Shown here piece by piece: positions 1 through 64,000 of a stretch of DNA of 64,000 nucleotides (the first letter of the stretch is position 1; each line of letters starts with the position of its first letter). The notes beneath the pieces are model-generated. The model searched no databases. It was not told the origin of the DNA and saw nothing but the letters and a program-made list of their open reading frames with translations. The stretch comes from Isoetes taiwanensis (Eukaryota; Streptophyta; Lycopodiopsida; Isoetales; Isoetaceae), in NCBI GenBank assembly GCA_021234155.1, contig JAJEKV010000017.1, positions 17,370,372-17,434,371 on the forward strand, in the 5' to 3' direction. A program made the position numbers and the translations under genes.

Positions 1-1058
1 ATATACATAGGACAATTTATGCATCCGCATAAGCTCATAATACTCACCCCACCAAATCAAATAGGAATTACACCGATGTTTTCCTGGAAGATTTAGAGTT
101 GAAAGACACTTCTGAGCTGCCAAAAGCAATGGTGGCAGTACATATTCTATGTCTTAGATCTATTAAAAATACTGTAAACACAAACATATCAAATTTAGCT
201 CTATAAAACTGTAACAACCATTTTAAGCAAGGCAAATAAAAGCACAAACTTACTTCTTGTTGAACTTGAGCCCATGCCATATAATAGATGGGCATCATCC
301 ACGTTCGTCCAAAATTTTGTAATGCTCCAACATATGTACAGTCACGGCTCACACTGAATAATAAGGTAGAAACCACAAATATTATAAGCTTATAAGCTTA
401 CATGCAGAGAATATTTCACTTGTAGATGAGCAGAAGAGCTTGATCTTAGCTAATATGTGCTCCAATCACGCAAAGTAATCCTTGACCTGAAAGAAATAGG
501 GCAGTAAACTCCGTTACCTGATTAGGCTTAAGCTGGAAGCATAACAAATATAATATCATCTCGTAGTTATCATGTTTTCTAAAATAGATACAACTACTGC
601 TGTAATGTGGACGGAAAGAAACCTCTAAAAAACGTGAAGCGGATCCTGGCCATACCATGCCGAATCTACAAAAGCAAAGCACCGGGCCTTTAAATCATGA
701 ATTGCTGATAGCATATCCAGAGTAGATGGATGGTTTTCCTACTCTTGAATCCGACCCACTAACGGTTTGCACAGAAAAAGAGGGCAAATCATGGCATAAT
801 GCATGGCGATCTGGCCGAGATTAGAAACGCAAGAATAAAAATCAAAATCATAGCAAAGGGAAATTTTGCAATTTTTGGCAAATCAGAAAGATTTCCGGCA
901 GCCAAAATATCCCAAAACCTTAGGAAATTAAAGTAAGGAAAATTCCAAAAAGTTTTCGGAACCTCGGAAAAACCGAATTTAAACAATAGGATAGGATATG
1001 GAAACATAGGAACAGATGTTTATATGGAGGTCACAATTCATCTACTTATTGGATTAAA
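1..1058. other. AT-rich stretch without recognised gene
   Basis: I see only short, compositionally biased open frames on the minus strand here, with no family motif. The sequence may be intergenic or decayed transposon. The segment ends in a pyrimidine-poor stretch followed by TTGCAG at about 1,058-1,063, which could be a splice acceptor for the coding-like segment to the right. Confidence 0.4.
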
Positions 1059-1710
1059 TTGCAGGTTATTTATGACTTAGAGCTAACTGCAACAGCACAA
1101 AAAAATAAATATGTTGATGCTCAATATGATCTGCTATGGAATACTATTGGGCATTTTGTTGGTGCTTATAATTTATTTAAATTGAATTGTCATGAACATA
1201 ATACTAATTCTGATTCTGTTTCTCCTAGAATACCTCTGGAACTGCAAATACAAGCTAGATCTTCAATTTGATGAAGTTGAGGCCTCAAAATATATTGGTC
1301 AACCTATGTCAGAACAGCAAGAGGTACAGACTCAGGTGCAAACACAGATGGATTATAGTTTCTGGACAGGGCATGTTAGGGGAAAGCTATTTGAAAGCAT
1401 TGATGAGATTCCTAAAAGAGAGATAGAATGGGCCAAAGAATTCAGCAGGGAGACTCACTTAATGTATGTGCTATGGTGGTTCATGCATGCCAATAGCATG
1501 GACATGACAGATAGACAATTCGAGTTTTACAGAGAGTGCTATTATTACCATAGAGGCAGAGCTGATTGCTATGGCACTCTCATTCACTTATATTCCACTT
1601 GTAACTCCAACAGGCTGGTTGAGATTGTAGATTGGGGGAAGAACTTCATACCAATTTTATATCCACATTTCCGAGACCACTTTCACTTTCTTGACACCTA
1701 TAATTTCTGA
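1059..1710 (+). pseudogene. Unrecognised coding-like segment in two overlapping frames
   Basis: Two overlapping open frames run through this segment: 1,059-1,271 (70 codons) and 1,192-1,710 (172 codons). The second frame has ordinary amino-acid composition, with acidic and aromatic stretches such as FWTGHVRGKLFE and REIEWAKEF, so it looks coding. I do not recognise the family. A TTTCTCCTAG acceptor-like site at about 1,218-1,228 could join the frames as exons; otherwise a frameshift separates them. The first frame begins with VIYDLELT, which resembles the first motif of DEDD exonucleases, but no later exonuclease motif follows and I do not assign it. Downstream, 1,711-2,040 is T-rich and reads like a 3' UTR running into an A27 tract, so this may be the 3' part of a retroposed transcript. 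Confidence 0.35.
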
Positions 1711-2035
1711 TTTCTGCCTCAATTTCTATATTACTGTTTTGCAGATTTTTGGCTTAAGAGATCTACATGGAAGGCTGTGAGCTTCATCAGCATTTTCTTT
1801 GGAATTATGGAATTCTGTTCTTACTGGAAAGGATGCTGCCATCAATAGTGACATACTCATCTATCATGAGAATTTCATGCTCTCATTCATATTAACTATT
1901 TCACATATTTCTATTATGTTATATTTGGGACTATCTATGCCCAAAATCTATTTCTGCTAGATTGCTGACTGCTTTGTCATGCAATTCTCTATTTTTGTAC
2001 TTATTCTCTATAATTAATGATTAAAAAGCTTCATT

Positions 2036-2040
<5 letters not shown>

Positions 2041-2066
<26 letters not shown>

Positions 2067-2067
2067 A
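2041..2067 (+). repeat. Poly(A) tract at insertion junction
   Basis: An uninterrupted run of 27 A closes the 1,059-2,040 segment. Directly to its right the minus-strand L1 reading frame begins, so the A run marks the 3' end of a poly(A)-tailed insertion in opposite orientation to the L1. I found no convincing target-site duplication further left. Confidence 0.6.
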
Positions 2068-2591
2068 GGACTTTGCTCTACAATACGAAGCCCATCATAC
2101 CCAGACCACCTGCTCATTTTGGAAGGATGCACTTCGACCAAGCCACCTTAATCACAACACCTTCCACAGTACCCGCCCATATAAAGTTCCGAACTAATGC
2201 AATGAGTTCGCGTACTTTGATCTGTGGGGCTAGTAGTAAGAATGCCATATGGGTGACTTGGCCACTGTAATGCGATCCGCAAGAGAACTTTGCGGTGGAC
2301 TACCAGAACAAGTGCTTCTCCAAATCCTTAATAATCTCCTCCCATGCAGCTCCCGTAGCAACACGAATGCCAATTGGAATCCCCAACAACTTGATGGCCT
2401 GCCCATGCGCAAGTAATTTCCATGGATAATCATGAACACACGCCATAGTTGGAGTATCCAATGTCCATAAAGCTGTAGACTTATGCCACCCAACAAGGAC
2501 ACTGGAAGCCAGTGAAAAAGTGGCTAAAAGCAATATGACAGCTGCAATATTCATGGCGTTTTCCTTCGTTTCAACGATTAGAAGGAAAACG
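2068..2591 (-). mobile_element. L1-type LINE ORF2, region downstream of the RT catalytic site
   Basis: Read on the minus strand from about 2,591, this segment continues the reverse transcriptase of 3,265-4,262. It gives VETKENA, then FSLASSVLVGWHKS, which matches the 'SGL.vN..KS' block of plant L1 RTs, and then LLAHGQAIKLLGIPIG, which matches the 'YLGIP.G' block. It continues into WSKCILPK and GLRIVEQ, matching the later 'W..c.P...GGLG..d' block. A stop follows HLFW at about 2,300, so the copy is dead. It is cut off on the left by the poly(A) insertion and split from its catalytic half by the 2,592-3,264 insertion. Confidence 0.75.
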
Positions 2592-2770
2592 AAGTTCTAG
2601 AACTACGGAGTTGGTTAGCATTTCAGTTAACTTTGTCTTTTCCTCCCCATTCCATATTTAGTTCTTTCTAGTCCCTTTCTTCCTCATCAGCTTTCGTGCA
2701 TCCTCCTTTCCTTTCCTGGTGTTGGACCCCACCCCCCACCCCTTTTTCCCATTAGTGGCCTTGTGCTTAG

Positions 2771-2850
2771 TTGGAGGACTTTGTATCTGGTTGAGGCCCT
2801 CGTGCCTGGATGGAGGCCCTCGTGCCTGGTTGGAGGCCCTCATGCCTGGT
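2771..2850 (+). repeat. 20 bp minisatellite, four units
   Basis: Four consecutive 20 bp units begin TTGGAGG/TTGAGGC/TGGAGGC and end TGCCTGGT or a close variant. The first unit is the most diverged. It lies inside the 2,592-3,264 insertion. Confidence 0.8.
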
Positions 2851-3081
2851 TGAGCTCTAGTGGCTTTTGGTTCATTTTTGTGTGCAGGTGAGCAGTAATG
2901 AGCATACTTTTGGCATTTTGGACAAAGATATTAGTTTTGGGGGCACAAAATGAAGATTGTTTATTCAAATATGAGTCCATAAGGTGCTACTTCTTGCTAA
3001 ATGTATTTTCACCCAACAAGGCTTGTCAGCATGAGGGTATAGAGTCTATTGTATTTTGACCCTAGCATAGATTAGTGATAC

Positions 3082-3146
3082 CATTATTGTAAGGGTTTTT
3101 CCTCGAAAACCCGAAAGGGCGAGGTTTTTTAATCCCGGCCATAATG
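3082..3146 (+). ncRNA. Conserved stem-loop motif, locus 1 (GAAA loop)
   Basis: The motif has three nested parts. The outer stem is CATTAT (3,082-3,087) with ATAATG (3,141-3,146), extended by GAT/ATC with a two-base bulge. The middle helix is GGGTT with AATCC. The apical hairpin is AAAACCC, then GAAA (3,113-3,116), then GGG. It is followed by a GGGTCCCA.TA block shared with the LINE 3' ends. The outer stem differs in sequence from the other loci but still pairs. It is probably transcript structure in a retroelement 3' end. Confidence 0.6.
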
Positions 3147-3264
3147 ATCTCACTATCTGGGTCCCAATATGTATTTGTGTTGAGTTTTGGTTATGAAAGG
3201 AGATGCCCGGAGCATTCATTCACTCTTGTCTATGGCATACGTAGTAGTTCTAGAATCAGCATTA

Positions 3265-4262
3265 GCGACTAGGAAGAGGAACGCGTCATCTGCATATTTA
3301 TTGCAAACCTCTTATGTGCCATCTTCCATTGCAAGACCACAAAGAAGTCCCTCTGTGGTTGCAATGGTGAATAATTGCGACAACACCTCTGCGATAATTG
3401 TGAAAAGCAGTGGTGCTAAAGGGCATCCCTGGCAAATACCACGACCGAGGGAGAAGGCATCTGACTGCTCACCATGGAACATAACAGTCGCCTGAGCAGA
3501 GACATGCAGCTTCATAATATCTGATATGAATTGTTCCCCAAATCCCAGTCTTAGCATACATCGACGCATGAATTTCCATCTAACACTGTCATAAGCCTTT
3601 GCAAAATCAAGCTTAAGGTATACAACTGGAAGGTTTTGATGACGTGCCCAATAGATTCCCTCGTAAGCAGCAGCAATATTGTTCAGAATGCATTGTTTTG
3701 AAAGAAAACCTGATTGGGTTGTTGAGATGGATTCTGCCAAGATGTCCCTCACCTGTTCTGCAAAAGTCTTGGCGAAGATCTTATATACAGATGACAATAA
3801 GGTGATGGGCCGCCAGTCTGAAATAATATGAGGATCCTTGAGGGGATGAGTGAGATAGCACCTGTGTTTAGAATTCTATCCAAAGCAGTGGACCGCCGAA
3901 AGTCACAGAAAGCATCATACACATCTGGCTCCAGCCATTCCTAATACTCCTGGAAGAACTCAATTGGCAAACCATCCAAACCTGGGCATTTTCCTCTTTT
4001 TAGTTCGAAGACTGCTGAGCCTAAATCATCAACTATCATAGCCGCCTCTATTGACATGCGCTGCTCGTCAGAGATGATGAGGGAAATCCTAGACAAACTA
4101 GCATCTCGCATTTCTGATTGAAAGGGAAGATATACATTTTTTAGTGGCACAGACTTCCATTTTAACATCCCATGGGTTAAGGCTCGCTTAATGATAGCTT
4201 CAGCACCATCATATTCACCTGCTTCATCATCACGTTTATAATGAAAATGAACATTCTTGAAT
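3265..4262 (-). mobile_element. L1-type LINE ORF2 reverse transcriptase, catalytic half
   Basis: Reading leftwards on the minus strand gives the usual order of a plant L1 RT. First comes the linker with KRGKCPGLDGLPIEFFQEY (about 3,950-4,010), then LIPKDPHIISDWRPITLLSSVYKIFAK, shown here only by its order. LKLDFAKAYDSVRW follows, then GICQGCPLAPLLF, then NKYADDA with the catalytic YADD at 3,285-3,296. The frame is broken: a stop lies before W in the EEYW region and an in-frame TAA follows EDGT just upstream of YADD. The right part (3,797-4,262) lies inside tandem copy 1; the left part is outside it, so the duplication boundary falls in the RT block 'DWRPITLL'. Confidence 0.85.
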
Positions 4263-5699
4263 TAAATGAAAATGAAAGTTACATTTCCCATGATAAGAAG
4301 CAGAATAATTTCAAGTTATTGGGATGCTACCACTTTGATAATTTCTTCCCAGAAAGTAAAATGTTATGCGCCCTTTTCACTGGCTAGAGCATCCGTCAAT
4401 CCGATAATATGTCTGTTGTACCTGTGCTCTTTGTTGGACAAATGTTTGTTCAAACAATGTTGCATAAAGTAAGTGTCATATTTTCTATCATTTGAAATGT
4501 GAAAGTGAGTTTCTTTGATGAATTTCCTCTCATCTTCATCTAATTCAGGATCATATGATTTGGAGGTGCCTACATGTGATATCTACTAAAATTGTGCACT
4601 GATCATTCTTCTAATGCTTGTGTCCTTTCTAAATGTTTCTAAATACTCTTTAAATTGCTTGGCCTGCCATCTACCCTCATAGTCTGTGATGAATTATTTA
4701 AACCACGATTCTATTAATTTGAAATTATTCCAGAATTTTGAATCCACCAGGTGTTAGTTTTAGGGTTGTTAGTTTCGGGGTCCCCGTGTGTCAGTATTGG
4801 GGGTTGTCAGTTTTAGGGTTCCCGCCTAGTTCTAATTTTTGGTTTCCCCACGAGTTTTGGTTTTAAGGTTCCCGCCCAGTGTTACTTCTACTATTAAAAT
4901 TTGGATTTCCCGCCGAGCGTTATGGGCTTCCCACAGAGTATAAATTTTGGGACTAAGTTGGTTCTTTTTTCTTCTTAAACGGGATCGTCTTTATCTGGAG
5001 CCTGGTGCCTGGCGGCCAGGCGAGTTTTATTGTTTCTCTCTTTTTTCATTCCCTGGCGCCTGGCAACCAATGCGAATTCCTGACGCCTAGCGCCGAATGA
5101 GCTCCTGGCGCCTGGCACCAATACGAACTCTTGGCACCTCAACTGGAGAGAAATCAAAGCTCTTCAGCTCTTTGCAACTTGGGGTAAGCAAATCACCTCT
5201 TTTCTTCATCTATCCAGAAATTCTTAGCTATAATGGATGATATAGATGCTTTCAGGCTTGAAATTTAGAAATGGGTATTGTCAAATCGATTTATTTTGCG
5301 AAAAGTTCCTGTATAATACTCTTGGCATTCTTTTGATTATCTGCTTCCATATTATATGGCATGCTTTGATCAATCTTAAACCAGATTCTTTGGAAATTGA
5401 AGCCTTAAAATTCTATTTTTTATTCCAAAGATCCACAAAATCAGGTGTGAAAGACGCATTTTTATACCATTTTCAAAAAAATGAAATGTGGAATAATTTC
5501 AAATTAACGGAATCGTGGTTTTTAACACTTTTCTAGCATTCTGAAAAATCTTAGCAACACTTATAGTCTTGTAAACCTAGTTTTTTTATTGATCTTATAA
5601 CTCCCTTGTCATTAGGTTCTTCTACAACTTCATAATACAACAAATACAAAATTTAAACCTGAAGCTACATGATAATGACATGCAATAAAAGCTTTGCCT
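4263..5699. other. Non-coding interval with degenerate GC-containing repeats
   Basis: I find no protein-coding family here. From about 4,740 to 4,960 there is a degenerate run of phrases built on GTTTTAGGGTTCCCGCC, containing telomere-like TTTAGGG words but not a telomeric array. The 4,990-5,130 segment is a short minisatellite. The rest is AT-rich and is repeated at 26.39-27.8 kb. Confidence 0.5.
4990..5130. repeat. Degenerate ~26 bp GGCGCC-rich minisatellite
   Basis: Imperfect units of about 26 bp contain CTGGCGCCTGGC or a variant followed by an 'AATGCGAA' or 'AATACGAA' type tail. At least three consecutive units are visible from 5,053 to 5,130, with looser copies before them. The corresponding site in copy 2 (about 27,120-27,245) has CTGG and CCTGG words altered to CGG-like words, so its repeat structure is blurred. 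Confidence 0.6.
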
Positions 5700-7903
5700 T
5701 ATTATACCCCCCCGCCGCCTCGGGGACATCAACATTTCTCACAGAATCGGTGGTTTGATGCGGAGTGTAAAGAACGCAAGCGCCAGCTCCGTCACATTCT
5801 GGATCCAGGTACTCGCTTGCAGGCCACCACACAGTACCGTGCTCATCTGAAGGACACAAAGGCGCGGTACCTTGCCAGGCATCAGGGGGAGATGTTCGGC
5901 CTGCTGGACACTCATCCTCGAACCTTTTGGCACAGAGTGCTTCGAAGGCCAGCCCAGTTTATCACACCCGAAAGCGGGGGAACAAGATTTTGCAAAGAAG
6001 ACTCTATGACCCACCGGGGACGCCAGACGTCGCCCATACCCCCACATGATGGCCCCCCATTGGTTCTCGCGAGGAGGAGGATGTTGTGGAGGGCCCGCAA
6101 TGGTCGGCTAATGGGAAGGCAACCGACCTCGATGGTATGCGTGCCGAAGTTACTCAAATGGGCAGGGCAGCCACTGGTGCCAATCCTCACTACCCTGTTC
6201 AACAGAGCATTGCAGGAAGGTTTCCCCCGACAATGGACCACAAGCAGGGTTGTCCCCATTCACAAGGCGGGTGACCCACACTGTCCGGCCAATTACCGGA
6301 CGATCATGGTCGGGATTCAAGATTTGCCAAACCATTGGTCGGCATTCTCGAAAGCAGAAGATTGACCCACCGGGCAGAGGCGCCAGATGTGCGAGCCCTC
6401 ACACAAGCAGGCTTTACACCCCGCCACTCAATGATTGACCATATCTTTACACTGCGGGCACTGATTGAAGACAGCCGAAACCATCGGCAGGACTTGTATT
6501 ACTGCTTTGTGGACTTCGCGAAGGCTTTTGATACGGTCCCCCGGGAAAAGCTATGGGCTAGACTGTGTCAACTGGGGATGCCACTGCCTGTGCAGAATGC
6601 CATATACAGGCTATATGAGAGTTGTTTTGGCAGGATGCAGCCGACGGGCCAAGCATTCACCAGTAGTATCGGGGTCCGGCAGGGCTGCCCCCTCTCACCA
6701 ACACTTTTTGGCCTCTACATTGACCCGGTTAGAGCCCCGGCTTATCGAGCATGGGGGATGACATACGACTTTTGCACTGTGTCATCCGCCCGGCTCATCT
6801 ATGCGAACGATGTTGACCGTCTGGCCCACACCCCAAAAGCTATGCAGTCTCATCTAGATGCCCTAGACACATTCTGCCAGGCTACAGACATGCGCGTGAA
6901 TCTGGCCAAGACCAGGGTGGTTCTCATATCCTCTTCACACCACCCCACGCCTCCTGCACTCATATATCGGGGGATACTGCGGAGGTCACGCCCACCTACA
7001 AGTACCTAGGGGTGGAGTTCTCCTCGCCTGCTGGGAGGCGCCCATCAAAACTGTGTGTGACAACAGTGCCGAAAGCGCTTTTATGCCATGCGCGGAACAA
7101 GAGTCACTAGGCGTAGCTCTATGATTGGGGCCATCGGGCCACATCTGTTTGGGCGCCGGGTCGAGGCCTGCCCTTCAGACGGGTCGAGGTTTGGGGCCCG
7201 ATCGTCTCTTTGGCGAACTGGAATGACTTGGAGCAAAGGTGGGCATGAGTAAGGCATTTTTGGCACGATCGCTGGTTCGCCTGATGGAACGCCTATTTTC
7301 AGAAAGTGGGAGCATATGTGTGTGCTCTACCGCGACGTGGACACAGAGGCCGATCGCGTGGGCGGCATGGGATGCACGGGACGCTTGCTTCCTTGGCAAG
7401 CTCGGGATCCCGGCGTTCTAGAGCAGTGTCAAGACGGCCCATTACAAGGAGCACATCAACCCCGTTGGCGGGGCCCCGCAGCTCTACCTGCGTTCCAACC
7501 GCCCCGAAAAGCCGCCAGCTTGAGTCATTGCCTCCATTCGCACGTGTGCCCACCATCTTCGCGACGAGGCGGGCGGGTGGATTGGGGAGCCCCGCCAGAT
7601 GTGCTCTGTCAAGTCTTTGTCCGACGGGTGCCATTGAGGATGAGTCTCACACTTTCGAGTTGCCCAAAGATTCACCGATCCGGGCGAGATCGTTCCCTTT
7701 AGTACCTACCGGACTTGCCCTCGTGATTTGCCGATGAACACACCGCCAAGATCGCCCTTGGGGGGTGACATTCAGAGGTACTTGGATCTGCGAGCCCACC
7801 TTTGCCCCCGCCTGGCTGCCCGCTGATCAGGCACTACGAATACGGTACATGAGTGTATATATTTGTGTGGTTTTCGTATATTGGAACAGTTTGTCAGCAG
7901 GCT

Positions 7904-7970
7904 GATTGCTGCCACGGTTTTTCCCTCGAAAACCCTTCGGGGCGGGGGTTTTTTAATCCGGGTAGTAATC
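7904..7970 (+). ncRNA. Conserved stem-loop motif, locus 2 (UUCG loop), LINE 3' end
   Basis: Outer stem: GATTGCTGCC (7,904-7,913) pairs fully with GGTAGTAATC (7,961-7,970), using two G-U wobbles. The apical hairpin is CCC-TTCG-GGG (7,933-7,942), a stable UNCG-type tetraloop. It lies about 230 bp after the zinc-finger region of the LINE and before the shared GGGTCCCATA block and (CCTT)5 tail. It is 67 nt long, the same length as the LINE copy at 59.9 kb. Confidence 0.65.
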
Positions 7971-8032
7971 CGCTTGCTGCGCTTTTGTATTGGGTCCCAT
8001 AGACCGATTGGTCTCCGTGGACAATACAAATA

Positions 8033-8052
8033 CCTTCCTTCCTTCCTTCCTT
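8033..8052 (+). repeat. (CCTT)5 tail of the LINE
   Basis: Five CCTT units form the 3' terminal simple repeat of the LINE. Non-LTR elements that do not end in poly(A) commonly end in such short repeats. The second copy has the same tail near 30,190-30,209. Confidence 0.75.
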
Positions 8053-9525
8053 ATAATATATCTTTCACTCCACCATATGTCCATACCATTCTTCACTTTC
8101 ATTTCTTGGACAAACACGTGACCTCTAAAACTTACTTGTTGAAGCATAGATACACTTCCTTGTCATGCATGTTGTTCTAGAATCACAAATATTACAAGTG
8201 CATTTATAACTTAGATCACGAATTTTATGCTATCTGAAAGAGTAAGCGGCAAACCTAAGAGCTTTATTATATCTCCAGTAGCTATGACTCTGAAGCCCAA
8301 TCCATTAGCACGAGAGTCAATGTCCCCATCTTCTTGTTGGCTTTTTGATGGAAAAGGACTATTTGAAAAATATTTGAAAATTAAGAGCATTTTGGGAATT
8401 TCAAAAATACGAATTGGGAATTTAGTCAACAATTAAGGGCATTTTGATAAATTTCCCAAACATTAATATGGAGTTGTTATGAGGCATTTTGATCAGACCC
8501 TGACAAATGGAGCACTTGTCCAAGACCTATAACTATCCTAAGAACATCCTTCACCATTAGTTGTGTTTAGAACACTGAAAACATGTGAACACTCCAAGAG
8601 CAGAGAAAATGAAAAAGGTCACTATAAACCTCGATTGATGGTTTGTTCACTATAATCCCCAAGGCCATTGAATGTCCAATGGGTGGAGGAATCAGATACA
8701 TCAAAGATTGAATTCAGAGAAAGCATTTAACTCATTGGTGTAATGTCTAGATCTTGCACAGAATATTCACCATCATGCTCACAAACATTATTCCAAAGGC
8801 ATAAATATACCCTCCGAGTTCTTTCAATGAGCTAGGACCTTAGTCAGAAGTAGTAGAAGATATGCATATAGAATAAAACAATCAACTCCAATAATGATAT
8901 TAAAGCATAAAGGCATATATGCTTAATCCGAACCTGTTAATCAAAATTCATCCTGGCTTAAACTTGAAAAAAAAAGATAGAATGCTCTCCACTTTTCTGA
9001 TTACTTGAACGTTGATGTCTCAGGTTTGGCATCTCCTTTTCTACCAATGTCAGATCCATTTGGCAGTTATATTGTTCCTGGGAATCCCCAGATATTGGAT
9101 CAGATTCCATTACCATTAGATATTAATCAACATCTAATAACCTGAAATTTCCTTTAAATAATGAATTCACACAATTGCAGATTCTTGTTGGATCAAATAC
9201 TAATATAAGCAGTCCATGCCGTAGGAAATTTTAGTGCCGAGTAGTATAATCAAAACAATGAGACATAATGCGCGAAACCTTCTAGTTAATAAAACCACAG
9301 CTATCACTTTTGTAATAATAACAGTCACATGGAAGCATTTTAGTAACGAAGTTAGATTAAGAATCAAGATATTTCTTTCCTTAAAGATGACATTCTTCCA
9401 ATACTTCTTTGCTAGAGAAGATTGATTAATTGAATTTCAGACCCTCAGGTCCATTAGGCAACATGAAAAATACATGTCCATAAAAGCGCTAAAGGAGTCC
9501 ATTTTTCTCAATATTATCTGCAACA
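8053..9525. other. No recognised gene
   Basis: This AT-rich sequence has only short frames. It contains TTCTAGAATCA at 8,175-8,185, the same 11-mer that ends two other stem-loop-bearing elements. The interval is valuable for comparing the two 22 kb copies. Against 30.2-31.7 kb nearly every difference falls on CAG, CTG or CCG, while the bases between are the same. Confidence 0.5.
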
Positions 9526-10570
9526 TCATTTAGTTCTAACATCATTTTCAGACTTCGCAAATAAGTATTTCCAGAATAAAAGCCATTTTATCTCCACATG
9601 GCCTTTTATTTTCCTTTTGGGGTCTATGAGCTGTTTTATTGCTTTTATTCTTCTCTTTGCAGCGCCGCCTCCAAGTGCAAGCTCACATATGGGCTTCAAG
9701 CTTCTGGCTCTCTCTCTAGCTCCCATAGGAGTATGTTTTAAGTGTTTCAATTTTTTCTCCATGACATCCTTTTCTACTACCAATCTTTTTGCTATTGAAC
9801 CAATTGACACAACATCAGACTTCCTTTGATTTATACACCATCTTTTTCCATCATATTAGTTCTAAGCTGGTTGCATTCCTTCCCTAACTGTTCGCAATGC
9901 GCTCGCATTGCAAACAAAGTTGATTGCATCTAACTATTTGCTGCAGCCAATGCGCTATTATGACACTGCAAAGAATAATCCGAGTAGCTTAAATGTTGAC
10001 AGTATCCAAGCAAGCCATTTGAACCTAATGATGTGAATTTAATCAAACCTGATGCAGAATGGAAGTGTGGATGCAGCTGAATAAAGGGGTCTACTGGGTA
10101 CAATTCACCTTTTACCCACAAATGTATGTGCCTTACTCCTTGGACCCTCAAGGCATCATCATCAAAAGTCTTGTTTATCCTCCCTTTCTTCCTCAGAGGC
10201 AGGCAACTTTGTGATACCTCGATCCAGAATTGCGCAAGATCCTCCACATGATTTTGGTTAGGCTGCAACGTCAAGCATGAAAGATGGTATCGGATATGTT
10301 ATCGACAAATAGTAAGAACTACCTCCCAATCAAGAACATGAACTTAGACTAACCATAGGTAAATTGCAGATCCTCAGATCAGTACCATGTACAATGCATC
10401 ATGTTGCCAGCATGATCAATAGGATGTGCATAATTCAAAGTGAAATTGTAAACTTCAAATTCATGCAATATAACTTCAAATTCATCCACCACATAGATCA
10501 CTTTTGACTGAATTTGTGGTGGAAACTTCATATGTAAGAGCATAATCAGTAGTGGCATGGGCTTCAGCAA
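9526..10570 (-). pseudogene. Unrecognised coding-like segments, minus strand
   Basis: Three minus-strand open stretches have protein-like composition: 10,379-10,570 (63 codons), 9,930-10,274 (114 codons) and 9,526-9,810 (94 codons). The last is strongly basic and helix-prone, with runs such as DVMEKKLKHLKHTP and RRIKAIKQLIDPKRKIKGH. The stretch at 9,810-9,930 also reads as a broken coiled-coil. The gag-like relic at 10,892-11,764 lies immediately upstream on the same strand, so all may belong to one decayed retroelement or to exons of one gene. I do not recognise a family. The 10,379-10,570 frame is largely preserved in copy 2 (32,490-32,714). Confidence 0.3.
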
Positions 10571-10891
10571 AAGGGCTCCGAGGGTTCACAAAGCGGCATT
10601 TGGCAAATCGAAAAATCAAGATCATCTTTTACCGGATCGGACACCGCAATTCTCCCTTGGTAGTGGATGCCCTTAACCTGGGTTAACTCATGCCTGCGGG
10701 ACTCCTGTTGTGCTAGAGTGAGATCTCAGTCGACGTACAAGGACGTCCCCTTCAACTGCTTGCTCTAACATAATATATCTTTTCATACTTGTGCATCTGT
10801 GACCGTGAATGTGACAATACGGTGGCTGTCAGTGCTATGGTAGCTTGCCTAACAATGTGCACAGGTGTGTGGAATACCATATGAGCGAGGA

Positions 10892-11764
10892 TCAGCTTCT
10901 AGAGGCATTCAATGAGGTTCTCCCCTCCTTCCTCTGGCATACCACGAAGTGTCTCAACTCTTGGAGCTCTTTGATCCTTGGGTCAAAGTTGACCTTTTCA
11001 GCAGGTGTTGCATGCGGTTTGTGAGGTGTTGGCTGTGGCCTGAGTTGGAATTGAGGCAGCATGGGCCGACCTCTGACAGTGCAGCAGTTGGTTGTCCATA
11101 CTGACAGCGTGCAGATTTTGAAATATATGGGTCTGTTGTAGCATGTAAAGTGGTTCCTCCTTCCTAAAGCTGAGAGCTCAGCTCCTGTTGGAATTGTTTC
11201 TACCTTGCCAATTCGTGCATGCATAGCTGCCGTTGCTCATGAGCATCTTTATGGAGGCCCTTACTCTGTTGGGCGATGATTGCCCACAGCTCTTGCACAT
11301 CCAGGTCCCGAGCAATAGAGTTGTACTTCAATTTATGTAGACGGGAGGCAACTATAGGATCCATTGTTGATAAGGTCGTTTCCAGTGTGTTGATCCTGCT
11401 CCGTAGGGCTTGGAGCTGTGATTGGCTCTCTTCAGTGGCAGCTTAGACCTTTTTCAACATGGTAGTAGTGTCCTCGGCCTCTGATCGAGGCGAGAGATAG
11501 TTGAGGTCATTTCCTGCTCAAAACGTTGCATGTCTTGTGTCATACTGGTGGACAGGGTGTCCAAGCAGACCTATAGGTCAGTGAGACCCAGCTTATCCTG
11601 CTGCTCTTTGAAGAGCAACAATGTATATAACTGCGATAACAACGAAAGGGAATAACTATGCCCTTACAAAACTGATATAATGTTTGTCTAGACAAATGTA
11701 AGTTGCTCATGAACATGCTGTGCAATAGCACAATTGCACTACTAAGATCTACTTGAGGCTCCAT
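10892..11764 (-). pseudogene. Gag-like coiled-coil relic of an LTR retrotransposon
   Basis: From the start at 11,764 (MEPQVDLSSAIVLLH) the minus strand reads through several frames. The pieces include QQDKLGLTDL, then SMTQDMQRFEQEMTSTISRL, then AATEESQSQLQALRS and INTLETTLSTMDPIV. Heptad-like spacing of L, I and M suggests a long coiled coil, typical of the N-terminal part of Ty3/gypsy-type Gag in plants. The final open stretch (10,892-11,224) is proline-rich near its end (QLRPQPTPHKPHATP). Several frameshifts break the gene. No zinc knuckle or protease was found, so 'gag' is an inference from the coiled coil and setting. Copy 2 carries the same relic at 33,041-33,930. Confidence 0.45.
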
Positions 11765-12182
11765 TATGCTGCACGAGAAAGGCCAAAAGATTTGCCCCCT
11801 CCATTCTTATACCCTTTTCTCTTATGTGAATAAGCAAGAAAGTCTATGTGACTTTTCCAGATGTGATTTGTTTGCTACCAAATGAGTGTTGAGCTGGGGA
11901 TAATCCATCATACTTACATCAATCGAGGTTTATGTTTTTAAAAACTTGATAATTTTCTTGTTAATAATTGTCAATACCCTTGATTCTAGAATGGGACTCG
12001 CATGAAACCAACAAACCGCCCACTTAGACTTGCTTCTCATTCATCTCAGCAGATTTTCTACAATGGTGGATAGTGGGTAGCCGCACACATGCGAACTACC
12101 CATAAAAATAAAGAGAAAATCCAATTATATCATTTGGACCCCAACAAAATACAATGCTAATAGAGACTGGGCTAGTGTACCT

Positions 12183-12261
12183 GCCGAAAGCTTATCACCG
12201 GGATTAAAAAACCCCGCCCTTTCGGGTTTTCGAGGAAAAACCCTAGTGATAAGCCTTCGGC
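12183..12261 (-). ncRNA. Conserved stem-loop motif, locus 3 (GAAA loop), longest outer stem
   Basis: On the minus strand a 16 bp outer stem (12,246-12,261 with 12,183-12,198, GCCGAAGGCTTATCAC against GTGATAAGCTTTCGGC) pairs fully with one G-U wobble. Inside it are the GGGTT/AATCC helix and the CCC-GAAA-GGG hairpin (12,217-12,226). A TTGTATT..GGGGTCC block follows, related to the LINE tail, but no LINE coding sequence lies upstream. Confidence 0.65.
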
Positions 12262-12469
12262 AAGGGGCTTGGACAAACGGAAGGCTTAAAAATCGCTCCC
12301 AAAACCCACGAATGGAAAAGTCGAAACAGATGCCGTTCGCTAACCTGTACCTGCACATCACCAACAAAAACAACAAGACAAAACAAACCTCCCGTGAGTG
12401 GAGGGGCTGATTACTGTAGCGTGCCACGCCGATAAAAATACAATAACAAAGAAGGGGGGAGGGTGGGTT

Positions 12470-13012
12470 CAAAGAGAATAAGGTATCTGGCCGAGAGAGA
12501 AGAGGAAGCTACCGATGAGAAGTCGGGCGTAAACGCCGCCTAAAATAGCAAACTCCCAAGCAGAATGGGCATGCGCCACCAAGATGCATGCAAAACATGC
12601 ATGCTCGTCCCATTCTAGAATGGCGATCCGATGTTCTCGGATCGATGGGATTCTAGAATGGGACTCGCATGAAACCAACAAACCACCAATACCAAAGGAC
12701 TTCCTTCCTTAACAAACTAGAATCGAGGGGACTAAGGTCACAAGATGAAGGCTAAAGGCCGAAAGGACAGCATGAAAGAACGCCAAATTGGCCAAACCAG
12801 GCAGGAAGAAGCCCCTCCCCTGCCTGGAAACAATTCAAAGAGAATAAGGTACTGCTGAGAGAGAAGAGGAAGCGCCGATGAGAAGTCGAAGCAGAAACGC
12901 GCCTAAAATAGCAAACTCCCAAGCAGAATGGGCATGCGCCGCCCGCATGCATGCAAAACATGCATGCTCGTCCCATTCTAGAATGGCGATCCGATGTCTC
13001 GGATCGATGGGA
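12470..13012. repeat. Direct ~170 bp repeats rich in palindromes
   Basis: The segments 12,470-12,652 and 12,836-13,012 are direct repeats. Each contains CCATTCTAGAATGG, a GATCCGATG..CTCGGATC hairpin and GCATGCATG-CAAAA-CATGCATGC, whose arms are RY-type CATGCA words. The same pair occurs in copy 2 near 34.62-34.79 and 34.97-35.14 kb. Confidence 0.75.
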
Positions 13013-13016
13013 TTGA

Positions 13017-14219
13017 CTGATTGCCTTGTCATCATTTGCTCTAAATGCCATCTCATCGTGCCCAATCACCGTTGTGATTCTTTGACCCACTAAAAGTGAA
13101 TAAGGAGAGCTTCTTTGAAGTTAAAAACAATATAATAGAATTGGTTTCTCTCAAGCAGGAATACCAAAAAATCTATAGGATCCAGAGAGCACCAGATCAC
13201 ATCAAAGTCAAGATGATTTTAAGGGGTTGGGAGGGAGGTGGAGAGACTAGTAAGCAATGTTGGTGCGATGTATGTATCATATACATACTCGATGCTGTTA
13301 ATGTAGCATGACGTAAGAAATGATTCCTCTTCTTCTTCTTAAAAAAAAAAGAAAACAACCCCTAACTCACCTTTCATTACATGATGATGTAGAAGAGGAA
13401 GAAGCAATTTTTACGTCATGCCATGTTGGTGGAATCCGATTGGACCAATGACGCACATATCACACCAGCATTGCTTATTGGACCCTACTCTCCAATCACT
13501 TCGCATTGCGACTTTAGGCGCCCTCTCACTCGAGTCATATTTAAGAAATATTTGATATTTTTGGCCCATTTCATTCGCCCTTGTTTGAGAATGAAAAATT
13601 TCTAGATTTTACTTTATCTTGTTGAAATCTACTGCACAACAGCTGCTGAATGTAGATAACTTCCACAAGGAGTTTAAAAGAAATGTGTTAATGAATGCTT
13701 TTGGACGAGCAACGCTTTTATTCTTAATACAATTTTCAAAAGCAAGAGTAACACAATCTTCAAAAGCAAGAAGATGCTGACCTGCAAAAAAGGCCTTGCC
13801 ATAATGGGTCGGATTAGCTTGATTATTCCAAATTTAAAGAATAATTAGGGATGCTCCATAGTAGAAAAGAATTCGAAAATTTGTTGTTATAGTTTACATA
13901 ACATTTTAAAGTTGACCATCTTTAAGATCGACGGAGTAACGTCAAAGAAGGAGGCTACATTATTTTTAAGGCAACGGATTGCACCTGGAGTATCTCGAAA
14001 CATAGTAGGTATCCAACATTCTCACCGCGTATTCATTGCTCTGTATCCACTTTTAAATCTTCATTCGAAAAACAGAAAATTATATGGACTGCATCCTTGT
14101 TTATGGGTATTCTATAATTTTAAGCTATATTTATCTTTCTGCTCTACTCTTTTTACTGGATCTCAAGATGAATGATGTTGCAGCCTGTCATATTTACTAC
14201 TCTAATATACAATGCTCTA
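13017..14219. other. No recognised gene
   Basis: The left part (13,017-13,130) is shared with 55,540-55,650 and resumes the sequence interrupted by the 1 kb insertion. The rest is AT-rich, with short poly(A) runs near 13,340, and is repeated at 35.15-36.35 kb. I see no coding family. Confidence 0.45.
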
Positions 14220-15160
14220 ATTTGCAAGCACTAGGGTGTGGATCTTTTGCGAGGGTGTTACCAGATCTATCAGTGGTGTCTGCCAGGTGAGTGTGCGTGG
14301 AGCCTTTCTACACTCAAGATCCCGTGCTAGTTCCAAATTTTAGATCTGCCGGCAGACATGTTGCTCCAGGAATTTATGATGGCTATGGCCAACAGTCTAG
14401 GCACGCATATTTCACATTCAATTATACGGGCCCCCAATATCTATGTTGGCTTACCCGCAAATAGCATGTTACCCATGTCAGTAGTTGTTAAGAGTGGTGA
14501 TTGGTATTTTCAATTCCCCCTCAAGCCGCTCAATGGTCCCGAAATTAGACGAATGTTCTCAGCTTTATGAGTTTTTGGTGGCTCAATGTCGAAGCATATG
14601 TCCCCTCCTGTGGGGGTATCGAGGCAATCAGTCTCGATTGAGGAGGCCACACCTGCGCCTCAACACCTAGATCAGATCCAAGACTTGCCACAGATTCTAT
14701 TTCACTTGAAGGTAGCCTCCAACTCTTGCTAGGTCATTGTCAAACATTGTGATGATGGTGGTCAGGCACAGATCTCAAATATGGTACCTCATAGGTTGCA
14801 ACATATTCAATGTCTACAGGATGCATTAGATTAGTGTAGCTGGCACATCCGCATTTAGGCTCGGGATATATGCCATTGGTCCATTCATCTGAATCAGGCC
14901 CAGAGATCCATTGGCCTTGGAATCCCAGAAGCGATGGCTCTTGACAAGGTGGCTAGAATGAGTGATGAAATTGATCTGCCTATGGCATTCAATTCTCTAG
15001 AAAATTTGCTTGCACTGGTGCCCTATGATCAGATCAAAGACACGCCTCTCCAGGTAGGTGTGCGAGGAAGAAGAAATAGAGGAAGAACCCCTCCTCTCAT
15101 TAGTATATGGATAAGAAGATTGTAAGCTGGAATGTACGCGGGATCCATTTCTGATGTATG
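14220..15160 (+). mobile_element. L1-type LINE: end of ORF1 and start of ORF2 endonuclease
   Basis: The frame from 14,358 encodes FMMAMANSLGTHI..APNIYVGLPANSMLP..VVVKSG, which resembles the conserved region of plant L1 ORF1 proteins and matches the relic at 50.82-50.95 kb block by block (both end LP..VVVKSG). After several stops the reading reaches ATG at 15,107: MDKKIVSWNVRGIH. This is the standard opening of the L1 ORF2 apurinic endonuclease ('k.lsWNvRGl'). A stop follows HF at once and no further endonuclease blocks appear, so the element is truncated here. Copy 2 has the same relic at 36,350-37,275, with the ORF2 start damaged. Confidence 0.65.
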
Positions 15161-15334
15161 AAATTAATACTATTAAGTAATTTGTTCGCAATCTTATAGT
15201 AGCACATTAGTCTTGCTATACGTATACCCCAACTGGTGGGAGCATGCCCCACTAACAAGGATCCTTATCTATGTTCTAGATGTTGGCACGACTTATGAAT
15301 ACACATATTCAACAACAATCAAAACCACATAAAA

Positions 15335-17340
15335 ATCAAAAGCCACACAACTATAGGCTGGCACATGAAGCTAAAATATGCCAATTACAGATTTCCTACA
15401 TTTTTTCTTAAACTTCATTGAATTCGTCAAAAAGTAAAGAAACGCGTCGCTGGCTCTTAAAGTCCACATGATCTATGTCATCTTGTAATAGTCGCAACCA
15501 TGAAGGCGAAAGAGAATAATGCAGATGGAACAAATTTTTTTTTTTTCATTTCCACAACAAATGTGTGAATGTTTTTGATACAATGTTGATACCTTAATCC
15601 TCCATTAGTGCATGATTTTAAATGGAATAATGGTGGGCCATATAAGTGGAAACAATCATGTAGGATGGCTCAAATCAATCATTAATAGTCGTCCCAAACT
15701 AATAATGTAAATTTACATAAAGAGATAAAGAAAGAGCATATGCTAGGAACATTATTAAGGATATACTATGCTCTTAACTATATGCAAGAATCATCTTTAG
15801 GATATACATTAGAACAAAATATCACCCTATCGCATGCATTTTATAGTATATGTGTGATATAAAGAATATCTATGAGTGTTTTAGATTAGTTTTGAATGAT
15901 ATAAATCTTTGAGATGTAAAGCATGAGGCCTTTCTTACCCATGATTCTTGGAGTTCAGTCACCTTTTTGCCCAGCATGTTCTTGGGTGGGTAAAAAATAA
16001 TATTACATAGACTGTATTTAACGTCACTTCGTAAAAGAAGTTTTACAAATAATTAAATGTAATTTAAATACTAAAAAGGCACATGATTTATAATTCATTA
16101 TATATCTCCATGTAACTAGCACTAGGAGCTCTAACATAGTAGTTGGATAGCCATCTTACATACACATACAAGTTTATTGTTATTTAAGGTCCATATATCT
16201 GGAGAAAAGTATGACGGAAATGTGTGACAATTGTTATAATACAAGCTATATGCCGCCATGACCCCACTTTCCAGTGAATTCATTGAACAATGAATAGTGT
16301 TGGTATCCTGATAGATCCATTAATCTCCGGCCAGCATGTTCCCATATTTCCATAAGGAAAGTGAAATCCATATCCTTGGCTATGGAGTTCCAGCTATCCC
16401 ATTTTTGCCATGGAATGCCCATACTATTTTGGGAGACCATATGCTGAATCAAGCTTGGACGTTAACATCTTGGAGAAGGTGGGAATCTCTCATTTCAAAT
16501 GCATCAATAAGACCACATACAAAAAAAAAGCCATACAATTGTAGACTTGTATGTGAAGCTGGGATATGCCAATTACAAATTTCCTACGTTTTTCTTGAAC
16601 TTAAATGGATTCTTTAAAAAGTAAAGAAACGTGTCTCTGGCTTGTAAAATCCATATTGTCTTGTAATAGTCGTAACCATGAAAGTGAAAGAGAATAATGC
16701 AACTGGAATAATTTTTATTTTATTTTTATTTCCATAGCAAATGTGTGAATGTTTCTGACACAATATTGATACCTTAATTCCTTCACTAGTGCATAATTTG
16801 AAGTGGAAAAATGGTGGTTTGTATAAGTGGAAACAAAATCATGTATATAGATTTACACAAAGAAACAAAGAAGATGCGTATGCAAGGAACATTATTAAGG
16901 ATATACTATGCCCTAAGCATATGCAAGAATCATTTTTAGAACATATATATATACGTTATAAAAAGATATCATCCTTCCGCCTGCGTTTTAAAGTATGTGT
17001 GACATTAAGAATATCTATAGGTGTTTTAGATTACTTTTGAATGACATAAAACTTTGAGATGTAAAACATGAGTCCTTCTCTTACCCATCATTTTTTAGAA
17101 TGCTCAATTACCTTTCTCACCAATCGTGCTTTTGGGTGGCTTTATAATCGTTCCATTTGTATTTGACAATGGGTTGAAAAGTAAAATAACATAGAAGATG
17201 GTATCTAAGGTCACTTTGCAGAAGAGATTTTACAAATAAAATGAAATTTAAAGATTACAAACCCACTTCATCATTTATAATTCATTATATATGTCTTAGT
17301 AACTAGCACTAGGAATTCTAACAGAATAGGTGGATACCCA
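15335..17340. repeat. Two direct ~1 kb repeats (15.34-16.25 and 16.50-17.34 kb)
   Basis: The same landmarks recur in order: GCCA-CA(A/T)ACAA-TAG, ATATGCCAATTACA, AAAGTAAAGAAACG, CTTGTAATAGTCG, GAGAATAATGCA, GGAACATTATTAAGGATATACTATG and TTATAATTCATTATATAT. Identity looks like 75-85% by eye. No protein family is visible. The pair is repeated in copy 2 (37.47-38.38 and 38.64-39.48 kb), and a fifth member lies at 56.69-57.62 kb. Confidence 0.75.
16246..16452 (-). other. 68-codon open frame identical in both 22 kb copies
   Basis: The frame is unchanged at 38,376-38,582. It is rich in W, H and M (for example GRRLMDLSGYQHYS and NEFTGKWGHGG) and matches nothing I know. A related stretch occurs at 19,690-19,800, where a similar GACAATTGTTATAATA..ATTCATTGAA.AATGA string appears without the open frame. 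It lies in the spacer between the two ~1 kb repeats. It may be a repeat segment rather than a gene, and identity between recent copies does not show selection. Confidence 0.2.
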
Positions 17341-17382
17341 TTTTGCATATATTTATATAAGTTTATTGTTACAAGAAATTTA

Positions 17383-17406
17383 TCGCGGCGGCCAAGGCCG
17401 CCGCGA
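17383..17406. repeat. 24 bp all-but-perfect GC palindrome, possible CACTA-type end
   Basis: TCGCGGCGGCC and its exact inverse are separated by AA in AT-rich surroundings. TGTTACAAGAAA (17,367-17,378) precedes it and matches the CACTACAAGAAA end of plant CACTA transposons at 9 of 12 places; such ends are followed by GC-rich subterminal repeats. Copy 2 (39,516-39,539) has two C-to-T changes in it. The transposon assignment is inference. Confidence 0.4.
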
Positions 17407-20301
17407 ACATTTCTCTTTACCAAACATATTAGTTCTGGATATGTGAAAACCAAAGTCCATATGTGGCATAACATCCAAATGCACACATGCATTCATTTGT
17501 GGAGATTCAAAAAGATGGGTGCTTACTTGATCCAATATATGATCAATGAAACAGGTGGATCAATAAAGCTGGATAAAAATGGATGAGTGTTGAACGCAAT
17601 AGTTAATCTAATGTCTACTTCTAGAACAACGCTTGGCAAGGTTGAGACCAAAAGTCATAAAACATCATATTTTTGTTCCCAGACTCAAACGGAATTCCAA
17701 TTCATTGTTTTATAGCAGTAAATCAATGTCACAATTCACTCTGAGTGCTTTATAAAATGGCCAAGGTTTCAATCCAAAAGCTATTTCCATATATCCAACA
17801 TGGGACATCTAAAGCTGCAAGTATTAAAGCAGTGTAAGGTTAGTTGATAGGAATAAAGCAAAAAATATAACTCCAGTAGAAGGTTCTGTTGTTGTAAGCT
17901 TAAGCATAACAAAGCTGTTAGGTAATGTTTCTCTAAAACAAATGATTTCAGTGCCTCTGAACAGCAGCAACAAAGATTCTCCACCTTAACCTACATAGAA
18001 AAGCAAGCAATGCAATGAAATAAAAGCAAAGAAAATAAGTATCAAATCAGACACAACTAACCGGATCTGGAATCTTGCAAACAGGGCCGATTTCAGAAGA
18101 GACACTGAAAAGACCTGGAAAACTTGTTCCTGTTTACACAAAAGCAGGGATAACCTATTATTGCTGAATGAGGCTGGTACCTTTGATTTTATAACAGTCA
18201 AGAAATAATGGAAGGCAGAAGAGGAGAATTTGCATAGTAATTTGCAACAAAAGCATAGGGATTAACATAGTAATTTGTATATATATAAGATAAGTCTTCT
18301 AGATCAATTTAGATAACTGCTTTCTAGTCATCAATTTAGACAACTGGTCTTTTAGTCATAGAAAATGCACCCAAACCCAGAAAGAAGGAAAAGATTTTAC
18401 CTCCCTTTTGCTTTGCTTCATGACTCCTCCGCTGATTGAAATCCTGTGTTGGAATGCCAGAGATGGGTAATCGATTAACCAAAAGCTGCAGATAGCTCAA
18501 AGCAGATCGATCTGCTCCAACACATTAACTACTTATTCTAGGAAAACGCCTACCATATAGCATATTAGCACAGCGAAATATTTATCAAATCTTTTGTGGC
18601 CCATCCCAGACTGCTTACAGCAAATCGAAATGTCCTGCAAATCACCTCAAAAACACAGCCCAAAGCTCAAAAATCAAATTTCCTAAGCAGTCGTATGCAT
18701 TTCATGACTGCCGATTTTGTTAGCATCCTTACCATTTCTCTAACAAAACAAAGCAGCTCAAAGCCATGCACAACACAATCCGACTACATTGGCCATGCCA
18801 AATCTGGCTATTTTAGCCATGCCATATCCTGATGCATAGTTAAACCCAAAGGACTCTCAGCAAAAATATTTACCTAGCATAAACCACTGCTTCGGGAAGA
18901 CAGACATTGGCTCATGTTTCTGCAAAAGCCCATCCGGGTAAGAGGTCTGCACCTTTGCTTGCAAAGAACAGTTAACAGTTAACGAATGGACCCAAATTTC
19001 TTACCTCAAGCAACTTAGCTATCTGGGCGCCAGAATCCGCTCAAAGTTCCTCCATTCCGGTGCCAAATCCCTTCAATAAGAATGGAGCAAGACCCAAGAG
19101 CATCCAGACCTGCTTTAGGTTCACACTAGAGATGTTGTGCGGGAAGACGGCACGGAAGAAAAGCAAAAAATGTGCATTGAAGAGGAGCTGCACCATAGCA
19201 GAGTTGGAGAAAAATGAAGAAAATGTTTGAGGTCGCCATAGCTGAAGATGCATTCGATTTGAAAACCTCTACGACTGCTTCAGAAATTTGTGATGTGGCC
19301 TCCTTGAATTTTTTTGGAAATTTTTTTGCACACTATTTTTTTCCCTGCGTTTGTATGCAGACCTTCAAAATGCATTCGTGATCAGGAATAAATCTCTCTG
19401 CAAGACTCATTGCAAAACTAACCTTGAACATCAATTTGCAGAGCAGGGCTGTGTCTGATTTGCGAAGCAAGGGTCGCCGAACCTCGGGATAAGCCAGAGT
19501 CGCAAGAGAACCTCTGCGTAGAGCAGCTTTGTTGCCTCGGTTGCTATGGCTATGTCGGTGGCCTTCTCTCGACGGTCTAAAATTTTCTGTAATTCGACCG
19601 ACGGCCAAGATGGGTGCCTCGATGACGAAGAATATGCCAGGGAATCGTCCCATTAATACTTATATATGTTCAGATAGAGTCAACACATCTGAGAAAGCTA
19701 TGACAAAATGCGTGACAATTGTTATAATAACAAGTCATGCTGCCATGGTCCCAGTTGCATCTCCATTCATTGAATAATGACTAGCATTGACATCTTGGCA
19801 AATACACTAAATCCTATATATCACAGTGCCAAGTATGTCAAGCTGTGAAAATAGATCATCACAATATAGAAGTTGGGTCTTGATTTTGGTCCACGGTGCA
19901 TTCTGGCGATGACACGTGCGACGCCAATATCGCGGAATACCATTCGGTCCCCTGATTCCGCTTTTTTACCTGCTCACGGTTTTTCTTGCTTTATTTTCTC
20001 TTAGGGTTCCGACCGGTTTGTGTTAGGGTTTCGACCAGCCGCAAGAGGAAACGTGCTCTTCGAATCATCGAAGGCAAATGAGATAGAAGGCATCGAGATC
20101 TTGTAGCTTGAGATAGAAGGCGTGTTAGGTTGTTGGGATTTTGAGCCACGGATCCTAAACCCGTCTTCCCCAAGCTTCAAATCGAAGGCTCGACCTTTCT
20201 CACCATGAATCATGGAAACGGCGATCCCCGCTCTCCATATCTAGTAGTGTCCGATCGATCTTGTAGCGTAGTTCTTGTAGCAAAATCAATCCCCAACTTC
20301 T
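17407..20301. other. Long interval with only unassigned frames
   Basis: Minus-strand frames at 17,781-18,201, 19,041-19,253 and 19,333-19,653 and a plus-strand frame at 18,596-18,832 persist in copy 2, but I recognise no family and the copies are too similar for conservation to mean anything. Real differences between copies occur here (base changes and a ~135 bp indel near 18,270). From about 19,900 the copy-1 sequence becomes noisy at CAG/CTG sites. Confidence 0.4.
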
Positions 20302-20422
20302 ATATTGTAATGCGGTTAGACGGCATTAAGGCACCACGGAGACCCGCCTCGGCTACTACTGCGGTCAGCGGGGCCTCCCTCCTATGTGCCGGAATGCCAT
20401 CCCAACTGCAGTTCCCCTATAC
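20302..20422. repeat. Foldback element, left arm damaged
   Basis: This is the copy-1 version of the foldback at 42,561-42,679. The right arm (20,385-20,422) is the same as in copy 2, but the left arm has lost its CTGCAG and CTGG words and no longer pairs. Damage limited to CHG-containing words suggests consensus error. Confidence 0.55.
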
Positions 20423-20487
20423 AAGATGTCGGGATTGTTAGAGCCATTGCCTATATTTGGAAATGTAGAAATGCATAAACATGGCTT

Positions 20488-20740
20488 TCATAGTTGCACT
20501 TCTTCGATCCAATCGACAACATACTCAAGTACTCGAAACCTATGGGTTGTGTACTCCACGTTTGGTATACCACGAAGAATTGTAAGCGATAGAGACTTTA
20601 AGTTCACGGTGATTTTTAAAAAGATTTCATGAAGGGGTTGGGAGTAAGCCTCATTATGGACAATGGAAATCACCTCCAAACTGATGGATAAACAGAATGA
20701 ATTAACTAGATCCTGGAGGTATATTAAGAAGTTTTGCACT
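20488..20740 (+). mobile_element. Ty3/gypsy integrase relic
   Basis: The plus strand encodes STFGIPRRIVSDRDFKFT (about 20,550-20,610), the integrase core block 'hGiP.sivSDRD.rFts'. One frame later come DFMKGLG and HLQTDG.TE.IN.ILE, the 'FHPQTDGQTERvNq.LE' block that carries the catalytic glutamate region. At least one frameshift and several stops break it. Copy 2 has the same relic at 42,746-42,998 with the same breaks, so the decay predates the duplication. No flanking LTRs were found. Confidence 0.75.
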
Positions 20741-21640
20741 AGGGAACCCACCGATAAGAGAGGGTTTCTGTTCTTGCTATTTTTTTTTCTGCTTCTTCCA
20801 GCGCTTGCATTCATGCATTGATTCTTCCTCTAACAGCGATTCTTCTTCCAGCAACTATTATCTTCTTCTTTCTGCCTCTATTTTTTTGCACCTGAGATTT
20901 TTCTTTGCTCTCTTCTTATTCTTGCAGGCTGATGCTTGTAGGCCGATTCTTGCTCAAAAGGTATGATCAATGATCAAACTCAGGCCTTAGCAGGGAGCAA
21001 CATTGCATATTAAAAGATAGATTAGAGCACTGCCGCAACACCACAGGGTTCTTCCCCTGTTTTCACTTCCTTTTTCCTCTGTTCTTCCAGCTGAGTCGAT
21101 TCTGGAGGAGCTCCAGCTAACTAAAAGCAGTCGATTTCTGCTTCAAACAGGTTAGCTCCTCTTTTGGAGTGTCAATTATTACTTTAAATGCTTGATCATT
21201 GCAGCAGAGCTTAGATGCAGCCGCAGAGATGCCTCCATCTGCCATGGCATTCTTAGCTTCACCCTATGCTTTGAAGCCCCACTTTCGATGTCAAGATCAA
21301 TCTCCTTGAATTTTTTGCAGCCCGCCTCCTATTACCAAGATTATTAAAAAAAGATCAAGATGTGCAACAAACAAGACATGTAGATCCGATGCTTGAGGAG
21401 ACGCATGACAAAAAACCAATAGCCTCAAAGGCCAGAATTGCAGAGCCAATTCTTGCAAAAAATGAGATGATTGCCGACCAAGTTGATTTCATCCAGGCGT
21501 CCAGAATCTTCTCGAGGTCTCTTAGCCTGAGCTTTTAATAGCCTATATTACCTAAAATAAAAATACACCAAAACCCACAGGAATTTTGACCTCCCAGTGA
21601 TTAGCAGGGTTGCCTAACCCCCCTGCCCACTTTCCCTGCG
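20741..21640. other. No recognised gene; CT-rich non-coding sequence
   Basis: Pyrimidine-rich stretches with many TTCTTCC and TGCAG words occur here. The sequence is virtually the same at 43.0-43.9 kb, including CAG/CTG sites, so both copies are clean here. It resembles leader or intron sequence, but I can define no exon. Confidence 0.45.
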
Positions 21641-24600
21641 TTTCTAGCTATGCACGGTCGTGACACATCAGCAAAATTATTGCAGGCCGTTGGATCTCCA
21701 ATATTTCGCATCGGCTTTACTGTAAAATTAGAAAATACCACGAAAATCTGGTTTGCCTTCCTTTGCTTGACTGAATTCCCTCCTCCGACCTTTCCTCCTG
21801 CTTACGCTTTTCGAATTCGATGGATGGAGAGGCGGCGGACTTGAAACTGCCGGTTTACTCCATAAAATATCTTGTTAAGTGATGCCCCGGCAATATCTCC
21901 GCAGAGGTACTCTCACAAACCCTACTAGAGGTAGCCAAGCCCGGCAAGCTTGGGGCTCGTAATCTTGTGGCAATGGAATAAATGAGACCCTAAGCTCCAT
22001 GAGAAGCATAGTTTTCTTTGGGATTTTGTGGATTCTTGGACCGTAGCTCTCTGCCAAATTTCTCCAAGAGATCTATTTCATGTGTCATGATGGTTTATTT
22101 TCTTGTATGTTTTGGCGTTACTTTTCTTAAATCATTCTTCTGGTCCTAATATTTCTTGAGTTTGGCTATGGGTTATGATCATGGTTTTCACGGCGGTTTG
22201 GCTATGGGTTATGCGATGGTTTTACGGCGGTTTGGCATTTCTGACTTATCTTTATCTTGAGCATGATCTTCGTAGTCCCAAAGCTAGATCTTGTCTTTAT
22301 AAGTTTAAGCACTATTTTCTTGTCTATATAGATTTAGATTCGACATCAAAGGTTTGGAAGTTTGCATAAGAAATCTTGGCCACTTGAGGTCTACTCATTT
22401 AAAATCTTAACCCGGTGCTAGCTCGAGGAAAAGAGCTTAGATGTTACTAACAACTTATTTGTATTGAAGCACGTTCATTGACATGATGGTTAGCCGATCA
22501 TAATTTTATTGGCGGTGAAGCAGTTGTTATTAAAGGGGGGGGAAACTGCGAGAACAAAGGAAACTCTGAGGGCTTTAATTTGACATATTCTATTTAAGAA
22601 GTCGCGAAACATCGGTGAGTTCCAAGAAAGATCCTTTACTTCACAAACACATACCAAACATCAATTGATTTATTTTCATGGCTTCAGCTTCGAAAAACAA
22701 AAGCAGGACCATGAGCATTTCGAAGGCCAAGCTCCGTTCTTGGAGTAAAAACTTGCAAGGTTTTTCTTAGAGGGTCTTTTTTGTGAGGTAACCTTATGAT
22801 TGCACCTTATAAATGATAAAATGCTCTACACAGAAAGTTCTTCAAAATATTTAAGCACAAAAGGTCTTTGCTTTCTACGTAATTTTGAGCTAAATGAGAT
22901 ATAATTACTAGTCAATGTGGATTTTGCGGATGTCAAAGCATTTATGTCAAATGCGTGAAGATGCCTTTCACGCTAGGAGTAAGTGTGGGATCCGTAAATA
23001 CAAGTGTAGAAATTGCGGCTAAGTTGGCCATTATATCTTGGTTTTACATTCAACAAGTTGTCCCACGTAAATTGTTTATAACATTACAGGGAGGATCTAA
23101 TGTTACTTTTCATGAAGTGAATACAAGCTGCGGTGAAGACATAATCACGTTTCTACTATTCCTATATTGTCGAATATTCCTATATTGACCGGAGAAGCTC
23201 ATATTCCTAGATCGAGGCATAATCTATTCCTATATTGTCGGAGAAGTTCATATTCCGAGGTGTTTGGTTTTATCCAAATGTTAAAATCACCCATCTTTGT
23301 ATTAAAATCACCCAAATGTATTTGGATTTGCTTTGAAAAGTGTTTAGCAGTTGCCATGATATAATGGTTGATGCATAAAACTATTCATTAACAAATGGAG
23401 CTTAGACTATGTTCTCTCTTTAAATTGCAAAATTTGGTAATTCTTTTCAACATGTTTGGATGCACTACCCACGTAAATGTAAGATATCTACAATTCTGCT
23501 TGGATCACCAACGGCATGGTGCCACGGGCGACAATTTTTTAAAGATTGTTAACCATGATCTTATCAACAGTGACAAGAGATTTTAATTCTATTGCGGCAA
23601 GAAATTTACCCAAGGATTCAAGAGAGTTTTACCTATAACGCCCAAAGATTTTGCTGATTTAACCCTGTAATTAGATTCCTTTACATTCAGATGATCGTCC
23701 TCGCTTTGAATTAGGTGAGTCGAGGGGGCCTCCCGGCGTCGTAGCGTCGACCCCCTTCCTCGCCCGGTAATCCAAGGCGGAGGGGCATTCTCAGACACAA
23801 GAAGGCAATTACCTAGAACCGTAATGCATAACATACTACATCAACTAACACTATAGATCTCATTTAAGACCACATCCACTATTTGCATTATAGACTACTA
23901 TCTTAAAACAATCTTATGAAACTATAGATCTCATTTTAAGACCACATCCACTATTTGCATTATAGACTACTATCTTAAACAATCTTATGAAACGTTTAAT
24001 CACGAGGAGAGAGCAATAACTACTAACTACTATCACTTACAAACTTAGGGTATCTCCAAATGACAACAAAGACATCATTTATTTAAAATGGTAATTTGAT
24101 CTTCAGTTCAAATGCTACATTTGCCAACTCCCGGCATGATACCACTTATATATTTAGTATTCTTTCTTCAATTTCAAAGCTTTTGGACATACAAAACACC
24201 ATGATATCTACACACAAATACTACCAGAAGTCAACAAATATGAACCTCAACATATGGTATCCGCTATCAACTTCCAAATGTGAACACCCAAACCTCTACC
24301 CCACAACTTCCCACCGAACTTCGAATTACCCATGTATTTAAAACCCAACGCGAGCCCAATTGCCTAGCCTTCTTTCCAACCGATTCAGCTCGCTTAGTTT
24401 ACATACTAGGACCAAAACATCTTCATGTCGAACAAGCGGTTTGTGAGATGGACTGTTCAGGTTCCTTTGGATTTGCCCTTACTATACTTTTGTTCTAACA
24501 CGGGGTTTGTAAACAATAAAATTCATCGCTAGTTCTAGTGTCAAGAGCATAACAAATGTTAAAACATCTATCGCTTCAGCTTTCAGCCTCGATGCCGGTG

Positions 24601-25918
24601 GTAATGCCACATATGTCTCGTTGATGAGCTTCATGTGAGTGCATTATCCACTGGCATTGTTATTGTTGATTTTACGGCTCAAACATAGATGCGAGATAAT
24701 GATGCGGATATTTCATCCCTCATGAGGATAAGCCTCCTTCTTATTGTACAGAAAACCGCCTTTGGTCAAGCACCCTAATTTACTTGCATTCTGTGCTTTA
24801 AAGCGTACCTGATTACATTTGAGATATTTGAGCCACTTGGTGATGTTTGTCAAGTATCACGAAAGTGACAAATGGGTCATGTTAATTCGTAAATCGCCAG
24901 TATAGTCTTTAATGTATTTTTTGGCCTTGATTTACGTTTTTATTGGAAGTATCTTGCATTTATGAAACTTATCCACTGGCATTTATCGGCGCAAAGTAGC
25001 CGCGATTAAACTAGCACGCCAGTTAAATTCTCAAATAAGTCTCACCAAGGGGAATGGAACATTTGAGTCGGTTCTATTTTGGATATGGACTATATAGATA
25101 AAACATATGTTGAAGTATTAAAGAATTATTGGCGAATCACAAGGTAACTTTCTAGTGACCATTCTTATTCTTGAACCTTTTGGACTTTGTTTGGATTAAA
25201 TTTAAGTATGCCCTTCTATAAGTGATGGCAACTTGAGGATAATAGAAGGCTAGCGAAGAGTACATTGAGAAGAGCTGATGTTCTAGCTAGATTATATTTT
25301 GAGAATGAAGATGTCAACTTCGAAAGCCTTTGGTAAGAGATTTTTTTTCTCATAAAAACCTCCCGATTATGTTTCCTTGTACTACCCCAAAACTCACAAG
25401 GGGTAAAGTGACTGGGATCTAAGGAAAATGGAAATCACGAAATACTAGGGTTCAAATCCATGTTACCTTGGACTTAATAAACCCGATCATCAAACGTTTT
25501 AAATGCGTAGTGCCTTCATAAAGAAACATCTAATGTTTTTGATATAAAAGCTTTAGCCATCAATTTTGTTGGATAGACTTGCATATAGATTGTCTTTTGT
25601 TCCTAAAAATAGTTGGATGTACAATAAACCTTTACCTAATTAGTTATACAATACCAATCGTACCGCCGGAAACGATAAATGCGATGGACAAACTCATAAT
25701 AAGTATCTATTTATAGTCTTGGAAGTAGTTTTCAAGTTAAAGTATCCATCTTATATTTAGTAAACCAATGTTCATTGTCGAGGAAGCACTATTGATTTGT
25801 CCCAAATACAAAGATGCAAGCCCTTGCTATCTTGTCGACAAACCATTACCATAGCCTATAATATTTTAAGTAAAAAAATTGGCACATCTCATCGCATGGG
25901 AGAACATTGATTCCTATG
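21641..25918. other. Noisy end of tandem copy 1
   Basis: This stretch corresponds to 43.9-48.2 kb. It holds a broken version of the 52-codon frame (from 21,821), a 23,697-23,778 inverted repeat with altered arms, a 70 bp tandem repeat and the remains of the 46,677-47,102 frame (24,360-24,760). Differences concentrate on CAG, CTG and CCG, so its frameshifts should not be taken as biological. No gene can be called from this copy. Confidence 0.5.
23851..23992. repeat. Two tandem ~70 bp units (copy 1)
   Basis: Two adjacent units both start CTATAGATCTCATTT and end AATCTTATGAAA; they differ by one-base indels. The same array is at 46,122-46,261. Confidence 0.85.
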
Positions 25919-25934
25919 AAGGTATGACGTAGAT

Positions 25935-26390
25935 CTGAAATAATATAAGGGATCCTTGAGGGATGAGTGAGATAGCACATGTTTGAATTTCTATCCAAGC
26001 GGTGGACGTAGAAGTCCACGCGAGAAAGCATCATACACATCGGCTCGGCCATTCCTAATACTCACGGAAGAACTCAATTGGCAAACCATCAGAAACACAG
26101 GCATTTTCCTCTTTTTGCAATTTGAAGGCGCTGAGCCTCATCATCAACTTGCTTAGCGCCTCTATTGACATACTTGGCATTTCCGTCGGATGACGAAAGG
26201 GAAATCCTAGACAAACTAGCATCTATTTCTGATTGAAAAAAGGGAAGATATACATTTTTTAGTGGCACCACTGAGACTTCCATTTTAACATCCCATGGGT
26301 TAAAAAGGCTACGGCAATGATAGCTTCAACACCATCATATTCACCTGCTTCATCATCCGTTTATAATGAAAATGAACATTTCTTGAATTA
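25935..26390 (-). mobile_element. L1 reverse transcriptase fragment (copy 2)
   Basis: This repeats the 3,815-4,262 part of the L1, starting abruptly at the duplication joint in the 'DWRPITLL' block. The reading frame is scrambled by small changes at CAG, CTG and CCTGG words; only pieces such as PLKNVYLPF and DASLSRISL remain readable. No catalytic YADD part is present because the unit boundary excludes it. Confidence 0.7.
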
Positions 26391-27805
26391 AATGAAAATG
26401 AAAGTTACATTTCCCATGATAAGAAGCGGAATAATTTCAAGTTATTGGGATGCTACCACTTTGATAATTTCCCCAGTAAAAATGTTATCGCCCTTTTCAG
26501 CTAGAGCACATCCAGATCAATCCGATAATATATGCATTTGTACATGCTCTTTGTTGGACAAATGTTTGTTCAAACAATGTTGCATAAAGTAAGTGTCATA
26601 TTTTTCTATCATTTGAAATGTGAAAGTGAGGTTTCTTTGATGAATTTCCTCTCATCTTCATCTAATTCAAGGATCATATGATTTGGAGGTGCCTACATGT
26701 GATATCTACTAAAATTGTGCCTTGTCATTCTTCTAAAAGTTGTTGTCCTTTCTAAATGTTTCTAAATACTCTTTAAATTGCTTGGCTTTTTGCCATCTAC
26801 CCTCATAGTGCATGATGAATTATTTAAACCACGATTCTATTAATTTGAAATTATTCGAATTTTGAATCCACCCGAGTGTTAGTTTTAGGGTTGTTAGATT
26901 TGGGGGTCCCAGTGTGTCGATATTAAGGGGTTGTCGGTTTTCCCAGGGTTCGCCTAGTTCTAATTTTTTATGGTTTCCCCCGCGAGTTTTGGTTTTAAGG
27001 TTCCGCCGGTGTTACTTCTACTATTAAAATTTGGATTTCCCTTGGCGTTATGGGCTTCCCGCAGTATAAATTTTGGGACTAAGTTGGTTCTTTTTTCTTC
27101 TTAAGCGGGATGCGTCTTTATCACGGTGCACGGTGCTGGCGGCGGTTTAGTTCTCTCTTTTCATTCCACCGGCACCCGCAACCAATGCGAATTCGGCGCT
27201 GCGGCCCAAGATGAGCTCTGGCGCTGGCACCAATACGAACTCTTAGCACCTCAGCGGGAGAGAAATCAAAGCTCTTCGACTCTTTGCAACTTGGGGTAAG
27301 CAAATCACCTCTTTTCTTCATCTATCGAGAAATTCTTAGCTATAATGGATGATATAGATGCTTCGAGGGCTTGAAATTTAGAAATGGGTATTGTCAAATC
27401 CCGATTTATTTTCTGCGAAAAGTTCTGTATAATACTCTTGGCATTCTTTTGATTATGCCTTCCATATTATATGGCATGCTTTGATCAATCTTAAACCCGA
27501 TTCTTTGGAAATTGAAGCCTTAAAATTCTATTTTTATTCCAAAGATCCACAAAATCGGTGTGAAAGGCGCATTTTTATACCATTTTCAAAAAAATGAAAT
27601 GTGGAATAATTTCAAATTAACGGAATGCGTGGTTTTAACACTTTTCTAGCATTGCGAAAAATCTTAGCAACACTTATAGTCTTGTAAACCTAGTTTTTAT
27701 TGATCTTATAACTCCCTTGTCATTAGGTTCTTCTCTGACTTCATAATACAACAAATACAAAATTTAAACCTGAAGCTACATGATAATGACATGCAATAAA
27801 GCTTT

Positions 27806-30210
27806 GCCTTATTATACCCCTGGCGTCGCCCGGCTCGGGGACATCAACATTTCAGCGTAACCGGTGGTTTTGCGGAGTGTAAAAACATGGCGCCGGACTC
27901 CGTCGATGCACGGATCGGTGCTCGCTTGCGGGCCACCACCACGATCACCAGTGTACCCATCGAAGGACACAAAAGCGCTGGCGGTACCTTGCCCGGGCAT
28001 CGAGGGGGAGATGTTGACTGTTTGGACGCTCATCCTCGAACCTTTTGGCCTTGAAGTGCTTGAAGGCCAGCCCGTTTATCACACGGCGGTGGGAGCCGTG
28101 CTTACGCAGCTCTCTATGACCCACCGAGGGCCAGCGTCGCCCATACCCCATGATGGCCCCATTGGTTCGCGGAGAGGAGGATGTTGTGGAGGACTGCAAT
28201 GGCGGCTAATGGGAAGGCAAGCCCGACCTCGATGGTATCTGGGCGGAGTTACTCAAATGGGGCGGGGCCGCCCATTGCCAATCCTCACTACATTCCAGCA
28301 GGCATTGCGGGGAAGGTTTCCCAGACAATGGACCACAAGCGAGGTTGTCCCCATTCACAAGGCGGGTGACCCACAGCATGTCGGCCAATTCAGGGCGATC
28401 ATGGTCAGTTCGGTGTTGCCAAACCATTGGGCTACGGCATTCTCGGCGTGATTGACCAGGCTGACGGCGGAATGTCTTGCGAGCCCTCACACAAAGGGCT
28501 TTACACCCCGCCACTCAATGATTGACCATATCTCTTTACGCTGCGGGCCTTGATTGAAGAGCGGCGAAACCATCGGCCGGGACTTGTAATATTACTGCTT
28601 TGTGGACTTAGCGAAGGCTTTGTCACGGTCCCGGGAAAAGCTATGGGCTAAGGCTGCGTGTCAGCCCAGGGATGCCCTTTGCACGATAGCGAGGAATGCC
28701 ATATCTGAGGGCTATATATGAGTTGTTTTGGCGAGGGATGCGGTAAGCGGACCAAAGCATTCACCCGGTGGTATGTCGGTCCCAAGGGCTGCCCCTCTCA
28801 CCAACACTTTTGGCCTCTACATTGACCCGTTAGAGCCGGCTTCACTGAGCATGGGGGATGACATCATGACTTTTGCACCAGGTCATCGCCCGACTCATCT
28901 ATCTAACGACGATGTTGACCGGCTCCGCCCACACCCCAAAAGCTATCTGTTTGATCTCATCTAGATGCCCTAGACACATTTGCCCGGGGCCCCGGACATG
29001 CGCATGTGAATCGGCCAAGACCGGGGTGGTTCTCATATCCTCTTCACACCACCCCACGCCTCCACGCACTCATATATCGGGGGCCTGACTGTGGAGGTCA
29101 CGCCCACCTACAAGTACCTAGGGTGGAGTTCCCCTCCCTCGCTCTGTTGGGGAGGCGCCCATCCGCTTGCGGTGACAACAGTCGAAAGCGCTTTGCCATG
29201 CGGACCACCATCTCTATGATTGGGGCCACAAAAGGCTAAGCGAGCTCTATGATTGGGGCCATTTGGGGGCGGGCGTCTCTTTAGCGACTGGAATGACTTG
29301 GAGGCCCTTGTCTGCAGTTTTAGCACGCAGGTTTGGGGAAACGGAGAATGCGTTCTCTTTGGCGACACAGGGCAAGCTTGGGCCCTTGAGGTCACGCCGT
29401 CATTTTGAAAGCACGGTGATGCTCGGCTCCCTTTTTGTTCGCGGAATGGGCCCTTGTGCGGGTTGGAGGGTAGGATCGATGGATTACGGAGGTGGACGTC
29501 ACGAACGCAGATGCGTGCGTGACCGCTGCGTCGTGACAGAGTACTGGGCGCTTGCTTCCTTGGCAAGCTACGGGATCCCAGCGTTCTAGAAACAGGTCAA
29601 AGGCGGCCCATTACAAGGAGCACATCAACCCCGCGTTGGCGGGGGCCGCACCTCTACTGCGTTCCAACTGCCACGAAAAAAAGCGAGTCATTGCCTCCAT
29701 TCGACGGTGCCCACCATCTTCGCGCCATCGGCAGGCGGTGGATTGGGGAGCCCCGCCGGGACGAGCTCTGCCGGTCTTTGTCGGGCGGGTGCCATTGAGG
29801 ATGAGTCTCACTTTCGGAGTTGCCCGGCGATCGGTCCGGATCCGGGCGGAATCGTTTCCCTAGTAATGCGGCGGACTTGCCCCTGCATTTGCTGATGAAC
29901 ACACCGTCGATCGTCCTGGGAGGTCGTTACATTCGGGAAAACTTGGATGCGAGCCCACCTTTGCCCCTTTACTGTGCCTGTGATCGAGGGCTCTGAATCT
30001 GATACATGAGTGTATATATTTGTGTGGTTTTTAGTATATTGGAGCGGTTTTGTCGCCGGGCTGATTGTTTGCCCGCAGTTTTTCCCTCAAACCCTTTGAG
30101 GGGGTTTTTAATCCGGGTAGTAATCCGCTTTGCTGGCAGCTTTTGTTTGGTCCCATAGACCGATTGGTCTCCGTGGACAATACAAATACCTTCCTTCCTT
30201 CCTTCCTTAT
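27806..30210 (+). mobile_element. 5'-truncated LINE (copy 2)
   Basis: This is the counterpart of 5,700-8,052. Blocks remain recognisable: a plus frame to about 28,451 includes the QALRGRFPRQWTTSEVVPIHK region, followed by pieces of CFVDLAKAF, FGLYIDPLEPA and, near the end, a zinc-finger stretch with GAIEDESH. The frame is broken in many more places than in copy 1, nearly always at CHG words, so this copy looks like a poorer consensus rather than an older element. It ends with the stem-loop and (CCTT)n. Confidence 0.75.
30063..30125 (+). ncRNA. Stem-loop motif at LINE 3' end (copy 2, damaged)
   Basis: This is the same site as 7,904-7,970. The left arm reads GATTGTTTGCCC and the apical CCCTTCGGGG has become CCCTTTGAGGGGG. 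The right outer arm GGGTAGTAATC is unchanged. Changes lie at CG/CHG words, so it should not be used as independent structural evidence. Confidence 0.5.
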
Positions 30211-33040
30211 AATATATCTTTCCTCCACCATATGTCCATACCATTCTTCACTTTCATTTCTTGGACAAACACGTGACCTCTAAAACTTACTTGTTGAAGC
30301 ATAGATACACTTCCTTGTCATGCATGTTGTTCTAGAATCACAAATATTACAAGTGCATTTATAACTTAGATCACGAATTTTATGCTATCTGAAAGAGTAA
30401 GCGGCAAACCTAAGAGCTTTATTATATCTCCAGTAGCTATGACTCTGAAGCCCAATCCATTAGCACGAGAGTCAATGTCCCCATCTTCTTGTTGGCTTTT
30501 TGATGGAAAAGGACTATTTGAAAATATTTGAAAATTAAAAGAGCATTTTGGGAATTTCAAAATCACAATTGGGAATTTAGTCAACAATTAAGGGCATTTT
30601 GATAAATTTCCCAAACATTAATATGGAGTTGTTATGAGGCATTTTGATCAGACCCTGACAAATGGAGCACTTGTCCAAGACCTATAACTATCCTAAGAAC
30701 ATCCTTCACCATTAGTTGTGTTTAGAACACTGAAAACATGTGAACACTCCAAGAGCGAGAAAAATGAAAAGGTCACTATAAACCTCGATTGATGGTTTGT
30801 TCACTATAATCCCCAAGGCCATTGAATGTCCAATGGGTGGAGGAATCGAGATACATCAAAGATTGAATTAGGAAAGCATTTAACTCATTGGTGTAATGTC
30901 TAGATCTTGCACAGAATATTCACCATCATGCTCACAAACATTATTCCAAAGGCATAAATATACCCTCCGAGTTCTTTCAATGAGCTAGGACCTTAGTCCG
31001 AAGTAGTAGAAGATATGCATATAGAATAAAACAATCAACTCCAATAATGATATTAAAGCATAAAGGCATATATGCTTAATCCAAACCTGTTAATCAAAAT
31101 TCATCACGGCTTAAACTTGAAAAAAAAAAGATAGAATGCTCTCACTTTTAGATTACTTGAGCGTTGATGTCTGGGTTTGGCATCTCCTTTTCTACCAATG
31201 TCGGATCCATTTGGCGGGTTATATTGTTCACAGGAATCCCCGGATATTGGATCGATTCCATTACCATTAGATATTAATCAACATCTAATAACCTGAAATT
31301 TCCTTTAAATAATGAATTCACACAATTCTGCGATTCTTGTTGGATCAAATACTAATATAAGCGGTCCATGCGGTAGGAAATTTTAGTCTTAGTAGTATAA
31401 TCAAAACAATGAGACATAATCTTGCCCGAAACCTTCTAGTTAATAAAACCACGGCTATCACTTTTGTAATAATAATTGATCACATGGAAGCATTTTAGTA
31501 ACGGTTAGATTAAGAATCAAGATATTTCTTTCCTTAAAGATGACATTCTTCAATACTTCTTTGCTAGAGAAGATTGATTAATTGAATTCCGGACCCTCGT
31601 CCATTAGGCAACATGAAAAATACATGTCCATAAAAGCTAAAAGGAGTCCATTTTTTCTCAATATTATCCCAACATCATTTAGTTCTAACATCATTTTCAG
31701 ACTTCCTTAAATAAGTATTTCCGGAATAAAAGCCATTTTATCTCCACATGGCCTTTTATTTTCCTTTTAGGGTCTATGAGCATTTTTATTGCTTTTATTC
31801 TTCTCTTTCTTGTACCGCCTCCAAAGTGCAAGCTCACATATGGGCTTCAAGCCGCGGCTCTCTCTCTCCCATAGGAGTATGTTTTAAGTGTTTCAATTTT
31901 TCTCCATGACATCCTTTTCTACTACCAATCTTTTTGCTATTGAACCAATTGACACAACATCGGACTTCCTTTGATTTATACACCATCTTTTTCCATCATA
32001 TTAGTTCTAAGCTGGTTGCATTCCTTCCCTAATCGTTTCATGAAATGCGCCAGATTGCAAACAAAGTTGATTGCATCTAACTATTTGCTGCAGCCAATGC
32101 GCTATTATGACACCGCAAAGAATAATCCAGAGTAGCTTAAATGTTGATGATCCAAGCAAGCCATTTGAACCTAATGATGTGAATTTAATCAAACGTCATG
32201 CGAATGGAAGTGTGGATGCAAAATTAATAAAGGGGTCTCTCGGGTACAATTCACCTTTACCCACAAATGTATGTGCCTTTACTCCTTGGACCCTCAAGGC
32301 ATCATCATCAAAAGTCTTGTTTATCCTCCCTTTCTTCCTCCACGAGGCGTGCAACTTTGTGATACCTCGATCCAGTGCGCAAGATCCTCCACATGATTTT
32401 GGTTAGGGTCGCAACGTCAAGCATGAAAGATGGTATCGGATATGTTATCGACAAATAGTAAGAACTACCTCCCAATCAAGAACATGAACTTAGACTAACC
32501 ATAGGTAAATTGCAGATCCTCGGATCGGTACCATGTACAATGCATCATGTTGCGGATGATCAATAGGATGTGCATAATTCAAAGTGAAATTGTAAACTTC
32601 AAATTCATGCAATATAACTTCAAATTCATCCACCACATAGATCACTTTTGACTGAATTTGTGGTGGAAACTTCATATGTAAGAGCATAATCGGTGAGTGG
32701 CATGGGCTTGACAAAAAAGCTCAGGGTTCCAGCGAAGGCATTTGGCGGTCGAAAAAATCCGCATCCTCGCTTCCGGATCAGACCTGCAATTCTCCCTTGG
32801 TAGTGGATGCCCTTAACACTGGTTAACTCATGCCCGCGGGACTCTTATTTGTGCTAGAGTGAGATCTCGGTCGGCGCATAAGGGCGTCCCCCTCAAGCAA
32901 CTTGCTCTTAACATAATATATCTTTTCATACTTGTGCATCTCACGTAGGTGAATGTGACCCGTCGGTGGCTGTCGGTCTATGGTAGCTTGCCTAACAATG
33001 TGCACAGTGTGTGGAATACCATATATGGCGGGATCGGCTT

Positions 33041-33930
33041 CTAGAGGCATTCAATGAGGTTCTCCCTCCTTCCTCCTGCGGCATACCACCACAAGTGTCT
33101 CAACTCTTGGAGCTCTTTGATCCTTGGGTCAAAGTTGACCTTTTCGGCCGAGGTGTTGCATGCGGTTTGTGAGGTGTTGGTTTTGTGGCCTTGAGTTGGA
33201 ATGAGAGGCGGCATGGGCCGACCTCCGTGATCGGCTTGGTTGTCCATAATGGCAAATAAGCACGATTTTGAAATATATGGATTACATTGTAGCATGTAAA
33301 GTGGTTCCTCCTTCCTAAAGTGAGAGCTCAGCTCTGTTGGAATTGTTTCTACCTTTTGCCAATTCGGTGCATGCATAGGGCTGCTTGCTCATGAGCATCT
33401 TTATGGAGGCCTTACTCACATGATGATTGCCCACCGACTCTTACATCCAGTCCCGAAAGCAATAGAGTTGTACTTTCAATTTATGTAGACGGAGGCAACT
33501 ATAGGATCCATTGTTGATAAGGTGGTTTCGGTGTGTTGATCCCGCTTTCCCGGGCTTGGAGTGTGATTGGCTCTCTTGGGTGGCGGCTCTTAGACCTTTT
33601 TCAACATGGTAGTAGTGTGTCCTCGACCTCTCGAGGCGAGAGATAGTTGAGGTCATTTCACGCTCAAAACGTTGCATGTCTTGTGTCATACTTGGTGGGC
33701 CGTGGTGTCCCAGCGGATCTATAGGTCGATGAGACCCGGCTTATCCCGGCCTCTTTGAAAGCAACAATGTATATAATCAAGGGATAACAACGAAAGGGAA
33801 TAACTATGCCCTTACAAAACCGATATAATGTTTGTCTGTACAAATGTAAGTTGCTCATGAACATCGCCGTGCAATAGCACAATTGCACTACTAAGATCTA
33901 CTTGAGGCTCCATTATCTTTGCCGCGAGAA
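33041..33930 (-). pseudogene. Gag-like coiled-coil relic (copy 2)
   Basis: This matches 10,892-11,764. Open pieces include 33,441-33,689 (MTQDMQRFEREMTSTISRL, heptad-like) and 33,041-33,376 (FDPRIKELQELRHL near its end). The 33,441-33,689 piece is longer and cleaner than its copy-1 partner and shows the coiled-coil nature better. Frameshifts are partly at CHG sites. Confidence 0.4.
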
Positions 33931-34135
33931 AGGCCAAAAGATTTGCCCCCCTCCATTCTTATACCCTTTTCTCTTATGTGAATAAGCAAGAAAGTCTATG
34001 TGACTTTTCGGATGTGATTTGTTTGCTACCAAATGAGTGTTGGTTTGGGGATAATCCATCATACCTTACATCAATCGAGGTTTATGTTTTTAAAAACTTG
34101 ATAATTTTCTTGTTAATAATTGTCAATACCCTTGA

Positions 34136-35140
34136 TTCTAGAATGGGACTTCATGAAACCAACAAACCTAGCCACTTAGACTTGCTTCTCATTCATCTCC
34201 CCAGATTTTCTACAATGGTGGATAGTGGGTAGCCGCATTGGCCATCACGAACTACCCATAAAAATAAAGAGAAAAGGAAAATCCAATTATATCATTTTGG
34301 ACCCCAACAAAATACAATGCTAATAGAGGCTGGGCTGAATGTAAAGCTTATCAGGGATTAAAAAACAGCCCTTTCGGGTTTTTAGGGAAAAACCCTAGTG
34401 ATAAGCCCGGCAAGGGGGCTTGGACAAGCGGAAGGCTTAAAAATGGCTCCCCAAAACCCACGAATGGAAAAGTCGAAGCAGTTCGGATTAACCCCACGAC
34501 ACACATCACCAACAAAAACAACAAGACAAAACAAACCTCCCAGAGTGGAGGGGCTGATTACAGCCGTGCCACCGGCGATAAAATACAATAACAAAGAAGG
34601 GGAGGTGGGTTCAAAGAAATAAGGTAATGGCTGAGAGAAGAGGAAGCGCCGATGAGAAGTCGAAGCAGAAACGCGCCTAAAATAGCAAACTCCCAAGCAG
34701 AATGGGCATGCGCCGCCCGCATGCATGCAAAACATGCATGCTCGTCCCATTCTAGAATGGCGATCCGATGTCTCGGATCGATGGGATTCTAGAATGGGAC
34801 TGCGCATAAACCAACAAACCGCCCGAATACCAAGGACTTCCTTCCTTAACAAACTAGAATCGAGGGCGAAGGTCACAAGATGAAGGCTAAAAGTAGAAAG
34901 GACAAAGATGAAAAAAGCGCCAAATTGGCCAAAACCGGGCGGGAAGAAGCCCCTCCCGCACGAAACAATTCAAAGAGAATAAAGTATGCTGGCGAGAGAA
35001 GAGGAAGCGTAGATGAGAAGTCGAAGAGAAGCGCCCTAAAATAGCAAACTCCCGGGAATGGGCATCTGCGCAGCATGCATGCAAAACATGCATGCTCGTC
35101 CCATTCTAGAATGGCGATCCGATGTCTGGGATCGATGGGA
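34136..35140 (-). mobile_element. ~1 kb compound insertion (copy 2)
   Basis: This is the counterpart of 11,984-13,012, with the same TTGA-TTCTAGAATGGGAC left end and GGATCGATGGGA right end, the same two units and the same CATGCATG palindromes. Several GC-rich words are altered. Confidence 0.5.
34345..34406 (-). ncRNA. Stem-loop motif (copy 2 of locus 3, damaged)
   Basis: On the minus strand GCTTATCAC and TGATAAGCTT still pair, and CCCGAAAGGG is unchanged. The outer GCCGAA arm is lost and AACCCCGCCC reads AACAGCCC on the plus strand. It is a duplicate of 12,183-12,261, not an independent instance. Confidence 0.5.
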
Positions 35141-36349
35141 TTGGCCGATTACCTTGTCATCATTTTGCTCTAAATGCCATCTCATCATTGCCCAATCGTT
35201 GTGATTCTTTGACCCACTAAAAGTGAATAAGGAGAGCTTCTTTGAAGTTAAAAAAATATAATAGAATTGGTTTCTCTCAAGCGGGAATACCAAAAATCTA
35301 TAGGATCGAGAGAGCACGGTATCACATCAAAGTCAAGATGATTTTAAAAAAGGGTTGGGAGGAGGTGGAGAGACTAGTAAGCAATGTTGAGGTGCGATGT
35401 ATGTATCATATACATACTCGATGTTTGTTAATGTAGCATGACGTAAATGATTCCTCTTCTTCTTCTTAAAAAAAAAGAAAACAACCCCTAACTCACACCT
35501 TTCATTACATGATGATGTAGAAGAAAAAGAAGCAATTTTACGTCATGCCATGTTGGTGGAATCCGATTGGACCAATGGCCTTTACATATCACACCGGCAT
35601 TGCTTATTGGACCCTACTCTCCAATCACTTCCCGGGCGACTTTAGGCCCCTCACTTTCGAGTCATATTTAAGAAATATTTGATATTTTTGGCCCATTTCA
35701 TTAGCCCTTTGTTTGAGAATGAAAATTTCTAGATTTTTACTTTATCTTGTTGAAATCTTTGCTGCACAAACTTTGAATGTAGATAACTTCCACAAGGAGT
35801 TTAAAAGAAATGTGTTAATGAATGCTTTTGACGCAGCAACGCTTTTATTCTTAATACAATTTTCAAAAAAAGCAAGAGTAACACAATCTTCAAAAGCAAG
35901 AAGATCTTTGACACACGCAAAAGGCCTTGCCATAATGGATTGGATTAGCTTGATTATTCCAAATTTAAAGAATAATTAGGGATGCTCCATAGTAGAAAAG
36001 AATTCAAAAATTTGTTGTTATAGTTTACATAACATTTTAAAGTTGACCATCTTTAAGATCGTGAGTAACGTCAAAGAAGGAGGCTACATTATTTTTAAGG
36101 CAAAGTTTACACACGAGTATCTCGAAACATAGTAGGTATCCAACATTCTCACCGCGTATTCATTGCTCAGTATCCACTTTTAAATCTTCATTCAAAAACG
36201 TAAAATTATATGGACCGCATCCTTGTTTATGGGTATTCTATAATTTTAAGCTATATTTATCTTTCTCGCTCTACTCTTTTTCTTTGGATCTCAAGATGAA
36301 TGATGTTTGCCGACTGTCATATTTACTACTCTAATATACAATGCTCTAA

Positions 36350-37275
36350 TTTGCAAGCACTAGGGTGTGGATCTTTTTGCAGGGTGTTACCGGATCTATC
36401 CGGTGGTGTGCGCGGTGAGTGTGCGTGGAGCCTTTCTACACTCAAGATCCCGTGCTAGTTCCAAATTTTAGATCTGTAAAATGAACATGTTGCTCGAGAA
36501 TTTATGATGGCTATGGCCAACAGTCTAACGCACATATTTCACATTCAATTATCACGGGCCCAATATCTATGTTGGCTTACCGCAAAATAGCATGTTACCC
36601 ATGTCGTTAGTTGTTAAGAGTGGTGATTGGTATTTTCAATTCCCCTCAAGCCGCTCAATGGTCCCGAAATTAGGCGAATGTTCACCGGCTATGAGTTTTT
36701 GGTGGCTCAATGTCGGCATATGTCCCCTCCGTGGGGATGTCGAACACCGGGTCCTCGATTGAGGAGGCCACACACCGCCTCAACACCTAGATCGGATCCA
36801 AGACTTGCCCGCGATTCTATTTCACTTGAAGGTAGCCTCCAACTCTTGCTAGGTCATTGTCGAAACATTGTGATGATGGTGGTCGGGCATGATCTCAAAT
36901 ATGGTACCTCATAGGTTGCAACATATTCAATGTCTACGGGATGCATTAGATTAGTGTAGTGGCACATCCGCATTTAGGCTCGGGATATATGCCATTGGTC
37001 CATTCATCCGAATCGGGCCCGTGAGATCCATTGGCCTTGGAATCCCGTGGCGATGGCTCTTGACAAGGTGGCTAGAATGAGTGATGAAATTGATGCACCT
37101 TATGGCATTCAATTCTCTAAAATTTGCTTACTTACCCAAGTGCCTATGATCGATCAAAGACCGCCTCTCGGTGGGTGTCGCGGGGAAGAAGAAATAGAGG
37201 AAGAACCCCTCCTCTCATTAGTATATGGATAAGAAGATTGTAAAATTTGGAATGTCGCGGGATCCATTTCGATGT
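36350..37275 (+). mobile_element. L1 ORF1/ORF2 junction relic (copy 2)
   Basis: This matches 14,220-15,160. The ORF1 block ending VVKSG is present near 36,600-36,625. The ORF2 opening at about 37,227 has an extra AT-rich insertion in 'TTGTAAAATTTGG', so the SWNVRG motif is not intact here. Confidence 0.5.
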
Positions 37276-40200
37276 ATGAAATTAATACTATTAAGTAATT
37301 TGTTCATAATCTTATAGTAGCACATTAGTCTTGCTATACGTATACCCCAACTGGTGGGAGCATGCCCCACTAACAAGGATCCTTATCTATGTTCTAGATG
37401 TTGGCACGACTTATGAATACACATATTCAACAACAATCAAAACCACATAAAAATCAAAAAGCCACACAACTATAGGCTGGCACATGAAGCTAAAATATGC
37501 CAATTACAGATTTCCTACATTTTTTTCTTAAACTTCATTGAATTCGTCAAAAGTAAAGAAACGCGTCGCTGGCTCTTAAAGTCCACATGATCTATGTCAT
37601 CTTGTAATAGTCGCAACCATGAAGAGGCGAAAGAGAATAATGCAGATGGAACAAATTTTTTTTTTTTTTCATTTCCACAACAAATGTGTGAATGTTTTTG
37701 ATACAATGTTGATACCTTAATCCTCCATTAGTGCATGATTTTAAATGGAATAATGGTGGGCCATATAAGTGTGGAAACAATCATGTAGGATGGCTCAAAT
37801 CAATCATTAATAGTCGTCCCAAACTAATAATGTAAATTTACATAAAGAGATAAAGAAAAGAGCATATGCTAGGAACATTATTAAGGATATACTATGCTCT
37901 TAACTATATGCAAGAATCATCTTTAGGATATACATTAGAACAAAATATCACCCTATCGCATGCATTTTATAGTATATATATGTGTGATATAAAGAATATC
38001 TATGAGTGTTTTAGATTAGTTTTGAATGATATAAATCTTTGAGATGTAAAGCATGAGGCCTTTCTTACCCATGATTCTTGGAGTTCAGTCACCTTTTGCC
38101 CAGCATGTTCTTGGGTGGGTAAAAAATAATATTACATAGACTGTATTTAACGTCACTTAAAAAAAAGAAGTTTTACAAATAATTAAATGTAATTTAAATA
38201 CTAAAAAGGCACATGATTTATAATTCATTATATATCTCCATGTAACTAGCACTAGGAGCTCTAACATAGTAGTTGGATAGCCATCTTACATACACATACA
38301 AGTTTATTGTTATTTAAGGTCCATATATCTGGAGAAAAGTATGACGGAAATGTGTGACAATTGTTATAATACAAGCTATATGCCGCCATGACCCCACTTT
38401 CCAGTGAATTCATTGAACAATGAATAGTGTTGGTATCCTGATAGATCCATTAATCTCCGGCCAGCATGTTCCCATATTTCCATAAGGAAAGTGAAATCCA
38501 TATCCTTGGCTATGGAGTTCCAGCTATCCCATTTTTGCCATGGAATGCCCATACTATTTTGGGAGACCATATGCTGAATCAAGCTTGGACGTTAACATCT
38601 TGGAGAAGGTGGGAATCTCTCATTTCAAATGCATCAATAAGAGCACATACAAAAAAAAAAAAGCCATACAATTGTAGACTTGTATGTGAAGCTGGGATAT
38701 GCCAATTACAAATTTCCTACGTTTTTCTTGAACTTAAATGGATTCTTTAAAAAGTAAAGAAACGTGTCTCTGGCTTGTAAAATCCATATTGTCTTGTAAT
38801 AGTCGTAACCATGAAAGTGAAAGAGAATAATGCAACTGGAATAATTTTTATTTTATTTTTATTTCCATAGCAAATGTGTGAATGTTTCTGACACAATATT
38901 GATACCTTAATTCCTTCACTAGTGCATAATTTGAAGTGGAAAAATGGTGGTTTGTATAAGTGGAAACAAAATCATGTATATAGATTTACACAAAGAAACA
39001 AAGAAGATGCGTATGCAAGGAACATTATTAAGGATATACTATGCCCTAAGCATATGCAAGAATCATTTTAGAACATATATATATACGTTATAAAAGATAT
39101 CATCCCTTCCGCCTGCGTTTTAAAGTATGTGTGACATTAAGAATATCTATAGGTGTTTTTTAGATTACTTTTGAATGACATAAAACTTTGAGATGTAAAA
39201 CATGAGTCCTTCTCTTACCCATCATTTTTAGAATGCTCAATTACCTTTCTCACCAATCGTGCTTTTGGGTGGCTTTATAATCGTTCCATTTGTATTTGAC
39301 AATGGGTTGAAAAGTAAAATAACATAGAAGATGGTATCTAAGGTCACTTTGCAGAAGAGATTTTACAAATAAAATGAAATTTAAAGATTACAAACCCACT
39401 TCATCATTTATAATTCATTATATATGTCTTAGTAACTAGCACTAGGAATTCTAACAGAATAGGTGGATACCCATTTTGCATATATTTATATAAGTTTATT
39501 GTTACAAGAAATTTATCGCGGCGGTCAAGGCCGTCGCGAACATTTCTCTTTACCAAACATATTAGTTCTGGATATGTGAAAACCAAAGTCCATACGTGGC
39601 ATAACATCCAAATGCACACATGCATTCATTTGTGGGGATTCAAAAAGATGGGTGCTTACTTGATCCAATATATGATCAATGAAACAGGTGGATCAATAAA
39701 GCTGGATAAAAATGGATGAGTGTTGAACGCAATAGTTAATCTAATGTCTACTTCTAGAACAACGCTTGGCAAGGTTGAGACCAAAAGTCATAAAACATCA
39801 TATTTTTGTTACCAGACTCAAACGGAATTCCAATTCATTGTTTTATTGCAGTAAATCAATGTTACAATTCACTCTGAGTACTTTATAGAATGGCCAAGGT
39901 TTCAATCCAAAAGCTATTTCCATATATCCAACATGGGACATCTAACGCTGCAAGTATTAAAGCAGTGTAAGGTTAGTTGATAGGAATAAAGCAAAAAATA
40001 TAACTCAAGTAGACGGTTTACCTGTTGTTGTAAGCTTAACCATAACAAAGCTATTAGGTAATGTTTCTCTAAAACAAATGATTTGAGTGCCTCTGAACAG
40101 CAGCAACAAAGATTCTCCACCTTAACCTGCATAGAAAAGCAAGCAATGCAATGAAATAAAAGCAAAGAAAATAAGTATCAAATCAGACGCAACTAACCGG

Positions 40201-40417
40201 ATCTGGAATCTTGCAAACAGGGCCGATTTCAGAAGAGACACTGAAAACACCTGGAAAACTTGTTCCCTGTTTACACAAAAGCAGGGATAACCTATTATTG
40301 CTGAATGAGGCTGGTACCTTTGATTTTATAACAGTAAGAAATAATGGAAGGCAGAGGAGGAGAATTTGCATAGTAATTTGCAACAAAAGCATAGGGATTA
40401 ACATAGTAATTTGCATA

Positions 40418-40553
40418 TGCATTAAGTTGAAAACACAGGGTCAGAAAATAACCAAATCAAGCACTTCTTTAATGTCATTTGGGTTCGTTGCTCTCCTCAG
40501 CAAAGCATGTCGATTTCGCTGTATAAGAAAGATAGCTATCTGCTAGCAATTAG
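40418..40553. other. ~135 bp segment present only in copy 2
   Basis: Copy 1 goes from GTAATTTGTATATATA directly to AGATAAGTCTTCTAG near 18,270-18,300. Copy 2 has about 135 bp of ordinary sequence between the same flanks. Neither version is a CHG-type change, so this is a true structural difference between the copies or between the haplotypes from which they were assembled. Confidence 0.7.
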
Positions 40554-42560
40554 AATATAAGATAAGTCTTCTAAATCTTCTAGTCATCAATTTAGATAAC
40601 TGGTCTTTTAGTCATAGAAAATGCACCCTAAACCCAGAAAGAAGGAAAAGATTTTACCTCCCTTTTGCTTTGCTTCATGACTCCTCCGCTGATTGAAATC
40701 CTGTGTTGGAATGCCAGAGATGGGTAATCGATTAACCAAAAGCTGCAGATAGCTCAAAGCAGATCGATCTGCTCCAACACATTAACTACTTATTCTAGGA
40801 AAACGCCTACCATATAGCATATTAGCACAGCGAAATATTTATCAAATCTTCTGTGGCCCATCCCAGACTGCTTACAGCAAATCGAAATGTCCTGCAAATC
40901 ACCTCCAAAACACAGCCCAAAGCTCAAAAATCAAAGTTCCTAAGCAGTCGTATGCATTTCATGACTGCCGATTTTGTTAGCATCCTTACCATTTCTCTAA
41001 CAAAACAAAGCAGCTCAAAGCCATGCACAGCACAATCCGACTACATTGGCCATGCCAAATCTGGCTATTTTAGCCATGCCGTATCCTGATGCATAGTTAA
41101 ACCCAAAGGACTCTCAACAAAAATATTTACCTAGCATAAACCACTGCTTCGGGAAGACAGACATTGGCTCATGTTTCTGCAAAAGCCCATCCGGGTAAGA
41201 GGTCTGCACCTTTGCTTGCAAAGAACAATTTACGAATGGACCCAAATTTCTTACCTCAAGCAACTTAGCTATCTGGGCGCCAGAATCCGCTCAAAGTTCC
41301 TCCATTCCGGTGCCAAATCCCTTCAATAAGAATGGAGCAAGACCCAAGAGCACCCAGACCTACTTTAGGTTCACACTGGAGATGCTGTGCGGGAAGACGG
41401 CACGGAAGAAAAGCAAAAAATGTGCATTGAAGAGGAGCTGCACCATAGCAGAGTTGGAGAAAAATGAAGAAAATGTTTGAGGTCGCCATAGCTGAAGATG
41501 CATTCGATTTGAAAACCTCTACGACTGCTTCAGAAATTTGTGATGTGGCCTCCTTGAACTTGTTTAGAAATTTTTTTGCACACTATTTTTTTCCCTGCGT
41601 TTGTATGCAGACCTTCAAAATGCATTCATGATCAGGAAGAAATCTCTCCGCAAAACTCATTGCAAAACTAAACTTGAACATCAATTTGCAGAGCAGGGCT
41701 GTGTCTGATTTGCGAAGCAAGGGTCGCCGCACCTCGGGATAAGCCAGAGTCGCAAGAGAACCTCTACGTAGAGCAGCTTTGTTGCCTTGGTTGCTATGGC
41801 TATGTCGGTGGCCTTCTCTAAAATATCGACGGTCTAAAATTTTCTGTAATTCGACCGACGGCCAAGATGGGTGCCTCGATGACGAAGAATATGCCAAGGA
41901 ATCGTCCCATTAATACTTATATATGTTCAGATAGAGTCAACACATCTCGAGAAAGCTATGACAAAAATGCGTGACAATTGTTATAATAACAAGTCATGCT
42001 GCCATGGTCCCAGTTGCATCTCCATTCATTGAATAATGACTAGCATTGACATCTTGGCAAATACACTAAATCCTATATATCACAGTGCCAAGTATGTCAA
42101 GCTGTAAAAATAGATCATCACAATATAGAAGTTGGGTCTTGATTTTGGTCCACGGTGCATTCTGGCGATGACACGTGGCGACGCCAATATCGCGGAATAC
42201 CATTCGGGTCCCCTGATTCCGCTTTACCTGCTCTGCCGGTTTTCTTTACTGTTTTCTCTTAGGGTTCTGACCGGTTTGTGTTAGGGTTTCGACCGCCGCA
42301 AGAGGAAACGTGCTCTTCCGTCATCGAAGGCATCAGAGATAGAAGGCATCAGAGATCTTGTAGCAGAGATAGAAGGCAGGTTCGGTTGTTGGGATTTTGA
42401 GCCACAGATCCTAAACCTGTCTTCCCCAAGCTTCAAATCGAGCTCAGCCTTTCTCACCATGAATCACAGAACAGCCCGTCCCTGCTCTCCATATCTAGTA
42501 GTGTCTGATCGATCTTGTAGCAGAGTTCTTGTAGCAAAATCAATCCCCAACTTCTATATT

Positions 42561-42679
42561 GTAGGGGAACTGCAGTTGGTCTGGCATTCCGGCACACGGG
42601 AGACCCGCTCTCGGCTACTACCGGTCGCGGGGCCCCTCCCTATGTGCCGGAATGCCATCCCAACTGCAGTTCCCCTATA
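42561..42679. repeat. Foldback with ~36 bp arms, miRNA-precursor-like
   Basis: The left arm (42,561-42,597, AGGGGAACTGCAGTTGG..CTGGCATTCCGGCACA) is the near-exact inverse of the right arm (42,642-42,679). The arms mismatch only around GGTCTGG versus GGGATGG, and the spacer is about 44 bp. The size and shape suit a plant miRNA hairpin or a small MITE. It lies between a minus-strand short frame (near 42,300-42,460) and the gypsy integrase relic. No promoter is evident. Confidence 0.6.
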
Positions 42680-42745
42680 CAAGATGTCGGGATTGTTAGA
42701 GCCATTGCCTATATTTGGAAATGTAGAAATGCATAAACATGGCTT

Positions 42746-42998
42746 TCATAGTTGCACTTCTTCGATCCAATCGACAACATACTCAAGTACTCGAAACCTA
42801 TGGGTTGTGTACTCCACGTTTGGTATACCACGAAGAATTGTAAGCGATAGAGACTTTAAGTTCACGGTGATTTTTAAAAAGATTTCATGAAGGGGTTGGG
42901 AGTAAGCCTCATTATGGACAATGGAAATCACCTCCAAACTGATGGATAAACAGAATGAATTAACTAGATCCTGGAGGTATATTAAGAAGTTTTGCACT
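42746..42998 (+). mobile_element. Ty3/gypsy integrase relic (copy 2)
   Basis: This is the same as 20,488-20,740, with the FGIPRRIVSDRD block and, one frame later, the HLQTDG block. The shared frameshift shows that the relic was already broken before the duplication. Confidence 0.75.
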
Positions 42999-44082
42999 AG
43001 GGAACCCACCGATAAGAGAGGGTTTCTGTTCTTGCTATTTTTTTTTCTGCTTCTTCCAGCGCTTGCATTCATGCATTGATTCTTCCTCTAACAGCGATTC
43101 TTCTTCCAGCAACTATTATCTTCTTCTTTCTGCCTCTATTTTTTTTGCACCTGAGATTTTTCTTTGCTCTCTTCTTATTCTTGCAGGCTGATGCTTGTAG
43201 GCCGATTCTTGCTCAAAAGGTATGATCAATGATCAAACTCAGGCCTTAGCAGGGAGCAACATTGCATATTAAAAGATAGATTAGAGCACTGCCGCAACAC
43301 CACAGGGTTCTTCCCCTGTTTTCACTTCCTTTTTCCTCTGTTCTTCCAGCTGAGTCGATTCTGGAGGAGCTCCAGCTAACTAAAAGCAGTCGATTTCTGC
43401 TTCAAACAGGTTAGCTCCTCTTTTGGAGTGTCAATTATTACTTTAAATGCTTGATCATTGCAGCAGAGCTTAGATGCAGCCGCAGAGATGCCTCCATCTG
43501 CCATGGCATTCTTAGCTTCACCCTATGCTTTGAAGCCCCACTTTCGATGTCAAGATCAATCTCCTTGAATTTTTTGCAGCCCGCCTCCTATTACCAAGAT
43601 TATTAAAAAAAGATCAAGATGTGCAACAAACAAGACATGTAGATCCGATGCTTGAGGAGACGCATGACAAAAAACCAATAGCCTCAAAGGCCAGAATTGC
43701 AGAGCCAATTCTTGCAAAAAATGAGATGATTGCCGACCAAGTTGATTTCATCCAGGCGTCCAGAATCTTCTCGAGGTCTCTTAGCCTGAGCTTTTAATAG
43801 CCTATATTACCTAAAATAAAAATACACCAAAACCCACAGGAATTTTGACCTCCCAGTGATTAGCAGGGTTGCCTAACCCCCCCTGCCCACTTTCCTGCGT
43901 TTCTAGCTATGCCACGTGTCGTGACACATCAGCAAAAATTATTGCAGGCCGTTGGATCTCCAATATTTCGCATCGACGGCCTGTAAAATTAGAAAATACC
44001 CTGAAAATCTGGTTGCCTTCCTTTGCGCAGCTGAATTCCCTCCTCCGACCTTTCCTCCTCTGCTTCTGCTTTCTCGAATTCG

Positions 44083-44241
44083 ATGGATGGAGAGGGCGAC
44101 GGACTTGAAACTGCCAGTTTACTCCATAAAATATCTTTGCTCGGCCGTCGCAATATCTCCGGCGAGGTACTCTCACAAACCCTACTAGAGGTAGCCAAGC
44201 TTCGGCAAGCTTGGGCTCGTAATCTTGTGGCAATGGAATAG
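44083..44241 (+). CDS. 52-codon open frame, possible first exon of an unknown gene
   Basis: ATG at 44,083 opens a frame to TAG at 44,239-44,241. The peptide (MDGEGDGLETASLLHKISLL, then GRRNISGEVLSQTLL and EVAKLRQAWARNL) is a balanced, amphipathic, helix-forming sequence and looks like genuine coding sequence. I do not recognise the family. CACGTG at about 43,912-43,917, about 170 bp upstream, is a G-box core, and a CT-rich leader (TCCTCCGACCTTTCCTCC) precedes the ATG, which would fit a 5' exon. In copy 1 (from 21,821) the frame is destroyed by changes at CAG/CCG-type words, so this copy is the better reading. No second exon was identified. Confidence 0.35.
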   Translation: MDGEGDGLETASLLHKISLLGRRNISGEVLSQTLLEVAKLRQAWARNLVAME

Positions 44242-45964
44242 GCGGACCCTAAGCTCCAGAGAAGCATAGTTTTGTTTGGGATTTTGTGGATTCTTGGACC
44301 GTAGCTCTCTCTGCCAGACCTCTCTCCAGATCTATTTCATGTGTCATGATGGTTTATTTTTCTTGTATGTTTTGGCGTTACTTTCTTAAATCATTCTTCT
44401 GTCCTAATATTTCTTGAGTTTGGCTATGGGTTATGATCATGGTTTTCCGGCCGGTTTGGCTATGGGTTATCGATGGTTTTCCGGCGGTTTGGCATTTACT
44501 GACTTATCTTTATCTTGAGCATGATCTTCGTAGTCCCAAAGCTAGATCTTGTCTTTATAAGTTTCGCACTATTTTCTTGTCTATATAGATTTAGATTCGA
44601 CATCAAAAGGTTTTGCGAAGTTTGCGAAGAAATCTTGGCCACTTGAGGTCTACTCATTTAAAATCTTAACCCAATGCTAGCTCGAAAAAAGAGCTTAGAT
44701 GTTACTAACAACGCCAGTATTGAAGCACGCTCGGTGACATGATGGTTGGCTTCGATCATAATTTTATTACGCGGTGAATGTTGTTATTAAAGGGGAAACT
44801 GCGGTAACAAGGGAACTACTGGGGCTTTAATTTGACATATTCTATTTAAGAAGTCGCGAAACATCGGTGAGTTCCAAGAAAGATCCTTTACTTACAAAGA
44901 CATAGCAAAGATCAATTGATTTATTTTCATGGCTTCAAGCTCTAAAACAAACAGACCATGAGCATTTTCGAAGGCCAAGCTCCGCTCTTGGAGTAAAAAC
45001 TTGCAAGGTTTTTCTTAGAGGGTCTGTTTTCGTAGGTAACCTTATGATTGCACCTTATAAATGATAACAGAAATGCTCTACACCAGAAAGTTCTTCAAAA
45101 TATTTAAGCACAAAAGGTCACTGCTCTGTAATTTTGAGGAGCTAACAGATATAATTACTAGTCAATGTGGATTTTGCAGATGTCAAAGCATTTATGTCAA
45201 ATGCGTGAAGTGCAATCACCGCTAGGAGTAAGTGTGGGATCCGGTAAATAACGATGTAGAAATTGCACTAAGTTGGCCATTATATCTTCGGGCTTTACAT
45301 TCAACAAGTTGTCCCACGTTAAATTGTTTATAACATTACTGGGAGGATCTAATGTTACTTTTCATGAAGTGAATACAACTGCAGCTGAAGACATAATCTG
45401 TTCTACTATTCCTATATTGTCGAATATTCCTATATTGACCAGAGAAGCTCATATTCCTAGATGCAGGCATAATCTATTCCTATATTGTCCAGAGAAGTTC
45501 ATATTCCTGAGGTGTTTGGTTTTATCCAAATGTTAAAAATCACCCATGCTGTATTAAAATCACCCAAATGTATTTGGATTTGCTTGAAAAGTGTTTAGCA
45601 GTTGCCATGATATAATGGTTGATGCATAAAACTATTCATTAACAAATGGAGCTTAGACTATGTTCTCTCTTTAAATTGCAAAATTTGGTAATTCTTTTCA
45701 ACATGTTTGGATGCACTACCCACGTAAATGTAAGATATCTACAATTCTGCTTGGATCACCAACGGCATGGTGCCACGTGGCGACAATTCTTTTAAAGATT
45801 GTTAACCATGATCTTATCTGCTGTGACAAGAGATTTTACCACGTCGTTCTATTGCAGCAAGAAATTTACCCAAGGATTCAAGAGTTTTACCCCTATTCTG
45901 CCCAGCATTTTGCTGATTTAACCCACAGAATTGTAGATTCCTTACATTCACGTTGCATGAATGC

Positions 45965-46053
45965 GCCTCTGCCTTGAATTCCGGTGAGTCAGGCAGGCCT
46001 CCGCGCGTCGCGCGTCGACCAGCCTTCCTCGCCAGAATTCAAGGCAGAGGGGC
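45965..46053. repeat. Inverted repeat with 16 bp perfect core arms
   Basis: CCTCTGCCTTGAATTC and its exact inverse face each other, and weaker pairing extends the arms to about 34 bp (GGTGAG..AGGC against GCCT..CTCGCC). A CG-rich loop with CGCGCGTCGCGCGTCG sits between them. Copy 1 (23,697-23,778) has the same layout with altered arms. It may be a small MITE. Confidence 0.65.
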
Positions 46054-46121
46054 ATTCCTGTATACAGTAAGGCAATTACCTAGAACCAGAATGTGCATAA
46101 CATACTTCACATCAACTAACA

Positions 46122-46261
46122 CTATAGATCTCATTTAAGACCACATCCACTATTTGCATTATAGACTACTATCTTAAACAATCTTATGAAACTATAGATC
46201 TCATTTAAGACCACATCCACTATTTGCATTATAGACTACTATCTTAAACAATCTTATGAAA
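46122..46261. repeat. Two tandem 70 bp units (copy 2)
   Basis: Units 46,122-46,191 and 46,192-46,261 are the same sequence, starting CTATAGATCTCATTTAAG. Confidence 0.9.
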
Positions 46262-46676
46262 CGTTTAATCGCCGAGGAGAGAGCAATAACTACTAACTAC
46301 TATCACTTACAAACTTAGGCATCTCCAAATGACAACAAAGACATCATTTATTTAAAATGGTAATTTGATCTTCAGTTCAAATGCTACATTTGCCTTCCCG
46401 GCATGATACCACTTATATATTTAGCATTCTTTCTTCAATTTCAAAGCTTTTCGACATACAAAAAAACACCATCGACATCTACACACAAATACTACCCGTA
46501 GAAGTCAACAAATATGAACCTCAACATATGGTATCCCCTATCAACTTCCAAATGTGAACACCTAAACCTCTACCCCACAACTTCCCACCGAACTTCGAAT
46601 TACCACAGACGAAAACCCAACGCGAGCCCAACTGCCTAGCCTTCTTTCCAACCCTGCAGTTCTGCTAGTTTACATA

Positions 46677-47102
46677 CTAGGACCAAAACATCTTCATGTC
46701 GAACAAGCAGTTTGTGAGATGGACCTGTTCAGGTTCCTTTGGATTTGCCCTTACTATACTTTTGTTCTTAACCCTGGGGTTTGTAACAATAAATTCACTG
46801 GCTAGTTCTAGTGCTGAAGAGCACTTAACAAATGTTAAAACATCTATCACTTCCCTGCTTTCAACCTCTGTATATGCCAGTGGTAATGCCACATATGTCT
46901 CGTTGATGAGCTTCATACAGGTATTCAGATTATCACTAGCATTGTTAATGTTATTTACCAGCTCAAACATATTGTTGATGCCGAGATAAGTAATTGCAGA
47001 TATTTCATCCTCATCGAGATAAGCCTCCTTCTTATTGTGCAAATCAGTCTTGATCAAGCACCCTAGCATTACTTGCATTCCAGGCTTTAAAACTGTGCAC
47101 AA
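46677..47102 (-). CDS. Unrecognised 141-codon open frame
   Basis: The minus-strand frame is acidic and helix-rich, for example KKEAYLDEDEISAITYLG, then MFELVNNINNASDNLN, then TEVESREVIDVLTFVKC. The composition looks coding. A possible acceptor (TAATTGTGCACAG) lies just upstream at about 47,098-47,110, so it may be an internal exon. An overlapping plus-strand frame (46,696-46,989) has a hydrophobic N-terminus but looks less natural; I prefer the minus strand. The neighbouring frame 47,406-47,609 (EVVITYRRGILKFNPETKS) has the same strand and could be another exon. I do not know the family. In copy 1 (24,360-24,760) the frame is broken at CAG/CTG words only. Confidence 0.35.
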   Translation of the reverse strand: MCTVLKPGMQVMLGCLIKTDLHNKKEAYLDEDEISAITYLGINNMFELVNNINNASDNLNTCMKLINETYVALPLAYTEVESREVIDVLTFVKCSSALELASEFIVTNPRVKNKSIVRANPKEPEQVHLTNCLFDMKMFWS

Positions 47103-48212
47103 TTACATTTGAGACATTTGAGGCAACGAACCTGATGTTTGTCAAGTATCTGAAAGTGACAAATAGATTCATGTTAATGCAGCAAATGTAAGTATAGTCT
47201 TTAATGTATTTTTGGCCTTGATTTGATTTTATTGAAGTATCTTGCATTTATGAAACTTATCCCTAGCATTGCTCCAGCACCAAAGTAGCACAGTCCTTCT
47301 TCTATGAAGATTCAAATTCTCAAATAAGTCTCACCAAGGGAATGGAACATTTGAGTCCAGTTTCTATTTTGGATATGGACTATATAGATAAAACATATAT
47401 TGATATTAAGGAATTATTGCTGAATCACAAGGTAACTTTCTAGTGACCATTCTTATTGCTGAACCTTTTATGGACTTTGTTTCCGGATTAAATTTAAGTA
47501 TACCCCTTCTATAAGTGATGACAACTTCAGATGTCGAAGCTGCAGAGAGTACATTGAAGAGCAGTGTTCTAGCTAGATTATATTTTGAGAATGAAGATGT
47601 CAACTTCAAAGAAACACTTTAGTAGAGATTTTTTTTCTCATAAAAACACTCCAGTATGTTTCCTTATGCTACCCAAAACTCACAAGGGTAAGGAGTGACT
47701 AGGATCTCTGGAAAAAATGGAAATACGAAATACTAGGGTTCAAATCCATCAGCACCTTGGACTTAATAAACCGATCATCAACGTTTTAAATGCATGTAGT
47801 GCCTTCATAAAGAAACATCTAATGTTTTGATATAAAAGCTTGTATCAATTTTGTTGGATAGACTTGCATATAGATTGTCTTTTTGTTCTAAAAAAATAGT
47901 TGGATGTACAATAAACCTTTTCTAATTAGTTATAGAAACCAATACCAATCTGTATAACAAAACATTAAATGTTTGATGGACAAACTCATAATAAGTATCT
48001 ATTTATAGTGCCGATGATTTTCAAGTTAAGTATCCCATCTTATATTTAGTAAACCAATAGTAATTACATTGTCAGAAGCACTATTGATTTGTCCCAAATA
48101 CAAAGATGCAAGCCCTTGCTATCTTGTCGACAAACCATTACCACTTAGCCTATAATATTTTCGTAAAAAAATTGGCACATCTCATCGCATGGGAGAACAT
48201 TGATTCCTATGA
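47103..48212. other. End of tandem copy 2, one further coding-like frame
   Basis: A 67-codon minus-strand frame at 47,406-47,609 has coding-like composition but no recognised family. The rest is AT-rich and non-coding, running to the right boundary of the unit at about 48,212. Confidence 0.35.
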
Positions 48213-49980
48213 AAAGATATAAACAACTTATTTTGGAAACCACACTAGATTGCACATTTAATTAAAACAAATTTCACTAATGGTTTATGATCTATATTAT
48301 TAACTGTACAGATTTAAAACACAGTACTAAACCACTATTATTAACCCAACAAATAAACTACCATAAAGAACCATGAAGGCGAACAATGGTAACAAACTAG
48401 AATAATAAACTATAAGAAAGAACCTCACTACGTAACTAACAGTGGTTATTCAACACATTAACCCACTTAGTAATATCACTTTATTTTAGAGGTTTCATGT
48501 AAAAACTGTCGTGAAAAACTAGTAATGATTCTTTTTTGGGGGCCTTGTGTGTGTGGTGGAAGTGGGTGGTTGATTACGTGTATGGTCGAGGCACTTATGT
48601 GATCGTTACAACTCAGGTCAGTTGTCTTTTACACCGGTGGACTATTACGATCTGAATGTAGCAGTCGAAGTCGTTTGGGGAGGGCTCCTTGGGCACAGCC
48701 TATAAAGGCCTAAAAGGGTATAGGCCTTATATGCCAAGTCACCTTTTGGAAAGGTCTTCGGAGGAGAGGTAAGAGCTCAACGTTTAAGGAGGAGTTACTG
48801 ATGCAAATGGTACCATCATCATCATAAAATATCAATGTTTTAAAATAGCAATTTTGATTTATTGTAAAAACCTGACTTTCAAGTAAGATTTAAGCCACAA
48901 AATTCCTTTTTTTTTTATTCAATATTTTTGTAACAAAAAAGTTTGAAAAAAGCATTTGCAAACGTTATCAAACTTTAAAAGCCTATATATACATCTACCT
49001 AATATTTTGGATATGTTTTTGTCCCCTTTCTCCTATATATAAGAGAGCATTTTTATCCTCCTTGCACGCGTTTTGAGTATCATTTATTTTGATTTCAAGC
49101 TCATTTTTGTCATCATCTACACATTCTGTTAAAGCCTAAATAATTGTAAAAGGTAAAAATGATGGTATGTATTGTAACATAAGCTAATGAAGCTCTACCA
49201 CGTGGTAAAATTATTTACATGAATGAATGTCGACCCAAAAAAGATGTTGGGCCACGACTTCAAGTTCTTCATTTCTGTCGGACAGTGATTGTTCTACCAT
49301 GCATTCAATTTGTTTTACCTTGCATTCCATCTATTCTATGCAAAATTTGCCCAACTAAATTTTAGTCACCTTATATTCACATTTCTCAAGCATGACCTCA
49401 AGTTCTAGTTTGAGCCATAGAAGAAGTGCCTGACGCAGGGCATCTGGGAAGGTACTTCTGAACACTTATGCATCTATATTTTTGTGTTGAATATATTAGA
49501 ATATTTTGGATATGTTTTAATCCGCTGCTTCTATATAGAGAGCATTTTGCACAGGTGTTGAGTCTCTCCCATTTTTGGGTTGGCCACATGGCATACCCTA
49601 GGAACGGTAATGGGGAAACTGGAATATCTGCAGAATCTTAAATTGACGGTGGAGATAGTGAGACAAGGGAATATCTACATAACATCTTAGATGTTCTGAT
49701 ATAATATCCAAAAACACAGATTCCAAATCCTCACTTACTTTCTGAATTGAGTTTCAGTCGGATATTCCTTGAAGAGCAGTGGAATTTGTATTGTAGTATG
49801 CTATGTACATGGTGAAGGGGGTGTAGAAGGAGGCTGTCAAATTTTTTCCTTGTAGCTTGAGCATCCAACCTTCATTTTTTATGATCTTTAGCTCGTTAGG
49901 AAGCTTGTTCCTAGAGCTCTCTGTCAGTATCAATTTTGTTAGATGCTCTTAGGTCTACGATCGGATTTGGGCCTGTGTGA
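48213..49980. other. Single-copy AT-rich interval, no gene seen
   Basis: I see no coding family, repeat array or RNA gene here. Near 49,010-49,070 and 49,500-49,560 a phrase with ATATTTTGGATATGTTTT..CTATATA.AGAGAGCATTTT occurs twice, so part of it is a low-copy direct repeat. Confidence 0.4.
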
Positions 49981-51560
49981 ATTTGGCCACTTTTAGTAGA
50001 GATGGAGAAGACATATACTGCTTCATCCAAGGTGGCGGCAAAATGACGTGATTCTACTGCCAACTTGGTGATACATGACCTCCCAGTTGTTGTGCAAAAA
50101 GAGGTAAGTAATTCAGTTGGAAGTTCTTGGCTGCCAGTGGTGGCTGCTCCAGTGGGTCTTGAAGAAGGGAATTTTTCTTCCTTGCAAGGCACTGCGAGTA
50201 AGATATCTAACTTTGTTACAAAAAATTTGTATCAAAGATTTAGTGATTAGCTTTGGAAGAATATATCTAGTGCATCTCGAAGAGCAAAAGTATCATCTGT
50301 TTTACAGGTGTTGTCTGAAGGAAGTAGGGATAAGTTGTCAGCAATTTTGGACACATTCAAAGCTCAACAGATGCAGCTTCAATAACAATTACATCTAGAT
50401 GACATATTTTACCAGTCTGACTGTTAAAATGTAGTTCAACCCTCTGCTATTCCTATGGTGGAGATGGACCATCAAGCTCATATTAAGTGTGCTGAGAGAA
50501 CTTGTCCTCTTGTGGAGTCCTTGGATACTTTACTGACGACTATTTAGATTTTTCACTGTTTCATATCTGATTATCTTGTCTTTTGAGACGCCTTCAAGTT
50601 CCTTCTTTTCAATCCATTAAGTTATTGGCAAAGAACTTCGTTCTTATTATGTTTGATAGTAGTGATATAGTGTACTCAATGGAAGCTAGAGGGATTGATC
50701 CACTTGGTGGGGAATAGATAATGTACTAGTATTACTCTTCTTGTTTTACACCAGACATGGTTTGCGCATGAAGATGCTTTGCTGGTTCTCGATACCTAAT
50801 CTTCCTCTAGATTAATGACGCATCAATTTTTAGTAGCAATTGCAACTGGACTTGGGGTTCATATCTTAGACCCTATCATGAATGGTCCGAGGATTTGCGT
50901 TTCTATGCCAGTGGACTCGTCTTTACCCAATTACGTAGTGGTGAAGAGCGGTCTTGGCATAAGAAGTTAGATCTTAAGCTGTTGAACCAGAATTAGCCTA
51001 TTTGTTTCCTAATAAGGTGGCTTTTGCTAGCCTTCATTGAGATCCTTGTGCATCTCAGGCATCTGTTCAACCTTCTCCTTCTTCTCATGTTCAAGCTCCT
51101 ATTGCTATTTCTTCATCTATTCATGACCAACCTTTGCCAATTGTTTTGCATTCTTCAGCTATGGAAGATGCTCTACTTCTAGATTTCTAGTTTCGGTGGT
51201 GTCGTCCTTAGTACCGTCAACTGCATCTATTGTTCCTTCTACTCTCCATGTTGATGCTTCTCCTTCTCATGCTTCTGGGGTTGTTATGGCTGATAGTCCC
51301 AATCTTCAGGGCTTTAAAGAGTCATGGCAACATGTTAATTGGAAGAAGGTAGCTAAAAAGAAGTTTGTTACGTATCTCATGAGATTATCACCTCGTGCTA
51401 TTTGGTGGCATGATAATTTGATGTCCGTTGATGATCATCTCGATGTGGCAGAGCATGTTGATTGTGGTAAGGTCATTAAACGCCTCAAGGTGGCACTAGG
51501 AGTTTTATTAAATATTGTGTATATGTGGCTTTGCTTAGTGGACTATTTCATCCTCTAGGT
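49981..51560 (+). mobile_element. L1-type LINE ORF1 relic
   Basis: Plus-strand pieces read DLPVVVQKEVSNSVGSSWLPVV (50,080-50,150). After frameshifts come HQFLVAIATGLGVHILDPIM and PVDSSLPNYVVVKSG (about 50,820-50,950). The latter parallels the 14,358-14,500 relic in position and ending. A Ser/Pro/Ala-rich stretch with a 120-codon frame (51,196-51,558) follows, where ORF1 proteins usually have a low-complexity linker. No endonuclease or RT follows, so the copy is truncated. Assignment rests on the shared block and known L1 ORF1 layout; confidence is moderate. Confidence 0.5.
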
Positions 51561-52411
51561 TTTGAGTCCATGTCACAGGTCCCTTGTGTCTATCTTGATT
51601 TTTTCTTGATAATAGATTGTCATCCTTAAATGTTATTTATGTATTTATTTTCTTTGAAGAACAGTCTGCGGCTTCTATTCTTTCAATGTTCCAGTTACTA
51701 CTTTCTACAGAATTGGCTCGAAGGATGAGGTATTTGTTTAATGTTTGTAAATAAATAATGTGCTTGCTTTTGTTCTTCTTTTTGTAATGCACTGGATTGT
51801 TGGGCTGAATGAGTTGAAACAATAAAGATGAATAGAATTTTAATGAACTTGTGAGGGAGAGCAGGGATTATAAAAGCATCTTCAATATCAATTCGCATGA
51901 CTCATGATCTTGTCATGATGAACGGATATTTTCAAAGCGAACCTTGAAAGCGGAGTGAAAAGTGATTTTGTTTCAGTGGTCCGATGGCCAAACTTTTAAA
52001 TGCACGTTGTGGCTTAGAAATTATCAGGAAAAAATCATGGTTCTCTCTTTTGCAACGTCCTATAGGAGCTTAAAACCTTATGTTTGTCTTCTAGAAGCAG
52101 TTGAGTTGAACACTTTGATAAAGTATATGATGGATTTACATTGGCAGAGAGTGGAATGCCTTGCATTTATGTTCCTTCTAGGACTTTTCCCATTTCACAA
52201 AAGAGAAACCCAGCTAAGATTTTTCCAATTTATACGGGCAACCCTCCAAGGGTCCCGCGACCGGCGGGTAGAATCGTCGACCCATTTTCCATCCGCCACA
52301 AAATGGCAAGTCTTGAAGCTTACTGCGTGTGACACGTTGGCGGAATCATCTTTGCCACTTTCCATTCCGGAGGCAGAACCAGCGGGCCAGTTGACATTTT
52401 GTTGTTCCGAA
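51561..52411. other. Upstream flank of the TRIM and SDH6
   Basis: An open plus-strand stretch at 52,141-52,332 (IYVPSRTFPISQKRNPAKIFPIY) looks coding-like but is unassigned. The last ~100 bp before 52,412 would have been the distal promoter of SDH6 before the TRIM inserted. It ends in the target-site copy CCGAA at 52,407-52,411. Confidence 0.4.
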
Positions 52412-52588
52412 TGTTGAGAAATGAGCCTCCTATGATTGGGTGGACAGGCTGGGGATCGAACCCAGGACCTCTTGCTTGCAAGCCAAGTACTCTACCACTG
52501 AGCTACCGGCCCATTGATGGGCTTTCGGCACTCTTCCACTGAGCCATTCTTCATGTGTGCCCATTACACATACTCCAACATTCCAACA
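52412..52588 (-). repeat. TRIM 3' LTR (177 bp)
   Basis: This is the downstream LTR in element orientation. It begins TGTTGAGAAATGAGCCTCC on the plus strand and ends TTCCAACA. Contents: tRNA-Ala-like gene at 52,441-52,512. Confidence 0.92.
52441..52512 (-). tRNA. tRNA-Ala(TGC)-like gene inside LTR
   Basis: A full 72 nt cloverleaf can be drawn. The acceptor GGGCCGG pairs with CCTGTCC except at 5:68, and position 3:70 is G-U, the major alanine identity element. The D arm is GCTC-AGTGGTA-GAGT, the anticodon loop is CTTGCAA (anticodon TGC) with one 31:39 mismatch, the T arm is CTGGG-TTCGATC-CCCAG, and the discriminator is A. The A box TAGCTCAGTGGT and B box GGTTCGATCCC match Pol III promoter consensus. 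No T run follows the 3' end, so a Pol III transcript would read on. The two mismatches suggest a promoter role rather than a working tRNA. Confidence 0.8.
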
Positions 52589-52600
52589 TTCCCCCTTAAT
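52589..52600 (-). promoter_or_regulatory. Polypurine tract of the TRIM
   Basis: On the minus strand ATTAAGGGGGAA directly precedes the 3' LTR, the expected place and composition for the plus-strand DNA primer. Confidence 0.75.
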
Positions 52601-52778
52601 GGGCACACCAATCCATTCCAGCCTTCACCACAATCCACATGCTCCCCTCCTCGGGCAACTCCACCCTTCACCACTTCCACGGGGGTTGGGCTTTCCACTG
52701 GCCAAGCTTTGCTCATTCTCACCCCTACACCACTGGGGACTATCCCGATGCGGTTAAGCACCTTCCACTTGGGACCAT

Positions 52779-52791
52779 GGCTCTGATACCA
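52779..52791 (-). promoter_or_regulatory. Primer-binding site of the TRIM (tRNA-iMet type)
   Basis: The minus strand reads TGGTATCAGAGCC immediately after the 5' LTR. This is the standard initiator-Met tRNA complement used by many plant LTR elements. It fixes the element's orientation as minus. Confidence 0.92.
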
Positions 52792-52968
52792 TGTTGAGAA
52801 ATGAGATCTCTATGATTGGGTGGACAGGCTGGGGATCGAACCCAGGACCTCTTGCTTGCAAGCCAAGTACTCTACCACTGAGCTACCGGCCCATTGATGG
52901 GCTTTTGGCACTCTTCCACTGAGCCATTCTTCATGTGTGCCCATTACACATACTCCAACATTCCAACA
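52792..52968 (-). repeat. TRIM 5' LTR (177 bp)
   Basis: This is the upstream LTR in element orientation. It starts TGTTGAGAAATGAGATCTC on the plus strand and ends TTCCAACA. It is the same length as its partner. Confidence 0.92.
52821..52892 (-). tRNA. tRNA-Ala(TGC)-like gene inside LTR (second copy)
   Basis: The 72 nt are the same as at 52,441-52,512, including the G3-U70 pair, TGC anticodon, A and B boxes and the two mismatches. Transcription runs away from SDH6, toward the TRIM interior. It lies about 225 bp from the SDH6 start codon. Confidence 0.8.
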
Positions 52969-53117
52969 CCGAACTCATTTTCTCGTAAAGCCCAAACAGT
53001 TGTATTGTTTCGAAGTCATTTTGCCGTAAAGGCGAAACAGTCGTAAATAATGTAAACGACGGTCCGTATTGTAATAAGAATACAGGTCATTTCTAACATT
53101 GAGAATTGATGACCTAG

Positions 53118-54969
53118 ATGCTGCGCAGGCATATGGCGTGTTCGACGGAGGTAGACACCGCAGATAAGAGGTGGTGGGAGAGAGGCAGGGAGAAATTCGC
53201 AAACGCAAGCCTCTTCAAGGGTGCAGGAGCTTTTCTTAGCCGAGGGGAACGACCCCCAGCTTGGTCCCACGCAGATGTGCAGGAATTTATATCCTCGGAT
53301 CCAGTTTATGGCCCTCAGGTCTGTTTTTTGTTTTTTGGCAATTAGGGTAACATGCTCTTTTGACAGTAATTTCCTCTGTATTTTGTGGCATATTCTCTTA
53401 AATTCTCATTCTTGAGCATGGCAATGCAATAAGCGTGTAGGATTTACTAGGGAAGACATATGATATAGAAGATATTTTTTTGTTAACTGTTATTCACACA
53501 TATCCTTCACTATGGTATTCCAGGTTCAGCATATCCTTCTTTGGTTAGTCCTGGCAAGTGTTTTTCACATTCTTGAGGTGTAATTAAATGCTAAAAAAAT
53601 GATGGCCCGTAAGAAACCTGCTTGATTGGTCACTTTTGAAAGCCTGATGTTAGTGTCTTGACAAGTACAACTTTGTTTTCTTTCATCCAGCTAAAGCTGA
53701 TGAGGCAAGGGGCTAAAGTTTCTGCTGTGGGTGCCCTCATTGGTGGGCTGGCTTCAGCTTCCATCTGTTACCAGTATTCCCATAGTGTGCCAGGTAGGTC
53801 GTGCAGTTTCATCTTATCTTAATTTAAATGTAATCTGCTGAAGCATTGGATGCTGAATATGAACTTCCTCTTCGTAGCACACCAGCCACTCTGAGGGTTT
53901 TTCGTGGCTGCTGTCTAGACCATGACATATCACTTTTAATGAAAAGAGTAGGTTCTAGGTATGCGCGCTGTGCTCTCCCTGTAGCATCCATGGGAAGGGA
54001 AGATCCTCCTCCTTGAATTCGTCAGCAGTGGCTATGGTGACCTGCTCTCTGCTTTGCGTTTTCCTTCCACATGTGGACTTTAATATGATGCTGGGGGTTT
54101 AGCAAATGGGAGGCGCCTAGGTTTTAATAGTGTTCTTAGGTTTTAATAGTGTTCTCGAGTTCTATGACATTTGGTGTTGTGGCATCCCGAGGGACAGTTT
54201 CATATTTGCATCTCTATAGGATTTGAGCTATTTGTTGTTTTAGATATAAGGAAAAGTACTAGCATAGCTAATAATAGAATTGATAAGGCAAAGCCATGCT
54301 GATAGTGTATGCACGAAGTGGTATGCTAATTACATGGCCTGACTCAAAGAAACGAGTTTCTTGTCTAACCTGACCTGGTATGCAAATAAGCTCTCTACGT
54401 AACCCTAGTCAGTTTCACAAGAGTTAACAAGCTGTGCAAGGAATCAGATGAGGCAAAATTAGGTTTCTTGCAAATCAATTCAAAACTTTTGAGTTTCCTG
54501 GATCATAGCAAGCCGAAATCCCACTCTGGTCTCCCACGTAATAAGACTCTAGAAGGCTCTGATGCCATGACTCACATATGAAGAGTGATAATATGAAGAA
54601 GGAAACAAGCATACATGTTAACCATGTAGGCCCTTAAAGGACTTACGAGTAGAAAGCAACTAACTAAAATATGCCACGACCTTTTGGATATGTAATGATG
54701 ACGTCTGCCACGATTGTTGTTAGTTATAATTGAACAATTATTGTTCTAACCTGTGATCATATTGCCAATATTTTATTTTAAGAAAATTATTCTAATACTC
54801 AGGCTACCTCTGTACGGCAGGCACCTTTTTAGGATTGGTTGCAGGGGCAGGGGTTGGCTGCTTTGTTGCTGAAGAGGGTGCTAATCATGCCTTTGGTTTG
54901 TACAAGTTCGATACCATGGATGCAAATCTTAAATTCTTGGAATGGTGGGAGAAGAAAGTGGCAAAGTAG
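53118..54969 (+). CDS. SDH6: Succinate dehydrogenase subunit 6 homologue (plant-type complex II subunit)
   Basis: Three exons join in frame: 53,118-53,318 (donor CAG|GTCTG), 53,691-53,793 (acceptor CATCCAG, donor CAG|GTAGG) and 54,821-54,969 (acceptor ACGGCAG), giving 150 residues. SDH6 is a small plant-specific subunit of mitochondrial complex II in the inner membrane; its exact role there is not settled. Recognition rests on the N-terminal block RGERPPAWSHADVQEFISSDP (residues ~42-62), equivalent to the family's 'RPLPSW.DADVEEFI.SDP', then GP, two glycine-rich membrane segments (~77-93, VGALIGGLASA; ~104-118, GLVAGAGVG) and the tail YKFDTMDANLKFLEWWEKK. An in-frame ATG at 53,133 (MACSTEV) is an alternative start and has G at +4. 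Introns are 372 and 1,027 bp. The frame is intact and outside the noisy patches. A TRIM sits 144 bp before the ATG, so the proximal promoter or leader is unusual. Confidence 0.9.
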
Positions 54970-55289
54970 ATAATGTGGGTCTCTCTCTTCTTCCTGTGGT
55001 AACGTTTACTGTGAAGAGTTTGATTGTGATGAAAAGGTCAAACTCAACGCTCATTTTCCTTGTACATGATCCTGTGAATAAAATAATATTGAGTAAATAA
55101 ATTTTAAGACCATTTGGCTTCCAAAGGATAAATATGGAATTGGTGGGATGGGACCATTTTACTGATGGGGTGATAGATTTCACGTCTGCATCACCTAAAT
55201 CTGTTTGTGTTTTTGCTTGAAGAGTAATTGGATGCCTTTATAATTGCCGAAGGGGATAGCTCTACACTTGCAAAATTGATGCAAATGTT
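54970..55289. other. SDH6 3' region
   Basis: The sequence after the stop is AT-rich. AATAAAATAATA at 55,077-55,088, about 110 bp beyond the stop, is a good candidate poly(A) signal. Nothing else is recognised. Confidence 0.45.
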
Positions 55290-55650
55290 TGAACAAGTAG
55301 AGGTAAGTGCAGTAACACAATTGCACCACTAAGATTTATTTGAGGACCCCTTGTGTTCATCTAAAGGCCAAGCTATTTTGCTGCTCCATTCTACACACAT
55401 GTTCTTTAATGTAAAAGAACAAGAAAGACTTACAATTGCTGAACTCGGTTCAACCCATCTCGCTTACCTCAAACTGAAGTTAATGCCTTGAGAACTTGTA
55501 ATTTTCTTGTTTCTAGTGGTCAATACCTTTGGTTGACCTATTGCTTTGTCATCGTTGCCTCTAAATGCCATCTCACCATAGCAATCACCCTGCGATTCCT
55601 TACCCACTAAAGATAAAAGGAGAGCTTCCTTGAAAATAAAAGAAGAGCGC
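55290..55650. repeat. Diverged third copy of part of the 22 kb unit, with empty insertion site
   Basis: Shared phrases with 11,720-11,980 and 13,013-13,130 appear in order: CACAATTGCAC(C/T)ACTAAGAT, TTGAGG, AAGAAAG, AATTTTCTTGTT, GTCAATACC, then TTGAC, TTTGTCATC, CTCTAAATGCCATCTCA and GGAGAGCTTC. The 1,029 bp insertion between them is missing here. Confidence 0.75.
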
Positions 55651-55740
55651 TTCTGGTCCTACTTTTGATTCCCACTGGGACTAGCATACTCTGACACAAC
55701 TAGTTTCTTGAGTCTCGCACGTTTTTCACAAGATCCAACT

Positions 55741-55950
55741 TGCTAAATTTTGAAACCACATATTGGACTATTCCAGCAACATGCCTTCGACACTTGGTAC
55801 GCCAATGCACTCCTTACCAATTTATAGGCAACCTCCTTTAAGTTCACTTTGCTCGATTTTGTAACCACATGTTGGACTACTCTAGCAACATGCCTTTGGC
55901 ACTTGGTAGGCCAATGCACTCCTTCACAATTTATAAGCAACCTCGTTCTC
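55741..55950. repeat. Two tandem ~105 bp units
   Basis: Both units carry ACCACAT.TTGGACTA, AGCAACATGCCTT, GGCACTTGGTA.GCCAATGCACTCCTT (with small changes) and CAATTTATA.GCAACCTC. They are about 85% alike by eye. No coding function is seen. Confidence 0.8.
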
Positions 55951-56689
55951 TAAGTTGTGAATGGTTAAGGCTACGTTCCCATGCGCCTCCGACCGGACTC
56001 CAAGATTCAAGGCAAATAACCGGAGAGTTCAGAAACCCCCCTCCATTTCTGAAAAATCCAAGCCAGACTTGGAAGTTGACCTCAAAATATGAACATGGGA
56101 ACTGGCTCGACTTCAGCTTTGACAAGAAATTTCGAAGTCCGGTCTGTTTCATGGGAACGTCTCTAATCCCCTTAGTTTTGAACAATATGCATAATGCAAA
56201 CAACATTCGAAATGAATATTGATGCATACAATAATTGTCGTCTTTGCGCCATGTAATAGAAAAATGTTGGATGATGAAGCTAACAGGGGCATGTTATGTT
56301 GAGATAGATAAAAGACAAAAAGATTCAAACCCATTTTTAGGTAGAGCCTATCAGAAAAATCCCAATGTTTCCCTGCATAATGGGATATTTCGAGTTTCTG
56401 TGTTGTAAATTTGTATAGTTCTTATTGAAAATTTCATGAAAATCTACCTATCATGCACTAACTCAATGAGAATTTTTTGGTTGCCAATCACAAAAACCTT
56501 CTTTATCCAGGGTTCGTCCCAATTTACCTTTCATTGCCTGATGATGTAAGCAATGTTTAAGTTGTTGGTCCATTGCATTTGCCCTCAAATTTATGATTTG
56601 GATGGAATTCAGAATGACCTTGTATTCATTGCAGATCTTACTCACCTACAACAACGTCTAGATGAAATCAAAATCTAGATGCTAATATC
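55951..56689. other. No recognised gene
   Basis: Frames at 55,869-56,222 (+) and 55,931-56,227 (-) overlap on opposite strands and neither shows a known motif. The sequence is unique within the window. Confidence 0.35.
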
Positions 56690-57620
56690 TGGAAAAAGGT
56701 GGCAATCTCTCATTTCAAATGCATCAAACATGACCACATACAAAAAGAAAAACCAAACAAGTGTACACTAATACGTGAAACTGAGATATGCCAAGTACAA
56801 ACTTCCTACGTTTTTCTTGAACGTAATTGTATTTTTCGAAAAAGTAAAGAAATATGCCTCTGCTTTGTAACAGTCCACATGATCTATGTCGTCTTGTAAC
56901 TGCCGCAACCATGAATGCGAAAAGAGAATAATGCAAATGGAACAATGTTCTCTTTTCCATTTCCACAAAGAAATGCGTGAATGTTCCTGACATAATATCG
57001 ATACCTTAACCCCCCCACTAGTGCACGATGTGAAGTGGAATAATGGTGCTTCATATAAGTGGAAACAATCCCGTAGAAGTGTAGAATGACTCAAATCTAT
57101 CACTAACCCCCACTACTAATGTAGACTTACATAAAGAAAAAAAGAAACAAAGAAAGAAGCATATGCAAGGAACATCATAAGGATATACTAGGCCCTAAGC
57201 ATATGCAAGGATCATCTTTAGGATATGCGTTATAAAAAGATATCAAGTTGTGGCATGCATTTTAAAAGTACATAATATGACATAAAGAACGTCTAAGCCG
57301 AAGGCTGTAAATCTTGGAGGTGTTAAACATGCATCATTCTTGGAATGTTAAATCTCATTGCTTCCCCATCAGCTTTTTGGTTGGTAATCGTTCCATTTGT
57401 ACTTGCTAGTGGAATCCAAAATAATACATAAAAGATGGTGTCCAAGGTCACTTCACAAAGGAGGTTTTGCGAATAATTAAAATGCAATTTTTATACTACA
57501 TTATAACTAATTATTTCTCTCCATAGTCTAACATAGTAGTTGGAGCCATCTTGCATACACTTCTACAATGCTTTGTATGCATATATAAAACATATGGGTC
57601 AATAAGCTACATGTATTTCA
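56690..57620. repeat. Fifth member of the ~1 kb repeat family
   Basis: The landmarks are those of 15.34-17.34 kb: GGCAATCTCTCATTTCAAATGC, ATATGCCAA, AAAGTAAAGAAA, GAGAATAATGCA, AAGCATATGCAAGGA and CATAGTAGTTGGA. It is clearly more diverged than the four members in the 22 kb copies. Confidence 0.7.
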
Positions 57621-58054
57621 ACCATATGTGCATGCATTGTAATGACCTGGCTGCCTAAATATCATTGACACACTTGAATTCACCTCTGGCATGGACTTGT
57701 GCAAGTCTTCATGTGCATGAATCTGGTGTTAGGAAGCACATTATTTAGAATTCAGTTGAATTGAATTGAATCGATTTTTATCGTCCTAGGGACACCAAAA
57801 GGTCAAAGTCATGGTGGATTCAAAAAAAACTTTTCTCTTGCTTGCATCACACAGACACCAGTATCATTTAGTATGCACTTATATGATCACAAACTTCAAC
57901 ATCCCTAAACTATGATAAGACCCTAAACTACCATACCCAAGGCACGGGTTTCAAGTCTTGTTCTGAAAGTGGCCATGATCATTGGAAAGTTAATGGGGTT
58001 CAAGGATGTACAATGGTGGGGGGTCCCATTGCATGTCTGTCCCATGTGTTTTGG
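57621..58054. other. No recognised gene
   Basis: Nothing identifiable lies between the repeat and the microsatellite. Confidence 0.4.
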
Positions 58055-58178
<124 letters not shown>

Positions 58179-58310
58179 AGCACAATAACATGGGGTTTTC
58201 TTTGCGTTGTGTGTTTTTAAGTATGATTTTACTATGATTTGGTTGATGTATTCGTTTGACTGTACTAAATAATATTTCTAGAGTGCACGTTTTCTTGGCC
58301 GTTGATTTCC

Positions 58311-58760
58311 AAAAAAAAAAAAAAAAAAAAAAGTGTGGTTGTATGTGAATATTAGATAAAGGCTAAGAAAAGAGAGATTGTGTGTTTGTATGTGAATATT
58401 AGATAAAGGCTTGGCTGATTTGGTGATGGCGCCGCGCCTCTCACTGGAGCTAGGGCTTTGGCGCTGCTTCAGTCTTAGATATCTCCCTCCTCGGGTGTCC
58501 ATTTCGAGCGATTTTTGGTGCTTTGGAAAGCCCTTGCAGTAAACAACTTTCTAAAGATGTATGGCATCAGGTAATTTTCTCTCTACTTCAATCCCGGAAT
58601 TGGGATAATCTATTTTGGCTTTTATGGTTACCGTCAGTTTTGGCGTTGCTTCGATCTTAGATATCTCCCACTTCGGAGTATGGCATCACGTGGTTTTCTT
58701 TGTAATTCAGTCCCGTAATTGGGATCATGCATTTCGGCCTCCATGGTCTATCTAAGATGC
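58311..58760. repeat. A22 run and two short direct duplications
   Basis: A22 at 58,311-58,332 is followed by two copies of GTATGTGAATATTAGATAAAG (58,341-58,361 and 58,388-58,408). A second direct repeat covers about 58,455-58,630 and 58,640-58,750. Its shared phrases include TTTTGGCG.TGCTTC, TCTTAGATATCTCCC, ATGGCATCA and GGAATTGGGAT. A 38-codon frame from ATG 58,428 (MAPRLSLELGLWRC) is too short to assign. Confidence 0.65.
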
Positions 58761-59339
58761 TTGTCGCATTCAAATGTCTCAGAGTGATCAGGTTTGGCAT
58801 ATGCTGAAGTGATCAGGTTTGACATGTGCAGTGCTGAATAAAGCTTCTTGGTTTAAAACTGTTTGCTTTGTTAAAATTTTAAAATTTATTTGATGGAAAT
58901 CAATGGCTGGCTTCTGCATGACACATGGTACTCTTCCCATCCTTGCAGTTTGCAAGGGCTTGGTATACAAAGGAGATTTTTGCAATGTGAAGCTTAATTG
59001 GTCAATGACGTCTCTTGTACCAAGCTTGTAAACTATGATGGTTTTTAATGCCAATAGTTCTCTTAAATGTTATATTTTGACATTGATATTCAAATGTTAT
59101 ATTTCTGAATTTGGAAACCAAGTGTGGATGTATTATGATTAACCCTTAAATATGGGCCGTGTAAAACTTCAATGTCAAACTTGCAAAACTATTTCTTATT
59201 GCTCGGGATATCTTTCTTATTGTTTCTTTCCTGTATTTCATTGTTTTATTTATAAATTATATTGTTTCTTTGCTTATTCTAGTATTTTCATGGCTATTTT
59301 TGTATATCTACATATACCCTTTTCTTTAGTGGTTCTCAA
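58761..59339. other. No recognised gene
   Basis: The interval is AT-rich, with a hydrophobic frame at 59,152-59,421 that reads like translated low-complexity DNA. It leads into the truncated LINE. Confidence 0.4.
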
Positions 59340-60020
59340 GTTGGGATGTACATGCAAACAGATGCGTGCAGGTATGGACAAAGAAGGATCACAATGCACT
59401 AAAGCTATACCTAGATGCTAGTTTCCTATGCAATCTCTGGGATGCAGATACTCTGACACGTTAAGATGGCACACTATCAGCAGCAAGTCAATTCTATGCT
59501 CACGAGAGGCCCACATCAGTACTTGTGCACCCATTTGCCCATGAAGAAGCGCAGACTTATAGCTTCCATTTGCACGGGTGCACATCGTCTCTGCATTGAG
59601 ACAGGGCGTTGGACTCGGGAAGCACACGAGGATAGGCTTTGTCAGTGTTGCCACCAGGGCGATGAATGCCATGCCCTCTAGATCTGCCCAGCCTTTGCCC
59701 ATATCCGAGCACGGTATGTTTGGTTAGTTGTGCCTGACCAACTGCTGCATGAGTTATTGAATACGGCGTTTGTGGGCTTGTTGGGGTCATACCTCCAAGA
59801 GATTATGGATACACGGACTTAGTTGTGTCCTCCGGAACAGTATTGAATTGTCCTATACAATTGTACAGTATACCAGCATACTTATTACTGCTAAGATTTT
59901 TCCCTCAAAAACCCTTTGGGGCGTGGGTTTTTTAATCCTGACAGTAATACGCTTGCTGCTCTCTTTTTATTTGAGTCCCATAGGTCAATTGGTCTCCGTG
60001 GACGATAAAAGTTTATTCTA
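59340..60020 (+). mobile_element. 5'-truncated LINE, C-terminal and 3' end only
   Basis: The frame 59,466-59,681 gives MAHYQQQVNSMLTRGP, then RRLIASICTGAHRL, then the zinc finger EDRLCQCCHQGDECHAL; a stop and then ICPAFAHIRARY complete the Cys-Cys-His-Cys pattern. The block corresponds to IASIRTCAHHLRDEAGGW and C..C..GAIEDESH in the LINE at 5.7-8.05 kb, so both belong to one lineage. The frame is better preserved than in the 22 kb copies and gives the clearest view of the finger. It ends with the stem-loop (59,883-59,949) and the GAGTCCCATA..CAATTGGTCTCCGTGGAC block shared with the other copies. Confidence 0.75.
59883..59949 (+). ncRNA. Conserved stem-loop motif, locus 4 (UUUG loop), LINE 3' end
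   Basis: The outer stem TATTACTG (59,883-59,890) pairs perfectly with CAGTAATA (59,942-59,949). The middle helix is GATT/AATC. The apical hairpin is AAAACCC-TTTG-GGG. The length is 67 nt, as at 7,904-7,970, though the stem sequences differ. Confidence 0.65.
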
Positions 60021-60064
60021 TTCTAATTTATACACCACCTTTTCCTAGGTCCTAAAAGGGCCAA

Positions 60065-60180
60065 TTTTTTTTTTTTTTTTTTTGAATTAATACAAACCAT
60101 TACATCCAACACTTTAAAATTAAATTCCCCCTGAAACCCCCTTTGGTTTGGGTGCATATTCACACGGGGGTGAGGGCAGC
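60065..60180 (-). mobile_element. Poly(A)-ended short element
   Basis: On the minus strand the sequence reads CACCCCCGTGTGAATATGC, then CCCAAACCAAAG, then GGGGGAATTTAATTTTAAAG, then a tail ending ATTAATTC-A19 (T19 at 60,065-60,083 on the plus strand). The phrase GTGTGAATATGCACCCAAAC recurs in the opposite orientation at about 62,411-62,434. It is a dispersed retroposon fragment; the family is not identified. Confidence 0.5.
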
Positions 60181-61539
60181 GAGAGCCCCTAAAATTATAT
60201 AATACATATAAAATCAACACCATTTAGTATATTGCCTCAAACCTTATAGTATTTCGCAAACCTTGTCCATCAGTAGGCTCAGACCATTGGATGTCTGTTT
60301 CGGACGATCCCAACCATCATTAGATGCAACTCGTTTTTTAGTAAGTTTTAGTTAACTGTCAGTTTCAAATACACAATTAACCCAAAGTTTGTGAGGTGCA
60401 TTGTACACATGTATGGTACACATATATTGGCGTATATATTTGGGGCTCCTCGCCAACCGTTGGACGCCCTGCACAAATAGCAACAAAAACAACTAGGGGG
60501 TCGGGAGGTTTAATTTAATGGTTCAATTTCTTAATATGTTTGATGCCCCTTTCAATGGTTCAATGTGCTATATTAATATATTATTACTAATAAGCTACAT
60601 AATCTGCATGTAATTAATATAAATGTTGTAAATAAATATGTGAATGTTTTACGAAATATGTACGGAAATTTAAAAAAAAAAAAAACAAAGATGGCCTAGG
60701 GGTGTGCATGGGTCCAAAAATTGTTTTTTGGCCCTTTCGGAATAACACAAGCTCCATACTTAGAAAATGTTGCAATGGAACTACGTGGAGAATGGGTCAT
60801 GGGATATGAAATAATATTAATACAGTAAAGAACATGGGATACCGTATGTTGTAGAATAAAACGAAGTGTAAATACCCTAGTCGAGCACACGTCTTCTTCT
60901 TTGTTAGGTTGCCTTACAGCCTCAAATACCTTAGAAATATACCATGGCCTCCCAGACCATTGAAATATGCTTAGAGTCAAAGCAACTTTGTAGCAAGTAA
61001 TAAAACGAACAAATAAAGGAAAACAATAACAATCATGAATCTTACGCTTATATTACAAATTGACAAACAAATGTGTAAATAATAATAAAATGCATGCCAA
61101 TATGTATAATAATATTATTATGTATTCATGATACAAATTGGAATTATATTTCAAAACATCCTATAAGTAAGTTTATCCATTGGCAGCAAGTTAGCTTATT
61201 ACAACTTGCAAGTTTGATCTCTTGTGGAATAACCCTTGCCCAACACGCAAATCACAACTATGCGATCATACAGCTTGGCAAAACTTACTTCAAAGCTTTC
61301 TTCAGGTGGATACACATGACGAAGAGGCTTGCAAATTATGCTTTGAGAGATATATCCTTCTGTTCTTCTTTGAAAGACTAAAATACAACCAAAAGCAATG
61401 AGATTCTCATGAACATAGTACTGGACCTTGTTGACTGCATGAACACAGTATCACAGCTTGCTACTCGAGCATAATAAGCTATATCTTTTATGAACGGGGA
61501 TTTGTGAATTCTAGCTCTCATATAAACAAAGCTATTATG
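60181..61539. other. No recognised gene
   Basis: The interval is very AT-rich, with small frames only. I see no repeat array or RNA gene. Confidence 0.4.
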
Positions 61540-61972
61540 TGGAAAAATACAGGAGATTCCAGGGGGATTTGATATGGATATAATTCTTGAAACTATAGAC
61601 TATATCCCTACAACAATTCAATGGGTTGTTATAAAAAAACAATTGATTTAAGATAAAAAATAATCACGTTAGCTCACTGGTTAGATTGCTTAAAGTAGTC
61701 TTATTAGGACATTGGATTATTTTGGTAGAGATTTGAGCCCCCCTACTTCAAATTCTAAAACTTTAAGCGAAGCCGTATAAAGGCTTGATATACCATCATA
61801 ACTTTAGGCAAACTCGTATTTGACATCTCAAAATCATAGGTGCCCTCAATCATAAATGAGCATAAGCGAAACGAGAGGTGCCTAGAGGCTTCAACATATA
61901 AACTGGACCATAGGATCAACTGGATTCGACGATCGTAGTAGTCCAAGGCGCACCTCGCTTTAGAATATGTAG
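61540..61972 (+). mobile_element. tRNA-derived SINE-like element, copy A
   Basis: CGTTAGCTCACTGGTTAGA (from about 61,667) resembles a Pol III A box and GGTAGAGATTTGAGCCCC (about 61,724-61,741) a B box, the head of a tRNA-derived SINE. The body ends AAGGCGCACCTCGCTTTAGAATATGTA. Similarity to copy B extends about 120 bp to the left of the A box (AATTCAATGGGTTG.TATAAAAA), so the repeated unit is larger than a simple SINE or the two share flanks. No poly(A) tail is obvious. Confidence 0.55.
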
Positions 61973-62095
61973 CAAAATAACTACAATTTTACCGTGAAGA
62001 TGAATGTTGTATATCTCTTATATATGAAAATACCTATATGGCCATAAAAAGAAAGTAAGCAATGTCCCTTCATGGTGTTTACTAAAGGGACTCAA

Positions 62096-62156
62096 CATGC
62101 ATGCATTGCATGGCATGCATGAAAATGCATGCATTGTGTGCATGCATGCGTGCATA
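62096..62156. repeat. CATGCA cluster
   Basis: About 60 bp contain at least eight overlapping or adjacent CATGCA/TGCATG words. CATGCATG is the RY element bound by B3 factors of the ABI3/FUS3/LEC2 group. No gene start is evident nearby, so it may simply be a degenerate dinucleotide-type repeat. Confidence 0.6.
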
Positions 62157-62499
62157 CCAAAACCATAGGTAACTAACAAGAAATACAACACGTGCTCTAT
62201 AAATACTGTTGGCATACCCTCGCACAAATACAACATAATCATATGCAAACCATAGCAAAATGGCCGTATAATTATACATTTTACGCGACAAACCATTTTT
62301 TGTGATATTATAGGAATACCCCACAAACGAGGATCGCTATCTACGATCTACATCAAGGAATATTGAGTAAATATGCCCATCTGACAGCTCTCGATGCTCG
62401 GAGTAACCCCTGTGTGAATATGCACCCAAACCAAAGGAAATCATGATCAAAACTACAATGCAATCAACAAAGACATTCATTCAAATGATCTTTTGTACA

Positions 62500-62880
62500 T
62501 ATTCTAGACGAGGTGCGTCTTCGACTACCTCGATCGTCGGATCCACTGATCCTATAGTCCAGACTTCTGGGAGCCTCTGATCATTTAAAATTGGGAGCGC
62601 CAATCATTTTAAAAAATGAAATATGGGCTTGGCTAAGGATTTGGAGTATGAAATACGGGGACTCGAAACTCTACCAAAATAATTGAATATCCTAATTAGA
62701 ATGATATGGCCAACACAACTAGGGAGCTAACGCGAATATGCTTTTCTATTAAATCCATATTTTTTTTTTTATATCAACCCATTCAATTCTCTTAGGGGTA
62801 TGGCTTATGGTTCCAGAATGGTCATTTGTACATCCGTATTAAATTCCCCTGAGATCCCCTAGAATTGTACTGCATATTAG
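62500..62880 (-). mobile_element. tRNA-derived SINE-like element, copy B (inverted)
   Basis: On the minus strand the A-box-like CGCGTTAGCTCCCTAGTTG (around 62,735) and B-box-like GGTAGAGTTTCGAGTCCCC (around 62,665-62,683) match copy A. The end, GACGATCGAGGTAGTCGAAGACGCACCTCG (shown by its order), also matches. The two copies face each other across about 530 bp. Confidence 0.55.
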
Positions 62881-63099
62881 CTTGAGAATCGTCAATTTAG
62901 GCATAGATTTAGGCTCCTCAAGTTGCTTACTATTTCAAATTGGTTTTCTCACTCCAAATGACCTTATATATGATTAGAAATATATGTTTTGTGTATGCCC
63001 TATTGACCAAGTTAGGGTTAAATAATTACAAGACCATGAACCATGGTCTTAGATTAACCTTTTGCACATTAATTGTGTAATGATCACTATCAACGGATT

Positions 63100-64000
63100 T
63101 TGAACATTCCTCTTCCATCACAAAATTGAATAACCTTTAGATTTTCTCTGAACTGAGTAAACTTACCTGCTGCAAGTGCTTTTGTGAATATATCTGCCAC
63201 CTAATTTGCAGTGCCCAAATAAATCATTTGAATATAGCTCTTGTAGACAAATCTCTGAGTGTACTCAAATCAATGTGCTTTGTCTTTTCATGATCAACTG
63301 GGTTCTTCACAACAGCTATGCAACCTTGGCTATCTGTCATGATTTTTGTAGGGTTGCAAATAATTTAACTCTTTCAATAATCTCCTTAGCCAAGTTACCT
63401 CTTTTTCAACTAATGATGAGGCGGCATATCCAAAATTTCAACTCGATAATATAGCTATGGCACTTTGTTTTTTGCTATTCCAAGTAATAGGTTCTCCTGT
63501 TAAAAATTGCAACATAATCAGAAGTAGTTTTTCTGCAAGTAAGCTCAACACCCTACTCAGCATCTCTAGAAGCCTTCAATATCACGTTATACCATAATGC
63601 ATTGTACCTTCAAGGTATCTCAACACCCCTTTTCCAGCCATCCAATGTTCCTTTGTTGGATTATGATTTTTTTTGCTCAAAGTATTAACCACGTAAGAAA
63701 TGTCAGATCGAACATTGTTGAATAAGTACCAATAAAGGCTCTAAAAGGAATATGCTCCATATCTTGAGTTTGCTTTTCTGCCAACATCTTCCCATCAGCT
63801 AACTTGTGCCCTGAACTACGTAAACTTTATTACAGGTTTGCATCTAGTATTTTGAATTTTCTCATCATATTTTCAATGTGCTTACTTTGTTAAGAGTGAG
63901 CAACTTCTTATCTTTGTTTCTAACCACTTCAATTCTCCAAAACTGTTTTAGTTCATCTAGATCAGATGTTGGAAATCTTCCTTTGAGCATATGTTTGCAG
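63100..64000 (-). mobile_element. Ty1/copia Pol relic, RT end and RNase H
   Basis: Reading leftwards on the minus strand gives RFPTSDLDELKQF near the window edge and EVVRNKDKKLLTLN, then broken pieces equal to 'GVLRYLEGT..YGI' (near 63,610) and 'RKTTSDYV' (near 63,530). Next come AASSLVEKEVTWLRRL-type and CIAVVKNPVDHEKTKHID-type strings (near 63,280-63,410), the 'E.EY' and 'D(N).sA' regions of copia RNase H. Last is VADIFTKALAAGKF (near 63,170), the standard copia C-terminus. Each block is in a different frame, so the element is dead. It continues beyond the window. No LTR is visible to the left. Confidence 0.75.

Follow-up and report, generated by a model that had tools for sequence, protein, structure and literature searches.

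A compact retrotransposon with a tRNA-like gene in each LTR

The window analysed here is a 64,000-nucleotide stretch of the Isoetes taiwanensis genome (contig JAJEKV010000017.1, positions 17,370,372 to 17,434,371). It contains, at 52412–52968, a complete 557 bp TRIM retrotransposon that reads in the sense of the minus strand (Table 1). The parts listed in the initial annotation, namely 177 bp LTRs, a CCGAA target-site duplication (TSD), an initiator-Met primer-binding site (PBS) and a polypurine tract (PPT), are all present in the sequence; the tRNA assigned to the PBS TGGTATCAGAGCCA is presumably the initiator-Met tRNA (iMet). In the family alignment, 5 of the 177 positions differ between the two LTRs, and the open reading frame list of the window has no frame of at least 110 aa inside the element. 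Elsewhere in the window, the same 113-aa open frame occurs twice (20488–20829 and 42746–43087, both on the minus strand), probably as two copies of a mobile element, and two frames look by eye like LINE-type reverse transcriptase (3312–3875, minus strand; 5679–7009, plus strand).

We found that both LTRs carry a tRNA-like gene in the sense of the element. Each scored 62.3 bits against Rfam RF00005 (E = 5e-13; gathering score 29), and ARAGORN, run on the whole window, called tRNA-Ala(TGC) twice and no further tRNA. Boxes A and B are present, with limits that we take to be the canonical ones. The annotated tRNA-Ala gene in each LTR is upheld by these matches, but its fold is imperfect, with non-standard pairs or mismatches at canonical positions 5-68 and 31-39. 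An Rfam scan of 52300–53100 at E values up to 1 returned the two tRNAs and a weak lncRNA match (E = 0.12), and no 5S rRNA. We also observed a second A-box-like stretch upstream of each tRNA, which by eye is identical to the tRNA's own box-A stretch at 14 of 16 positions and differs among copies at LTR positions 50, 55 and 60.

Table 1. Features of the element, in window coordinates
Feature	Position	Strand	Basis
TSD CCGAA, left copy	52407..52411		sequence
3' LTR, 177 bp	52412..52588	-	sequence/alignment
tRNA-Ala(UGC)-like gene of 3' LTR, 72 nt	52441..52512	-	Rfam RF00005 62.3 bits; ARAGORN
Box B GGTTCGATCCC, tRNA of 3' LTR	52452..52462	-	sequence; canonical box limits
Box A TAGCTCAGTGG, tRNA of 3' LTR	52495..52505	-	sequence; canonical box limits
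PPT AAGGGGGAA	52589..52597	-	sequence
Internal domain, non-coding, 203 bp between LTRs	52589..52791	-	sequence
PBS TGGTATCAGAGCCA, initiator-Met type	52778..52791	-	sequence
5' LTR, 177 bp	52792..52968	-	sequence/alignment
tRNA-Ala(UGC)-like gene of 5' LTR, 72 nt	52821..52892	-	Rfam RF00005 62.3 bits; ARAGORN
Box B, tRNA of 5' LTR	52832..52842	-	sequence; canonical box limits
Box A, tRNA of 5' LTR	52875..52885	-	sequence; canonical box limits
Second A-box-like stretch CTCAGTGGAAGAGTGC, upstream of LTR tRNA	52908..52923 (5' LTR), 52528..52543 (3' LTR)	-	sequence
TSD CCGAA, right copy	52969..52973		sequence

The initial annotation knew of no established family with this arrangement. It had been established as Helenus, the TRIMs with a tRNA in the LTR published in 2024 by Kojima (PMC10886601). 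The Isoetes element has the features that define Helenus in the passages of that article on structure: a length below about 1 kb, no protein genes, a tRNA-derived segment with an A and a B box in each LTR, a PBS and a PPT adjoining the LTRs, and the 5-bp TSD seen in plants. We consider it very probable that this is a Helenus-type TRIM, non-coding and about 550 bp long, with a tRNA-derived segment in the place of a Pol II promoter and with putative transcription by Pol III and packaging and copying by a Copia element.

Copies of the family across the genome

A search of the Isoetes genome with the window element, in which the best 40 of 377 candidates were scored, returned at least 46 matches at 82–100% identity, which makes the family multi-copy. 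A pattern running from box B to the PBS had 83 matches in the genome, against 0 for a control pattern; 81 of the matches were judged by eye to belong to the family. L050, one of the two unrelated matches, was rejected as a member, as no tRNA was called there. Exact 5-bp TSDs surround the outermost LTRs in 26 of the 40 loci read, and the two LTRs are identical in 7 of the 40, suggesting that the family has recently been active. Five of the 40 have three or more LTRs; the outer 5-mers are equal in four (L022, L027, L030 and L032) and unequal in one (L014). The internal domain is about 187 bp in other copies (over a 197-base query), compared with 203 bp in the window copy, and the family includes a variant with a longer internal domain. 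In one locus (L141), a Helenus LTR lacks the segment that separates the second A-box-like sequence from the tRNA.

The initial annotation had named family members lacking the tRNA as one case against it; no subfamily of that kind was seen. The 100 loci examined gave 165 unique LTR copies (L050 gave none), 136 of them full-span. In 133 of these 136 the tRNA match is 60 nt or longer, and in the other three it is 57, 30 and 24 nt long. Because this count required the full LTR span, loci fetched by the internal domain alone provide a fairer check of retention. All eight such loci have tRNA sequence in the 3' LTR, partial in L135, L136 and L137, so that neither these loci nor the 136 full-span copies revealed a tRNA-less subfamily. 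Among LTRs reached via the internal domain, the tRNA is present in 71 of 76 5' LTRs (3 truncated before the tRNA, 2 without a long match) and in 58 of 67 3' LTRs (7 truncated, 2 without a long match). With 62.3 bits in both LTRs of the window element and the same segment in 133 of 136 full-span copies, the idea of a chance tRNA-like match in a repeat is refuted, and we give it negligible probability.

Of 147 family LTRs that span the tRNA, ARAGORN called tRNA-Ala(TGC) in 107 and no tRNA in 31; its call in 8 was a different or an undefined tRNA. The family majority has G3-U70 and the UGC anticodon, and it retains both stem mismatches (5-68 and 31-39).

Origin of the LTR tRNA

The evidence gives only partial support to the proposal that a tRNA gene was captured by the element. 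When the LTR tRNA was compared with 33 distinct tRNAs, by no means a complete set, its three closest matches were family copies, and the closest non-family tRNA was 74% identical. A direct copy of host tRNA-Ala(UGC) was rejected, given about 72% identity (54 of 75 columns) to the sampled host genes, all from one cluster contig. We also rejected a tRNA-Cys parent, as the genome contained no match to a 39-nt plant-type pattern with 3 mismatches allowed; other Cys genes are possible. The host tRNA-Ala pattern itself has 212 genome matches at up to 3 mismatches, tRNA-Ala(AGC) included. On contigs C926 and C232, host tRNA-Ala(TGC) genes are arranged in long clusters in which spacings of about 300 and 1250 bp recur, and the copies sampled by pattern search have an unusual T arm, GGGATCGATACCC.

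In Kojima's origin model, a tRNA-derived SINE inserted once into the LTR of an older TRIM and was then copied to both ends. The second A-box-like stretch upstream of the tRNA and the want of a close native parent among the 33 tRNAs speak for this origin, but no SINE tail is visible by eye in the LTR, and if the tRNA were a mere SINE relic the deficit of inherited tRNA changes described below would not be expected; we regard it as possible, if somewhat unlikely. The element as a whole is not a tRNA-derived SINE, which would lack LTRs, insert by target-primed reverse transcription and have a 3' tail: it has LTRs, a PBS, a PPT and a 5-bp TSD.

Selection on the tRNA segment

The two LTRs of an element are identical at insertion, so a difference within a pair marks a change after insertion, whereas a change common to both LTRs relative to the family majority is most simply one that was inherited from before insertion. 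Starting from 62 LTR–internal–LTR units, we dropped 13 and retained 49 with full-span LTRs, 29 of which have an exact TSD. With 8 positions at the left LTR end and 6 at the right not counted, 72 tRNA sites were compared with 91 other LTR sites. In the 29 elements, changes after insertion fell evenly (34 of 72 tRNA sites and 43 of 91 sites elsewhere were variable), but inherited variation was found at 5 of 72 tRNA sites compared with 28 of 91 elsewhere. Counted as distinct changes, 5 inherited changes lie in the tRNA and 30 in the rest, against 58 and 68 post-insertion changes (Fisher p = 7e-4). The same held for the 50 tRNA sites outside boxes A and B (4 inherited changes versus 30 in the other 91 sites; 40 versus 68 post-insertion; p = 0.005).

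Using all 49 units gave p = 4e-4 for the whole tRNA and p = 0.011 outside the boxes. The deficit also persisted when we removed CpG sites (p = 0.002), L094 (p = 2e-4) or elements with more than 6 differences (p = 0.011). No 72-nt sliding window has fewer inherited changes than the one that starts with the tRNA, which is tied by starts 78 and 81–85. The copies had been collected either for their similarity to the window copy or with the box-B-to-PBS pattern, and this may have biased the sample; the 23 elements from the window-element search alone gave p = 0.009. Inherited changes in the stems, four in all in the 29 elements, kept the pair in three cases and broke it in one, numbers too small to serve as evidence on pairing. 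The deficit of inherited changes supports the conclusion that the tRNA part is under selection in the element copies.

The tRNA part might be retained for its fold, for instance because RNase P and RNase Z process it, because it aids packaging or because it works as a tRNA-Ala gene, and would then be more than a Pol III promoter. Such a role would account for the rarity of inherited changes over the whole tRNA, also outside the boxes (4 in 50 sites against 30 in 91), and would suit both the G3-U70 and UGC anticodon of the family majority and the tRNA-Ala(TGC) calls in 107 of 147 LTRs, 31 of the 147 giving no call. Against it, the majority keeps the two stem mismatches, identity to sampled host tRNA-Ala is about 72%, and cutting the tRNA out of the 5' LTR would presumably cut the genomic RNA. 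Few Helenus families could encode a tRNA, according to the passages on this point in Kojima (PMC10886601). On balance, we think it unlikely that the tRNA part is kept for such a role.

Putative transcription by Pol III

The LTR of a Copia-type element of the same genome, termed Copia-A and described below, contains TATATA and AATAAA, whereas the Helenus LTR in the window lacks both. Of the 136 full-span copies, 3 contain TATATA or TATAAA and none contains AATAAA. Taken with the A and B boxes and the outcome of the selection test, the lack of these motifs favours transcription by Pol III, by analogy with Cassandra. Pol III would bind boxes A and B of the tRNA in the 5' LTR, start a few bases upstream of the tRNA and read through the internal domain into the 3' LTR.

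Neither the window LTR nor the sense strand of the window element contains TTTT, so no Pol III terminator was identified there; 7 of the 136 full-span LTR copies do contain it. Transcripts may therefore end in flanking DNA, which would not be expected to block strand transfer through R. We did not use the missing sense-strand TTTT (21 of 22 elements) as evidence, because it is at chance level: shuffles of one copy had none in 66% of cases.

Chimaeric copies with Copia elements

A search with the internal domain as the query, in which the best 40 of 259 candidates were scored, gave at least 41 matches; 8 of these are the loci reached by the internal domain alone, and 6 of the 8 lack a Helenus 5' LTR. 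The fetched loci contain 88 unique internal-domain starts. A Helenus LTR precedes 76 of them and foreign sequence 8; the other 4 are internal duplications, of which L089 has three and L099 one. In L089 (minus strand, about 1273–1611), tandem partial copies of the internal-domain start each have a PBS-like start.

The eight foreign joins lie at the edge of the PBS, and in four of them the foreign sequence is the LTR end of one of two other elements, at least one of which is Copia-type. In L133, L136 and L139, the internal domain comes after a Copia-A LTR end. L139 consists of a Copia-A LTR, the PBS, the internal domain and a Helenus LTR between two copies of TTCGC, a perfect 5-bp TSD, where the end of the Helenus LTR was set 2 nt beyond the BLAST match. 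In L133 and L136, a PPT and a Copia-A LTR precede the same junction. Upstream of its Copia-A LTR, L136 has an open frame that matches RVT_2; the corresponding frame in L133, RNase H-like by eye, had no Pfam match, and a piece fetched near the expected left end of L133 (L154) had no Copia-A LTR.

The fourth case, L083, has the Helenus internal domain and LTR between the end of a second LTR, LTR_B (plus one T), and gag-like sequence, with GCAAG adjoining both outer ends. Its Helenus LTR is followed by a PBS, gag-like zinc knuckles (by eye) and another LTR_B about 2 kb on; LTR_B does not start with TG, which leaves its left edge and TSD uncertain. L138 joins inside LTR_B rather than at an LTR end and has an RVT_2 match further upstream, which suggests that LTR_B, too, is probably of Copia type. 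In L134 the join falls within a Copia reverse transcriptase frame (RVT_2), again not at an LTR end, and no partner was identified for the junctions of L014 and L135.

Copia-A LTRs are 229–235 bp long and form, in part, same-strand pairs 2.5 to 6.1 kb apart (best 40 of 338 candidates scored). Two native copies have exact 5-bp TSDs (GGCTA and GAATG), and three Copia-A LTRs lie on one strand 3886 bp apart, resembling a tandem array (contig C1049, 10620165–10628165). The native Copia-A PBS, read in one copy, shares only its first 12 nt with the Helenus PBS. A pattern for the Copia-A-to-Helenus junction, allowing up to 3 mismatches, had 45 matches and its control 0; the three exact matches are L133, L136 and L139, and 28 of the 45 have the native GCTGT ending. 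The Copia-A PPT GAGGGGGAG occupies the same place as the Helenus PPT, with AGGGGGA common to both. The first 22 nt of the two LTRs are alike (89 of 20,000 shuffles were as good), and the last 14 nt are no closer than shuffles (7,637 of 20,000). Copia-A is our best candidate for the partner of the Isoetes Helenus family.

The joins at the PBS fit template switching with co-packaged Copia RNA. The element RNA would enter the particles of a Copia element, with initiator-Met tRNA as its primer, and that element's enzymes would copy and integrate it. The Helenus minus-strand cDNA, after copying the PBS, would have tRNA-primer sequence at its 3' end, so it could act as a primer at the PBS of a co-packaged Copia RNA and be extended into the LTR of that RNA, yielding a chimaera. 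DNA recombination between integrated copies could have produced such junctions too, possibly guided by the common 12 nt of the PBS, and in L133 and L136 the sequence read stopped short of the left end and of any TSD there. However, the two different LTRs of L139 are flanked by a perfect 5-bp TSD, and the junctions sit at the PBS edge, where minus-strand synthesis ends; we hold recombination to be very unlikely. Beyond template switching itself, a more speculative and rather improbable scheme is that a selected near-tRNA fold, with its two fixed stem mismatches, recruits Pol III while resisting tRNA-processing cuts, and that the resulting RNA is packaged with Copia RNA and exchanges templates at the common primer site.

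Comparison with known systems

The arrangement is already known, and the Isoetes family is a further Helenus-type family. In the passages of Kojima's article on host range, Helenus occurs in fungi, animals and one plant, the lycophyte Selaginella moellendorffii (PMC10886601), so that Isoetes is a second plant host and again a lycophyte. The Selaginella family Helenus-1_SMo, compared here by structure and size, has an LTR of 120 bp and an internal domain of 85 bp, against 177 and 203 bp in Isoetes. The Isoetes PBS fits the 3' end of a tRNA; within Helenus, such a PBS is described there for only several fungal families. The same article proposes the name TRIMp3 and, in the parts that treat function, holds few Helenus tRNAs to be capable of it, does not demonstrate Pol III transcription, treats the way in which TRIM dependence is maintained as not known and states that nothing points to a partner for Cassandra.

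The initial annotation had called the element analogous to Cassandra, and as a TRIM with a tRNA-like gene in each LTR it is. From what the Cassandra article describes (PMC7215508), the two have in common a Pol III gene in the LTRs, tandem LTR arrays and the string TGGTATCAGAGC, used there as the PBS of Cassandra. They differ in that the Cassandra LTR contains 5S rRNA and a terminator, whereas the Isoetes LTR contains a tRNA and the window LTR has no terminator that we could find. Ajax, as described by Kojima (PMC10886601), is likewise a TRIM with a small-RNA promoter in the LTR, but it is 5S-derived and comes from nemerteans. For plant LTR elements, Sabot and Schulman (2007, PMC1950507) proposed template switching between co-packaged RNAs, giving chimaeras that insert with a TSD. 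The switch proposed there is between R regions of closely related elements, whereas the Isoetes joins lie at the PBS and link a non-coding with a coding family.

Our literature search, which covered few subscription journals and did not extend to Repbase, found tRNA-bearing TRIMs only in Kojima 2024 (PMC10886601) and no earlier report of one in Isoetes. What is new here is Isoetes as a host, the selection test internal to the copies and the Copia chimaeras. The test supports a role of the tRNA part in the spread of the element, which had previously been inferred from box conservation, and the chimaeras provide genomic evidence of a Copia partner for a TRIM with a tRNA promoter.
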